A stretch of 64,000 nt of DNA. It comes from Lutjanus erythropterus (lineage: Eukaryota; Chordata; Actinopteri; Lutjaniformes; Lutjanidae). Within the stretch, counting starts at the first letter, position 1; every line of letters begins with the position of its first letter. The stretch covers positions 27,079,933 through 27,143,932 of the forward strand of contig CM034595.1 in the NCBI GenBank assembly GCA_020091685.1. Direction: 5' to 3'. The notes beneath the pieces are model-generated. The model was not told the DNA's origin. It ran no database searches and was given only the letters and a program-made list of their open reading frames with translations. Below, piece after piece: positions 1 through 64,000 of the stretch. Both the position numbers and the translations under genes were made by a program.

Positions 1-1589
1 TATTTTGTGTGGCTAGGACTTTTTTTTCTCTTTTTGCTGTGGTATTAAAAGAGGTATTGAGTTTCATTTGTTTAATACTAATATTGTATCAAAGTTTAAA
101 ACCCTGATATCGTGACAAACTCTTTTATATTGTGTGACCCGTATTACATGGGTTCAGAAATCTTTCCTGAAGCATTTTAATAGAAGCCTCGCTAAGCTCC
201 GTATGAAAAGAACAGTGTATAGAACCCTCTCTCACATACACACACATATACACACGCACTGTTGCAAGCAGCAGGTGCGTGTCAGGCAGGATCAAGCATG
301 CAACAACACATGACAGTATTTCATACCTTCATAAGTGGCTGATTATTTTGCTGATGCCACCCCCCAGCCAATAGTGATCTGCCATGTTTGGCTTCGAGAT
401 ATGCACACTGTAAAAAAAATAATTGTTTGATTTATAATATTAATAAGTGCATTATCTCTTTATTGGATCAAACATAGAGGTTTAGAGGTGGAATAGAAAC
501 TTTATGTTATTGCTGTTGCTTTGTGATATAAAGCTGCTAATCTCTGAAACTGGCTCGACTACTTTATAATGACTATTATTGTGAGGATTGAGAGTTTGTC
601 TACACCCTTCAAGCTTGAGTATGCTGGCAGACAAGGCAGATATCTCCCATTATTAAGCAGTCTGCACTGTGCTGGGGCAGAACAATTGCCAGCCGCTGAA
701 TGCAGACGCAGACAGTATTCAACCAAATGGGTGACAGTAGTCATTCTGTGTTTAATGAGCCAGTAGCGGCAACAGTAGATCAGTAATTTAAAGTAGGATT
801 TGTATTGTGCAGTTTGGACTGTTGATGGATGGGCTTATCAATCATGTCAGTTACACACACATCAAACAGGCTTCCATGTGGGTGAGGGTGCACTCGCGAT
901 GTGCAACTGTTGAAAGGTTCCTTATTCACATGCTGATGTCACTGACACCTTTTCCATTAACATAATGTCCCCCGTCAGTCAGAAATGTGTGTTTGCTTAT
1001 TGTTACTTCACCTGGATGTTGCAGAATGAAGTATGTGCAGAGTTTGACACTGTTAATTTGCCAGTGGGGCAAGTTTGTCTGTGCACACACTGAATTTGAG
1101 TTTAAGAGGTGCACATATGGGCATGTTAACTATTATGAAGACAGTCGTGGTCCAGTATGCAGCTTGCAAGTGGGAAGCATCGACAGTTTAACCTTTGAAA
1201 TGAAAAATGTTTTGCATTAAGTAGGTGTAATTTTTGGGGAAAAACAGATGCACCTAGAAAAGTGCACTCAGTAGAGAGCTGATTCCCGCCAGGCAACAGA
1301 TGGTGAAGCACCTACTGCAATGCTACCACAACTGCCAGATGCACCCGGCAGAGATTTGTAAAGTTCTGCCGACATTAACACGACCCCAACATATGTTGTC
1401 CCGAGCTAAACCAAGTTTTCAAACTAAAGCAGTTTTGATCACTTGCGACAGCTGGTTGAGAAGAGTGAGAAGTCAGCTGCCAACAGTCATATAAAACAGA
1501 GCGGTCAAAAAATAGATGAGTGCTGAAGTGGCAGTTTAAATCCATGTTTGTATGTAGTGAAGACTTTGAAGGAGATTAATATGGAAGCT
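1..1589. other. Unique-looking AT-rich non-coding DNA
   Basis: I see no gene, RNA or recognisable repeat here. All frames are broken every few dozen codons; the longest open frames are 60-77 codons and none shows a domain. An imperfect CA-rich patch lies at about 230-262. Confidence 0.5.
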
Positions 1590-1962
1590 ACCACTACATT
1601 GACCTGTAACTTAAAAGGAATTTAATAAAAGGTATTAAGTGTAATTTGGGAAAATTAAAGTAATCACTATGCATGTTTAATTCCAGTGAATAATTTCCAG
1701 TTAGAAACTAAGAGACTATTTTTTACAGAAGAGGACAGAAGACTGATAGAGAGCTGAACATTATGATATCACAGTGACGTTGACCATTGACCACCAAAAT
1801 CTAATCTGTTCATCCTTGGGTCCAAGTGGTCATTTGTACCAAGTTTGAAAAAAAAAATCCCTCAAGGCAGTCCTGAAAGATATTGTGTTCATGAGAATGG
1901 GATGACCCAAAAACATGATGTCTGTGGCCATGTGCCTGTCACTGGCATGGAGCCATTAAAAA
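1590..1962 (+). repeat. Interspersed repeat, family A, copy 1
   Basis: It aligns by eye with 22296-22745: both have a phrase beginning TTCCAGTGAATAAT, then a deaminating-type TGACC-rich segment, then ACCACCAAAATCTAATC and a shared stretch beginning GTTCATC. The copy ends in a degraded tail around 1940-1962. I recognise the phrases as a high-copy percomorph repeat but cannot name the class. The repeat relationship is seen directly; the teleost identity is from memory. Confidence 0.7.
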
Positions 1963-2170
1963 GATTTTTTTAAAGTTTTATCCAAAATTGTGAACCACAG
2001 AGCTCCTTCAGCATAAAAACATGAATGCACGAAAAAAATAGACTGATCGGTCCAGTACTGTCTGAGATTAGCTGTGGATAAAATGCAGATGTGTTGAGCA
2101 CGCATGCACACAAGCAATAGATAAAAGAGTGTTTTTATGTTTCTTAAAACACTCTGTGTGCCACATACAT

Positions 2171-2680
2171 AGATGGCAAAAGTAGATGCATTCTTTACTC
2201 AAGTAGAAGTACAGATACTTGTGTGAAAAAAGACTTGGGTAGAAGTAGAAGTGCTGATGCAGGTTCTTTACTCAAGGGAAAGTCAAAAAGTACAGGCTCT
2301 GAAATACGCTCAAAGTATAAAATAAAAACTAACTAAACTTCTGAAAGACATTTCTACCTGTTGTTTCTGTGTAAAGCTAGGGGTTTCTCCACAGCAGTCT
2401 CAATTTCTTGTGTATTTTATCTTGTTTAATCTTCTACCTCGTTTTCACCTTGCTACGTGGGTCATGCTTGATATGCAGCAATGGATTCACAAAGGAATTT
2501 TCTTTTCTACGTGGTATTGTTCCATCCATTTAGGTTGAAATTGGTCTTAATGTTTTTGAAAATGTAAGGAGTAGAAAGTATAGATGTTTGTGTTAAATGT
2601 AGGGAGTGAAAAAACAGTTGTCAGAAAAATTAATGCTCAAGTAAAGTAGAAATACTTGAAAAGTCTACTTATGTACACTA
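2171..2680 (+). repeat. Interspersed repeat, family B, copy 1
   Basis: This copy has TTTACTCAAGTAGAAGTACAG near one end and CTCAAGTAAAGTAGAAATAC near the other, so the ends are related to the ACTCAAGTA motif. The reverse complement of 61452-62279 matches it over several segments, including AAAAGTACAGGCTCTGAAAT. It is probably a non-autonomous DNA transposon; the superfamily is not determined. Confidence 0.75.
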
Positions 2681-3453
2681 ACTAGTTATTAGCACTTGAT
2701 TACTTCTCTGGCTACATACAGTAGTTTGTCAAGTTGCACAACATTAGGTCACACAAAATGCCCTGAAGACATTGAACCAAATGTAATTTTCACATTAAGA
2801 AGTATTGGTATTGAGCAATTGCAAAAAAGAAATGAAATGAAACATTTTCAGAGCACATGCCTCAGTTGTTTGTGGTTTTGGACTCTTGATCCTATATCTG
2901 TGTTTTTCAGTTATGATTCTGTGTCTTCGGTCACTTACGTCATCTTGCATTGAGAAAAAGAGAAGAAATCCTGTCAATCAGTAATCATGCGCCTGTCAAT
3001 CAGAAGCCCAGCCGCTGACCTGTTACGTAAGGCATGGAAACAACAAATTGTGTCACTAGAGCTGTAGGTATTAAGTTTACAACTTAACTACCGGTGGTGA
3101 ATTTAAGTGTGCGTGGGTGTAATTTGTAAGATAAGTATGTGTGGAAATATGTGATCAGTGGGTGTATGAGTCACCTTCGTGTAGGCAGTTGTTTAAAGGC
3201 CATTTTCTAGGAGATGTCAGAAACAGGAACATGCATTAGTATGTGTGTGTCTGTGTGAGTTAATGTGTGATGTGGTTTTGTCATTCGAGTTGAAACATCA
3301 CAGGATTCCCCTTCTCAGAGTGTTTAGATCAAGATATCAGACAACAAACGGGCAGAGACTCCTCATGACGGAGATAAAGGTGTCCGCACACATGATGAGC
3401 AACGTAGAAAGTGATGTATTAACTTAATATTTGCATGGAACCTAAAAATAAAC
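2681..3453. other. Unique-looking non-coding DNA
   Basis: No gene or repeat is recognised. A perfect TTACGTAA palindrome lies at 3023-3030, but an 8-bp site is expected by chance in 64 kb and I attach no weight to it. Confidence 0.4.
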
Positions 3454-4600
3454 TTAAAGGGACAGTTCATCCCGAAATCAAAGGTACCTATTTTTCCTCT
3501 TACCTGTAGTGCTATTTATTCACCTAGACTGTTTTGGTGTGAGTTGCAGAGTTTTGGAGATATTGGCCGTGAAACTTCTGCCTCCTCTTCAGCATAATGA
3601 AACTACATGGCACTCCAAAAAATATATATTTAAAAAACTCAACCATAATGTCTCTTTTCAGAAATAATGGCCCCAGTTGCTCGAGATAATCCACAGAACT
3701 TGTTAGCAGTTTCATGCATGAACTATTTTTTTTCTATGAAACTGCACCCACCAACCATCTCACCGCACAGAAGTAAGCATTCATCTACTCATGGATGAGA
3801 GGTTACAGCTCAGCCGAGGAGGACGCCAATAATTTTTACATCTTACTCTTTTCAGTGAGTAGATGCATGCTTCCTTCTGCTGGAAGATACCGTTGGTGGA
3901 GAATTGAATAACGATACTTCCTATATGAAACTGCTCATGAGTGTTAATTTTGATGACAAATTTTGATTTCGTTTTAGTCATAGTCTTTTGACTCAAGTGC
4001 CATTTAGTTTTACTATTATTTTAGCCCTGTGAATTATTTTAGTTTTAGTCTAGTTTTACTTGACTAAGCCTCATAAGATTTTAGTTGACCAAATCTACAG
4101 TAGATTTAATCGACTTGGATTAGATAATAAATAACATTAGCTTGATGTGTGATTGTGTCTCCACACCTTCCCAGCTCATCACTGCCTTCAGCTTGTTTTT
4201 ATTTCTTGACAAAAGTGTCAATTAATTTCATTATAGTTTTTGTCATTATGAGTATTTGTTATCATCTTGTTTTTGTCAGTGAAAAAGTGTTGTTGATATG
4301 AAAATTATTCATTAATTAAATTAACATGGCTCACAACGAGGTCTGTGAGCATCTTGAGTAACCAGATCATGATTTTTGATTGCAGTTTAGTTTTTCAGAT
4401 GTTTTGAGCACCACAAGCCGAGTACCATTCCATTCTTATTATATTCAAGAGAAAGCAGATAACTCTACAGCTGACTCTCTGCACACTGCACTCTGACTTT
4501 CAACTCTGCAACTCACACCAAACAAACCTGGATGGACAAATAGCACTGCAGGTAAGAGGAAAAACACATATTTCTGATTTTGCTCAAAGTGTCCCTTTAA
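3454..4600. mobile_element. Foldback (long inverted repeat) MITE flanked by TTAA
   Basis: The left end reads TTAA then AGGGAC and the right end reads GTCCCT then TTAA, so TTAA flanks an AGGGAC terminal inverted repeat. The inverted repeat is long. TTTTTCCTCTTACCTGTAGT at the left is mirrored by ACTGCAGGTAAGAGGAAAAA at the right. TGGTGTGAGTTGCAGAGTT at the left is mirrored by AACTCTGCAACTCACACCA at the right. Further inward, ATAATCCACAGAACTTGTT and the right-arm stretch from 4334 correspond again. A TTAA target with this structure fits the Kolobok or piggyBac superfamilies. It has no open reading frame and is non-autonomous. A second element is nested at 3938-4325. Confidence 0.85.
3938..4325. 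mobile_element. hAT-like MITE nested in the foldback element
   Basis: This segment interrupts the foldback element between a left part ending ACTGCTCA (3930-3937) and a right part resuming CAACGAGG at 4334. The flanking octamers ACTGCTCA and ATGGCTCA (4326-4333) match at 6 of 8 positions, as expected for a decayed 8-bp target duplication typical of hAT elements. The interior has repeated TTTTAGT/GACTAA motifs that I recognise from a common fish repeat. End positions are good to a few bases. Confidence 0.65.
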
Positions 4601-4970
4601 TGTAAAACCTGCTGGCGAGGGCCTGGAATGATACAGTGGATGTTTTTAAGCCTTTGGAATTTTGGCTGCAGGCGAAAGTGTGTATTATGTGTTTGTGGAT
4701 TAATATTTGTGCTCGTGTGAGAAACAGTTGCCCTTTAGTTACTCACATCTGGGCCCTGTATTGGGGAGACACTGGTTCCATCTGGCTGAACGCCCGCATG
4801 CCTTCATTAGTTTCACCTCCGCTCATGCCACTCCCACACCTTCAGCCCAGGTATCTGCCTGACAGCTTGTAATTGTAGTTCGGGCTTACTTCATATAAAG
4901 GAGTGATGACATTTTGGTAGCTGAGTCAGTGTCTTCGTCGCCCTTCAGATATTCAACACTTGAGCAGAAT

Positions 4971-4988
4971 GTGTGTGTGTGTGTGTGA
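4971..4988. repeat. (GT)9 microsatellite
   Basis: An uninterrupted GT run. Confidence 0.95.
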
Positions 4989-5104
4989 TTTTTACTCAGC
5001 GTATGGGGTCTAAATATGTGCACGGTGTTTGACGTTTAGCTGTGGCTCAGAATAATGTCACTCTGGGTCACACACTGACCACATGGGCATGTGCGCCGGC
5101 AGAC

Positions 5105-5134
5105 GCGCGCACACACACACACAGACACACACAC
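5105..5134. repeat. Imperfect (CA)n microsatellite
   Basis: A CG-started CA run interrupted once by a G. Confidence 0.9.
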
Positions 5135-6454
5135 GCCCACTCTCACTTACAGATAAACAAGTGGTTGCATTTCTGCATGAGTCACTGCCGTGGGCAGAGG
5201 TGGAAAGTTTCCTTGTTTGGGCTATTCCCCCCTGCTGACACTTTTGATACTTTTTTGAAGTATCTGAAGTGTCTCTAATCCTAAATCAACTTGTAGTGGT
5301 CAGTGGACTCGGCTCATACCTGCTGAGACTAAAAACATCAAAACTTCTCTCCATGTCTGTCTGTTTACTTACTGACTGCAGCTCCGTGTACTGTGCACAG
5401 TGCATATTATCACACACAGGCACAGATAAAGTATTATTTTTTAAAATTCAATTTAAATATAGCAAAGCAAGTGTGCTTAAAAATAATAATCTAATACTAC
5501 CTATACTGCCACTACTGTTTCAGTTACTAGTTATTACTTTTATTACTTTTTGTAATAATATTCTTACTTACATGTTGTATTGCATGTCCTGTTGTGTAAA
5601 AGTTTCCGTCATGTGTTGTCGTCTAGTCACAGAAGGGAAAGTGCAGATGTTATTTCTAACATTAATGATAGCTCCATTGTATTCGAGTACATCGGTATAA
5701 GCCTTGACAGTTTGAGAGTGAGTCATCATGCATAGGCCCTTAAACTGAAGCGTGCATCATTAATTTTAATTATTTACACCTGTGCTTTTCTTACTGTGAC
5801 ATGTCAACATGTCTGCTATGCAAAAGGCCTAAGTGTATGTTTATTTTAAAGGTGATCTGATGAACATAATATTTAAAAGGACAATCCAACACTTTTTATG
5901 TGGCTTCAGTCAGTGTTGATGGTAAATGTAGTCAACTAAAGCAATGAATTCCTCGGTGTGTGCTATATTGACTAAGAAATCCGAGTTTTCCTGCTGCAAA
6001 ATCTGTTGTTTAACAGGTTATTTCAGTTTTGATTTCTTGCTTTTTGGTAGCCATGGGGTTGTGCTAGATGAGTATTTTTGTCACCTAATATTATGTTCTG
6101 GCCAGTGAAGTAATAGCTAAAGGCTAGGTTGTTGATAACATGGCAGCATGGGTGTGGATGTCAGTAGGCAGTGCTGCACGACAGGTGCTACTACTAGCAC
6201 GACTAATAATACTAATAAAATCCTTTCTTGCATGATTATCATGACAGAAAGAGTTGTGCTTGTATTTAAGTAAGCCCTTATGCATTTTACAACAATTGAT
6301 TGCCGATTGATTGATTAGTCGATTTAATTTTTCAAGCTGTCAAAGTACAAATGCTGGTTCTAGCATTTCAAATATGCTGCTTATGTATATTATATATAAT
6401 AGTAAATGAATTATCTTTTGGTTTTGCATTGTTGGTTGAATAAATAAGCTTTTA

Positions 6455-6622
6455 AACGGTCCAGTGTGTAAAGATTTAGGGGGATTTATTGGCAGAATAT
6501 TTTAGAAATACAATGTAATATTCATAAGTATGTTTTCATTGGTGTATAATCACCTGAAAAAGTTTTTGTAACCTTAAAATGAGCTGTTTATATCTACAGA
6601 GGGTGTGGGTCCGTGGCCACAA
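6455..6622 (+). mobile_element. Half of a hAT-like MITE, family D
   Basis: It begins GGTCCAGTGTGTAAAGATTT and continues with GGGGATTTATTGGCAGAAT and GTGTATAATCACCTGAAA. I recognise this as one end of a very common percomorph element. The opposite end of the same family begins at 18019. Neither locus holds both ends, so both are truncated halves. Superfamily assignment is from memory. Confidence 0.65.
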
Positions 6623-6812
6623 AACTTGCAAAAAATGTGTCAGTGTTAAGCTCATAGCAGTGGAACATATTGGCTTCTGTGGCAGGGGGGACCCACTTTG
6701 TGATATTTCATTGACTAAACCAGCTGCAGCCCTTGTTTTTATTTTTTTTAAATAAAACTTTGACTGATCTGCATGGAGGAAATGAAAGAGCCAATGTTGC
6801 CCCTTTCCCTTT

Positions 6813-6882
6813 ACCACCACTGAAGTGCCCTTGAGCAAGGCCTTGAACTCCTGACAGCTCCAGTTTTAGCTGCTCAGTGGCC
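6813..6882 (+). repeat. SINE body fragment
   Basis: The phrase AAGTGCCCTTGAGCAAGGCC followed by GCTGCTCAGTGG matches the body that follows tRNA-derived SINE heads in fish as I remember it. No tRNA-like head is visible beside it, so it is 5'-truncated. Confidence 0.5.
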
Positions 6883-7781
6883 AAATGATCAGACTGTGGT
6901 TGTATTGTGCCACTGCCAAGAGTGAAAGTGTGTAACCGGGTGACCTTACAGGGTGTTCTTGAAAATAAGTGAGGCTTGCTTTCGTACATCCATGACTAAA
7001 CAAAGGTTAAGTGAAAACATTTACCAGTATTTTACTGTCTTTACACTAAAGGGCATAATGATCTATGTTGCTCTGTTACATTATCAGAGTAAATTTTCAT
7101 GTTTGCAAACTGAAATCTCACATCTGTTTTACTTTGCAAGTATTTGGCTTTGTCAGTAATTTTGATATATATTTGTATTGCCAATATGCAGTTATAAAGA
7201 CTTTAAATCATATTATATTTTTTTTCGATTATACATTCAAGGGTTAATGAATGCTGACAACACTACCTGCAAAGCTTCCATTCACTCTCCTCCTCATAGT
7301 GTATGAATGAAATGCTTGGAAGGCTTGCAGAGAGTCTATTGTAATGAGATATAATAAGTTTATGCTTCATAAACTTCAAGGTACGTGCAGCATTGCATGG
7401 AGGGAGCAGCAAATGTCAGGTTTAAAGGAAGAACTTGTTGAATCATGCCTTTGCCTGTAGAACGCGCGTGCGCATTTGTTCGTGGGTTCTTGCATGTACA
7501 AGTTTATACATTTTTTATAAGTTGACTAATTATGTGTGATCATTTGTTTAAACCCTAGTACCCTTTGATATTTTTCGTGTGGTGTGGGTGGATGGGATTA
7601 GAATAATTTTTCAATGTAGTGTCATAGTTTTAACTTTTAGCATATAAACCTTTATAAAAGGTCAATGATGTTTGACTCACAAAACTGTCTTTTGGACATT
7701 CACAGGTAGCTGCAGTGATGATTGGAAAACATTTTTATTAAAAAGAAACTTCAAATAACCCTTGCCTGATTTGTAGCTGAC

Positions 7782-9114
7782 TTAAAGGCGCAACATGTAA
7801 GAATTGGAAACGTGTTGAATACATTAATCTGGATCTATATATAGATTCAATCCACTTTCGTGTCATGTCTAAAAAAAAGAAAATACATTGAAAGATGTTT
7901 TTGTTTGAGGTTTCTGAAAAAGTTTTCATCTCTGTTAAGTTTTCAAGCTTATTTTGGTTCACATAAATCAAATTCTGAGAAGTAAATGAGGCTGCAGTGG
8001 GTGTAAAAAGAAGAAACAAAGAAAATAAATTGTTTGATCACATGACATCTGTTTATATTTTCTACTATTTTGGCAGTGGCTCAGTCTGTAAGGACTTGGC
8101 CTGGGGACCAGAGGGTAGCTGCTCGGGGAACCAGACCCCAGACTGGGAACTTGGAGCACCAGTGAGTGTTGGTAGGGCAGGGGCTTTGGACCACAATCCT
8201 GCACAGGTCCAGTTTTGTCATCCTCTGTAGCAAGCAGCTAGCCTTCCTCGCTGTCAGATCAAACAGTGGCATCCCATTGTTTGACAGGATGTGATGTCAA
8301 AGGTTGTGTCTTAGGCTTTCACAATAAAATCCTGCTGGTTGATTAGGCTTGATATTACTACACAATAATTTCTAATTTCTCTAGGGCATAAAAGCACATT
8401 ATTGTCTTGTATGTGTTATATTGTTGTTCTCACCTGCTGCCCGCCCGCAATTAGTTAATTTTTACCTGTGCCCACACCTGTAAATTAATGTAAATATATT
8501 TTTCACCTGTTACACAATGTTTCTGGGGCTTATACGTTGTGTATTTGTAGCGTGTGAAGACTAAAATATTTTAACATCTCACTCTATGAATTAAGGGTTT
8601 ATTTCAAACAAAACAGAGTTGGTGATTGTTGGAACAGTGGGCCAAAATGAATTTGGTGAGTTTTAGTTTGTTTGTGTCAGGTTTTAATGAAATGTGTTTT
8701 GATGGGTTTACAAGGCAGTTAAGCTTAGTCTTAGTTTGATGGAAGAGAGACACTTCAATTCAGATGTTGTACAGTTATATTTTTCTGTTTAATAAGGAAA
8801 ACAAGTGTAAGAATATTTCCTTTCTTGAAATTTTGTGAGTTTATTATGTTTATGTATTAGCCTAAAAAATCTAAGAGAGAGTGCAAACTTGTGATTTGCA
8901 CACATCTCCCAGCTGAAACTATGGGGAGGTACAAAGTAGTATTACATGACAGGATAGGTCCGGGCTAGCTGGTTAGCATGCTAGCTTCAGTAGATATCCC
9001 TGCAGCATGATAGATGTCTTTGACATAACGTCAGAACTGTTATTTTTACATTCTGTTCTTAATTTTAATTAATTAGTGAACATATTAAAATAAAATTCTT
9101 ACATATTACACCAC
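7782..9114. mobile_element. Terminal-inverted-repeat element, family E, with internal insertion
   Basis: The left end reads TTAAAGGCGCAACATGTAAG and the right end reads CTTACATATTACACC, whose reverse complement is GGTGTAATATGTAAG. The two ends are therefore diverged inverted repeats. The left internal segment to about 8070 and the right segment from about 8930 (GCTAGCTGGTTAGCATGCTA) look like the two sides of one known fish element. The centre carries a SINE-like insertion. It has no transposase frame. Confidence 0.65.
8071..8230 (+). mobile_element. tRNA-derived SINE (head plus degraded body)
   Basis: It starts GGCAGTGGCTCAGTCTGTAA, which contains a good RNA polymerase III A box (TGGCTCAGTCTG). 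A degraded B-box-like segment follows about 45 bases later. Fish SINEs of this type begin with the same phrase and continue GGACTTGG, as here. It sits inside the family E element, so it is probably the younger insertion. Confidence 0.65.
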
Positions 9115-12100
9115 GCAAGACATAAACAAAGGATATCCCCCGCTGTCATCCTTGTCCCCCATCTCTCTCCCCCTCAGACATTAATCTTCAGAGAAACATA
9201 ATTTAGTAAACCAAGTATAATTAGACAGCCCAATTTAAATAATAATAATTACAAATTAATTTAAGAAAAAACACATAAATACATCTAAATGTAGAGAAGA
9301 AAGAAAAACAATCATTTGATCACATGAAAAGCTGACATTTGTAAATATTTGCCCTATTTCTCCACAAAATGTCATCAAGATGATTTTTAAAAAGAACTCA
9401 AGATAACATAATTCAGGACAAATGTAAAGTTCTTGGATGTCTATAGTGATCATCACATGACTTTATTTGACAATGTGAAGCATATGTTAGTCAGTCAAAA
9501 CCGGAAACTGAACAACAGTTTCACTTCTTATTTGGGTCAGATTTTGAGAGCTGTTGAGCTTTCAGGTTTTCAAGACGAAAGAACAAAAGAAATATTTACT
9601 ATAGTTACCAGAGTATTCAGACTATTCAGGTTCAGTGGTTGAACTGTTTAGAGATATGGTCTTAAAATATATAATAAGTATCGTAAAACGTGAAGCAGTA
9701 AAAAATGTTTCAGTATGCAGTAGTCTGAGGAGTGTAATGCGTGTGTGATCAATACTCAAGCACATGCAAAAACTGCTCCATTGTGATGACTTTAATGGCT
9801 TGAAATATGAATGTTAGAATCTTTATGACTAAGGATTGCCCATGCAAGCTGAGATAAGCGTTTAGTTTGTTTGTTTGCACAATTAAAACATGCAAATACA
9901 TATAATAAGACTAAATGGATATGTGTAAGGGAGGAAGGAAGCAAAAAGGCTTTTACAATCCTCTCTAATCATAAACATCAGACAAGTAGGAAGATATAGA
10001 TTAATTTGTAGTAATTTAGATGTAATATCCCTGCATTAAATATAGAGTACTTCTACCTCTAACATGTGAGACACATTGTTCAGTTCATTCAGGAGTCGAC
10101 CTTGAATAACCTTGCGCCATCCCCTTCATTGCTTCCGGCCACATCATCAACGGCTTCAAACATCCTCATCTAATTTTTAAAGTATTTTGTTTCGTATTCT
10201 CTTTCTTGTCCGTTCTCTTGTCCTTCATGCTTGTACAGGTAACTAAAAGTCAAAGTGTGCTACAAAGTGTGCTACAAAGTGACGGCAGCGGCGTCTCGTT
10301 TGTGAATAACATCTCGCTATGAGTTGCTCAAGAGGACTGAGTTCGTTATTTAAGTTGTCTTTGACCTTTTCTTTGAAAAAGTTCACCTCATATGATTCAC
10401 TACATCTCAACTCTGACATTTAAATTTCATCTCCTTCTCACGATTGAAACCTGGTGCTCAACAATTACCTGGGTACGGGAATCTAACATATGCAGTATGG
10501 TACATCATAGCTACTGCGTGGGCACCCATTAGCAATAAACCCAAACCACCCATGTGTGCTATTGTGATCTTCCCAGAAGTCCTCAGTGTGCAAAGAGAGA
10601 GACACTCCCAGAAATTTCCATAAGAAAGATTTTCTTCCGGTGAGAGTGGAGCATTAGGACTACCCTCCTGATGCTCGGCCAGCTGCATACCTGAAAAGCA
10701 AGTATTTACGTGTGCCGCTCCCCATGACTGGAAGCACTGACTTGTTGTGTGGGAGTGCAGTGCCCTAAAATGCTGACATAATTTGCTGCTGATGCAAGAT
10801 GTTCAGAGGGAGTTCCAGCGTCATGTGTAATTTTCAGGAATATTGGAAAATAACAAATCTGTTTTATTGTAAGAACGCCTACATCTGAACGCCCACCTGC
10901 TTGTGTAATGAAAACATAGTGAAATTATAATTAAAGACGCATCTTTGTGCATCATTTGAAGACTTGCGCTCACAGTGTTCTCCCACACACACACTCAGAT
11001 GACCACATAATAGAGCTCAACCACACTGGAGGCTTTTGAGGCTCCAACTTCTGCCAAGTTCCAGACCACTGAGGTCCTGCTTTCTCTGTTCAACGCTGTG
11101 ATGCATACATAATGAGCTGCTGCAGTTTGATCTCTGGATAGGTCATGATTACAATCCTGGGATGCGCTGCGTAAAGTCACTTGGAAATGTGACAGATTTT
11201 CTGAAGGTTAGTGATCAGGCAACATAATTTATTTTTAAAGGGCAAATGAGAGAAACGCTCAATTATGGTATGTCTATGATCACTAGCAGCTGTTTTTCTT
11301 TAATGCAATAGCATTATAATTTTTTTTGGAACACATTTTTTAACATTCTACTATTACCATTTTAGCATTTAATATTAATTCTGTTATCATTGAGGGAAAC
11401 AAGATGAGGTCAAAACCTAGCATATGGCTGGACCATTTACAGTATGACTTTTTTCAGACTGCATGTTAATCAGATTTGTGTCTTGAATCAGATCTTTAAG
11501 ACCGGCTGTCTGCACTGTTAATTACAAGTGATCAGATCAGATTTGAGTGTCCAGGCATCACCAACCAATCCACATGAGTTACTGTGGTAATGACACAGGC
11601 GTCAGTAACTATGTATGCTGGTGTCATTGCTTTCATCTCAAATCCATCATCTCGACCCTTCAAATAATCGTGCTGTCAAATTGTGGTTCAGAAATCCTCT
11701 GTCACTGAGTTTGTCTGGTGCGATAGGGGCTGTTATGCTAATATCAGCATGGATCCTGCTCAGCTGCTCTGATGCAGCTGACAGCTGACACTTTTCTGAT
11801 TTGAGCGGTCAGAGAGTCCAGACTGAGAAACATCTGTAGAAATAGGATTGGGATTGCATTTTCAAACCACGTCCAAATGTGGCTTGGATCTGATTTGCAA
11901 AAATGACATTTAATGTGGTGTATTGCTGCCTAGGCTTTCAAAAAATTATGTTTAGATCAAACTAGATATGCCAAAAAATTGATTTGCTTTGACATCTAAA
12001 CAAGGCCTATGAAATGCTAGAAGACTTTTAATTTGAAACTGAAACAGGAAGTGATGGCATCTATAATCTGCACAGGAAGTGGGTTGGCAGCCTGACTGGC

Positions 12101-12787
12101 AAGCATTTTTACATTAGTGATATATTACTCAATTACAAGTTTAAAACTATGCTTGTTAAAACCAACTAGTAGTATTTCCATTTCCTGTGCGTTGTGGTCA
12201 GTGGTCATGCTCACCTCTCCAAACCTGTGCCTGCTGCAGCATTTATTTTTTGTTGTTCAGATGTCATCATTTTCACTGGCCTGTTTGTGACCAGAGAGCC
12301 TTATTGGCTGCAAAAATGTAGATAAAAGGTTTGGTATTAAATCAATTTGCAAAAAGACTTAATCACAGTAATATGAGTTTAATGTAGTTAATTTGTAAAA
12401 GGACAGCGCACAATGACATTGATCACTTACATGAAATGAAAATGTGGTTGCAGTCAAAATACAATAAGAAGTATAAAATACACAATCACTACTTTTTTAA
12501 GTAATTGTAATTAGTTACTTCCAACCCTACACCATGGTTTCTGCGTGACGCAGTGTCCCCCCTCCTGTGTCAAGCATTACCTCCTGAGGACATAATTCAG
12601 GACCGTTTAATAATTTAGAAAGAGCAACAGCCAATGGGGCAACTCCAAAACTTGACTGACAAATTGTCAGTTTCACTCAGTCAGTCACAGAGTTTCTTGT
12701 TTGGAGTGCTGGCCCTCAGCTTTGCTGCTGTCTGGTAGCACATGCAGGCAAGATGTGAACTGCATGTGATACAATGTCATGTTTTTG
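9115..12787. other. Mostly unique non-coding DNA
   Basis: No gene or RNA is supported; open frames are under 80 codons. A small tandem duplication of AAAGTGTGCTAC lies at 10252-10275. The stretch at about 11430-11940 has paired GATCTGATTTG-like phrases suggesting an old repeat, but I could not define its ends. Confidence 0.45.
10252..10281. repeat. 2.5-copy tandem repeat of a 12-mer
   Basis: AAAGTGTGCTAC occurs twice back to back, followed by AAAGTG. Confidence 0.9.
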
Positions 12788-13529
12788 TTAAAGGGGTAAT
12801 CCATTTTCACTTCCATTAAGTTGATGGACTCACAAGAGACTGATTTAAAAATGGTCAAAATCAATCAAACTCCCATAATGCAGCTTTGTAGTCTGATGAC
12901 CTGTTGGCATCAGCAGGTTTGTTTTTTCAAACTTTAGAAAGACTCTTTCTTTTGTTTTCTGCTGCGAACAGTATCTACTTCAATGTGACAATGCAATAAC
13001 CTCCTTTCACTGATCCAGCAGCTGGGAAACAACACACACACTGGATCTTTGCTTTGGTCTTGACGAGCTGCAGCATTTCTTCACTTACAAACTGTAATCT
13101 ACGCTGTACATTTACTGCCACAGTGACAGCTTCACTGCTCACCTTTTCCTCCGCTCCACTGCATGGTCACTGTCACTCTCTTGGTCAGTGACACTCACTA
13201 CGCACACAAACAGGGCTACGCTAACCTTAATAGAACATATCAAACGGGTAGTATTCTTGATCTGTATGCATGTATGTATGATTTATTTAAAATTTGCATC
13301 AAGTGAATTAAAACATGTTTTCACTATTGATGGTAGCATGGCTGTTTAAATATGCTGGGTATTTGCAGGATGTTTCATGTTGCATGATTCCCTCTGACCA
13401 ATCAGTGGTCTGCAGTGTTTTCATGTCACCTTTTAGTATCGGCTTGGAACCTCGCTTGAGGTAATACCAAAAAAATGCCAGCTGCTATTCACAATGAAAA
13501 ACCAGAAAAGAATGTTTATGCCCCTTTAA
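12788..13529. mobile_element. TTAA-flanked non-autonomous element
   Basis: The left end is TTAA-AGGGG and the right end is CCCCT-TTAA. The inverted repeat is short or much decayed beyond those bases. The architecture is the same as at 3454-4600 and 52913-53561. The segment around 13385-13450 (CCAATCAGTGGTCTGCAG) resembles another fish repeat and may be an insertion. No frame codes for a transposase. Confidence 0.55.
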
Positions 13530-16399
13530 TAGTAGAGATTGCATCTTTGTTTAAAAATATGTAATTTGCAAAAATATGTAATTTTCAACATGCAGTTTAG
13601 ATTGACTAGCTGTCATCTTTAGAAAAGTTTATTCTATCTCCTTAACTTTGAGCAGAAATTATTCTCTAAACACACAAACCAAACTGTCCTTTTGAAGACT
13701 GTGATTATAATAGTGAGTCTACAGTGAGCTGTGCCTTGTAAGTCAGCAGTGTGTTGACGTGTTAATGTGAAATATCTGTGATTGAGTGTTATTGATCCTG
13801 TGCTGATTAGTAGGAGTGACCATCAGAGCAGCTTTAGTTAGTTCTGTCACTGGGACGAAGGAGACAGCACTCCTCCCCTCCCTGTCTGTTGAATAATCTG
13901 CTTACTCACCGGATGTGATTCACCTAACTAACTCTGTTAGCGAGAGGGTTCTGTTGTCTAAATGTTTGGTCAGTAATGTTGTGTAATGTTTGGAAAGTTG
14001 TGTGCTTGTGAGATAAATAACTTCATTTGAGCCTCGGTCTGGCTGGCTGCTTTGAAATCCTCATCCAATAAGTGGCTGAGAGGTCATTAGAAAAGGACAG
14101 ATATTTTTGCTTAAACAGAGTGACGTTATTGTTTTGGATTGTACCATGACCGCAGAGGATACACAATTCTGATTGGCTGAAGAGTATGTTTAGCTGTTGA
14201 GGAACATTTATTCCAAGACTAACAAAGTTTCTATTTATTTAAAGAACATACTGACCCAGATTATGACGAAACAATGTTAATATTATAATACATAGGCCTA
14301 CATTTTGATAGCTGTAAAGTGGCCATGATGATAGCCAGATTAATTCAACCCATACAATCATTGTAGTCTGTCTATTTTGCCTATTTTTTTTGGTGTCAAC
14401 GTAAATCATCAAGGATTGTTCCTTAATGAAAAGTGTTTGTTTACTAGAAAACTCCACTGTTTGTAATAAACCTAATAAATACATGTTGCTCCTTATATAG
14501 ATTTGCTAAACTATTATATCAAAATTTTTCTCTCTTTTTCATTACTCCCACCCTCCATTAAGTATTAGTCAGACTTAATGGCTCAGTATGCTTCAAACTA
14601 AGGGCTGGATTATACTCCAAAAAGTGTACATTGACAGCTGTGGATACCATGGATGCCTGTTCCCTCCCACCACATCTTTGCAATATCAGAATTTGAGAAA
14701 CTGACAACCATGCCCTTTTTCACAGTGATGAATGAGAATGTAATGCAGGATTTGAAGTTATCTGTCTTTTTTCATCCTGTATTCAGTTATGTCCATTATT
14801 TTGCAACACCATTAATGCCTTTGAGGAGAGACTGTCTGGGGTTTGTAAAGTTTATCCTATCTACGATGGAAAGCTTTTCACCAAGCTTATCCTGCCTTTA
14901 TGCTTCTGTGCTTTGACTGCTTATTCGCCTTTTCTTCCCCTGCTGCTTGTTTCAATTGGTTGTCTTTTTCTTCTTCTGTGTTTTATGGTTTATATGCACT
15001 TCAGCAGTGTAGCAGTGAAGGCCCTGCAGGTAGGCGTTTAGAGTTCATAAAATGAATAAAATGTTTTTAAGTTTCAATTTTTTGAGTTTTAAATTACCAC
15101 AAAATTACAACAGAACTAGCATGCACATGTCATTGTAAAGCAAAGCCATGTGATTAAAGTACATGTTATTCATTTACCTGTCCTACTTTAACAGGTGGTA
15201 CACCGTATTTGATGACCTGTGACGTTAAGATAGGAAGCTATATCTTATCATTGGTATGATTAGTCTGGTGTGTTGATTAGAGTTGTGATTAAACATTTGG
15301 GTGAGCCACAGAAGATTTTCAGACTTCAAATTGGGCCTTTGCAGTCTTAAGTTTGGGAATGGCTGCACTACACATTTGCATCATGACCTTCTGCAGTCAT
15401 CGGGAATGTGCATTGAATCCAAGCTCCCAGGAAGTGTGCAGAGCTTTGAACCAAATTGGACATAGTGGACAAACTGTGTAATGACAATGTCATGCGATGC
15501 ACATCAGCCCAAAAAAACTTTTTTCCCCAGAACTAAAGCCAGAAGCAGCTATTAAAGAGTGGATACATTTTTATGCAGCGTTACAACCCCCACAAAATGA
15601 CTTGTTTCACTATCAGGATTTGACCCATTTGGTCCAGTAACCGGAAATTAGCCAACTCAGCAGCGGAAGTCTCAAGTGGGCATGCTTTATGGGCTTTTTG
15701 ATACAGAAGCAATGAAATAAAATGAGGAATAACTGTTTGACTAAAATGGTAACCACACAATCTACACTTCAGACTACTCTTTCACACTATATGGAGTGCA
15801 AATGCCAAAGGCCAAATTTGTGTGCAGGTGATGCCCCAGTCCCTCCCATAAACTTATGTGGAAAACAGATCCATTGTCAGGTGACCTTTGTTGTCAAGGT
15901 TACAAAAATGAACACATGGTTGACGTTATGAAATTTTCGCAGTCTGCTTAACAAAACTCCTTAAGATCATGACTTGGGTCAAAATAAATACATATTCACA
16001 TACTGTAAATGAGGTAAGAGACAGAGGTAATGTAATGTTAAAACTTTATGCTAACTTTTGGTTTCACATGGACCACAAACTCTAGCCTCCTGGGTGAAAG
16101 TCCCATATTTCTTTGACCCATCCAATACCCCACCTCCTCCATATGCCAACTTTCTTGCTTTTTTTTGATGGGGAGGATTAGTGTATCCCCTGCAGACTAG
16201 ACTGGAGGTTTGTGGATTCGGCTGGTAGAAGTCCCTGTGCGCATGCTTTGTGAGCTACTGAGCAGCTTTCATAGAAATGAAATGAATTGAGGAATGAGGC
16301 CTACCTTCAATGCTGTATCCAGTTCTCCTTTAATGTTTTTTAATAGTCATGTATGTCCTTGTACGTGGTGGTGAAGGACAAAATGCAAAAAAATTTAAT
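13530..16399. other. Mostly unique non-coding DNA with a diverged duplicated segment
   Basis: No gene is supported. Two segments, about 15656-15730 and 16205-16290, share the order AAGTC, GCATGCTTT, AGCA and AAATGAGGAAT or its variant, suggesting arms or duplicates of one old element. The rest shows nothing I recognise. Confidence 0.4.
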
Positions 16400-16491
16400 T
16401 AGCTTTTTATGTGTGTATTTTGTCTGATCTGGGCAGCATAAAGCAGAGAAGCTGCTCTTAAAGTCTCTTAGACGGTTGCCAGACCAGACCC

Positions 16492-16514
16492 AGGTCAATG
16501 ACAGGTCATGACCT
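16492..16514. promoter_or_regulatory. Composite nuclear-receptor motif: DR5 plus IR0
   Basis: Three perfect hexamer half-sites occur in a row. AGGTCA at 16492-16497 is followed by a 5-base spacer (ATGAC), AGGTCA at 16503-16508, then TGACCT directly at 16509-16514. The first pair is a perfect direct repeat with spacing 5, the classic retinoic-acid response element (RAR/RXR). The second pair is AGGTCATGACCT, the classic palindromic thyroid/retinoid response element. All 18 half-site bases match consensus. A CCAAT core follows at about 16532 and a 17-bp palindrome at 16564. The motif is seen; receptor binding is inference. Confidence 0.7.
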
Positions 16515-16563
16515 CAGACAGAGCCCCTTAGCCAATGCTAATAGCCCCATCCTCCTCCTCAGC

Positions 16564-16580
16564 ACCGTCACCGTGACGGT
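16564..16580. promoter_or_regulatory. 17-bp perfect inverted repeat
   Basis: Arms ACCGTCAC and GTGACGGT flank a single central C. It lies 50 bp downstream of the nuclear-receptor motif. It could be a dimeric factor site; no specific factor is assigned. Confidence 0.5.
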
Positions 16581-16599
16581 CTCTGCTCCTCTCGCCTCT

Positions 16600-16760
16600 T
16601 CTCTTACTCTTTTTTCCTGTCTTTCTGTCTCTGGGTGCACTCTCCTCTCTGTGTTGCCCTCTCTTTAAACTCACCACTCAGTCCTTCCTCTGCTCTGTCT
16701 TTCCTCTTCCCCTCTCTTCTTTCCCTCCTTTGTGTTCCTTCGCTCCATGAAGAGGAACTT
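16600..16760. other. Pyrimidine-rich tract
   Basis: The plus strand is strongly C/T-biased (CTCTCGCCTCTTCTCTT and similar) from about 16570 to 16740. It may be a simple polypyrimidine segment or part of a promoter-like region with the motifs just upstream. No coding frame is recognised. Confidence 0.5.
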
Positions 16761-17385
16761 CCACTGCAGCTTCTATCCAGGAACAGGCTTCCACTGTGGA
16801 AACACAGCTAAATAACACCACACCGGCTCGCTTTCCACTCTGAGCAGGGGAGGGCGAGCAGGGCTTCATGTCACACACACACGCACATTTCCACAAACAC
16901 ATATACACAGAAGCACGTATACAACTCTTTTTTGACTCACACCGTATTATTCCTTTTCAAATAGCCTGGGAGCACATGCTTTTATGGACATTAGGGAAAG
17001 TTCTCCTTTTATCTCTCCGTCCATCATCAACGGCACTCCCATTCAAATTACAGCTGAGGATCCAGAGAACATCCGAACTGACTGCAACATGCAAAGTAGC
17101 GGTCTATATCTGTCACTGCGTGCGTGTTATTTCTGAGCTTCTCCTGAAAGACAGCTGCTATAATTGGCCACTTATCAGTATTAATGGACAGACACGTAGG
17201 TTGGCGCTTTGGGGAGAACACGCACACACACAAACACACGTGCATACACACACCCAGGAAACACAGGAAGAGTCATTATATTCAAAGCAGACAGGAATAG
17301 AAACAGAATACATGAGGTAACCACAGTGGCGTAAGCAGTAGCCATTACCTCAACAATGACCATGACCAGTAGTCTTCAGTGAGTC

Positions 17386-17400
17386 TGTGTGTGTGTGTGT
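17386..17400. repeat. (TG)n microsatellite
   Basis: A short uninterrupted TG run. Confidence 0.9.
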
Positions 17401-17525
17401 AAAGGCACATGTGGCTGTCAAAGATGCCTTTTCCATAGTTAAGATATTCCTTTTCTCCATGAACATATCTGGTCTTTATATAAGGTATGCCTGGGACTTA
17501 CATAATTCCTGGCGCTTTAAGTTTC

Positions 17526-17543
17526 TGTGTGTGTGTGTGTGTG
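17526..17543. repeat. (TG)9 microsatellite
   Basis: An uninterrupted TG run. Confidence 0.95.
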
Positions 17544-17575
17544 GATCTGGAAAGCTTGTGGAACTGCAGTTGTGT

Positions 17576-17578
<3 letters not shown>

Positions 17579-17615
<37 letters not shown>
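17579..17615. repeat. (TG)18 microsatellite
   Basis: A TG run of 37 bp; with the 17526 run it creates artificial open frames rich in Cys-Val or Thr-His. Confidence 0.95.
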
Positions 17616-17617
<2 letters not shown>

Positions 17618-18018
17618 GTGACGCCTTGGAAGCTCTCCTGGCCACGGCTGTGGAAATGCTCCACTGCCCCACTCTGCTCAGTGGGGACAGCGGTGGAGAG
17701 GCAGGCGGGTGGATGAATGGACAGGGAGCGGGGGCTCTGATGGCTGGATGGAGAAAGGGAACTGCTAAACTGTGGCACTGCCAGAAAGACAGTGGCAACA
17801 TGAGCGGGGAAAGTTGTGCTTACTCCAGCCTTATGTAAACTAGAGCTCCTCTGTTTTCACTTGTCTGCAAGGTTTGACTTGATATGACAGGCTTATGTCA
17901 TGTCACTGTCACAGCTCATTTTGTTCTTTGTTTTTTGTTATGTGACTGTTGCTGCATGTGTTCAGTGCAATATGGCGCTACTCACAAAAACAGGCAGATC
18001 AAACTTTTTAACTTCTTC

Positions 18019-18190
18019 TTAAAGGACCAGTGTGTAGGATTTAGTGGTATCTAGCAGTGAGCTTGGGGATTGCAAACACCTCGCCTCACACTCCCCTTCC
18101 AAGTGTGTAGGATAAACTATGGTGGCTGTGAAACAGAAAATACTAAAGGCCATCTCTAACAGCAGTGTTTGGTTTCTTTGTTCTGGGCTA
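18019..18190 (+). mobile_element. Half of a hAT-like MITE, family D (other end)
   Basis: It starts TTAAAGGACCAGTGTGTAGG then ATTTAGTGGTATCTAGCAGT, and continues to AGTGTTTGGTTTCTTTGTTC. This is the other terminus of the element whose opposite end lies at 6455-6622. The shared terminal core is CCAGTGTGTA. Only this half is present. Confidence 0.7.
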
Positions 18191-19039
18191 ATGGAGAAAC
18201 CAGAGATCCTTAGTCATGTCATGGGTGCTAAACTTTTCAGTTTTGAGTCTTAAAGTCTCAACACCCACACAGGTGTTTTCAGTTATTCTGGCTGATTAGA
18301 CCTGCTCAGGTGAAAATGGGCCAGAGCTTTAATGGTAGTTTATTAGGTCACAAATCTCATCTACCAGTAAAAATAATAAAGGTGTAATTTGTCCTGCCCC
18401 AACTAGTCCAGCAAAGCTAACAGCAGACTCAGGAAGATGTCAAGCAGCCGGATAGTTTGGAAACATCTGTGTGACAAGTCATAATACTCTCTTCACCGAA
18501 TGTAATGCCATTTTAACAAGAGAGCCTGAACTTAACGTTCTTTGTGTAACTAAAATTTAAACTAACATCTAATTAAATTTAAACTAAAATTTTGAACTAA
18601 GTGGAAAGTTGTGTCTCTGTCTGTAATTTTCAACATGCACATTTTGCATACTGTAGTTTACTTTTTGTTAACCACTGCATAGTTTTTTTTAAAATCTTTT
18701 CTAATCTTTTACGAAATTATCTTTGGTCTCACGTTTTCCAATTAAGGATGAGTAACATGTTAGTTCTTTATGGTTCTCTCCTGCAACTTGATTGGATGCT
18801 GTCGGATTTGTTCAAACAAAGTGGATCAGGGGAACTAAGTGTCAACTTGCTGAGAATGAATAGTTTTAATGGTCAGGATTCAGGACATGAAGGGAAATGA
18901 ATTGCGGCACACATTTTAAATACATACTTAATTAAATTTAATCTTTAGTCTTGGTAAGTATTTTCAAGTCAAAAGGCTCATGTCCAAGTGAAGTCATGGG
19001 TCACTGGTGCAAGTCATGGTCAAGTTTGACCACCTCTGT

Positions 19040-19560
19040 TAAACATACCTACTAAATATGGTAGCATTGTCATTATGAACATGTTAGCATAGTGATGTAG
19101 AGGTGTAAGAAAATATTGATACATTTGAATATCGCAATAATGTGTTTTGCACCGATTTCCAAAACACTATAACGTGATACACGCAAATATTCATGACAGT
19201 GGTATATTTTGTGTCGCTTAATATCCTGATCGCAAGATAGCAGCATTGTTATTGATCTTTATTGTTCTGATAGCATAAAAAAGTAAACTTTTAACTCAGA
19301 TTTTATGTGTACAATGGTGTGTTCCTCATAATATGACGGGTTTTTAAGCTTAGATTAAAAATAGCAATATATTATCTAGCTTACAGTATCATAGTGTATG
19401 ACAATACATTGAATCGGAACCTGTGTATCGTGATATGTATTGCATTGTCAGATTTTTGCCTAAACACAGCCCTGTATTGATGTTAGCATTAAGTTTAAAA
19501 GCACAGCTTCACAGAGCTGCTAGCATGGCTGTAGGCTCTTAGACCTGTTAGTATACCATT
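19040..19560. repeat. Old repeat split by a hAT-like insertion
   Basis: The left part (CATGTTAGCATAGTGATGT, ending 19098) and the right part (ATTGATGTTAGCATTAAG, then CACAGAGCTGCTAGCATGGC) read as one known fish repeat once the middle 377 bp plus one octamer are removed. Class unknown. Confidence 0.6.
19099..19475. mobile_element. hAT-like MITE with 8-bp target duplication
   Basis: The flanking octamers AGTGATGT (19091-19098) and ATTGATGT (19476-19483) match at 7 of 8. The right end reads CACAGCCCTGT; its reverse complement ACAGGGCTGTG and the left end AGAGGTGTAAG both resemble the CAGGGGTG terminus typical of hAT elements. The interior repeats GATA/ATCG-type phrases (GTATCGTGATATG). Target duplication, termini and interrupted host repeat agree with each other. 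Confidence 0.75.
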
Positions 19561-20618
19561 CAGAGTGGCAGTTTATTGCTTGATTTTGGTGGTTGGTCTG
19601 TGTACACTAGAGGACAGTTTATTCTATTTGAACAGACTGATGGTTTGTATTTGTTGTTTGATTATGAATGGTGTCAGTAACTGTTTCACAAATCCAGTAC
19701 AGGATACCATCAATAAATCTTACCTTTGTGAAGCTTAAAATGTTGTCATACCTTATAGTCAATATGAGTATTTTTCATTATTTCCCCTTAATTTTCAGTG
19801 TGTTTACATAATTTACTTGCATAGAGTCTTGTGACAAGTCATATGACATTACCCCACTGACATGTAAATAAAATATTTAGTGGACTATTTTCAACTTTCT
19901 CTCTCATCTTTTGTTTGATGAAGCGTGATGGCCTTGAAACTCGATATAGGTGTTAATATATTCATATATTTCAGTGTACAGCAGTGACTTTTTTCTTCTG
20001 TATTGAAGGGACTGTCCTTACTTTGCATTGTGGGAAGCCCCCTTTGGAGCAGTGTCCTGTCAGGGATTTGCATGCTGGGTGCAGGCAGCGGTAATACATG
20101 CAAGTCACTGTAACAACAACCTGCCTGATTGAGAGCTCATATGCCACTCTTCATGACTAATATACCTACCTCTCTGAAGTCCCTGTCTTCTGTTTTGTCT
20201 TTGTCTCCTGTACATTAGACAGGAATTCATCTTGAGAGGCAGCGTGTGTGTGAGTGTGTGTCTTACTTGTAGTGGAAACTCTTTGGGAATCTGTGCCATG
20301 GAATGTCTGGGCAGGATTCCCTCTTTTCCCCAGCGGAGTGGACCATTCACACACGACTATCTGTACGCAACATGAACACGTAGCCCAGCACAGCATGGAA
20401 ACACATGTCCATTTGTGTGGACTTAACCTTGTCGCACAGTTCATGAGATCTTTGCTTTGGGCTGCTGAGTCCAAAATTTGATTTCCATGAGGATGTGTTA
20501 CCAAATCACTAAAACATAAACTGCCTCTGTCTGTCTGTCAAGTCTACTTTTTCCCTTACTCGATCTGACTTCTGACTTCTTTGCTCTCACTTTCTGACTT
20601 TTTCTTCTCTCTTCCTCT

Positions 20619-20640
20619 TCTTCTTCTTCTTCCCCCTTCA
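20619..20640. repeat. (CTT)n-like run
   Basis: TCTTCTTCTTCTTC within a wider C/T-rich stretch from about 20570. Confidence 0.85.
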
Positions 20641-20742
20641 CTGGAATGCGACTTCAGTTTGACCTTGTGACTCATCTCTCCCACACTGACCACACCAGTG
20701 CCGTCTATCCTATACAGACGCAGTGCTGACCCAGACTCTCAT

Positions 20743-20746
<4 letters not shown>

Positions 20747-20813
<67 letters not shown>
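20747..20813. repeat. (CA)33 microsatellite
   Basis: An uninterrupted 67-bp CA run. Confidence 0.97.
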
Positions 20814-20815
<2 letters not shown>

Positions 20816-22295
20816 CTACGCTCACACACTGTTGCGTCACTCTCCTGTGGTGTGGCCTGTAACTACTAGACAGCTGTTCCTGCTTAGCTGTCATGTCAGC
20901 CATGATGTCAGAGCTTTGTTGTGTGTGATTGGCTGACGTCTGAGTGCGTCCTGAGTATGTGGGAGATACCATGTGGGAGACAGTTGCTCCATGTGCCACA
21001 AAGAGTCGTGGTTGAAATGGTCAACTGATGTGCGACCTCTTAGCCGACAGTAGGACACTTGCGTCTTTCTTGTGACCACACTGTGAAAATGTGTTACGTT
21101 TGTTTCACGGAGGTGAGTTTCACCGCTACAGTTACACCAGTGACACAGAGCTCATGTGGGCACGTGTGATACAATGAAAATGTTGCCCTTTAAAGTTTAA
21201 CCCCGAGCTGCCTCACGGGAGAAAATGTTAAACCTACAATAATATTTTATGAGGTAATGTTTTAAAGGATAAGTTCAGTTTATTATAACTTGGGTGTTTT
21301 GTAGTGTTGACAATCATCAGTTATGGTAACTCTGTACTCACCAAATGAATCACAGAGATTTGGGTACTTGGTGACAGCAAAAAAACAAGGAGACATGCCT
21401 CAAAATAGTCTAAATTTCTTTATCAGAGGAGTAAGCTCACAGAGATCTGATGAACTGTAGCTTTAACCTCAATGTGATGCTGACTCAAGTGACATCACAT
21501 GATGTAATTAGTCAGACTTTATGTTGTTCCCTCTGGAGTCACAGAGGGCTTTATGCTCATATGCAGAAGGAACCTGTCAACCACATGACGTATGAAATCT
21601 GTGGAGTTTATAAAAGTTGTAAAACTAAAATTGAGCCCACCTGAAAAATCCTTAATAATCAATCATTTCAAAAACAAAATCATGTGTGTTCACCTGTGGC
21701 AAGTATGGTAGGTCAAAGTTGAACAAGGAAGTCTGTCTGCAAACTGTGAAGGATGTTTAGAACAGTCAGGGTAATAATTTTACCCATAAGGGACATCCAC
21801 ATCAAGGAGGATATCTGTAACAATAACTATTAATATAGCATTTTGAAAATTGGTTTAATTCAGATGGATGGCAGATTCCACACCTTAACCATAATGACCA
21901 TTGCAAACAATATAATTGGGATCACTTTCAGAATGGTTAGATTCATGATGGGAACACTGACTGTATGTATGGCCTACAACTTATTACAGACATACATAAT
22001 ATTGTAATATTAGGCTGCAAATTACATGTAAAAAACATAAGTTTACACAAGACATACTGCGGTCTAACGGTCTTTTGCACTGATGGGGTCTCTGAAGTTC
22101 ATTTGGATCTTAATCATGGCCTCTCTGATGATTGCCAGGATGCCATCAAACTGATGCTTACTCAGACGAAAGTATGAATCAAATTGAATCATAACCTTAA
22201 AATTGAATGTGAAATCGAATCATGGATTTGTAGAACTGGGAAACCCCTACACTCATAACAGTTTTTGCATTAGTAGTTATTAGTAGTAGTTAGTA

Positions 22296-22745
22296 GTTAT
22301 CACTACATTGACATGTATGATTCCAGTGAATAATTTTCAGTGAGAAAAAAATCTGGATTACAGAGGACTGAACAATATGATGTCACAGTGAAGTTCACCT
22401 TTGACCATCTGGTTATAAAATGTCATCAAAAAATGTCATAAATTGCATTTGGCCAAAAATATGTTTTGCGAAGTCATAGTGACCTTTTAGGTTTGACCAC
22501 CAAAATCTAATCAGTTCATCTTTCAGCCCAAATGGACATTTGTGACAAACTTGAAGAAATTCCACCAAGGTGCTTCTTGGATACTGTGTTCAGAAGGCTC
22601 ACAATGACCTTTGACCTTTGAGGACCAAAATTTAATCAGGTACTTGAGTTTGTACATTTGTACCCGAGTTGTTCTTGAGATATCATGTTTACAAAAGTGG
22701 GACAGAAAAACAAACAAACAAACAAAAAAAAAAAAAAAAAAAAAA
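22296..22745 (+). repeat. Interspersed repeat, family A, copy 2
   Basis: It matches 1590-1962 (shared GTTTGACC/CATTGACC segments, ACCACCAAAATCTAATC and others) and is longer. It ends in an AAAC/A-rich tail at 22701-22746. It contains repeated TGACCTTT units, including the perfect DR1 at 22605. Confidence 0.75.
22605..22617 (-). promoter_or_regulatory. Perfect DR1 nuclear-receptor half-site pair inside family A repeat
   Basis: TGACCT, one T, TGACCT on the plus strand equals AGGTCA-A-AGGTCA on the minus strand, the consensus for PPAR/RXR, HNF4 and COUP-TF dimers. It belongs to a repeat whose sequence is naturally rich in TGACC, so it may be incidental. Binding is inference. Confidence 0.5.
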
Positions 22746-22746
22746 A
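22701..22746. repeat. (AAAC)n / poly-A tail
   Basis: Three to four AAAC units followed by a run of about 24 A, at the 3' end of family A copy 2. Confidence 0.9.
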
Positions 22747-23510
22747 CAGAGAGTCCCGCTATGACCTGCCGTAAATGAGGATAATTAGATTTGATCCAAA
22801 ATGCAGTGGACCTGAGCAAACACACATAAAGTAACACTGGCAGCAGTGTGAGCAGCCACCAATGAAAAGCAGGACACATGCACTTCACAGTCTTACTGTC
22901 TCACCTAAAATCAAACACATTTCTCTCCTGCAGTAACTATGATGCAACTTGTGATCAGTACTGACAGTGAGTCCATTTGGATCCACTCAGGTACCATATT
23001 TGTTGACACATAGACCTGAGACCCATGGCATCACAACAGGACCCCGTGTGGCCAGATTGGAGTGAATATTAGAATAATTTGACCATGCAGACTCTGGTCT
23101 TGGGCCAGGTTAACACCACTGGGAACCGGGATGACCAGTTAAGACCTCCATTTCACATCCAGGTGTTTTGATCTGGGTTTAAAAATGATCAGTAGTAGAT
23201 AGTGTGGCAGCAGGAACATGTTTTCTTCTATAAACTGGGTTAGGGAGAACTGCATTTGTGTAAAAAGTAGAAAAAAATAGACAAAAGTGTGTCATTCAGT
23301 TATTTAAATATTCTATTGCACAGAATTAAAAGTGTGCTTGTGTGTGCACTTGTTTGTGTGTGTGTGTGTCCAGTCATGGTCACCATGGTGAAGTCCTACT
23401 AAAAATCGTCATGACAACTCAAGCCATCAACAGCCATGTTTGTAAGCCAAAACACGTAACTGTCTCCTACGCATCAACACCATTCACACATGCGCTCATG
23501 CACACGCTTA

Positions 23511-23528
23511 CACACACACACACACACA
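23511..23528. repeat. (CA)9 microsatellite
   Basis: An uninterrupted CA run, with further CA-rich DNA just upstream. Confidence 0.9.
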
Positions 23529-24484
23529 ACAAAGACACCCACATGCAAAATGACATATACGGCAGAGTGTCGAAATACAGTTCCTTGTGCATGAGATTAA
23601 ATTAGTGTGTTGTTTACCCGGCTCAGTCTGATTTAAGAAATGAGATGTCCTGAAATACAACTTTTAATATCACTCTGTTTTGGCTTCTTTCTTGTGCAGA
23701 ACTGCAGCCATATCTGTTTTATTATGATTATTATTTTAACATTTAGACATCAGAAAAATCCAATAAAGTCAAAATAAAAAATTTAGTTATTCATAATTTT
23801 TATTTATTCAAGGTAGAGTGATGATCAGAAACATCACAGTGTGTCTTTGAGAGAGGACTAGAGCATGTGCCTGAAGGTGGTGTCACCCTGGGGACTCTCA
23901 CCACCAGCTCACCCTGCCCCCAGCACGCACACTGCTCGATGGTCGAGATAGAAGCCCCCCCTGATCCACTCCTGTAGTATCTGACCCATTTTTCCTGCAG
24001 ACGCTGGTGAGCAGCCCTGCCACCGCCCACCCCTCCTTGTTTCCACTGGGGTGGAAAACACTAGTGGAGTGGGAAAAAAAAGAGGGGAGTGGGAGGACAT
24101 GGGCAGTGGAAGATGAGCTCGAGGGGGGAGGAAAGTATCAGGGTGAGTGAGTGCGTCCATTAACCCCCCCTGAGGTACACCGCGGGGCGTCGAGGGGATT
24201 GGCCCTTGTTTGTGCCAAGTGTGTGCGTGTGTTTATGTGTTTTTGCTTATGTGTTAGAGGAAGGTTGGAGTTGTTTGTGAAAAATACATCGAAAATATCC
24301 TCTATCGCTCGCTCTTTTTCCCCACGCTGTGATGTCCTGCACCCAGAACATCACAAAACCTTCCAGTTGTGTCTCTTATTTACCTCTACTACTCTATATA
24401 GTTGTTTTTGTTAATGTTTTAGTCTATTAAAGAGGCACTCTACTGATTTAATTATGCGCCCTCATGAAGTTGAAGGAAAAATAG

Positions 24485-24755
24485 TTAATAGATTATTTGA
24501 AGTGGTGTAAGAGGTAGTTATTAGTAGTTAGTGTATTATCTACAGTAGATGGCGGTCGGTATGTCCCCAGTTTGTTGAAGAAGCACAAGTCCCACTGGTT
24601 GAAGCTGTGGACAGGGTCAGCAGAAAAACATTTTTTAGCTAAAAAAAAAAAAAAAAAGCAATGTACACAGCCAGATATCGCTCTCTCAAAACCAACCAAT
24701 CCGAGCGTTTACCATTGCCTGAACAAGTTAGTGTATTTGTTTTATTGTGTGACGG
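24485..24755 (+). mobile_element. TTAA-type MITE, family G, copy 1 (partial)
   Basis: It has ATTATTTGAAGTGGTGTAAG, TACAGTAGATGGCGGTCGG, TCCCCAGTTTG and GCTGTGGACAGGGTCAGCAG, the ordered landmarks of this family. Neither TTAA end is clean. A poly-A run interrupts it at 24641-24657. Confidence 0.75.
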
Positions 24756-24759
24756 AGAT

Positions 24760-25690
24760 GTTTTGATACATATCTTGATATATGTTCAACGCTACAATAT
24801 ATTTTAGGAATTGTTAAATACCCAACGGTACGATATGAGTCAGCCCTGTCACAATGTAATATGATACAATGCAATATAAGACAATGCAATTTGTAAATCT
24901 TTACATTTTGATTCTATTAATGCTATATGTGTACTATGTACTATTAGTTGCAAAAAGAAATCCTGATACTTTTATTAAGTCAGGTAACAGGGGAGACAGA
25001 GAGAAAGGGGCATTATGGTGGTGTTAACAAGGAAGGAATCTAGGAAGGAAGGAATCTCATGTGTAAATGAGATACTGTAGCCTAAATGAGAATTTCTGAA
25101 CAAATTTTTAAAACTGTTCAAAATGCATTTTTGCAGTAAGATGATATTCTACTCTGTTTCATATGGTTTTGATTAGTGTGGGGGAACAGTGATGCTACGT
25201 GTTACCTGCTCTCCCTGTGGGTCGGGGGAGTTGTAGCTCTGTGTGCTGCTGTCCAACACGTTTTGCATGAATGATTTGCAGCGGTGTTTCTCGTCTTTCT
25301 TATAAAACCCAAACTTATCCTACACTCGCGAGTTATGAAAGCTTGGTTGTGCAACGCAGAGCGAAGTCAGTTGTTTCATTGTTTGTTTTGAGGAAATGAA
25401 GAGGAGACACAGGAGAGGGAGCGGGGGAGCGCTTGTTTTATGTGAGCGAGGGAGCAGGCGTCCAGTGAGAGCGGTGCAGGCAGAGTCGGGGGGAGAGAGA
25501 AAATGGAAGAAAGTTACAGCGGCGGGTCATTGATGCCAAAAATCCTCTTAATGTGCCTCCTATGAGATATATCAATACACAAGTGCTGCATCGACTTTTA
25601 TCTGATTCACGTTCAGCTTTTTACCGATACAGGTCGTCTGAATCGATGTACTCGTATCTTACACATATGTGAGTGAAGCACCCATAAAAA
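24760..25690. repeat. Probable composite old repeat with GATA/ATACAAT-rich ends
   Basis: The left part has ATACATATCTTGATATATG and short-period ACAATGCAAT phrases. The right part has ATCAATACAC and GAATCGATGTACTCGTATC, which look like the two ends of a hAT-type fish repeat I partly recognise. The middle (25200-25500) is GC-richer and unexplained. Boundaries are approximate. Confidence 0.35.
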
Positions 25691-26597
25691 AAATCCTGTT
25701 TTTACTAAAGGAGTCTGGTTGAGTGAGAGAATGATAGTTGGCTGTTTAGACAACGCCAAATACAACAGCTTCGTCAGCGCCCATGTGCTTCAATTTATGA
25801 CGTTGTAGGTGTCCTCTTATGTCATTTCTGGAGGCAGCCGTATAGAATGATGTTCTGATACTCCGTAGAAGTCGTATTATAGGTGGATTGGGTGGATGGA
25901 TGAGTCTTATGATGGATGAACTTATGTAAGTACATCTCAGTGTAATTATGTATGTACGTTATGTATGAAATGTACATAAGTTACATAACAAAATATTTTC
26001 CTAAACTTACGTCGCATGATATTTTCCTAAACTTAACCATGTATTTTTACATTTACATTTCATATTTAGTCTTGCTAACGCCACTGCTGAGCCCTGCTTG
26101 TACAAAACTGATGCTAGAGGAGCAGCTACAGCATCATAATTTGAAGCGTAGGGCCACTGACCAAGCTGCTGTTTTTGACTTGTGACGTGTTACAATGACT
26201 CGCAATTTCTATTTTTGACAGGGAGACCGCTGATGATGATGACAGCAGCCTTTCCTTTGGTTAGACAACATGATCATATTCTTTAAAAGACTTTGAATTT
26301 GGAATTTGTATTTATTTTGCTGTTATTAGTACTGTAACTGTTTTCTATTGGGTGTTTATTTATATATTTAAATATATTTAAAACTGTTAACAGTGAATAT
26401 ATTATTCATTTTCAAATTCAAATAGACCTGATTACCCAATTTACCCACTAATAATGACGACTCACTGTTCGCTACAAGGATCGCATATCTCAAACTTTCA
26501 AATCACTTCAAACTGATTTTCATGGTGTAAAAAAAATGAGTGGGTACCCATGGTTTCTTGAAGGGCAGGAAACCAACACAAAGACAGTGTGATAAAG

Positions 26598-26624
26598 ACC
26601 TTTGATTTTATATGTCAAAGGTCT
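26598..26624. repeat. Short perfect hairpin
   Basis: GACCTTTGA and TCAAAGGTC are perfect inverted arms separated by a 9-base AT-rich loop. Confidence 0.7.
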
Positions 26625-26799
26625 CTTCACACAGCTTGGGGAGTACCAAATAGTTGTTGAAAGTTTTCTGCGGTTCTGATGGAGCCTGGTCAAGTCTCAG
26701 TATTACTCAAATGACATTACTGAAGTTTATCAGCTGTGAAGAGGAACATGAAATACAATCTGGGGGCGTGCAGTCTGATAGAAAATGATATTTCCCACG

Positions 26800-26890
26800 A
26801 ATGGAGGGTCCAACAAAGATGTACTATAGAGTTGTAGGATCCAGTGTTTCTGGAGCTTGACCCATACAGGTACTAGGGAGTAACAGATTA
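26800..26890 (+). repeat. Family H repeat fragment
   Basis: The phrase GGAGCTTGACCCATA and its flanks (AGTGTTTC before, ACTAG after) are shared with about 45080-45115, so both are copies of one dispersed repeat. Confidence 0.6.
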
Positions 26891-26895
26891 ACATC

Positions 26896-27230
26896 TTAAA
26901 GGGATGACCCGGATAATTTGAAATGTAGTAGTATGAGGTCAGTGTATTCACTTACAGTAGATTTTGGTCGGCACGCCCCCAGTTTGGAGAAGCAGAGAGG
27001 TAGAGTAGAATACTACCACAGAGCACAGAAGCTAAAGAGTGTTAAGCAAAACTTATTTGAGCCATCTAAAAAAAGTTCTACCTAAAACGGCCAAATATGG
27101 GTCTCTCTTGCTCAACCAGACTCCTTTGGCAAAAACATCATTTTACGTCACAGAACACTGCAGTTGCTGGTCCACTGCAGCCTCAGTTGGGTTCATTTGT
27201 TTGCGTTATTGTGTGATGTTGGTGAATTCG
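26896..27230 (+). mobile_element. TTAA-type MITE, family G, copy 2 (left part)
   Basis: It begins TTAAAGGGATGACCCGGATA, then AATTTGAAATG, TACAGTAGATTTTGGTCGGC, ACGCCCCCAGTTTGGAGAAG. The internal segment at about 27100-27160 (CAACCAGACTCCTTTGGC, TTTTACGTCACAGAACACTG) parallels 53220-53270 of copy 4. The right end is missing. Confidence 0.75.
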
Positions 27231-30200
27231 AAGTGTCCTTGTCAGAGTGAGGAAGGGCTGCAACAACAACCATTTCAATGCAAGAAACTTTAGAACTGCA
27301 CCATGTGACATCCATGTATCCTTGTACTGTGAGCCTTGTGAGTTCTGGTTCTGATTTTCTGGCAACATTCATACGTAACTTGCGAGTACAATGCTTCTCA
27401 GCACCCAAAGCCCTTGGAGCTTCCTTGAATGCAGTACATTTTATAGTTTGTGCCTGTAACTCCACAACCAGCCACAGTATTTATTGTTGCCTCTTTTACA
27501 CATCCTCTTTGAGGCAGCAGTATCGCACCTTTATTCCACCTTGCCGTCTGTATAAAAGGTATGGAGGTGGCATGGGGGTGTTCTTAAAATTATTAACTTA
27601 TTCCACATATTTGTCAGCTGTTTATGCAGACAGAGATGAGCAGTCCCTTTTTACAGTGCTAAGCAGACACACACACAGAAACAGACGGGAGGAGAGAAAT
27701 CCCTCCTCACAGATCATTGCACAAGCCAATTTTTTTAATTTAACTGTAGCAGAAGAAGCGACTGTCTGTTCGTCTAGGAACACATAAAAAGATTTTTGTT
27801 AGAAATGCTTGTGGTCATGAGCTCTGTGTGCGATTAGAGGAGAGTAGATGGGAGGAATCCCTTGTTGATCGGTGTGCTCGTGTGTTGTGACACGCCTCTT
27901 TTGATTCTGTGATGCCGCTGTGTAAAAGGGCACACTGGGACGGCTTTATGCCGGTGCTGCTTGGTTCAGTGACAACACACAAAGCTGACTTAAATGCGAA
28001 CCTTCATTGTGGTGGTATTTCAGGGTCTCTGGGACAGACAGACACAAAAGCTATTACATTTTTTTAACATCTGTTTATTGATTTTGAAAAGTGGCACAGA
28101 AATGCAGCAGAACAAACGCACAAAGAACAAAAGAAAGAAAAGAAACATTGGCACTAACAGAAAGTACACATTTTATCACACAAGCTACTTGGTATTGACT
28201 TATGACACTTTGACAGAGTTAACCATTCACTTTAATATTTCAACCACACTTGTCATTAGTTAGTTTGTCTCATTTTCTGAAATAGTCTTTGTTTGACGTA
28301 GTGAGTCTAATTTTCTCTAGATGTAACACATTTCTTCTTTTCTTCTGCCACATGTGCCAGAGATGTAGCAGGAGTTATCTGGCTTGCACTGTGGATATAA
28401 AGATGGCCTGGGTTTCGTACGTATCCTTAACCCGACCTGGCTTAACCACTCCAAGTAGCACAGTTAGAGGGGCCGAGTGAAACACCTTATTAAAAGCCTT
28501 GGCAAGAAAGTCAAATAAATTACCCCCAAAAGTAACAGCAGGAAATCAAACTAAAAACTTACCATATGCTTTAGGAAATGCTATTATAAATGTAAAGATT
28601 TTGCCATTTGTAGGTAAAGGGCTTAGACATGGCATGATCCTTTAATGGTGGTAGTGGTTTGTGATTATTTGATGTTTTGCTTTCCAGTAACAAGGCAGCA
28701 TTTTGTGCATTTTGAAGCCGAAAGTTTAACTGTATTGTTTCTTCACACCAGCGTTAAACTGTGCCAACCTTGTGAGTTTCAGTGAAAAATGAAAACACAG
28801 CACAGACTGGGTAACACCTAGGTTTCTCTAATCATGTTGCGTGACAATGAGGCCAATTCTGTCGATACTCACACAGTCCTGTGGGGATTGAGGTTTAAAC
28901 TCTAAGACTGGGATCAGCCAGACTATCTGCCATCTTTTTTCTCTGAATCTTTTGGTTTACAAAGCGAACAGGTTTGTGGTCCAGTGAACAAGGTAGTGAC
29001 AGCATCGCCCACTCAAGTCTCACATGCTGGTTTCATCCTGTTACCATGTGATGTAAATGGAAGTGAAAAACACCTACTCTCACCTCAGTGCCAATCATAT
29101 GACATCAGTATTGCAATGACACAGCTTTATTATCACCTTGCTATAGTCCTGTCCGTTATGTCAGAAAGTGGAATTAGAAAGTTGCTGATTGGTTAGTTTG
29201 GTGATGCTGGTTTGAAACAGTGCGTAGGTGTGTCTGTGTTTAAGTACATATGAAAGCACGTTAGTGTGTCACATGCGCTTATTAATAACCTATGGATGTT
29301 TTCATATCTATTTTCCAGATAAGAGGTTCTCATTTTTTCCCCCAGCCAAGGACCCCTCACAAAATACTCATATACTGGGGACCCCCTCATGTTTGTCCCC
29401 TGGAATAATTTCATCTAGTTTATTTTTTTTTAAACTTCTACTTCATGTGAAAGAACAACACAAGACAAATGTATTAGATATTGGACATGTATTAAAAATA
29501 TAAAGTCATCTTGAGGTATTACAGTACAGCGGTATTGATGATAACCGTGATACTTAAATAATGAAGCACTGATTAACACGTGATAATATCATGTAAATAA
29601 TCCTCTCAAACATGCTGTATACTCATAAATTAATTGTAATTGCACTTTTTGTATGCTTTCTCCACTAATTGTAGGGATGCAATTATATTTTGTGTAAATA
29701 CATTATGTACATTTTGCACTTTTTCTGTAGATATCATGATGATAGCGTTATAGTCAATTCCTTTGGCCACTTTTTGTCACCGTACCCCAGTGACTCATAC
29801 AGATGCACATGGTACCCGTTAGCTGCTTTCAAGTGACTTCACTGTAAGCCCTGTATGAGACGCACTGGGCTTTCAGTGCATTATAAAGTATAAACAGGAC
29901 TTTCACCCAAAAGGGAGGGGTTTGTATCTCATGTGAAATCCAAAACATCATTAAAAGTTTTAAAGTATATAACATTACATGCATCACGTGAGTTGCATCA
30001 TGACCTTCGAGTTGCTTCAGTGGCGTCACATGATGTGTAATGTGTGCTTGTCCTTAACCTACCCAAGTAGTTTTTGTGCTTAAACCCACCCAAACTATGA
30101 CTGTTTCGCGTTAACCATGTGTTAAAAGGGGATTTCTGGCAGCATCTCAAACTCCCACCAAAGGCTACCTTGTGCACCGAGGGGCGGTGGCAAAACATCA

Positions 30201-30460
30201 GTATGTGATGAGTTGTGATGAGAGCGAGTTGGACACACATCAACAGAGTGTTTTTTCCCTCCTACTGCATACAGAAAATAAAATCAAACTTTTTATTTTA
30301 AATAATATACAACAAAAATATACATAATATAAACCAGGCCTAATAAAAAACATAAGAACAACAATGATCGGCCTTGTTGGGAACTTGAATATGACAGATC
30401 TAGAAAGCTACTTGTGGTAATAAGTAATGATTACTATAAGTGTAATCATAAAAAAATGCA
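27231..30460. other. Non-coding DNA without an identifiable gene
   Basis: The 169-codon open frame at 27278-27787 is the longest here not caused by simple sequence. It has no recognisable domain, signal peptide or splice context, and its second half resembles a dispersed fish repeat. The rest includes an AT-rich stretch at 29500-29760. I see nothing else. Confidence 0.4.
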
Positions 30461-30754
30461 TTTGTCCATTATTTTCATGATTAATTGATTAGTTGTTTGG
30501 TCAGAAAATGGCGAAAAACGACAATCAGTGTTTCCCAAAACCTATTATGGCGTCCTCAAAGATCGTTTCGTTTTATTTATTCGATTTATTCAGTTTACTG
30601 TCACAGAGGACTAAAGAAACCAGTAACTATTCACATTTGAGAAACTGAAATCAGAGAATTTAAGTACTCAAACTGATTAATTGATTATCAAAATACATAT
30701 ACATAGAATTATTGAATAATAACTGATTGCTCAATTAATCCTTGGAGCTCTAAA
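30461..30754 (+). repeat. Interspersed repeat, family C, copy 1
   Basis: It shares with 40882-41198, in order, TTAATTGATTAGTTGTTTGG-like DNA, CAGTGTTTCCCAAA, GGCGTCCTCAAA, ATTCAGTTTACTGTC, AATTCACATTTGAGAA and a terminal GCTCAATTAATC then GAGCTCTAA. I recognise it as one of the commonest percomorph repeats. The ATTAATC motif at both ends suggests inverted termini. Confidence 0.75.
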
Positions 30755-31164
30755 ATGTAATGAAGCTTTTTGCAATAAATAAATAAATAAATATCATTTT
30801 TATGTTATTATAATTTTTATTAATTAATCTGAGAACTTTTCAGGGACATCCTGTGGCAGAGTGCCACAGACCCATATTGGAGAATGAATGGAAATGAGTG
30901 GAAGCTTGTCGGCTGCAGGTCTGCACATTGTTAGAAGAACATTACCTGTAAATGATGTTTGTATGTTCTATTTAAAACTACTAGACATTGCATCAGATCA
31001 ACCACTGTGCACCTCTGGAAGACTGTTGGTGTTTGTGGCAAGGAAGTGTTCACTTTCACTGGTTGCTTGTATGTGTGTGTGTGAGTGTGAGAGAGATGGA
31101 CCGCTCTTTTCTATAAATATACCTTCCATTGCAGTTTGCATCACTTCCTCTTTCTGACACACAA

Positions 31165-31180
31165 TACACACACACACACA

Positions 31181-31230
<50 letters not shown>
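31165..31230. repeat. (CA)n microsatellite
   Basis: A CA run of about 65 bp with one G interruption, followed by TATATAG. Confidence 0.95.
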
Positions 31231-31236
<6 letters not shown>

Positions 31237-31484
31237 GATGGATGTAACTTAACAACGCTGAACAATTTCCTTATCTGCCATTGCGTAGTAACCATGTTGT
31301 GTGTGTGTGTTTGATCGTGTGTCTGTGTGAGTGTGTGAGTGGAAAGTTGTTTGGTGTAATGGCACAACGTGTGGGCTGGGAAACAGCTGGTGACTCCAGT
31401 TTACACGCATGGATGCATAGAGTCCTGTGTGCTGCTACAACGGGCTACTATATGTCTGTGATAGCACATGTGTATATACATTAA

Positions 31485-31521
31485 TGTGTGTGTGTGTGTG
31501 TGTATGTGTGTGTGAGTGTGT
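31485..31521. repeat. (TG)n microsatellite
   Basis: A TG run with A and GAG interruptions. Confidence 0.9.
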
Positions 31522-31684
31522 CATTGTTCTGTGTAACTTACTGAGAAACAGAGCTGGAAAGTGGTGTCTCAGCCACCACGTGACGTAGGTTTCTGGTGTT
31601 TTCCAAACCAAAGAAGTGGAACCAGCAGTGACGAGGATGTGATGTCATCATCAGGCCCCACGTCTCATGCTACTCTTTTGTCGC

Positions 31685-31795
31685 TTTCTTTTTGTCTGTG
31701 TCTATATTTCCGACTCTCTTGTCTCTGTACAGTATCTGTCTGTCTGTGCATTTGTCTGTCTGTTTCCCTCCCTGTCTTTATCTCTCTGTCGTTGG
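31685..31795. repeat. TGTC/TCTG-rich tract
   Basis: Degenerate TCTGTCTG units on the plus strand; compare 40270-40520. Confidence 0.65.
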
Positions 31796-32031
31796 GAGTA
31801 GGCGTTCGCTTGGCTGTTTTTCTTTTTTCTTTTTTTATGAATGGGATGTGTTGTTTACTCTCTGACAGCTATTTCTGTCAGCGCTGATGATGAACACATA
31901 CAGTGTGTGACCACACTAACTTCCTCCTCTATCGCCTTCCTTCCTCTGATTGGCTAAGACTCTCCTCTCAATGGCAAAGGCTGTGCGTCTTCAAGGTAGT
32001 TGCGAATGTGTGTTTTTTCTAGTGGGAGTAC

Positions 32032-32072
<41 letters not shown>

Positions 32073-32077
32073 TGTGC
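32032..32077. repeat. (TG)n microsatellite
   Basis: A TG run with one A and one C interruption. Confidence 0.95.
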
Positions 32078-32648
32078 GTAAATGCATGTGGGCCAGAGTG
32101 TTGAGGGGTCTCAGTGGGCCTTTTTTCAGAGATAATTGAAAAAAACATCCTGTTTCCAAGGGAGAGAGAAACAGTTACATTTTTCTTTCCAAATGATGTC
32201 ACACAGCCCACACCAAAAAGAACAAATTTATATTTCAAAGTATGACTGCAGCAGCCTCACAGATATCAAGTAATTTGCAACTTTCTTGTCAAATCTTACA
32301 TCATTCAACCATGAAACTAAAACTGTAGCATTGACCAGTGTTGCTTAAGACTAAGATGCTTTTCCCTGTTGCATACTTAAGGTGATTTTCAATTTTTCCC
32401 ACTTTATTACTGAAAAACTTAGTTTAAACTGATTTTCATCCAGATTTTATAAAGATTTGTCATTTCCTGGACCTGTAGTCCAATAAAGATCTCAAGATGT
32501 CAATAAAGATCTCTGCACACCGACAGCAAAGTGAAGACATGGCATGAAATTGCGAATAATTCTGAAGCACATTTCAATATGCCTGACTATTCATATCAAG
32601 CATAATAAGATTTTGTGAATAAATTATTTAAGTTTGTATGAAGTAATA

Positions 32649-33025
32649 ATAAATACATGTTCTAACTTTGTGACACCACAGAAATATGTGTTATCCACCA
32701 CCCAACCAAATGTGAATGATTAAAAAAAAAATAAAAAGGCTCATAAATTAGGTTTTAAAATCATGAGAGGATGAGCAGTCTTCTCTGCTCTGAAACACCG
32801 GTGGGGTCTGTCCACTCTGCCTTCTCAGACCACTACGACCAGACAGAAAGAGGCTCCATCTAGCAGCTTTATTGGACTTGTTTAGACATGTTTGCGATAC
32901 CAGAACCAGAGGATGCTGACCTTTTAACTCACTGCAAAACCAACTCGTTTCTCTCAGCCTGTAATACGATGGTACTTTTTTCTTCAGCATCAGGTTGTTG
33001 GAACTGAAGTGAGCTGTAACTGCTC
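32649..33025 (+). repeat. Interspersed repeat, family I, copy A
   Basis: Landmarks shared with 43303-43690 and 59078-59695 in the same order and orientation: CACCACAGAAA, a CCACCCAACCAAAT-type phrase, TCTGCTCTGAAACACC, TCTAGCAGCTTTATTGGAC, AGACATGTTTG and ACCAGAGGATG. The 3' part (GTTGTTGGAACTGAAGTGAG) is shared with copy C only. No coding frame; class not identified. Confidence 0.8.
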
Positions 33026-33136
33026 ATAGTGTCTGGGCACTTTAACTCCGGTGTGTCATCAAGTCATATTTCAGGGCCGCTTATAACTTTATATTCACAA
33101 TCATATACATATTCGTAACAGTCTTAAATGAAACTC

Positions 33137-33335
33137 TTTTTAAGGCTGCAGTTGGCAGATTATTTTTTTTTCAGTAACTGGGCAAAAGTCACTAATAGTA
33201 ACCTTTAAGCATGATATAATTCAAGTGGTCTGAGAGAAAACTAGATTTCTTCTCATTCTCTTGGCTCTGTTTTCAGGGTTTAGAAAATTTAGACTGTGAC
33301 AGGTGACACTGGTCAATCACGGGGTGGTGAAATAG
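33137..33335 (+). repeat. Probable interspersed repeat
   Basis: TTTTAAGGCTGCAGTTGGCA, TTCAAGTGGTCTGAGAGAAA and GGCTCTGTTTTCAGG are phrases I associate with a fish repeat; only this copy is present in the window. Confidence 0.45.
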
Positions 33336-34285
33336 TTAATTGTTGAGTCTCATTCAGAATCATCTATATTTCTGTCTTTCTGCAGAATCTTACTGTGTCT
33401 TTATGTACACTTGTGGTTTATTTTATCACTCAACCTGATGTCGCTATTGGAATAATAACATATCAGCCCTGTGATTTTCATGTTAGTTAGCAAGTTGTTT
33501 TAGCTGCCCTCTGAAGTGGTTTTGAACATGCCGTTGGGACATTTTTGTAGTTTTTGTGTAACCTCCTCAAGGCCTGAAAACATAAATTGCACAGGCAGTA
33601 TATGTATGCACATGTTTGTGTTTAAGCACTGACACACAAAGACAGCGGCTGGAAGGCCTTTATGCTCTAAATGAATCCACCACGGTTTGGATAATACATA
33701 CGTGCAAAGCCTGAGGTTGTAATTTTTTGGGATGAGAATATTACAGGACATGTGCAGTCCTGTGCCTAATTACCCATGTGTTGTAAATACGTACATGAGT
33801 TGTGTTTCTGTGTGCTTGTGTGTGGGTGTGTGTGTGGTAGCGGTATGTGTGGGAGGTTGTGTTTGATTGATGTGTGAATGAGTGGGGCTTGTAGGGTTGG
33901 GGTTTTAGATGATAGAGTTTGTGTCAGAGGGCATAGAGGTGACTTTCGCTTAATCCTTTTGTAACTTGACTTTGATGAAATGCAACGTGCAGAAAGTCAG
34001 GGCCCCTTGTTTGAATTCCCTGTAGTGTTGTGTTGCTTCATGGCCGGTACAGATGAGCTGAATGTTTAATTAGCATGCCACAAAAGATCTGTACTAACAA
34101 GCCACATACAATGCTTAAAAACACAAACACACACGAACACACACGTATCTCATATATTATTATTCTCCACTGTTTTGTTGTGGACATACACACTTGTGTT
34201 TATTTTGTGTGTGTCCAGAATGAGTTAGCACATTACTATGTACAAATCATCACTGAACCGTAAAACCTGTGCCGTAAAATGTAAT

Positions 34286-34520
34286 TTAAAGGGTTAGTTC
34301 ACCCAAATTTAAAACATTTTTAGATATTTTTGGTTTTGTTTCCAGGTTTTTACAATCTGTATCAGCCTGAGATTCTTGGCTCCACTCCAAAAATGTAGGC
34401 AGATGCAATTTATTTTTTGGAAGCTCTTTCTACTGAAAAATAGTCCCTATGGAAACAGCTGTCTGTGTTATCTGTGGAGTATCTAGAGATGTGGGTGCAT
34501 GGTTTCTTAAAATAAATGTT
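34286..34520 (+). mobile_element. One end of a TTAA-type element
   Basis: TTAAAGGGTTAGTTCACCCA is a typical left terminus of fish TTAA-target MITEs. No matching right end is visible, so the extent is approximate. Confidence 0.45.
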
Positions 34521-34631
34521 GGGTTTATTTTTTAGTGTCACTTCTCAAATTCAATTTAGCATTGTAGACGAAATTGTATTCATAAAATTGCATCAGTCTT
34601 TCCACTGTTCCCACAATCAACAACTCTGCTT

Positions 34632-34995
34632 TACTTACTTGATTTACTTACTTAGGCTCCATAGCTCCCAATGGACCATAGGCCATCGACAACACCTCTA
34701 CATCTGACGCGGCTCTGGGCTGTACTTTCTACCTCTTTCCAGCTGGTTCCCTGCCTCTTGAGTTCTGCTTCAGTGCCCCGCATACAGCTGTTCTTGGGCC
34801 GTCTTCTCTTACATTTCGCCTGCTGGTTCCAGGTCAGGGCCTTGTGTAGTGCTAGATGCTGGTTTCCTCAAGGTGTTGCTGATCCATCCCCACATACGCC
34901 TCAGGATCTGTTTCCCTATGGCCTCCTGTCTTCCTGGCTGCCACAGTGCCATGTTGTTGATGGTGCTGAGAGTCGGGGTGGAAGGTTGTGGTGAT
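34632..34995 (-). pseudogene. LINE ORF2 C-terminal remnant with 3' tail
   Basis: On the minus strand, across frameshifts and a stop, the translation reads RRMWGWISNTLRKPAS, a degraded RG-rich linker, then GTSWKEVESTAQSRVRCRG and VVDGLWSIGSYG. This matches the C-terminal region of fish LINE polyproteins as I know it (pattern R-W-x-W-I-x-x-T-L-R-K-P, then W-x-E-x-E-x-x-A-Q-x-R). Downstream of that, at 34632-34655, the plus strand shows ACTTACT repeats, i.e. an AAGT-type 3' microsatellite tail, which marks the LINE 3' end. The copy is 5'-truncated and dead. It abuts a second LINE at about 34990. The clade is not assigned. Confidence 0.75.
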
Positions 34996-35189
34996 GCCTA
35001 TCCGAACAACCTGGGGTCTGCCTGTTAGGAAGATCAGGATCCAATCACAGAGGGGTACTAGGTCTCTGAACTTGATTCCAGTTCTGCACATCAAATATAA
35101 CCTGTATACTATGTGAAATATGTCAATGCAGTACAGCATTAGCTAACATACATTTGCTGACCAGTGCTTTACAACTACAGAAGAATTTA

Positions 35190-35310
35190 GATTGAAATAA
35201 AAAAAAAACAAATATACCATGATATAAACCTTTACCGTCCAAGCCTTAAATTATACTGTAATATACAGTAAGTTTTAGGCCATACCACCCAGCCCCAGAC
35301 TTAGCCATTC
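35190..35310. mobile_element. MITE fragment inside the LINE remnant
   Basis: ACCATGATATAAACCTTTAC and GGCCATACCACCCAGCCCC resemble the end of hAT-like fish elements with the terminal phrase CCCAGCCC. It occupies the expected position of missing reverse-transcriptase sequence. The limits are estimates. Confidence 0.5.
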
Positions 35311-35632
35311 ATCCACCACAGCCTGCTCTCTACCCAGACTTTGTCACTTGTTACATTACATCATTAAAATCCCTTAAGTCTTTCTGGCAGAAAGCCCTGA
35401 CAGCTAACTTCTCTTAATACCGGTACAATAGTGCACTTGGTTAAACCTGTTGGGACTTCAGGTTGTAGCAGTGAGAGGTTAAAAATGTCTACAAAGACAT
35501 CTTCCAGTTGATTTGTACACACCTTAAGAGCTCAGCCAGGAATGCCACCAGCTCCAGGTGCCTTGCATTGATCAGTGCTTTTTAAGGATCTGAACACACC
35601 CGACCTGAATACAGTAAGTGGTCATGACTCCT

Positions 35633-35665
35633 GGGCCTTTTGTACCTCCTCAGGTACAAAAGCCC
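35633..35665. repeat. Tight palindrome in the LINE remnant
   Basis: TTTTGTACCT (35638-35647) and AGGTACAAAA (35652-35661) are perfect arms around a 4-base loop (CCTC). The flanking GGGCC and GCCC extend the stem with one mismatch or bulge. Confidence 0.75.
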
Positions 35666-36057
35666 CTCAAAGTTGCTCTCCAGTCTTTGCATAGAAAGTG
35701 TGTAGTTCATCTGGGAGAGATGCAGATATAATCTCAGCACTGCTGGTACTGCTCGTAGACACAGACACTAAATTATGAGGGGAATGTTTTCAGAGAGAGT
35801 TACTTACCAGTTGTCCTTCATGATTGTCTGCTTATGTTGACTTTCACTAAGCCTGAAATAATTACTGTCTATTGGTCATGAATGATTAAATGCTTGTAAT
35901 TATGTTTGATAATAAACAAAAAATATGGAAACAATATGGAATTAAGTTTTATGATTTTTTTTTCCAAACCAAGTTCTCTTGCCCTGTCTCCCACTCACTA
36001 CACTGTCCAACATTTCTTTTGCTAAAATTCAGTATTGACATCTTTGCCTGCTGGCTG

Positions 36058-36074
36058 TTTGTGTTTGTGTGTTT

Positions 36075-36117
<43 letters not shown>
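36058..36117. repeat. (TTTGTGTG)n grading into (GT)n
   Basis: Three TTTGTGTG-type units are followed by an uninterrupted GT run of about 34 bp. Confidence 0.95.
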
Positions 36118-36119
<2 letters not shown>

Positions 36120-36800
36120 AACTGCTCTGAGGACATCCAGTTTGAGTGTTTCTCCTCCAGTGCTCTTTCCGGTTGAGGAACAGTAGTTTTTCTGTCGATG
36201 GGGCTTATGGATTGGTACATTCAGCATCCCTGCCCCTACTCACTCGCCCACACATGCAAACACAGAAACAAACTAGAGTCCGACTTTGTTGCATTGGTCA
36301 GGTGACAGAAGGGGCACTTTTTGAGATAAAGCATTTTTGTTTACATAAGTAACACTAAAACAAATTGGACAACAATCCTGCCATGTTAACAACTTAATTG
36401 TTGTGTTGTTGGTCCGTGCTTTGTGGAGAACCAAACAACAGACACACAGAGAGCTCTTTCACATAGACTGTGATGCGTGATGCACGACAACGTTGCACGT
36501 GGTCTCAGTAATTGTGTGTCCTGTGTGTCCTTTTCGTAATCAAGACAAATAACTTAAGGCCTAGCTGACGCTATAACCTTAAGCCTTAACTAACAATTCG
36601 TTAGTTGTAGATGAGAAGAACATGCTGTCTCTTCAAGCAGATGATCAGTATTGATACGACACGCTGTCAGTGATAGATAAGAAGAGTCTTTGTGTTTGCC
36701 TGTAATGGAAAAAAGTTTGTGCCCTGAGTTGCACAGTCAGTGCATTAATTCATCCAGTGGCAGGTAGACTGGGGTTGTGAGTTCATGTATTTCATTACTA

Positions 36801-37030
36801 AATTCAATTCAATTTTACTTGTGTAGCGCCAAATCATAACAAAGTTATCTCAGGGCACTTTTCAAATTATGCAGGTCTAGACTGTTCTGTTTATAAAGCC
36901 AATTGTTCCCAACAAGAGCAAGCACTAAGGCGACTGTGGTGAGGGAAAAAAAAAAATTTTTATAACAGGCAGAAACCTCAATCAGATCAAGGCTTTTTAT
37001 TAAGAGAGGACGGCCATCTGCTGGAACTAG
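36801..37030 (+). repeat. High-copy teleost repeat fragment
   Basis: AATTCAATTCAATTTTACTT then GTGTAGCGCCAAATCATAAC, TTATCTCAGGGCACTTTTC, GCAGGTCTAGAC, AACAGGCAGAAACCTC and GACGGCCATCTGC occur in the order I remember for a very common fish repeat (TATAGCGCCAAATCA type). It starts with tandem ATTCA. Class uncertain. Confidence 0.7.
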
Positions 37031-38026
37031 AGACAAAGATAAAGATAAATGACAGACTTCCTTTCTTGGTGTTTTGAGAATTTAGGATGACTGTTTTGTT
37101 GACTTCAGTGTCATGTCACATATATTAAAGGTTTAATTAGTCTTCTGTGGTTTTAGAAGCTTTCAGACATGCAAGGTAAAAACCTGCCTTCATGTGCATT
37201 TTCTTTTTGTGCATAAAAAAATGTGCAGAAACACTGAAAATGTGAATCTTGAAATTTTTGCAAAAAAAAAAAGTTACCCTTGGCTGGTCTATTGATACAG
37301 GCGTTGCTGCCATGCTGTATTTCTCTTGTCTTTTCTGCATTGTTTTTACCATTGGAGGCTCGACTGGCACACGTTTAATTAAAATGTTATCTTGTTGTGC
37401 CCTCTTCTTCTGCTTTAATGGTCGCTGACTGGAAAAATAGTGCCTCCAGCTGTTTATCTCAACAAACCCATTCCTAATAATCAGTTAACGCTGGATGGAT
37501 GGATGATTTTCTCGAAATTTCTGTGAAACTTTGCACTAAATTTGAATGGGAACATAGCTACGCATTAAATAAAAGATGTCAAGTTGTTGCTTTTCCAGGC
37601 CCTTCAGCAACTTCTTTTAATCATCATCAAAGTTTGTTTTTCTTTTCAACATAGATGAATCACAGAGCAGATCCAAGTCTGCTGGGTACCAGGCTTGCTC
37701 AATCATTATGGATGGGAGCACAGAGCAAAAAGGGGTGGGACTTAAGAAGGGGAAATTCTTTACATGGTCTGGACTGCTCTGTGGCTAATGCTTACTAATG
37801 TTAGCAAACTTTAGACAGACAATGCAACATGTATGCATGTAAACACTGACACTCACATTTGCATGTATGATCAATTTGTCACCACTTAACTGAACTGTTT
37901 TTGGACTGTGTGAGGAAACCAGAGCACCTGGAGAAATCCACCATCATCTCCTCATGAAATAACTTGACTGGACTGTCAGGCGACATTCAGACAGAATCAG
38001 GTGTTGCAGTGTTTTGCTGCTGGGTT
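37031..38026. other. Unique-looking non-coding DNA
   Basis: No gene, RNA or repeat recognised. A short GGATGGAT run occurs near 37493. Confidence 0.4.
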
Positions 38027-38190
38027 GTGCCATACTTGCCAACCCTACTGATTTTCCCAGGAGACTTGTCTTTCATTTCCCTCTCCCCATTTCATCTCAG
38101 GATTGCAATTCTCCTGTAATTCTCCTTATTTCTTACAAATTTTCACACTTTTTTTTTTCATTTTCATCATTACAACCTGCTTGGGACACT
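38027..38190 (+). repeat. Probable degraded DNA-transposon end
   Basis: CCATACTTGCCAACCCTACT followed by GATTTTCCCAGGAGACT and repeated TTCTCCTG/ATTCTCC resembles the fish element with the phrase ATACTTGCCAACC plus GGGAGA units. Single degraded copy. Confidence 0.45.
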
Positions 38191-39023
38191 GTATAACGTA
38201 TATAAGCCCGAGATGACTCTAAAAGTCTACTCTTTCCACCCAAACGACAATAAAGCTACACTAAACTAGACTTCCTAAAAGTCTTCCATAAGTTTTGAAG
38301 GGGCGTGAATATTTTTTAAAATTAATTTTCTTTTCAGGGCAGGAGCAAAAACTAAATGAATGAACGAAAACTGATAAATATTAGTTTATGTCAGACATAT
38401 ATGCAAGTTCATGCTAGAGAGACAAATTACTCTCTATTCTCTCTATTCTAAACACATCGACACAACCCAAAGACTCTTGTATTTTGCATCATAAACTGCA
38501 AGCCAGACCCAGACGTTGATGCTGGGTACTAAGGAGTATCATGAACTCTGGATATTATCCGTTTTCAGTGATACTTAAGGCAGACTGTAGAGATATTCTG
38601 ATTGCTGGCTTTTGATTGGGTTGCCTTTCTCCAAAAGCTGACTCCGCTGCAGCCCAAACGGAATGAGAAGACCTGCATTTTCACCACAGCGCATGACTAT
38701 GTCTGAATATGGCCTACGGGTGCTAATCTGGTCCACCCTGATGCCAAAGAAAATTCAATTCCACTTAAAAATAGAGACATTTAGTCTGTTCTTTAACATG
38801 CCAAGCAGAACTTCACTGACTAAGTTATGTAATTGTGGTAATGGGCATACTCTGTAGTTTCCAGGGTCCTCGGGGCTGTCGCTCACAGTGCACTCCATCC
38901 TCATCTGTCAAGACTGGGACTTGATTCGGCAGCAGAGTTACTAGCTTATTAACAGTTTGCTTGGTTGGATCCTGTCAGGTAAACTTGTCTTTTCCTCTCC
39001 GTGTCTGTCCTCTTCTTGCTCAG

Positions 39024-39031
39024 TGACGTCA
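39024..39031. promoter_or_regulatory. Perfect CRE palindrome 1
   Basis: TGACGTCA followed by CACC. It sits directly after a splice-acceptor-like TTCTTGCTCAG. See the second copy 109 bp downstream. Confidence 0.55.
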
Positions 39032-39132
39032 CACCTGTGTTGCTGATGGAATCTCCTGTTTGGTGTTGTCGGAGCAGCAGGAAAAAGCCAGTCATCGGGT
39101 CACTACAATGACCGGACAACTGCCTTAGAGAG

Positions 39133-39140
39133 TGACGTCA
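39133..39140. promoter_or_regulatory. Perfect CRE palindrome 2
   Basis: A second AGTGACGTCACAC context, identical to the first over 13 bases. CREB/ATF-type factors bind TGACGTCA. Two copies in 117 bp is unusual; function is inference. A donor-like AAG/GTAAGC follows at 39185-39193. Confidence 0.55.
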
Positions 39141-39204
39141 CACGCACGTCTTGCTCCAGCAGCTTTACCATACACACGGTAGACAAGGTAAGCCGGGGAA
39201 GCCC

Positions 39205-39224
39205 TCACACACACACACACACAC
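39205..39224. repeat. (CA)10 microsatellite
   Basis: A CA run followed by further CA-rich sequence to about 39250. Confidence 0.9.
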
Positions 39225-40269
39225 GCATGCACACACAGACACATAGCCACACTCACTAATCCAATTAGGACATTAGTTAGTCGCAGCCTGGCCTGGGCCT
39301 CATCAGACTCATGCTGATCCAGTTATTGCTGGATGGATTGTCCGGGCAATCCCAGTGTTTCCCTGCTCTAAGGTGCTTAAGTGGCACCACATCAGGAGGA
39401 CACCTCATACGCACAAAGGATCCCCTTTCTATTTTTGTGGACATACACGCCGCCTGTCCGGTGAGTCAACAAAGATGAGGAAGAAGCCAAGAGTGACTTC
39501 CACTCAGTCAGCAGAGTTACAGAGAATGAACCGGAAACCTAGAGCTTAGCCAGGGATAGAGACTTTCCCCTACGCACTCGGCTCTGTCTACACAAAACTC
39601 CTAATCACATGCCAGGAATAGTCACGGACACACACTCTGGAAATTATTAACAAGAATGCAGAACAATCAGCGGATGGAAGACCTTGGGATGCTGCTTTCA
39701 CCCACCAAACATGCACTCATTTTCCAAGTGCTAGAAAACCATTGATACCATTTGTTTGGAGTGTGTGTGTGCGCGTGTCTGTATTTTTTAAGAGCCTCTT
39801 CATTAAACAACACACCAGAATGCGGCTCACTCCAAACAAGGCCACAAGTCCATACAGAGGCTCTTACCCAACACTCAGTGTGTAGTGAGGCTCTGCAGAG
39901 CTGTTATATTCTCTTTTATTCTCTTTTGTACACACACAAACACACCCTGCATACCGGCAGGGTAACTGACTACAATGGCCTGTCCCCTTTTCATGTGATG
40001 AACTGCATGCACTCGCATGCAGACAACGCATAAACGGACAAACGGCAAACACACGCTGCAGGTAGGAAAGAGACGCCAAGGGTGCGTTTTGATGGAAGGA
40101 AGCTCATCAAAAGGCGACAAGAGCAAACGAGAGTTAGTTGTGTGTGTCATGTGTCATGTCAGGCCCTCCCTTATGCTAATGTACCATTCATCTGTGTCAT
40201 AGAGTGATAATGACTCTCAGCGCAGAGAGGCTCGCTGAAGCACTTAGAGAGTGAAGCTCTACTGTCCAC
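39225..40269. other. Non-coding DNA, moderately GC-rich
   Basis: No defensible gene. A strong donor-like CCG/GTGAGT lies at 39458-39466 but has no acceptor or open exon that I can pair with it. Confidence 0.4.
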
Positions 40270-40520
40270 TCACAGTCTCTGTACACCTCCGTCTTTCTAT
40301 GTGTCTATTTCCCAGTTTCTGTTCGTATGGCTGTCTGTTTCCGCACTTCCCTGTCTCTGTCTCTCTGTCTGTCTCTGTCTGTCTGACTCTCTGTCTCCAC
40401 ACTCTGCTCTTTTTGTCTGTTTCCCTGTTTTTTTTGTCTCGGTCTGTTTCCCTGTTTACCTTACTTGTCTGTCTTTGTCTCCATTGCTCATTTTTCTGTC
40501 TGCTTGCTGTCTCTCTTTTC
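40270..40520. repeat. (TCTG)n / CT-rich degenerate tract
   Basis: A plus-strand pyrimidine-rich tract with many TCTGTCTG units. It accounts for the open frames on both strands between 40251 and 40673, which are low-complexity artefacts. Confidence 0.85.
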
Positions 40521-40881
40521 CAAGCCAAATTTCTGTTTATGAATGAGTCAGGAAGAGTGTGGCTCTTCTATTTTTCTGTATCTTCATCATCATGGATATG
40601 CATGCATAAAATTAGGCTATTGTTGATGTATGGTTCATGCATGTTATTATTAGTCATTCAGTTTTTACAATAAAGACAGACAGGTTGTCACTTAGTTGAT
40701 GGACCACAATATGATGATGTAACAAAACATCAATGTCTTTGTGACAATCTTTTTTATAAAAATAGCATTTGCAGGACAAACATTCAGTGTTTAATTGTTT
40801 GGATTTTTGTACATTTCGTGCATAATCAGCTACTCATTTGTGTTTTCTCTACATTTTTGTTTTCTTCATCTTTCTATTACA

Positions 40882-41198
40882 CTTAACGATTAATTTCATA
40901 GTCTATTAATCGGTCGATTATTTTTGTGATTAACTGATTAATGGTTGTTTGGTCTATAAAATGTAAGAAAATCGCTTCCCAAAGCCCAAGATGACATCCT
41001 CAAATGTCTTATTATGTCCACAATCCAAAGATATTCAGTTTACTGTCCTACAGGAGTGAAGAGACAAAAAATATTCACATTTGAGAAGGTGGAATCAGAA
41101 GATTTTGACCTTTTTCCTTAAAAACTGACTCAAACCGATAAATTGTTGGTGATAAATTTAATAATTGATTAATAATTGATTAATCATTGCAGCTCTAA
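40882..41198 (+). repeat. Interspersed repeat, family C, copy 2
   Basis: It matches 30461-30754 in order: GGTCTATAAAATGTAAGAAAA, CCCAAAGCCCAAGATGACAT, CCTCAAATGTCTT, AAAGATATTCAGTTTACTGTC, ATATTCACATTTGAGAAGG, then TTGATTAATCATTGCAGCTC. The ends carry ATTAATCG-type motifs. Confidence 0.8.
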
Positions 41199-41621
41199 TT
41201 TTGAGAACTGGATTATTTTCAGAGCTGATTTTGTCACAAGGGGACATTGTTTACTGTAGCCTGTGATGTCTGGCATCGTCTTACAACAGGCAATCCAGCA
41301 ACTTTTATTGACAGAAAAGCTGAGTGACAATCATTTCAAACCAGCACTTGTTTTAAATATTCTAGTGCTTTTGGAGCCTTTTGCATACTGTAGTTCATCT
41401 GTGGTTAAAAATGTGTGTGTGCCATGATGTGTCTCATCCAGCCCGGGACAGCTCTCTGTGTTTCCCAGGCGAGCAGCATATGCTAGCAGTTGTCCAGTGT
41501 GAGTGGACGGCCTGTCTGACATGGAAAGTGAAGGAGGAGGAGAGAAACTGAGGTTTTCAGCTCGAGGGGACGTGGGGGGATAGCACATAGCCCTGGGGAG
41601 ATTTAACGATGTACAATGCAA

Positions 41622-41656
<35 letters not shown>

Positions 41657-41669
41657 TGAGTGTGTGTGT
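41622..41669. repeat. (TG)n microsatellite
   Basis: A TG run with GAG interruptions. Confidence 0.95.
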
Positions 41670-41795
41670 CTCTGCCTGAGGTGAACTATAGGCGATGTTG
41701 ACGCTGATGTGTTCTGATGGACTCTTACACAGACACAGACCCTGCCTGTGACTCACAGACGAGACACACGTATCCCCTGTGGGACAGCCTGAGGA

Positions 41796-41839
41796 GCACA
41801 CACACACATGCACACACATGCACACACACAAACACACAG
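41796..41839. repeat. Imperfect (CA)n array
   Basis: CA runs interrupted by ATG and AAA. Confidence 0.9.
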
Positions 41840-42601
41840 ACATTCATATGCTTGCCAGGTTAGATATCTGCAGGAGCCACTCATGGATCTTGTTCTAGCA
41901 GGACTGGAGCGGGGAGGGGAGTGTGGGATTGTCGGGATGTTTGACTGCAATTCTTCTGAGACTGGAGCTGCACTTGAAACATCTCATTGTGTCTCTGTGC
42001 ATTTTTTCCTGCAGTGAATTTCTCTGTGAAATTGGATTGGGACTTCTTGGGGTTTCTTGCTCACCTCTGGCTCACCCTTACACTGGCATAAATGTGTGTT
42101 AGCAGCACAATGTTCTGTTCTGTTACTGCCTATAGTGTCGGCCATGAATAGTCCTTATTGAGTGGCTGTGGGAGTGAGTGAAGGAGTTTTCTGGGTGCAC
42201 GGGCGGCTGACTTCTCTCAGGGCACTGACTGCAAAAGTTTCGGACAGTGACCGACCGGAGGGTGCGGGGCTTGATAAAGATGGATGATGAGCCTGGACGA
42301 GGAGAGTGAGGCGGCACTCAAGTCGTAGCTCTGAGCCAAAGACTTTGCCTCATTCTCTCCCTGACTCACTGCACATAATCAGACATTAAAAAATGAGTAA
42401 AACGCTTACATTAGCCATCGCTTCCTTGTGGATGAGGACGCCGGCACGCGCTCACAGACATGTATGAGCACAAGACAGAAACGAAGACACAAACACACAA
42501 ATCTTGCAGACACAGAAAGAGCCAACGGGTTAATATGAGCTGTGTGTGACGCCAACCGTATGCTCGTTATAATAGTGCTGGGAGCCTCCAAGTGACAGAT
42601 A

Positions 42602-42602
<1 letters not shown>

Positions 42603-42637
<35 letters not shown>
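42603..42637. repeat. (CA)17 microsatellite
   Basis: An uninterrupted CA run. Confidence 0.95.
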
Positions 42638-42639
<2 letters not shown>

Positions 42640-43302
42640 AGACATACACATATACACAATGGATGATCAGTGGGTCATTTTGAGATCAAAGCATTCATCA
42701 CAAGTGACTGCCCATTTATTAGAAGAAACAGACAGTGACCTCGTTATCAGTGCAGTCCTGTCAGTCAGCTGTTAGATGCAGCAGTTGCTTCTCTGTGGAC
42801 GTGAAGCCATCGCGTGCTTTGATTCTCTGAAGTAATGATGTCTGAAGCTGGTAAGAAGAAAGATGCAGCATCAGTGTGTGAACTTCAGCTGGACATACTC
42901 TTTAGCCAGTGTCTGACCTGCTTTTTGAGCTGCACAACTCTTTTAGAATCGGATTGAATTTCAGCTTTGACTGGCGTTTGACATACAGCGTGCAGAGGGG
43001 AGCGAGGACTGATCAGCTGCTCCTGAACGGCTTTCTGACATTTCAGAAATTTTGGTTGGCCATTGTCAGGCTGTTGCAAGTTGCAACTGTTAAGTTTCAG
43101 CACACATGACGGCACAAATGGTCAAGACAGCATATTTCTGCTTTATAGCATTATTGCTAGCAAACACATTTTTACCTGCCTCAGAGCCTTCAAACAAATC
43201 TTTATTCACAATTGTCAGTTCAATCACCAGACAAGCCTTTTTATTTTATATTTTATATACAGTGTGAGCACTCAGGTCATGACATGGATCTTGTAAAGCA
43301 AC

Positions 43303-43690
43303 ATTGAATGTGTGTTCTGAGTTTTTCACACCACAGAAACTTGTGGTATTAACCACCCACTCAAATTTGAATTATTAAAAAAACATTCTAAGTATGTAAA
43401 ATTAGGTCTCAAAACCATGAAAAAATGAGCGAAACATGAATGTCTGCTCTGAAATGCTGGAGGCCTGTCTGCTCCACTGTCTCAGTGTCCAACACCATTT
43501 TGACCTGAAAATGACCTGAAACATGTACGTTCTGTCTAGCAGCTTTATTGGACATGTCCAGACGTGTTTGAGCCACCAGAGCCAGAGGATGGTGACAGGA
43601 TGGCCATGGTACAGGTCTGCCCAAAAAATCCTGAACACAGAAACCATGAAAATTTACCTCCACAATTCAGTAGTACACAGTTCGTACATA
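43303..43690 (+). repeat. Interspersed repeat, family I, copy B
   Basis: Same ordered landmarks as 32649 and 59078: TCACACCACAGAAAC, AACCACCC, TCTGCTCTGAAATGC, TCTAGCAGCTTTATTGGACA, TGTCCAGACGTGTTTGAGCC, CCAGAGGATG. Its 3' end (AAAAAATCCTGAACACAGAA then ACCATGA) is shared with copy C. Confidence 0.8.
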
Positions 43691-43856
43691 GCAGATGATT
43701 TACTTGTATAGCGGGAATTGTTTAGTTTTAATGTATATGAGGGGAATTATTGCAAACTTTTTATTTTGTGGCATTGCGCACCATCTTCTCATCACTGAGA
43801 CTGAGACTGAGCTTAAATAGATGAGACAATAGCACACGGAAAAGGAAAGATTCCTT

Positions 43857-43970
43857 GGTGTATCCATCAGTGCATGTCACACACGACAAGTGTAACAAAA
43901 CGAAAAAACGATCTAACAAGACAAAACAGACAAGAGAGAGAACCAGTAGAAATGTCCTTCAGATGGTTTG
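43857..43970 (+). repeat. Fragment of family B interior
   Basis: TTGGTGTATCCATCAGTGCA then TCACAC, ACAAG, ACAGACAAGAGAGA and AGAAATGTCCTTCAGA match 61953-62120 in the same order and orientation. Only this internal portion is present. Confidence 0.8.
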
Positions 43971-44825
43971 CCAAGAGCAAAAAACAACCTTGAAGATTCT
44001 TGATGTGACTGAATTTATAGCACAGCAGTTTAGGAGTATCCTTTCACCCTGTTCAGAAGTTTTCTGTAAGCTGCCAGCTATTCATACTTGAATGCATCTA
44101 TTGTCCCTCATGGGCTCCTGTAGGTGACTTGTGGGAACTGGTGACGGAGGGATTCTTTCCAGTGCATTCTGGGTGTAAAAAATGGATTTGATGTTGTTTT
44201 TTTTACTGAATTAAAAAGAAAAGAAAATGCAGCCCAAAGTAGAAATAATCAAATATGCTGGCACCACAAAGCCAGCATTAGGAGGAAATGGCAAAAACTG
44301 TGCCAAAAACAAAACAAAACAAAAAAAAAGGACCTCAAGGGCACAATTCTCTTCTGCTGCAAGTTTCCAGCAGTGGGAAACAAGCATGAATGTGTGGTAT
44401 ATTATGATTTAAAACAACTCGTAATTGAACAAATGGACAGCTCTTTGCCAAAATGCAGTAAAAATGTATTATGTCTCTGTTCTGACTCTGGCATTGCTCA
44501 GATATGTGGTTAAGTGTGTGTTCATGCCTGTATACTGTATATGTGTGTGTGTGTATGTGGTGAAGGCGTCTTATGAGGGATGCCCACAACTACATATCTT
44601 AGTTAATCTCCCATGAGACCTTTGTGTGCAAGATATGCGTGTCATGTTCTTTCTGTCTTAACTGCTCTAACGTCCCGTAAGGTGTGCCTCTGTGCCGTTT
44701 CTGACATCATGTTAACTGCCCGGTGAACCTGATCCACATCCATTGTCTCAGCTGCTGTAACAAAAGTTAAGTTAGATAAAAGAAGATAATGAAACAGGGG
44801 CAAAGCTGGTCTAAACAGTGTATTA

Positions 44826-45120
44826 AAGGATAATTCTGCTCAACTAAAACTTGCATATTATTGTCATGGTTTTGTCCCTCAGTTCTGTCAGTATTAATTG
44901 CAGAAAAGAACCTTGACTCCGTCACAGTAATCTCACTTTGGGCTTGGAAAATGGCCAAATTTTTTATGCAAACCTGAGTTACAAAGTGGCACCATGGAGC
45001 TTGACAGATGTGGGCTTTCACCAGCCATGAAGGGTGTAAACAAATGACACTACAGATCTGTATTATGGGAAGTGTAAGATTAGTGTTTTTGGAGCTTGAC
45101 CCATAATACAAACTAGAAAT
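44826..45120 (+). repeat. TTAAAGGA-started repeat carrying family H phrase
   Basis: It starts TTAAAGGATAATTCTG and reaches a GGAGCTTGACCCATAATA phrase shared with 26820-26880. The ends are not fully defined. Confidence 0.5.
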
Positions 45121-47585
45121 CAGGATATTTTGGCCTTTGCTAAATCACTTTTGAACTTGCTAGAAAATTGCGAACATCTAGAAAGATGGCGCCATCACTA
45201 AAAAGATGGGCAAGAAACACGAGAAGACACACAGTTAGCCTCTCTTATTCAGAAGAAAAACAAACGTGAATGATAAAATTAGTACCCATAACTGCCTGTT
45301 GTAGACATTCATAGCAGTAAATAGACCAACTTTCTAGTTCAACTTTGACCTATCAAAGGCCGCTCACACACAGTCATCCTGTGCAGTTTTAACCAGAAGT
45401 GTGCACTGTTTTGCAATTTTTATGTGTTTTTGTATGGCATAATAACCCACTCACAAAAAGCTGAAACTCTGAGTAATTTACACTTGATGTTGCCTTTTCA
45501 CAGGTCAGAGCCTGCATGTCCCAGTGGAAGTTGTGGCTATTCAGAAGGTCTATGTTTTGGCATAGAGCTGATTAGATTGCTCCCAGTAACGGAATTTAAT
45601 TCCAACAAGAAACCACTACCATGTTTAAGTTTCAAAAAATGTTTCGCTACAATGAATCCCTGGCCGTGAAAACATTGAATCAACAAGTGTCTCAGCTTTC
45701 CAGTCATACCCAATTTAATGCAATTTCTATACTGTTTAGGGATCCCAGTCTGCAGGAATATTCAAATACACCTTTCTCAGAGTAGGTGAGAATAATATTT
45801 ACTTTAATATTTATCCTGCAGACAAGAAAACTGCATGTCCTTTGTCCAAACTTGCATGGGATTTGCGTGAAATGGGCATGTCTGTAAAGGAAAGACACTT
45901 TTCTACCCAAAGAAGCCATTTTCATTCAGATATCTAAAAGTGAGATATTATGGGACCCCTTTTAAAATAGTCATGCCAGTTTTTCCTTCACCAGAATTTT
46001 GCCTAACTTTGGAATGTTATTTTGATCCCTTCCTGATAAGTTGGCATGGTCACCTATAGGTTATATAGTTTCATATGATCATTATCTGACAGTTTTTCTT
46101 GTCTTGGCAAACTTTTCTGTAGTCATATTGTTCTGTTCTCAGATCTCAGTTATTACTTTGGTGTGTAAAAATGTTATCACACTTTATAGAAACGAAAATG
46201 AGATGAAAGTAAGAAGTTATAATGAACTGTAATCATTCTTTAAGGCCTGTAGTTAGGCCCTCCAGTGTAAACACTTGTCTGTTTCTGATGTCAACGTGCT
46301 GTAAACAGGCTCACAAATGAGTAACAGAGCCAAAGAAAGGCTGTGAGTATTTGTAATGCGTCCCTTGTCTTCACTTTTCCTCTGCATTCCTTTCATCTGT
46401 GGAGTGGTTTCTTTTTTCCTCTGCATGACTTCATAAGCGTTACGGCAAATCATAGATTTTGTTTTACTGCACTATTAGGTAATTGTCTGCAACAGTCGGC
46501 CATAGTGAGGAATAAACCTGACCAGTTAGGTATGTCAGGAATCCACAGCATCATCACATTCTGGTCTGATAACACTGGAACAGCTTGATTCCTATCACCT
46601 GCGATGGTGTAACTGTCTCTGTCTGTGAGCGTGTGTATGTGTGTTTGTGTGTGTGGGAGCGAGACGTGTTGTGTCCTCATACCATAATAGGCTTCTCCGA
46701 ATAACTGTCCCATAATTCTAGTAGTCTCGTGAGTAGATACAGCCGGCTCTGGCCTCAAAAGGAAGAGAAAGCGGGGGAGATAGCTGCTGTAACTCTCACT
46801 TTCGCTCTCTCTGTTTCAAACACACACACACACTGGACTCTAATTCACCCTCTATGTCAGACAGCGAGGTTTCCGGAAGGAATTCCAGGCATCCCGGGAA
46901 CTATCTTCCTGATTCCTAAAGGCTTAGCATTATGCTCATCCTGTCTAGATCCTCAGCCAAGAAACACACTCACACACACGCAGTCCAACAAGCCCAGAAA
47001 TCCACTTGGATGAGCTGAATTTACGTCGTGACTGAGCTGCAGGGAATGCTGCTGTAATCCCGGGCCACGAGTGATGAATTCCATCGGTGATGCTGAGCTG
47101 GCAAACACACACGGGAATACCACAGACAGAGCAGAATATGTGCAATATGTTCAAGAGGGGAAGAGAGACAGAGATAAATACCCTGCTGAAAGATGGCATC
47201 TCACTTAACCCAGATGCGTGCTGTGTGGACATGAGAGGTGGGCTTTCACTACAGCTCCTCTTACCCTCATACTGCTCTCACGCCTGTCCCCGTCAGACCC
47301 ACAACACAGGCACTCAGGTTCTTTTTTCCACTGGGAGGGTTAAGTGAGGGTCCACACTCTGCTTAGTGTGTTTAGACAACACTGAGTTAGAGACAAGGAG
47401 CTGCAGAGGTTCTCGTTTGATAGGGGTGGCAGCTACAATACATGACCATAACTATGTGGATCCAAACACTACAACCATATGTCAACATCTCAACATGTTG
47501 AACATCTCATTCCAAAACCACGCCAGATTTTCTTTCTTCCCCAAACTGTTGCCACAAAGTTGGAAAGACACTTTTGTCTGAAACA
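45121..47585. other. Unique-looking non-coding DNA
   Basis: No gene supported. Short CA runs at 46819-46832 and 46968-46979. Open frames are below 105 codons and lack domains. Confidence 0.4.
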
Positions 47586-48140
47586 AGGGTCAAAAATACG
47601 GTCCACAGGACGGAAGCGGCCCTTCAAAGGGTACAACCCAGCCCCCTGCATGACTTTGTAAAGTGTAAATTGTAGAGAAATCCAGTTTTTCATTAAAATG
47701 CACTACTTGTTGTGATTTGCCCACTTGGGTCATGTTGATTATAACAGTAGCAAACCCTGTGATAGATATGCCATTATAGATCCCACGTGTTGCCATATGC
47801 ACAACACTGTCAATCACAGGCTATTGTTAATGCAGGAATCATAGGTGGAAAAAGTCTTTGTCAAAAAGGAGACAAGAGGGCACAGAATGTCAGGTTTCTC
47901 AAGATAGACCAGTTCCTATTTGTTCCAGTGTGTGACAGCAGACTGACTGAATGTGGCAAAACATTTGCAAATAAATTTCTTAAGATATCTCAGGCTTCAT
48001 TACATGTGAATGTTTTCTGAATGCCCTTGTACTTAACACTGAAAGAAAGGGGAAAAAATTGTGATGCTGTAATTTATAGGTTATGACACAATGGTTTTAC
48101 TGGTCTGGCCCCCTGATATCAAATTGGACTTTATGTGTCA
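47586..48140 (+). mobile_element. hAT-like non-autonomous element
   Basis: The left part reads AAGGGTCAAAAATACGGTCC then GCGGCCCTTCAAAGGGT. The right part reads TACTGGTCTGGCCCCCTGAT then ATCAAATTGGACTTTATG. In fish repeats of this type CAGGGGTCAAA at one end faces GGCCCACTTGAGATCAAATTGG near the other, so I read it as one element. The interior has no transposase. The exact right terminus is not visible. Confidence 0.6.
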
Positions 48141-48189
48141 AATTATAGGAAAAAATAGATAACCAAGTATAGAACCATAGCAAATGCAG

Positions 48190-48305
48190 ATGCGTCCATG
48201 AAGGTAGTGAGGGATCCTTGAATGGTTTAATTTGTATGAAAATCATGCAAACCATATATGGTGACCACATCTCAACCCAATTGAACACCTATTAGAGATT
48301 TTGTT
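48190..48305 (+). pseudogene. Tc1-like transposase fragment (middle-C-terminal)
   Basis: 48271-48303 translates without interruption as LNPIEHLLEIL, corresponding to the conserved Tc1/mariner block around the third catalytic acidic residue (pattern D-L-N-P-I-E-H-x-W). The Trp position is Leu here. DNA just upstream (GTGACCACATCTCAACCCAA) continues the match but is frameshifted. It is a dead fragment. Compare 50536-50705, which carries the next part of the same kind of gene. Confidence 0.75.
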
Positions 48306-50280
48306 ACCAAGTATTCAGACTGAAAACAAACCTGCATAAAAAATGTGTAAAGTTACATGTTTGGACCCAAAAGCATGACTCAAAAACCAAGTAAAGAGGA
48401 ATTATCAGAGTTTACTCAAAGGCAGGCAGGACTCAATAAACCATGCAAGGAAAAAAAGGCTATTTAATGGGCAGGTAAGAAGGCACACTGAGTTACAGGA
48501 GGTCGCACAGGCAGATGAAGTGGCTGGATCGCTTACACTCGGGCCATACAGTCTGCTTGTACCTGTGCATGATGGCAACCCTGTTGAACATGCTGCAGCT
48601 CACTCACCTGCAGTATCCTTGCAGGCAACGGAGCTGTTACTGCTCTATCTTATACACTGATTTTGCAGAAGTGTTTTGAATGACGAAAAGAGACGTTATG
48701 AGAAAGCAGTGTGATTTTCCCTCTCGTTCAGAAAGGGAGGGAGGGAGAGAGGGAGGGAGAAAGAGAAAAGAAAGCACACCAGAAAAATCCTGCGGCTGTT
48801 ACATATTCTACAGATAAAAATGATGAAACTGGAGTGAGCGGTGCCATGTTGTTGATATAGTGTCGAAATGACTGTCAACAGATCATTTTCACTGTTTCTT
48901 TGCAGATTACTGCATGCATCACACAGACAAAGCAGGCGATGGCCCGAATCTCTGTGGCTGCAGCCACACTACTCACACAGTCAATGTGGCTGCTGTAATC
49001 TGTTAATATGGGCATGGAAATAAAAACCAACAGGTTCACTGATGCACACACACTGCTTAAGCAGGCAGTGTGGTCTGGCCGTTAGTGAGGAACACATAAA
49101 ACGACCTGACAGGGAACAGCTGTAAATGAGCCGGTGTATGTACCGCAGAGATTTTGAGGGAAGTGAGAACAGGTGAGCAGGTAGGTGGGGCAGTCAGGTT
49201 ATGGGCAATGACAAGAGCAGGGGTTATTGCAGGTCAGGAGGGAGTGGCAAGGTCTTAAAAGACAGGAGGTAAATGAATGGGTTGGGAGAGGAAAATCAGA
49301 CTGACAGTGTGACAGAAGCTATAAAATATGATCCAGTTTGAGTACCAGATAATAGTAGATTATATAATCATATGAGTAACTATTTTATAGCTCTGGAAAC
49401 GTACTATGGTTGAAGATCATTGTATCCTCTGTTAAAACAATCTCAAGGTAAACAGCAGAACCATGGTGTTCATGTCAGTGTTCTGTCAGATGTTATGGCA
49501 AAGGTTGATCCAGGTTTAATTGTAGCAGGATGACTGGGATTGCTTTCTTTTCTTCAACTTTTAACTTTTCTGTGCAATAAATAACATACACAAACAAATA
49601 TACAACAATTAAACCCCCACCCCTGGTGGCAACTCAACCACCTTATAACTGGCCTTAGCAGATCAAAATAGACAGAGAAAAAATTGCATAACAATAATCC
49701 TAAGAAGAAAGGAACCCCAAGCAGTGATGATTTTCTGTGCTGCTGTCAGACCAACTAAAAGTCCAAGCATCCAATGAAATTACCCCATTGTCACTGTTAG
49801 CCATGATGCGATGCTGATTTGCATTTCTGTTTCCACTTTTAACGCCGGGCTATACTCAAGATGGACCATCTGTGGAGTGGGGCTAAAGCATTCCTGACCT
49901 GACTGCAGCCAACCTGTGACAACCTCCCTTTCTCCCTTGCAGACCAGTGTGTTGTGAGACTCAACTATGTGTGCAGGAGAGCAGAGATAAAGGTGTCTTT
50001 AAAGGGCTTTGTGTGTTCAGCTCTTCTGTAGCTTCTAACTGAATCTCTGTGGTTTGAAGTTTAGTTTCTCTCCGACAATCCCTGTTTGTACTTTCTGCTT
50101 GTACTGCTTTATTTTACTGTTAAACATTCGGTTTCAGCTCTATAGGAGTTGTGAGTCAGGAGTCGTGGTAAGTTACTGCTGCAGATGCAAATCTCTGCCG
50201 TGCCAGGCAGACATGCCGAGTCAGACTGAGTCAAGCCAAGCCAGCACATGTGTACGGGAAAATAGAAGGACTACTACTAA
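48306..50280. other. Non-coding DNA between two Tc1-like fragments
   Basis: No gene. It includes a purine-rich patch at 48731-48775 and a GC-moderate region at 48480-49330. It may be DNA inserted into a Tc1-like element (see findings). Confidence 0.4.
48731..48775. repeat. (GGGA)n-rich purine tract
   Basis: GGGAGGGAGAGAGGGAGGGA and neighbouring AAAGA units. Confidence 0.9.
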
Positions 50281-50282
50281 CA

Positions 50283-50400
50283 ATAATAATAACTTGGACT
50301 TATATGGCACCTTTCAAGGTACCCAAGGCCATTTACAGAGTACGAACAAAATAAATAATTAAATAAATAAAGAAAAGAAAACAAGAACAGAACAGAACAG
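50283..50400 (+). repeat. Short interspersed repeat fragment
   Basis: AATAATAATAACTTGGACTT then ATATGGCACCTTTCAAGGTA and CCCAAGGCCATTTACAGAG is a phrase I recognise from many fish loci (TTATATAGCGCCTTTC type). An AAAT/AACAG-rich tail follows. Confidence 0.5.
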
Positions 50401-50535
50401 CAGTGATATAAATACTAGAGAGGAGGTGTGATTTCTTTCTTTTGTCAGAGCACTTGTTGGCTCTTCGCAGTCCCAACAATGACAACACAGAGGTTTCACT
50501 GAAATGAATGAGTGTGCTGTGTTTGAACATGGCCT

Positions 50536-50705
50536 TACAGTGCTCTCCACCACCATCATCAAAACACCAAAAGAGCGAATATCTTTTGGAAGAGAGTTGT
50601 TCATCCCTCCAGTAGAGTTTTGGAGACTTTTGGAGAGGCAGTTTGTGGCGGCCCCCACAGCTTACTAAGACACTGTATTTTGGTTTTCTCTTCAATTTAT
50701 CACCC
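50536..50705 (+). pseudogene. Tc1-like transposase 3' end and 3' flank
   Basis: The DNA ACAGTGCTCTCCACCACCAT then CATCAAAACACC, GAATATCTTTTGGAAGA and TTCATCCCTCCAGTAGAGTT encodes SPPPSSKHQKSEYLLEE then a CSSLQ-stop end. This is the C-terminus of a fish Tc1-like transposase as I know it. It continues into the 3' untranslated part (GGCGGCCCC, ATTTTGGTTTTC, TCACCCATCTGTATG). No 5' half is attached here. Confidence 0.7.
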
Positions 50706-51146
50706 ATCTGTATGTGTACACTGGACATTTGTCATGTGCTCATTCTGTTGTGGCAGCTGAGTTTTGGCGCTTTGAGTGTGAACCATCTGAACATAATCAG
50801 AAATATTTCACACTCATCGCCAATTCCCACTTGTTCTTTCACTCAAATTGGAGATCTCGCACTCCATAGTGGACGGCGGGTGAGTGAGTGCTTTGGAGTG
50901 TGCGTGAGTGTGTGCAGCCGATGGAGTGCTGTGTCCATGACAGACTCTTCTTCCCCCACTCGGCGGGAGGAGAAGAGTGGGCTGCTGTGGAATTGAGAAC
51001 CCTCATCCCCTTCACTACAGTGGGAGTGAACCACCGGGTCCGCGCTAAGTGCTGCTGGGCACTATTACTGTGAAAAGGACCCCTCTCCAGGGTGTCCTTT
51101 CAAGTGTCTGCTGAACGGGACACTACTGAGAGCCATGGCCAACTAG

Positions 51147-51182
51147 TGTGTGTGTGTGTGTATGTGTGTCTGCATGTGTGTG
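51147..51182. repeat. Imperfect (TG)n array
   Basis: TG runs interrupted by A and CTGCA. Confidence 0.9.
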
Positions 51183-51795
51183 GGCCAGTGTACCCTGCTT
51201 GTATAATGTGTTGCCGGGAAGGTTTGTGCAGCTGAAACCAGAGCAGGTATGTGTGACAACCACCGCGTGAGCGTGCATTTATAGAGCACTATGTGTGTGT
51301 GCCAGGTTACAGTATTAATAGATGGCAGTGTGTTTGTACAGGCCACTAATAGTCAGACGACTGATATTAGTGGATCAGTTTCCATCACACTCTGTGGCGT
51401 AGAAGCGCCTGATTCAGCAGGTGTCCCCCATCGAATGTCCTCGCTGTTCTTAGAGTGTTCTCAGAGTGTCCTGAGGAGGGTTTGCCTTGTGATGTGGCCT
51501 GACCTGCCAAGGGACACAATGACACATAATCCATGGGAGCGATATTTTTCAGTCAAAGGGATGTCACTAAGGAATCTGGAGCCACTAGAGATCCTTGCAA
51601 ATGCTTGTACAGCAATTTAACCATTGATGTATCATCTATTTATTCCTTCAGAGAAGATAAAATTGAAAAAGGATACAAACAACTAATAAACAGATGAATA
51701 AAAGAGTCTAATATGTCAATTTTCATTGATCAGCAGATTTTAAAATGGAATTGAGTGATGGGTACAGCAGTCCAAATAGGGAGTTGGAACCATAG

Positions 51796-51836
51796 ACTGT
51801 ATATTAAAAAGGCTCAATCCCTATTTAATATACAGT
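51796..51836. repeat. 13-bp perfect inverted repeat
   Basis: ACTGTATATTAAA and TTTAATATACAGT are separated by 15 bases. The CATAGACTGTATAT phrase is common in fish repeats. Confidence 0.75.
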
Positions 51837-52584
51837 TGGAGTCCAGTGGCCGTGCCTCCCAGACTCCATTAACATATTGCTCAATTTAACAGTAATAAAC
51901 ATCTACTCTTTCAAAAAGACTAATAACAATTTCTTATGGCTCATAAATAGATGCTAACTCATCCGACAATAATTTTGTATAAATTTTAACTTTACTTAAT
52001 CTGATATGGGCAAACTATGCCCTTAATCTCTGATGGCATATTATGGTCATTTTATGATAAATTACAATAAAAATTACACATTTCACACAACTATCCTTTT
52101 AAATGTGATATTTATATATTATATTTAAAGGGGAATTTTTCATTTTTACCAATTGGCTCTCCATTTACTTTTCCATTTGCCACATCTATTATCATTGACG
52201 TGGAGCTCTGGGGCCTTGTTGTGGCAAAGCTTTGCTAATCCGCTGTGAGAGCTCCCATTGGGTATCATCTGCGCTTGTTGGCAACATGCACCCTTCAAAC
52301 CTTCAGGATGGCAGTGATTCATTTGAAGCTGCGGTGTTTTTGGAGTAGAAGCTAATGGAGAAGGGAAAGGATCTTGGAGTTAGTAGACAAAGCTAATTAA
52401 GTGTGTCTTGGGTTGAGTGTTTCTCAATGAGTAAAACATGGCAGAGTGAAGGATTTGAATCCCACTGTGCATGTCCATGATGAAAATCTAAGTACTCATG
52501 GTTCTTTCAGGATAATTTGCATAGTTTGGATGAAAATTTGCCAGAAGGCGCACCAGTGTTGTTGAGTGAGAACCTGCTTTTTAA

Positions 52585-52780
52585 TTAAAGGGATAGTTCA
52601 GATTCTTTGAAGTGGTGTTGTACAAGATACTTATCCATAGTTGGTGTATTGCCTACAGTACATGGCGGTTCAGAAGTAGCAGGAGTACCAGCATAGGAAG
52701 CTAAAAACAAGCTATAAGCTGGTTAGGGACAAATGCATTAAGCTTTGCTTTTGTGCAGCACCTTTGAAGCATTTTTGGGG
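52585..52780 (+). mobile_element. TTAA-type MITE, family G, copy 3 (left part)
   Basis: TTAAAGGGATAGTTCAGATT then TTTGAAGTGGTGTTGTAC, TTATCCATAG, GTGTATTGCCTACAGTACAT and GGCGG. The right end is absent before copy 4 starts at 52913. Confidence 0.8.
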
Positions 52781-52912
52781 CCATATTAAAATTCAAGAGA
52801 AAAAAGGACAAAAAGACTTCTGGGTAATGCCTCATAAAAAGGAACGGGGAGAGAGTAATTCCATGCATTGTAATATCATAAAAATGCTGTGTGCTGATTT
52901 ATTTGGATGCAT

Positions 52913-53561
52913 TTAAAGGGATAATTTGGATTATTTGAAGTGGCATTGTGCGAGTACTTATCAGAAAAGTAGATAGTAATTGATAATTATAATTAATTTG
53001 ATTATAATTAATAACAATTAGCTACAGTAGGTGCTGGCTGGCGTGCCCTCAGTTTTGGGATGCAGTGGGATTATCAGCAGCAGCTAAGCAATGTACAGCT
53101 GTGGACTGGGTCAGCAGCAAAAAAAAAAAAATCCTGAAGTGTTTGCTATATTTAGAATATTTTCACTGCTTGTCCTTGCTGCCAGACAGTCTTTTCTGAT
53201 GATCCAAATATTGCTCTCTCCAAAGCAACCAAACTCCTTAAGAAATAACTAATTTTACCTCACAGAACAGAGATCGTGGCAGCAGCAGCTCCGCTGGTGG
53301 CTTTGGAGAGAGCAATGTTTGGCTTATTAAATGGTGGTTTTCTGTCGGAAATATTCTAAATATAGTTAGTTAGTTATACACTTAGGCTGATATCGATTTT
53401 TTGGGTGGACCATCTTGTTAAGTGGCTGAAATGCATTTTGCTGCTGACCGTGTCCTCTCTGCTCTACCTTTTTTGGATCATGCTGACCTCCATCTAATAC
53501 ACTGACCATCGATAACTACCTCATACAACCTCACTTCAAATCATTTGAAATATCCCTTTAA
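52913..53561. mobile_element. TTAA-type MITE, family G, copy 4 (complete)
   Basis: The left end is TTAAAGGGATAATTTGGATT then ATTTGAAGTGG and GTGCGAGTACTTATC. The right end is GATAACTACCTCATACAACC then TCACTTCAAATCATTTGAAA and TATCCCTTTAA. The right end reverse-complemented gives TTAAAGGGATATTTCAAATG then ATTTGAAGTGAGGTTGTA, so the inverted repeats run about 60 bp. TTAA is present at both ends, consistent with a TTAA target duplication (Kolobok/piggyBac-type). No transposase frame. Confidence 0.85.
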
Positions 53562-54211
53562 ACTCTCACATCATAACTTTAAAGTTAAGGGTCTAAAGCA
53601 TCTTAATACAGGTATATGACATAGTTTCTTTAGAACCATTTTTTGCAAAGAAAAGGAAGAAACTACCTACCTTCATCAGTTTTGTATTGTAAATGGCTTT
53701 ATAAAGAAGTCATGGATTTAAGGGTCATAGAGTTTTAGCTCAGCATTGTTTAGTCTTTCAATTGAAACTACAACATAACATAAAATTTTATAATGCCAAA
53801 TCTATAAACTGGCATTTTAAAATGTTCAGCTGACAGTGATGACATGCTAGTGATTGAAGTTATAGTGAAACTGGATGCTCATCCTGAACCCCTTCCAGAC
53901 GCTGATCAGTGATGTTGCTGTTGCTGCAGGTCTTTATGAAGAGGGTCAGCAAGTAACTTTGTGAGAACAGACAGTCTCCTCAACTTCTGAGGAGTTCAGA
54001 AGAGTTTGACAAGTTTAATCTGGATCCTGTAACGTGTGGGGGATCATGTTTCTGTGCAGAGCCGTAAAATGACAGATGGTGTGATCATGTTTGAGCCACA
54101 TACACATACGTGTGTGTGCTCATATGCACATGGGTGTTATACAAGCCTATAATTACTCTGTCAGGAGGAGGCTGAGTGGAATAATACACACATGAATACA
54201 GTACAGGGGTA

Positions 54212-54263
54212 GACACACACACACACACACACACACACTCTCTCTCTCTCACACACACACACA
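54212..54263. repeat. Compound (CA)n(CT)n(CA)n microsatellite
   Basis: A CA run, then five CT units, then CA again. Confidence 0.95.
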
Positions 54264-54349
54264 GATGTACACACTTCACTTAAACAGCATCATGAGTTGG
54301 CAGTGGGCTCCTTTTCCACCTCAGGTCAGGCTTAGTTCATGTACAAAGA

Positions 54350-54431
<82 letters not shown>
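54350..54431. repeat. (TG)40 microsatellite
   Basis: About 80 bp of essentially uninterrupted TG, the longest dinucleotide run in the window. Confidence 0.97.
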
Positions 54432-54542
54432 TAACCCTGCTCCAGTTTTATTTTTAAAGTGAGCTCAGACAAAGGCCTCCAGTCAGACTGCTCTGAGAAC
54501 AGGACCTTGGGAACATGACCAGTGGCTGTTGCGTCACAAAGT

Positions 54543-54546
54543 GTGC

Positions 54547-54580
<34 letters not shown>

Positions 54581-54597
54581 AAGAGAGGGAGGGAGAC
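54543..54597. repeat. Compound (GT)n(GA)n microsatellite
   Basis: A GT run passes into GA and then GGGA-type purines. Confidence 0.95.
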
Positions 54598-54703
54598 AGA
54601 GTGTATCCGACTTGTCTCTTGTAAAGAAGTCGCTTGTTCAGGCTGAGAAGGAACAAAAAGGAAAAAGCTCTTGAAAATCCTTGCCAGATGTGTGAGAGCA
54701 CAA

Positions 54704-54774
54704 CCACACACACACACACATGCACACACACACACACACACTCACACACAAACACACACACACACACACACACT
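54704..54774. repeat. Imperfect (CA)n microsatellite
   Basis: About 70 bp of CA with TG, T and A interruptions. Confidence 0.95.
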
Positions 54775-54880
54775 CCAACACTGTGCCCTTGAAGGCTGGC
54801 TTAGCGGACATTTGAATGTCAAGGGACGTCACTATGTGATGTCATAGGAAGGATTTTATATGCGATAGGAGAAAATTCAC

Positions 54881-54900
54881 CCACACACACACACACGCAC
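54881..54900. repeat. (CA)n microsatellite
   Basis: A short CA run. Confidence 0.9.
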
Positions 54901-54984
54901 GCTAAGTGTTAAAGCAGTGGACACAGTGGTTACAGTTTGCCACACCACACCCAGCAAAGCCCTTTCTCAACAGGTTTGTGAAGA

Positions 54985-55570
54985 CGCACAGAAAGGAGAG
55001 AAAAAGAAAGGAGAGAAGAGATGCAAAGATGGAAAGAGGAGATGAGAGGAGAAAAGGTAGAGGATAATACAAAGATCAGGAGAGGCATGGAAAGGAAACG
55101 AGAGGATATGACAGGAGAGGAAAGGAGGGAAGGAAGAGAGGAGGAGATGGAATGGGAGGGAATGAGAGGAAACAGGAGGGATGGAAAGGAGGGAAGGAGG
55201 AGAGGAAAGAAAATGAGAGGAAACAAGAGGAGAAGAGAGGAAACAAGAGGATATGACACAAGGGGAAAGCAGAGAAGGAAGAGAGGAAAGGAAACAAGTG
55301 GAGAGGATAGGAAATGAGAGGAAAGGAAACAAGTGGAGAGGAGAGAAGGCAAGAAGAGGAGAAACAAGGAGAGGAAATGTGGAGAGGAGAGGAAACAAGA
55401 CCAAAGAGGAGAGAAAACAAGAAGAGAGAAGAGAGGAAAGGAGATGAGAGAGGAAAGGAAATGGGATGCGAGTGGAGAGGAAATGAGAGGGAATGAGAAG
55501 AGAGGGAACAAGGGGAGAGGAGAGGAAACAAGAGCATACAAGAGGACAAAGGGAAAGAAAGAAAAGACAG
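54985..55570. repeat. Long polypurine/polypyrimidine minisatellite
   Basis: The plus strand is almost entirely A and G for about 585 bp, built from degenerate GAGAGGAAA, AACAAG and GGAGAGGA units of irregular length. Because stop codons need both a T and a purine, such tracts stay open in most frames. This explains the predicted open frames of 157-204 codons on the minus strand and 60-98 on the plus strand. A weaker purine-biased continuation runs from 55650 to 55760. Confidence 0.95.
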
Positions 55571-55856
55571 TGTGATGACACTCTGTTTTATTTATGTTTT
55601 AAACAGCATCACAACTTTTTTGGAATCAGGGTTATAGAATGGACCTGAGACAAGATGAGAGAAGATGAAAGTAAAGGGTCCTCTGAATGAAAGGATGAGG
55701 AGAGATGACTCCATGAGACAAGAGGAAAGGAAAGGCCAGGACATGAGGGTGAGATCCACGAGGACAGGATCACCTCCTCTTCTCTTGTTGTTTGGAAGCT
55801 TTTCAAACCTGCAGACACCAGAGGACTCAGGGAAGCCTGGCCTCAGTTACATTACG

Positions 55857-55873
55857 TCACACACACACACACA

Positions 55874-55925
<52 letters not shown>
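55857..55925. repeat. (CA)n microsatellite
   Basis: 68 bp of CA with one G interruption. It joins two otherwise separate frames into an apparent 220-codon frame at 55792-56454. Confidence 0.95.
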
Positions 55926-55926
<1 letters not shown>

Positions 55927-56730
55927 CTTGAGCGTAATCTGTCCCATAACTCCATTGCTGCCAGCCCGCGTCTTTCATTTCTTTTCTCTCTCTTTCTTTC
56001 TGTGTTTTCAGGTCTTTTTTCCAGCGCTCATGACGCACTCTGGCATAATGAAACTGTTAAGAGGAGTCCGGTGGAGGCTGGGGCTGAGACCAAGAGGGGG
56101 TGGGAAGGGAAGGGGGGGTGTAAAGTGACACCACACCAGGGCACTATATTTACAACGTGCCTCTTTAACACACAGCCTATTTATAGCTGCCAGATCTTTT
56201 CTCAGTGTCCAGTGCACACTGTTGCACCGTCACAAACACAGGCATCAGATGGCACCGGTGGATTTACACTGCACCTCGCTGCCAAAGGGAACACGCCTTA
56301 TCCTCTAGCATTTTCCTGTGCACAAACCTCACCTCGCGCCCGCCACCCTCCACCCTTCACACTTGCACTTTCAGGACATTCCCTCCTTGCCTGCCACTCT
56401 GTGCGCTTTCAGCCTTTTCTTTCCTTGTCTCTCACAGATGTGTCTTTTCTTTAGATGAAAAAAGAGAAGAGGGACTTAACCCCCATCTTATGGCTTGATT
56501 TAGCTATTAGACAGAACAGGATGACAGGAAAAAACTGGAGATAAGTGTAGGGGTTTAAATGTGGTTAAGAATTACACACATTCATACAGCATGCAGTATT
56601 TATTTAGTTCTTTTACACACTCAAACACACACACCTGACTCTCAGATTTCTGGTACAAGAGAGGGACTCATTCATAGTATCATGACTGCCCCTTCTGGAC
56701 TGTTTCACTCTGTTTCTGTGTCTTAGACTA

Positions 56731-57671
56731 GGTTGCACCAACAAAGATTCATTGAATCTAAGATTATTTCTAATTAGAGTTTAGCAAAACTAGGGTTAAA
56801 ATGAGTAAACCCACATCTAAGGTTAGGCAGAGCTCTGTTGCACAATTAAAAACTTATCTCAGTTTAGCAGACCCAAGTTTAGTGATGTAAACCAACATTA
56901 GAGTTCAATCAGCATGGAGAGTTGCTCACTCAAATTAAAATGAATGAATTAATAATTCAATAAATTTGAGTGTTGCTGTGACGTTGTAAGAATAAAAGCC
57001 AGGGAAAACGTTCATGTTTGGCTGCTCTGTGTTCCTTAACAAAATGTTGAATTGTTTTTTAGCTAGCTAAAAAGTTGACAAAATAGTAGTTTAATTTAGT
57101 TTTGTGTAAAATCAGCTCAGTGAACTACATGTATTATCTGAAGTGTTTTAGCCAGTGATTGCTGGTCACTTTCTCTGCCAATAAGCAAAAGAATGAGTAT
57201 CACCTCTTGCTCATGTGCCTACATCCTGGTATGAAAACACACAGGAATCATAGCTTCAGCGGCCGATGTTAGCTTTTGGACGGAGAAAGTCATGATGTCA
57301 CACAACTTCTGGGTGTGTAGTTTTTATAATCACATATCTTTATAGCCTTGTACTTCAACAGTTTTACAACAAACTGTGACTTTCTTGACTTCTAAAATCT
57401 TCTATCTTTTAAATTGACAAACATCATGTGTGATTCAAGCACAATTCAAACAGGATCAAAAAATAATTTGACTCTCGCCATTGACTACGGTTCATATTTT
57501 GTTCTGAAATTAGGTCCCATGTCGGTCCACTGGAAAGAGTGTGACTTCGTCTTTCTATTGGAGTTTCAAGTTTTGGTGCAAAAATTTAAATTGAATCTTG
57601 CTTAATTTCAAGCTAGTTCAAAAGTTAAACGATCATTTAATTGAATTTAAAAAGTCTTTGTTGGTGCAAGC
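56731..57671. mobile_element. Terminal-inverted-repeat MITE
   Basis: The left end GGTTGCACCAACAAAGATTC and the right end TCTTTGTTGGTGCAAGC are inverted repeats of each other (shared core TTGCACCAACAAAGA). The left interior has TCTAAGATTATTTC and the right interior TTTAATTGAATTTAAAAAG. The target duplication cannot be read with confidence. No transposase frame; superfamily not assigned. Confidence 0.75.
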
Positions 57672-57696
57672 AAGCCTTAGTGCACAAACATCACTA

Positions 57697-57720
57697 ACAC
57701 ACACACACACACACTCACAC
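57697..57720. repeat. (CA)n microsatellite
   Basis: A short CA run with one T interruption. Confidence 0.85.
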
Positions 57721-58369
57721 ACCCTTATGCAATAACCAAATTACGCAATTGATGACATTTCATGAAAGGATGCCAAAAGCCAAAAATTCTCAGAATTTTT
57801 TTTGGGACACACACAACAACTGCGCCCAGAGACACATTTTGACGTCTAATTCTGACATCAGTGTTTTACTAGCCTGCCGCCTGAGGGGAAATAACCAAAA
57901 TTAAATACCCTTCACACCACTACACACTCCCATTCTGCTCCTCATGTGAAAATATTCAAAACTTTTTGCTTTAAGTAAAATACCTTTTTTGCCTCAATAA
58001 GCTATCCAGTCTTTTGAAATCTTCCTGCCTGTGATTCATAAAAAAAAATCACCCCTTGAAGACACTGGGTCTATTTGTTTTTGTTTTTTGTGGTTGTGTT
58101 TATCGTCAGAGGTAACAACAACATTCATGTGAACTGCGCAAATGAAACGAAGTAGATTTCTTTAGCCTAGAGGCCGTCCTTTATCTTTACTGATACAGAT
58201 AACAGAACTGTAATAACTTTGAACTATTAAAGTGAACAGAAGGTCTGTGTTCGTAAAACAGTGATGCTGATAAAATAGAAGAAACAAGAACTTTAACTAT
58301 AGTTTAGTTTGACCTCAGAGTGATTTATATTAAAACAATTTTAATTATTATCTCTAATTATTAAACATG

Positions 58370-58560
58370 AATGCACCATTTAGTGTGATGTCATATTGGC
58401 AACAGCGTTGCTGTTAGCAGGTTCTATTTAAAATAAAAGTTAAAAAAGAAGAAAGAAATGAACATAAATTAGTTCATTTTGGAGACTGTGAACTCAGTTC
58501 AAATGAATGTGAACTAGTTCATTTTAATCTCTGGGAACTGAACTTTGAGTTAGCTCTTGC
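58370..58560. repeat. Probable interspersed repeat with GAACTAGTTCA motifs
   Basis: Alternating direct and inverted GTGAACT / AGTTCATTTT units (58465-58550) resemble a fish hAT-like element end. Only one copy is seen and its limits are uncertain. Confidence 0.4.
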
Positions 58561-59077
58561 AAAGTGTGAAATTTCACAACACACTGACCTCACACAGCTA
58601 CAATCAACACTGTGATCAACAACTGCTAGGCAAAAAACAAGGCTTCATCACGGCTCAGAAACATCCAAAAGACATCCACAGAGAGGTTGTGTCTCATCTT
58701 GAATCAAAGAATCTACAGATTAATTACATACTTGATAAGTTTTTTATCTCCACTGCCATCTTGCCTCTTTGGTTTTACTACAAACCAACTATGGTTTTCA
58801 CGATACCAGAATTTTGAACTTTGATATAATGCTAGTATTAAAAAAATGATACTCAATACCTATTTTGATACCACAGAAAAAGTCACTGAACACTGTCTGC
58901 TTCTGCAGCAAGCCAGTTTTCTGACAATAAAGACTGAATTGAACTGAGGTCTTGAACGAGCACCTGGATATGTCCTTTCTTTATATAGTTTTGGTACTTC
59001 TTATACTACGGTATGTTGGTATTGTATTGTTTTAAATAATGTGGTGTTGAAAAGTATTTAAAGGTACTGCAAACCAA

Positions 59078-59695
59078 CAATAAATGTGTGTTTGATGGGA
59101 CTGTCACACCACAAAAACATGTGCAATAACCACCCAGCCAAATCTGAATGATCACTAAGTATATAAAATTAGATCTTAAAATTGTGTGTGAGCAGTTTCC
59201 TCTGCTCTGAAACACCGCTCCGACCTTAACATGACCTCAAACACCCATCAACACCCACACCATCATCCAAAAAAAACCAAAACCAAAAACAAAATAAATA
59301 AAAAAAATACCCATCTAGCAGCTTCATTGGACATGTTCAGACATGTTTGAGCCACCAGAGACCGAGGGCAGAGAAAAGATGGTATGGTTTTGCCTTCTGT
59401 ATTTGGTTTTTGGAACTAAGTGAGCTAAAGTGAACCGCTGGGCTGATTTGGACTGAGAGAGCTGCTGAGGTAGTTCATAACTGACCATTAGGGAGGGTGA
59501 GCATAGGGGGAGGGGGTTTGTTAGCATGTTGGTTCATGGGGAGGTTATACAGTGCTGGGGGAATGATGGGTCCAGCAAGTCATGAGCCATGTTTCATGTT
59601 CACCCAAAAAATCCTGAACACAGAAATCATGAACAACAATCTAACGCCATGTTGTTCATTACTACATAGTTTTCAGTGTTTTAACATAACGTGTG
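59078..59695 (+). repeat. Interspersed repeat, family I, copy C
   Basis: The longest of three copies. It has CACCACAAAAACATG, AACCACCCAGCCAAAT, TCTGCTCTGAAACACC, TCTAGCAGCTTCATTGGACA, CAGACATGTTTGAGCCACCA, TTTTGGAACTAAGTGAGC and AAAAAATCCTGAACACAGAA. It joins the 3' parts that copies A and B each have separately. An A-rich CAAAAC stretch at 59270-59310 is extra. Confidence 0.85.
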
Positions 59696-59851
59696 CATAA
59701 TGTGTTTAGAAGAAAAACTCCCTTTTTCCTTTACAGGGACTTTAAGTTCTGATACTTTTGACAACTTTAAAACTGACCAGATTCTGAGACAAGGGGCCCC
59801 TGAGCATTGATATGTAAAAACTTCCCCCAACCCAGACTTGCAGCAAACAGC

Positions 59852-59903
<52 letters not shown>
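59852..59903. repeat. (ATA/AAT)17 microsatellite
   Basis: An uninterrupted trinucleotide array, followed by AAAT units. Confidence 0.97.
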
Positions 59904-59904
<1 letters not shown>

Positions 59905-60589
59905 CAAAAAATAAATAAATAACAAAATGTAGTAAATAACAATAACAATATTTAAATGGATAAGTTTGGATTTATAGCCCTGTTTTTGTCCCCTTATTAA
60001 ATTTATAGAGTTTGGTGAAGCCAGGACACTTGGCTACCGTTACACTATTCAATGCATCTTAAAGCTGCTAGAGGGAACTTTCATATTGTGTTAATTTTGG
60101 AGGCCCCTATGGACAAAAGCTGCAGTGTTTTCACTGTAATTACCAAAAAATATAACCTCGTAATTAAAATAATCTAAAGAAAAAAATCATCCTGCTTCTT
60201 TTTAACTGGCTAACACACTACTTACTGTAATTTTTCCAGGGGAAATGTAAAAAACAGGCTTGTTTTATCTGATTTCAAGGAGAATCCAACCCAGTGGCAG
60301 GCATTAAGAACGACTATGTAGAAATAGACAATCATCTCGCTGATGTTTGCTTATGTAGGACATAGAGAGGCATAGATATTAAATTCAGACGGTTTCATAA
60401 GCAGTTAAAAATGTGTTATAGTATCTTTAGAGAATACTGAGACAATACTATACTTTATTTAAATCTGGTGTTGGCATTGCAGTAGGTGCTTCGATCTGCA
60501 CTTTCAGTCTAGAATCAATTTCTGGGTGTTAGAACATGCATAGTGAAGCTGTCACATTTAGTGCACTGCATAGACTGTTCTTCAGTTCT

Positions 60590-60798
60590 TCTATTTGAAG
60601 TGGGTTGAAGTTAGGAGAAGTGGAGAGGGGCACCTGCATGGAAGCTAAGCAATGTACTGCTGTGGAAAGGGTCAGCAACAAAAGGGATATTAGCCTCTTA
60701 AATGTCGACCAGCATCTGCTGTAGGTAATACACTGACTAATATACTTACTGAATACCTCATATGACCCTAAATCGAATACCCTGAACTATCCCTTTAA
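60590..60798. mobile_element. TTAA-type MITE, family G, copy 5 (internally deleted)
   Basis: It has CTATTTGAAGTGGGTTGAAG at the left and ATACCCTGAACTATCCCTTTAA (given here as 60777-60798) at the right, with GTACTGCTGTGGAAAGGGTC and CAGCATCTGCTGTAGGTAA between. Much of the interior found in copy 4 is missing. The right end keeps TTAA; the left TTAA is lost. Confidence 0.75.
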
Positions 60799-60898
60799 TT
60801 AAATATTCAAGGCCTTCAGTGCGAGTGCAAGAACTAGAAGGGCGAGATTTTTTTTTTGTGTTCCCTGTGTCCGTTGCTTTCCCTGTGGGCCCCGACAG

Positions 60899-61124
60899 TG
60901 AACCGTGTTGACAATCAGAGGCTGTTAAACCATAATACAGGTATGTGCTGTTGTGTTTAGTGGCTGTATGTGTGGGAGAGCTGTAGCGAGGCTGCTCTGA
61001 ACCCTGAACTGGCGCTGTTTGTTGGGCCTGTCGGCATTAACCAGGCGACTGTGGACGTAGCCGAGGCGCTTATGGGCATCCGAGTGTCGCAGGGACTGTC
61101 GTATGTGGCTGTGCTGCTGTGAGG
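60899..61124 (+). other. Exon-like GC-rich block (unassigned)
   Basis: A pyrimidine-rich stretch ending CCCCGACAG (AG at 60897-60898) precedes 42 bases open in one frame (NRVDNQRLLNHNT) and a donor-like ACAG/GTATGT at 60937-60946. A second stretch, 60961-61119, has 53 sense codons including ELALFVGPVGINQATVDVA, then TGA, then GAG/GTAAGG at 61121-61129. The minus strand of the second part is also open. The in-frame TGA just before the donor argues against an internal coding exon in that frame. No family recognised. It may be a non-coding exon, a gene relic, or chance. Confidence 0.25.
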
Positions 61125-61269
61125 TAAGGTGTGTGTTTACTCAACAGGGTGTTAATGTCAGTCAAGGAAATCGATGTTTATCCTCACATGTGTCAGGAGA
61201 GAAGCATGTGAGTGTGTGGACACCATTTTGCTTTGCCATCATCTTTTCACTGTCCCCAAACACATGCCG

Positions 61270-61271
<2 letters not shown>

Positions 61272-61334
<63 letters not shown>
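61272..61334. repeat. (CA)31 microsatellite
   Basis: An uninterrupted CA run of about 62 bp. Confidence 0.97.
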
Positions 61335-61338
<4 letters not shown>

Positions 61339-61451
61339 TAGACCAAAATGTCCTGACTCAGCCGTTATTGAGCCAGTGTTAGTTAGTGCACCCACCAGCT
61401 GGCCAGTACAACTACAGGACAGCTCTATGGTAGTTTTCCATGTGTGTGTTG

Positions 61452-62279
61452 GAGGCAGAAGTGGGACGTAAAGAAGTACAAATTCTCAAGTAGAGTTTTA
61501 ACAGTGTGTACTTTAAGTCTACTTAAGTCTACTAAGTCAAGTCCATTTTACTTGAGTATTTATTTTTCAGCAACTTCTTCCTTTCAGTTCCTACATTGTA
61601 ACACAAATATGTGTACCTTCTCAAATTATTGATTATTTTTGTTTTGTGTCATTGTGCGCAATTCCATGCAAAAATATTTTCAGGGGCCAAGGCTCAAGTG
61701 AAAGAAAAAGGCACCCCTCTCATAATTAAAAAAAAAAAAAAATTATACAGAGGCACTACATTAGCAATTGAATTAGAAATCAAATGCAATTGATGGCCAT
61801 TACTCCGATAAATCACGACCATGAGAGATTAAGGAAACATGCTAAGCTCCAACAACAATTCTAGACTTGTTATGTCCTGCTTTGAAATATTCCAGCCTGT
61901 AACTTGTATCTTGGGAGGAAACAACTCGCTTCAACCATGGACTGTACTGTCTTGGTGTATCCATCAGTGCATATCACACGTGACAAATGTTACAAGACAA
62001 AAACAATATAAAAGACATAAAAAGACCAAACAGACAAGAGAGAAAGACTTGACTGCAGAGAAAAGGTAAGGATCATTTAGCTTTACAGAGAAACAGCTGA
62101 TAGAAATGTCTTTCAGAGGGCTACTTTTAACTTTTATACTTCAAGTACATTTCAGAGCCTGTACTTTTTCACTTTTACTTGAGTAAAGAAGTTGAATCAG
62201 TACCTATGTTTTTACCAGCTTCTCCTCGTACAAGTGTCTGTACTTCTACTTGAGTGAAGAATGTGTTTACCATCTCCAG
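61452..62279 (-). repeat. Interspersed repeat, family B, copy 2
   Basis: The reverse complement aligns with 2171-2680: CTTCACTCAAGTAGAAGTAC, TTCTTTACTCAAGTAAAAGT, AAAAAGTACAGGCTCTGAAA and GAAAGACATTTCTA in order. The other end (61452-61560) has CTACTTAAGTC and TTTACTTGAGTATT, an inverted form of the terminal motif, so the element has ACTCAAGTA-type inverted ends. A 14-A run lies at 61729-61742. Its interior 61953-62120 is also found at 43857. Confidence 0.8.
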
Positions 62280-62371
62280 TTGGAGGGCAGAGAGGGGAGC
62301 ACAGTTGCTCAGTAGCTTGGCATTGTAATATCTGTGGTGGGCGGTGTGAGAGCGTCACCACTGCTTCCTGT

Positions 62372-62401
62372 GCACACACACACACACAGACACACACACA
62401 A
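62372..62401. repeat. (CA)n microsatellite
   Basis: A CA run with one G interruption. Confidence 0.9.
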
Positions 62402-62519
62402 GATGATTTTAGTGACTACGCACGCACAACAATGTGACACACAGAAAGAGCATCACAATACATCCACTAATAACATGCTGCACTCAGGGTCGTCCTCTGT
62501 CTCCATTTCTCTCTGAGTC

Positions 62520-62830
62520 CTTTGGGGGGGAGGTTTGTGACCACTTTCCCAGCTCTCCCTCGGGAGTCTGTTCCAGCTGCTGCTGCTCCACGCGGTCCCA
62601 AACCTCAAGCCTCCGACTTCACTGACCACGGCCGCAGCCTGTGTGCTGACATCACTGTCCAGGCTTCCACGCAAGAGCAGCTCAGACCAGTGCATACGCA
62701 GTCCTGCAGGGACGTCACAGCCAAGACGACTGACATGCAGACATGCTGATGTCTCTCTGTGGAAGTTGTAGTTCCCAGGGCCTTCTGAGTTGTAGTTCTC
62801 ATGGGTGAGGCATTATGGGTGCAGGACTTG
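62520..62830. promoter_or_regulatory. GC-rich block with promoter-like direct repeat
   Basis: This stretch is clearly GC-richer than its surroundings and has scattered CpG. AGTTGTAGTTC occurs twice, at 62764-62774 and 62788-62798, and GCATTATGGG follows at 62810-62819. GGGARTTGTAGT and GCATTRTGGG are parts of the ZNF143/THAP11 (SBS) promoter motif in vertebrates, with one and two mismatches here. Open frames on both strands (75 and 80 codons) show no domain. A weak promoter candidate. Confidence 0.35.
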
Positions 62831-63116
62831 GAAATATTTATGAGTTGCTATGAAACACTGGAATGTTTGGTGGGACACACAGGAGGAACGGAGATCTTAT
62901 TAAAGGCATATTTACACTGAATTATTTTGTTAGCATTTGCATTTTTGTTTGAAAAATTACAAAGTGAGGTACATAATGTGAATACTAATATCTACTAGTA
63001 TCTACCAATATCAATGATTGCTTATTTTCATTTGTAGTTCTGGCCAAAAAGACAGAGTATGAAATAGATGAGCAGCTGAGATGTTGCATGAAATTGACAG
63101 TTAAGCAACAATAAAA

Positions 63117-63159
63117 TTGATACCTCCCCTGACCTTGACTGGTCAGGGTCAGGTATCAA
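63117..63159. repeat. Near-perfect hairpin
   Basis: The left arm (63117-63134) and right arm (63141-63159) are inverted repeats around a 6-base loop (TTGACT): TTGATACCT and CCCTGACC in the left arm face GGTCAGGG and AGGTATCAA in the right. One bulge or mismatch lies in the middle of the stem. It contains TGACC half-sites. No flanking run of T suggests a terminator. Confidence 0.8.
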
Positions 63160-64000
63160 ATTGTGAGGTGGTAATTCTATTTTAATCCAGAAAATCATGA
63201 AAATTAATTAAATAATTTTTGTATTTTATTTAGGCATTTTATATAAATGATGGTTTTAAAGGCCCTTGTGACCTGATTTGACCTCTTCATTGGACCGTCT
63301 TGGTGTGTGCACCCTGTTTTATTGGTATCTCCCTCACTCTCTTGTTCGTATTATGCACCTCTTAAGGTGAGACAGATTACTCATTTATCATTCCTGTGGG
63401 CCTTTTACACAGAAGACATTTTGATATGTCTCAGGAGGAAAAGCACAGGTGTAAATTACAGAAATTTATGATGGCTGAATTCCATTTAGCTGCTCCAATT
63501 TCAGTGCCTGGTTGCATAAATTACCTGAAGTTTCAAACTTAAGTCCCTGAAGCAAAATATTTCCCTATGCCAATGGGTTCACTTAGTGTGAGCGTTGCAT
63601 AAAGTCTGTCAGGTTGTGTCCTTGCCTGAGTGTTTAGACTAAAGCTTTCACAGCAGTTAATGTCATAACACAGCACATGTGCACTTCGGTTACCATGGCT
63701 ACGCTTCAGTCACATCATTCTTGATTTGTTGTTTGACAACATTATTGTCGGCGCTAGCTAGATTTTCCACAGTGGACAACCATAAGGATACAACAAGAGA
63801 GACAAACTGGACAGAACATAAGAAAGTCGTTTTCCTCAAAGAATACAAAAAGAGTAAGCATGTAATCCAAAGTAAATTTAACTCATCCGTAACAAATACG
63901 CACAAGCAGGAGATGTGTCAAGAAGTAACTGACAAAATCAATGTGAGGAATCTGCTGTGAATCAAATTGTAGATAAACCAATGAAAATTTTTACAAGAAA
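63160..64000. other. Unique-looking non-coding DNA
   Basis: No gene or repeat recognised. The open frame at 63679-63960 (93 codons, MHFGYHGYASVTSF at the start) is rich in Lys, Thr and Asn, has no domain and is not supported as a gene. Confidence 0.4.

What the first reader, a model, noticed from the sequence alone, without database searches (positions are those of the whole stretch)
16492..16514. Perfect DR5 retinoic-acid-type motif fused to a perfect palindromic receptor motif
Three exact AGGTCA-type half-sites lie in 23 bp: two in direct orientation with 5-bp spacing and the third inverted with zero spacing. DR5 is the textbook RAR/RXR site and AGGTCATGACCT the textbook palindromic thyroid/retinoid site. 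Sharing the middle half-site means the two dimers would compete. All 18 half-site bases are consensus, which is very unlikely by chance at a given place. The surrounding 16.43-16.58 kb is not in any repeat I recognise and also has a CCAAT core and a 17-bp palindrome, so it may be a real enhancer or promoter.
Basis: partly seen in the sequence, partly recalled or inferred. Interest (0 to 1): 0.72.

Follow-up and report, generated by a model that had tools for sequence, protein, structure and literature searches.

The report
Chance-level hormone-receptor motif near nr4a3
A perfect 23-base cluster of three hormone-receptor half-sites really is present in a fish-like genome, upstream of what looks like the nr4a3 gene, but a nonsense control motif clusters about as often, so without conservation or binding data it is most likely a harmless accident of sequence.

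Summary
The window lies between sec61b and an NR4A gene, best read as nr4a3; the motif is about 26.6 kb from a CRE-bearing, promoter-like stretch that I assign to nr4a3. No second copy of 16335-16800 was found, and this exact combination occurs once in the 937.6-Mb genome.

That does not make it functional. Perfect DR5s number 590 against 511 for the reversed control. A third half-site within 20 bp of the palindrome is found at 5 distinct loci for 112 palindromes, all at spacing 0-5; the reversed nonsense motif gives 3 for 45, also all at short spacing. The 23-mer itself reads as an imperfect tandem duplication (AGGTCAATGAC/AGGTCATGAC), which turns IR0 into DR5 in one step.

Best reading: a neutral, binding-competent cluster (0.68); a functional distal element for nr4a3 remains possible (0.20). 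Conservation could not be tested. In passing: a dispersed repeat in the window carries DR5-like and p53-type full sites; the latter number 783 genome-wide against 3 in the control.

The parts
16492..16514 (+). Composite of three perfect half-sites: DR5 (16492-16508) and IR0 palindrome (16503-16514) sharing the half-site 16503-16508
   Evidence: only DR5+IR0 example in the genome
16492..16512 (+). Imperfect tandem duplication AGGTCAATGAC / AGGTCA-TGAC (10 of 11 aligned positions, one extra A); likely origin of the DR5 spacing
   Evidence: read directly; neighbouring CAGAC words at 16480, 16485 and 16515; inference
16532..16536 (+). CCAAT core inside the imperfect palindrome TTAGCCAATGCTAA (16528-16541)
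16564..16580 (.). 17-bp odd-centred palindrome ACCGTCACCGTGACGGT holding two CRE-type half-sites (CGTCA, TGACG)
16245..16334 (+). Fragment of a dispersed repeat ending about 158 bp left of the motif; 8 other places found
   Evidence: 74-89% identity

Best explanation
The 23-mer is a single-copy, probably neutral cluster of consensus nuclear-receptor half-sites in the sec61b-nr4a3 intergenic stretch. It most likely arose when a chance AGGTCATGAC(CT) palindrome underwent a short (10-11 bp) tandem duplication; a period of 11 is what turns one AGGTCA into a DR5. As DNA it should bind RAR/RXR, TR/RXR, COUP-TF-type and NR4A-RXR dimers in vitro, one dimer at a time because the middle half-site is shared. 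Shown here: the sequence, its copy number, its place and its background rate. Inferred: the duplication origin, binding in vitro, and the absence of function in vivo.
For: Perfect DR5s are barely above the reversed control: 590 against 511. They make 4.0% of the 14,916 AGGTCA-N(0-20)-AGGTCA pairs against 4.8% for an even share, though DR1 inflates that total (51 of the 100 rows listed). Triples around the palindrome occur at 5 distinct loci for 112 palindromes (spacings 0, 1, 1, 2, 5); the nonsense control gives 3 places for 45, spacings 2, 3, 3, and one of those (TCCAGTACTGGAGTACTGGA) is plainly a GTACTGGA duplication. The spacer ATGAC repeats the TGAC that follows the second half-site, about a 1-in-128 coincidence if two registers are allowed (inference). 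The motif lies 26.6 kb from the nearest stretch that I read as a promoter, in DNA without a CpG-rich stretch.
Against: The exact DR5+IR0 form is unique in the genome, with a Markov expectation of only 0.02-0.05. AGGTCATGACCT is commoner than its control (112 against 45). AGGTCA pairs of all spacings together exceed their control 1.7-fold (14,916 against 8,844), and if DR1 is left out at its share of the listed rows, DR5 (590) is above the mean of the other spacings (about 365). The triples sit at spacings 0-5 and none at 6-20. All 18 half-site bases are intact in what would otherwise be drifting DNA. The place is intergenic, upstream of a nuclear-receptor gene, where distal enhancers are plausible.
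Confidence: 0.68

Rival explanations
1. A functional distal retinoid/thyroid response element of nr4a3. RAR/RXR on the DR5 drives retinoic-acid-dependent transcription, while TR or RAR dimers on the overlapping IR0 exclude it, so the site reads the balance of ligands; CREB-type factors at 16564-16580 and NF-Y at the CCAAT could cooperate.
For: Exact consensus; unique composite; no second copy found; intergenic position upstream of a gene with NR4A-type zinc finger and ligand-binding exons. RAR/RXR binds both element types (PMC12489474 passages). Zebrafish RAR ChIP gave 2848 robust sites, only 8% of them in promoters (PMC8608873 passages).
Against: Background rate like the reversed control. No match for nr4a in the main text of the zebrafish RAR ChIP paper (its supplements were not searched). 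IR0 is stated not to act as an independent RARE. No conservation or chromatin evidence is available here.
Confidence: 0.2
2. A site for other dimers of the same half-site. NR4A2- or NR4A1-RXR heterodimers on DR5 would give rexinoid cross-regulation within the NR4A family, or COUP-TF/TR2/TR4 dimers, which tolerate many spacings (recalled), would repress.
For: NURR1-RXR binds DR5 (PMC10419244 passages); the neighbouring gene is itself an NR4A gene.
Against: No NBRE, NR5A/ERR, RORE, ERE or DR1 signature at 16440-16600, so nothing favours an NR4A monomer. That NOR1/NR4A3 itself does not pair with RXR is recalled, not checked. Same background objection.
Confidence: 0.07
3. The functional part is CRE/bZIP-like (TGACCTCA at 16509-16516 plus the CGTCA/TGACG palindrome at 16564-16580) and the hormone half-sites are incidental.
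For: CRE half-sites on both strands near the motif; the presumed nr4a3 promoter is CRE-rich.
Against: TGACCTCA departs from the full CRE by one base in the core CpG; only half-sites are present.
Confidence: 0.03

Closest known systems
DR5 retinoic acid response element (RARB2, CYP26A1 type)
   Same: Two RGKTCA hexamers in direct orientation with 5-bp spacing
   Different: Both half-sites are AGGTCA rather than the AGTTCA or GTTCAC written for the two DR5 examples tabulated in PMC4490549 (passage); no response, binding or conservation known
IR0 / TREpal palindrome (IR0 RAREs of Trim16 and Tr2-11 in PMC4490549; the synthetic TREpal is recalled)
   Same: Two hexamers inverted with no spacer; here exactly AGGTCATGACCT
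   Different: Shares one half-site with a DR5; IR0 is stated not to act as an independent RARE (PMC12489474)
Composite three-half-site elements: composite DR8 of Mafa and Nrp1 (PMC4490549) and the cNRE with Hexads A, B, C (PMC10995137)
   Same: Three hexamers within about 20-30 bp, so that dimers can compete or combine
   Different: Those use other spacings and diverged hexamers and, in the cNRE case, have transgenic evidence; here arrangement only
Alu-borne DR2 RAREs (PMC1785376)
   Same: Perfect direct repeats of AGGTCA-type hexamers spread by a repeat, partly through CpG deamination; a parallel to the window's second DR5 at 43501-43517
   Different: The main motif at 16492 is not repeat-borne as far as searches show

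Membership tests
DR5 RARE | Two RGKTCA hexamers, direct, spacing 5 | tested here: met
DR5 RARE | Occupied by RAR/RXR | not testable with these tools
   no ChIP data for this genome; the zebrafish RAR paper has no nr4a hit in its main text, supplements not searched
DR5 RARE | Drives retinoic-acid response | not testable with these tools
   needs a reporter assay
DR5 RARE | More frequent than chance, or conserved across species | tested here: inconclusive
   Frequency: 590 against 511 reversed control, so class-level enrichment is slight. Conservation: no relative's genome is held (note)
IR0 / TREpal | AGGTCATGACCT, zero spacer | tested here: met
IR0 / TREpal | Bound by TR or RAR dimers and ligand-responsive | not testable with these tools
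   no binding data
Promoter | CpG-rich or TSS-proximal position | tested here: not met
   CpG o/e 0.28 at 16251-16750, no CpG-rich stretch between -7.7 and 25.2 kb; promoter-like CRE cluster assigned to nr4a3 at about -10.15 kb; no convincing coding stretch at 10-20 kb. TSS positions are inferred, no transcript data
Distal enhancer | Open chromatin, H3K27ac or reporter activity | not testable with these tools
   none available
NR4A elements (NBRE, NurRE) | AAAGGTCA, or everted TGACCTTT-n6-AAAGGTCA | tested here: not met
   no AAAGGTCA at 16440-16600 on either strand, which also rules out the NurRE form there
Repeat-borne response element | Motif lies inside a multi-copy repeat | tested here: not met
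   no second copy of 16335-16800 found (the tool skips very common words); against the DR5-bearing repeat the motif aligns only at E 0.12 or weaker

The most novel reading that the evidence does not exclude
The 23-mer is a ligand-exclusive switch for nr4a3: RAR/RXR on the DR5 and TR or RAR dimers on the overlapping palindrome cannot sit together, and NR4A-RXR dimers can use the same DR5, so vitamin A, thyroid hormone and the NR4A family would meet on one shared half-site. A one-step tandem duplication would have made a DR5 from an existing palindrome, a direct route to a new hormone input.
Probability: 0.06. Interest if true: 0.55.

Novelty: new member of a known kind. Interest (0 to 1): 0.2.

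Why it matters
If functional, it would link retinoid and thyroid signals to an immediate-early nuclear receptor gene through one shared half-site, and show how a slip of 10-11 bp can create a hormone input. If neutral, as I think more likely, it is a useful caution: even 18 of 18 consensus bases, found once in a genome, do not stand out once a reversed nonsense motif is counted in the same way. The novelty label refers to the sequence match only (a consensus nuclear-receptor site cluster); function is not shown.

Tried and rejected
Repeat origin of the main motif: rejected. No second copy was found outside 16245-16334. Against the DR5-bearing repeat, 16340-16800 gives nothing below E 0.01: the best is a 14-bp match at 16684-16697 (E 0.010), and the motif itself aligns at E 0.12 or weaker.

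Coding or structured-RNA explanation: no Rfam match in the window, no tRNA, no convincing coding stretch (weak candidates such as 17614-17811 and 62525-62740 were not pursued). Pfam covered only part of the window: 1-20 kb on the plus strand and 10-20 kb on the minus strand, with one match below E 1 (DUF4577, E 0.22, under its cut-off).

Conservation in other fish: not possible; no relatives are held for this genome (note).

DR5 in the dispersed repeat as a selected site: rejected. Its 17 columns rank 182 of 246 windows for conservation among 20 copies (half-site columns 0.850, all columns 0.905), and a perfect DR5 is present in 4 of 20. These are the best 20 of the 39 other long matches, so the sample leans to copies like the window's.

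Not answered: counts for AGGTCATTTTCAGGTCA and for AGGTCA-N(0-20)-TGACCT-N(0-5)-TGACCT. Orders of three half-sites other than AGGTCA-N(0-20)-AGGTCATGACCT were not counted. Whether the three control triples are copies of each other was not checked; their spacers differ.

Literature: searches were seen as listings. Passages (not whole texts) were read in PMC8608873, PMC10419244, PMC11376212, PMC4490549, PMC1785376, PMC10995137, PMC12489474, PMC5007497 and PMC3485254. Among the 20 of 572, 20 of 45 and 12 of 128 papers listed no title names a retinoid element upstream of NR4A3; that is no proof of absence, and most subscription papers are not held.

Full report
WHAT IS THERE. The plus strand at 16492-16514 reads AGGTCA ATGAC AGGTCA TGACCT. 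The first two hexamers form a perfect DR5, and the second and third form AGGTCATGACCT, a perfect IR0 palindrome. They share the half-site at 16503-16508. No NBRE, NR5A/ERR, RORE, ERE or DR1 signature lies at 16440-16600 (the patterns are recalled).

WHERE IT LIES. The window is G000:C5:27079933-27143932 of an unnamed 937.6-Mb genome. No convincing coding stretch was seen in it (Pfam on part). With 100 kb added on each side, a minus-strand gene to the left has an exon at -22.1 to -21.2 kb (window coordinates) whose C-terminal end matches the NR4A2/NR4A1 zinc finger best among solved structures (E 1.6e-12) and Pfam zf-C4. Three further stretches to its left match the nuclear-receptor ligand-binding domain: one above the Pfam cut-off, two weakly. 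Against recalled human sequences, three of four exon matches score higher with NR4A3 than with NR4A2 (101 v 94, 84 v 81 and 49 v 37 bits) and one lower (83 v 92 bits), so the choice of nr4a3 rests also on the neighbours. To the right, recalled human SEC61B matches three exons on the minus strand at 84.07-86.31 kb (100, 82 and 76% identity over 28, 39 and 34 residues), and at 92 kb a Glycos_transf_1 exon reads like ALG2 (name recalled). The names STX17 and ERP44 to the left and TMEM245 to the right are recalled from the look of the fragments; above the Pfam cut-off only a thioredoxin match for the second bears on them. The order resembles the human SEC61B-NR4A3-STX17-ERP44 neighbourhood (recalled). 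At about -10.15 kb a TGACGTCA with further CRE-like sites and a TATA-like word looks like an NR4A promoter (inference; another CpG-rich stretch lies at -8.5 to -7.7 kb). The motif is 26.6 kb upstream of it, in the sec61b-nr4a3 intergenic stretch.

IS IT A REPEAT. A genome search with 16250-16800 gave 9 matches: itself, and 8 places that match only its left end, up to 16334 (74-89% identity). The motif is about 158 bp outside that fragment. The tool skips simple repeats and very common words, so single-copy means no second copy found.

IS IT MORE THAN CHANCE. Locally yes: none of 2000 simulated windows had three perfect half-sites in 23 bp, and the exact composite is expected 0.02-0.05 times per genome. 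Genome-wide it occurs once. The better yardstick is real DNA with a motif of equal make-up. (a) Perfect DR5: 590 against 511 for the reversed motif, both far above the Markov expectation of 112-178. Among all AGGTCA direct repeats with spacing 0-20 (14,916, against 8,844 reversed), DR5 makes 4.0% and an even share is 4.8%. DR1 inflates the total (51 of the 100 rows listed); leaving it out at that share, the mean of the other spacings would be about 365, and DR5 is then above average. (b) The palindrome: 112 against 45. (c) A direct third half-site within 20 bp of the palindrome: 7 places, 5 distinct loci, spacings 0, 1, 1, 2, 5; the reversed motif gives 3 places for 45 palindromes, spacings 2, 3, 3. 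The rates per palindrome, 5 (or 7) of 112 and 3 of 45, are alike, and both prefer short spacings. Clustering of this sort therefore looks like a general property of this genome rather than something special to receptor half-sites. The numbers are small and the comparison uses one control motif.

ORIGIN. The 23-mer aligns with itself as AGGTCAATGAC followed by AGGTCA-TGAC and CT: 10 of 11 positions with one extra A. CAGAC words flank it (16480, 16485, 16515). A slip of 10-11 bp at a chance palindrome makes DR5 in one step; one of the three control triples (TCCAGTACTGGAGTACTGGA) looks like the same kind of event. This is inference.

HOW IT WOULD WORK IF USED. [quoted passage not shown] NURR1-RXR also uses DR5 (PMC10419244, passages). 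Three-hexamer elements are known (composite DR8 in PMC4490549; cNRE in PMC10995137). With a shared half-site only one dimer can sit at a time. None of this was tested here.

A SECOND DR5, AND A BY-PRODUCT. The other perfect DR5 in the window (43501-43517, minus) lies in a dispersed repeat. Six other places with the same 17-mer, taken from the 100 rows listed, all share flanking sequence with it. Three copies lie in the 264 kb examined, all in the window, and a genome search gave 2882 first-look candidates, of which 40 were scored. In the 20 copies sampled the DR5 is perfect in 4 and its columns are not specially conserved (rank 182 of 246). Left half-sites are AGGTGG in 6, AGGTCA in 5, AGGTTG in 4, AGGTCG in 1 and others in 4: AGGTCA and AGGTTG could both come from AGGTCG by CpG decay, as described for Alu DR2 (PMC1785376), but the commonest form, AGGTGG, could not. 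Unexpectedly, 9 of those 20 copies carry an intact p53-type full site RRRCATGYYYRRRCATGYYY. The genome holds 783 such sites against 3 for the reversed control; of the 50 sites listed, 32 have the exact spelling AAACATGTCTGGACATGTCC that is commonest in this repeat. That the rest of the 783 lie in this repeat was not checked. A zebrafish transposon with p53 sites is in print (EnSpm-N6_DR, 210 copies, no significant similarity found in medaka, fugu, tetraodon and stickleback; PMC3485254, passages), so the kind is known; whether this family has been described was not established.

VERDICT. Observation confirmed; interpretation partly supported. Most likely a neutral though binding-competent cluster.

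Noticed in passing
43343-43669 (-), 32689-33018 (-), 59126-59454 (-): Dispersed repeat family with 2882 first-look candidates genome-wide (40 scored); 9 of 20 copies sampled carry an intact p53-type full site, and the genome has 783 strict RRRCATGYYYRRRCATGYYY sites against 3 for the reversed control. Possibly a second, independent fish repeat that spreads p53 sites, after zebrafish EnSpm-N6_DR (PMC3485254, passages).
   Followed up: partly
32874-32893 and 59329-59348: Two strict p53-type full sites (RRRCWWGYYY twice, no spacer) in this window, both inside copies of the repeat above, in the region upstream of nr4a3.
   Followed up: partly
43501-43517 (-): Second perfect DR5 of the window, repeat-borne; the same 17-mer with shared flanks at six other places.
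   Followed up: yes
43274-43285: AGGTCATGACAT, an IR0 palindrome with one mismatch, about 216 bp from the second DR5.
   Followed up: no
Reason not examined.
   Followed up: no
genome-wide, rows on C1: AGGTCANAGGTCA (perfect DR1) makes 51 of the first 100 listed AGGTCA direct repeats, some in overlapping 7-bp tandem runs; such runs inflate counts of DR1-type sites.
   Followed up: no
G000:C13:1946733, C15:30371678, C15:37863285 (L043-L045): AGGTCAATAGGTCATGACCT in three copies of one stretch, 93-98% alike over about 620 bp: a duplicated DR2+IR0 composite.
   Followed up: partly
16245-16334: Fragment of another dispersed repeat directly left of the motif; 8 other places at 74-89% identity.
   Followed up: partly
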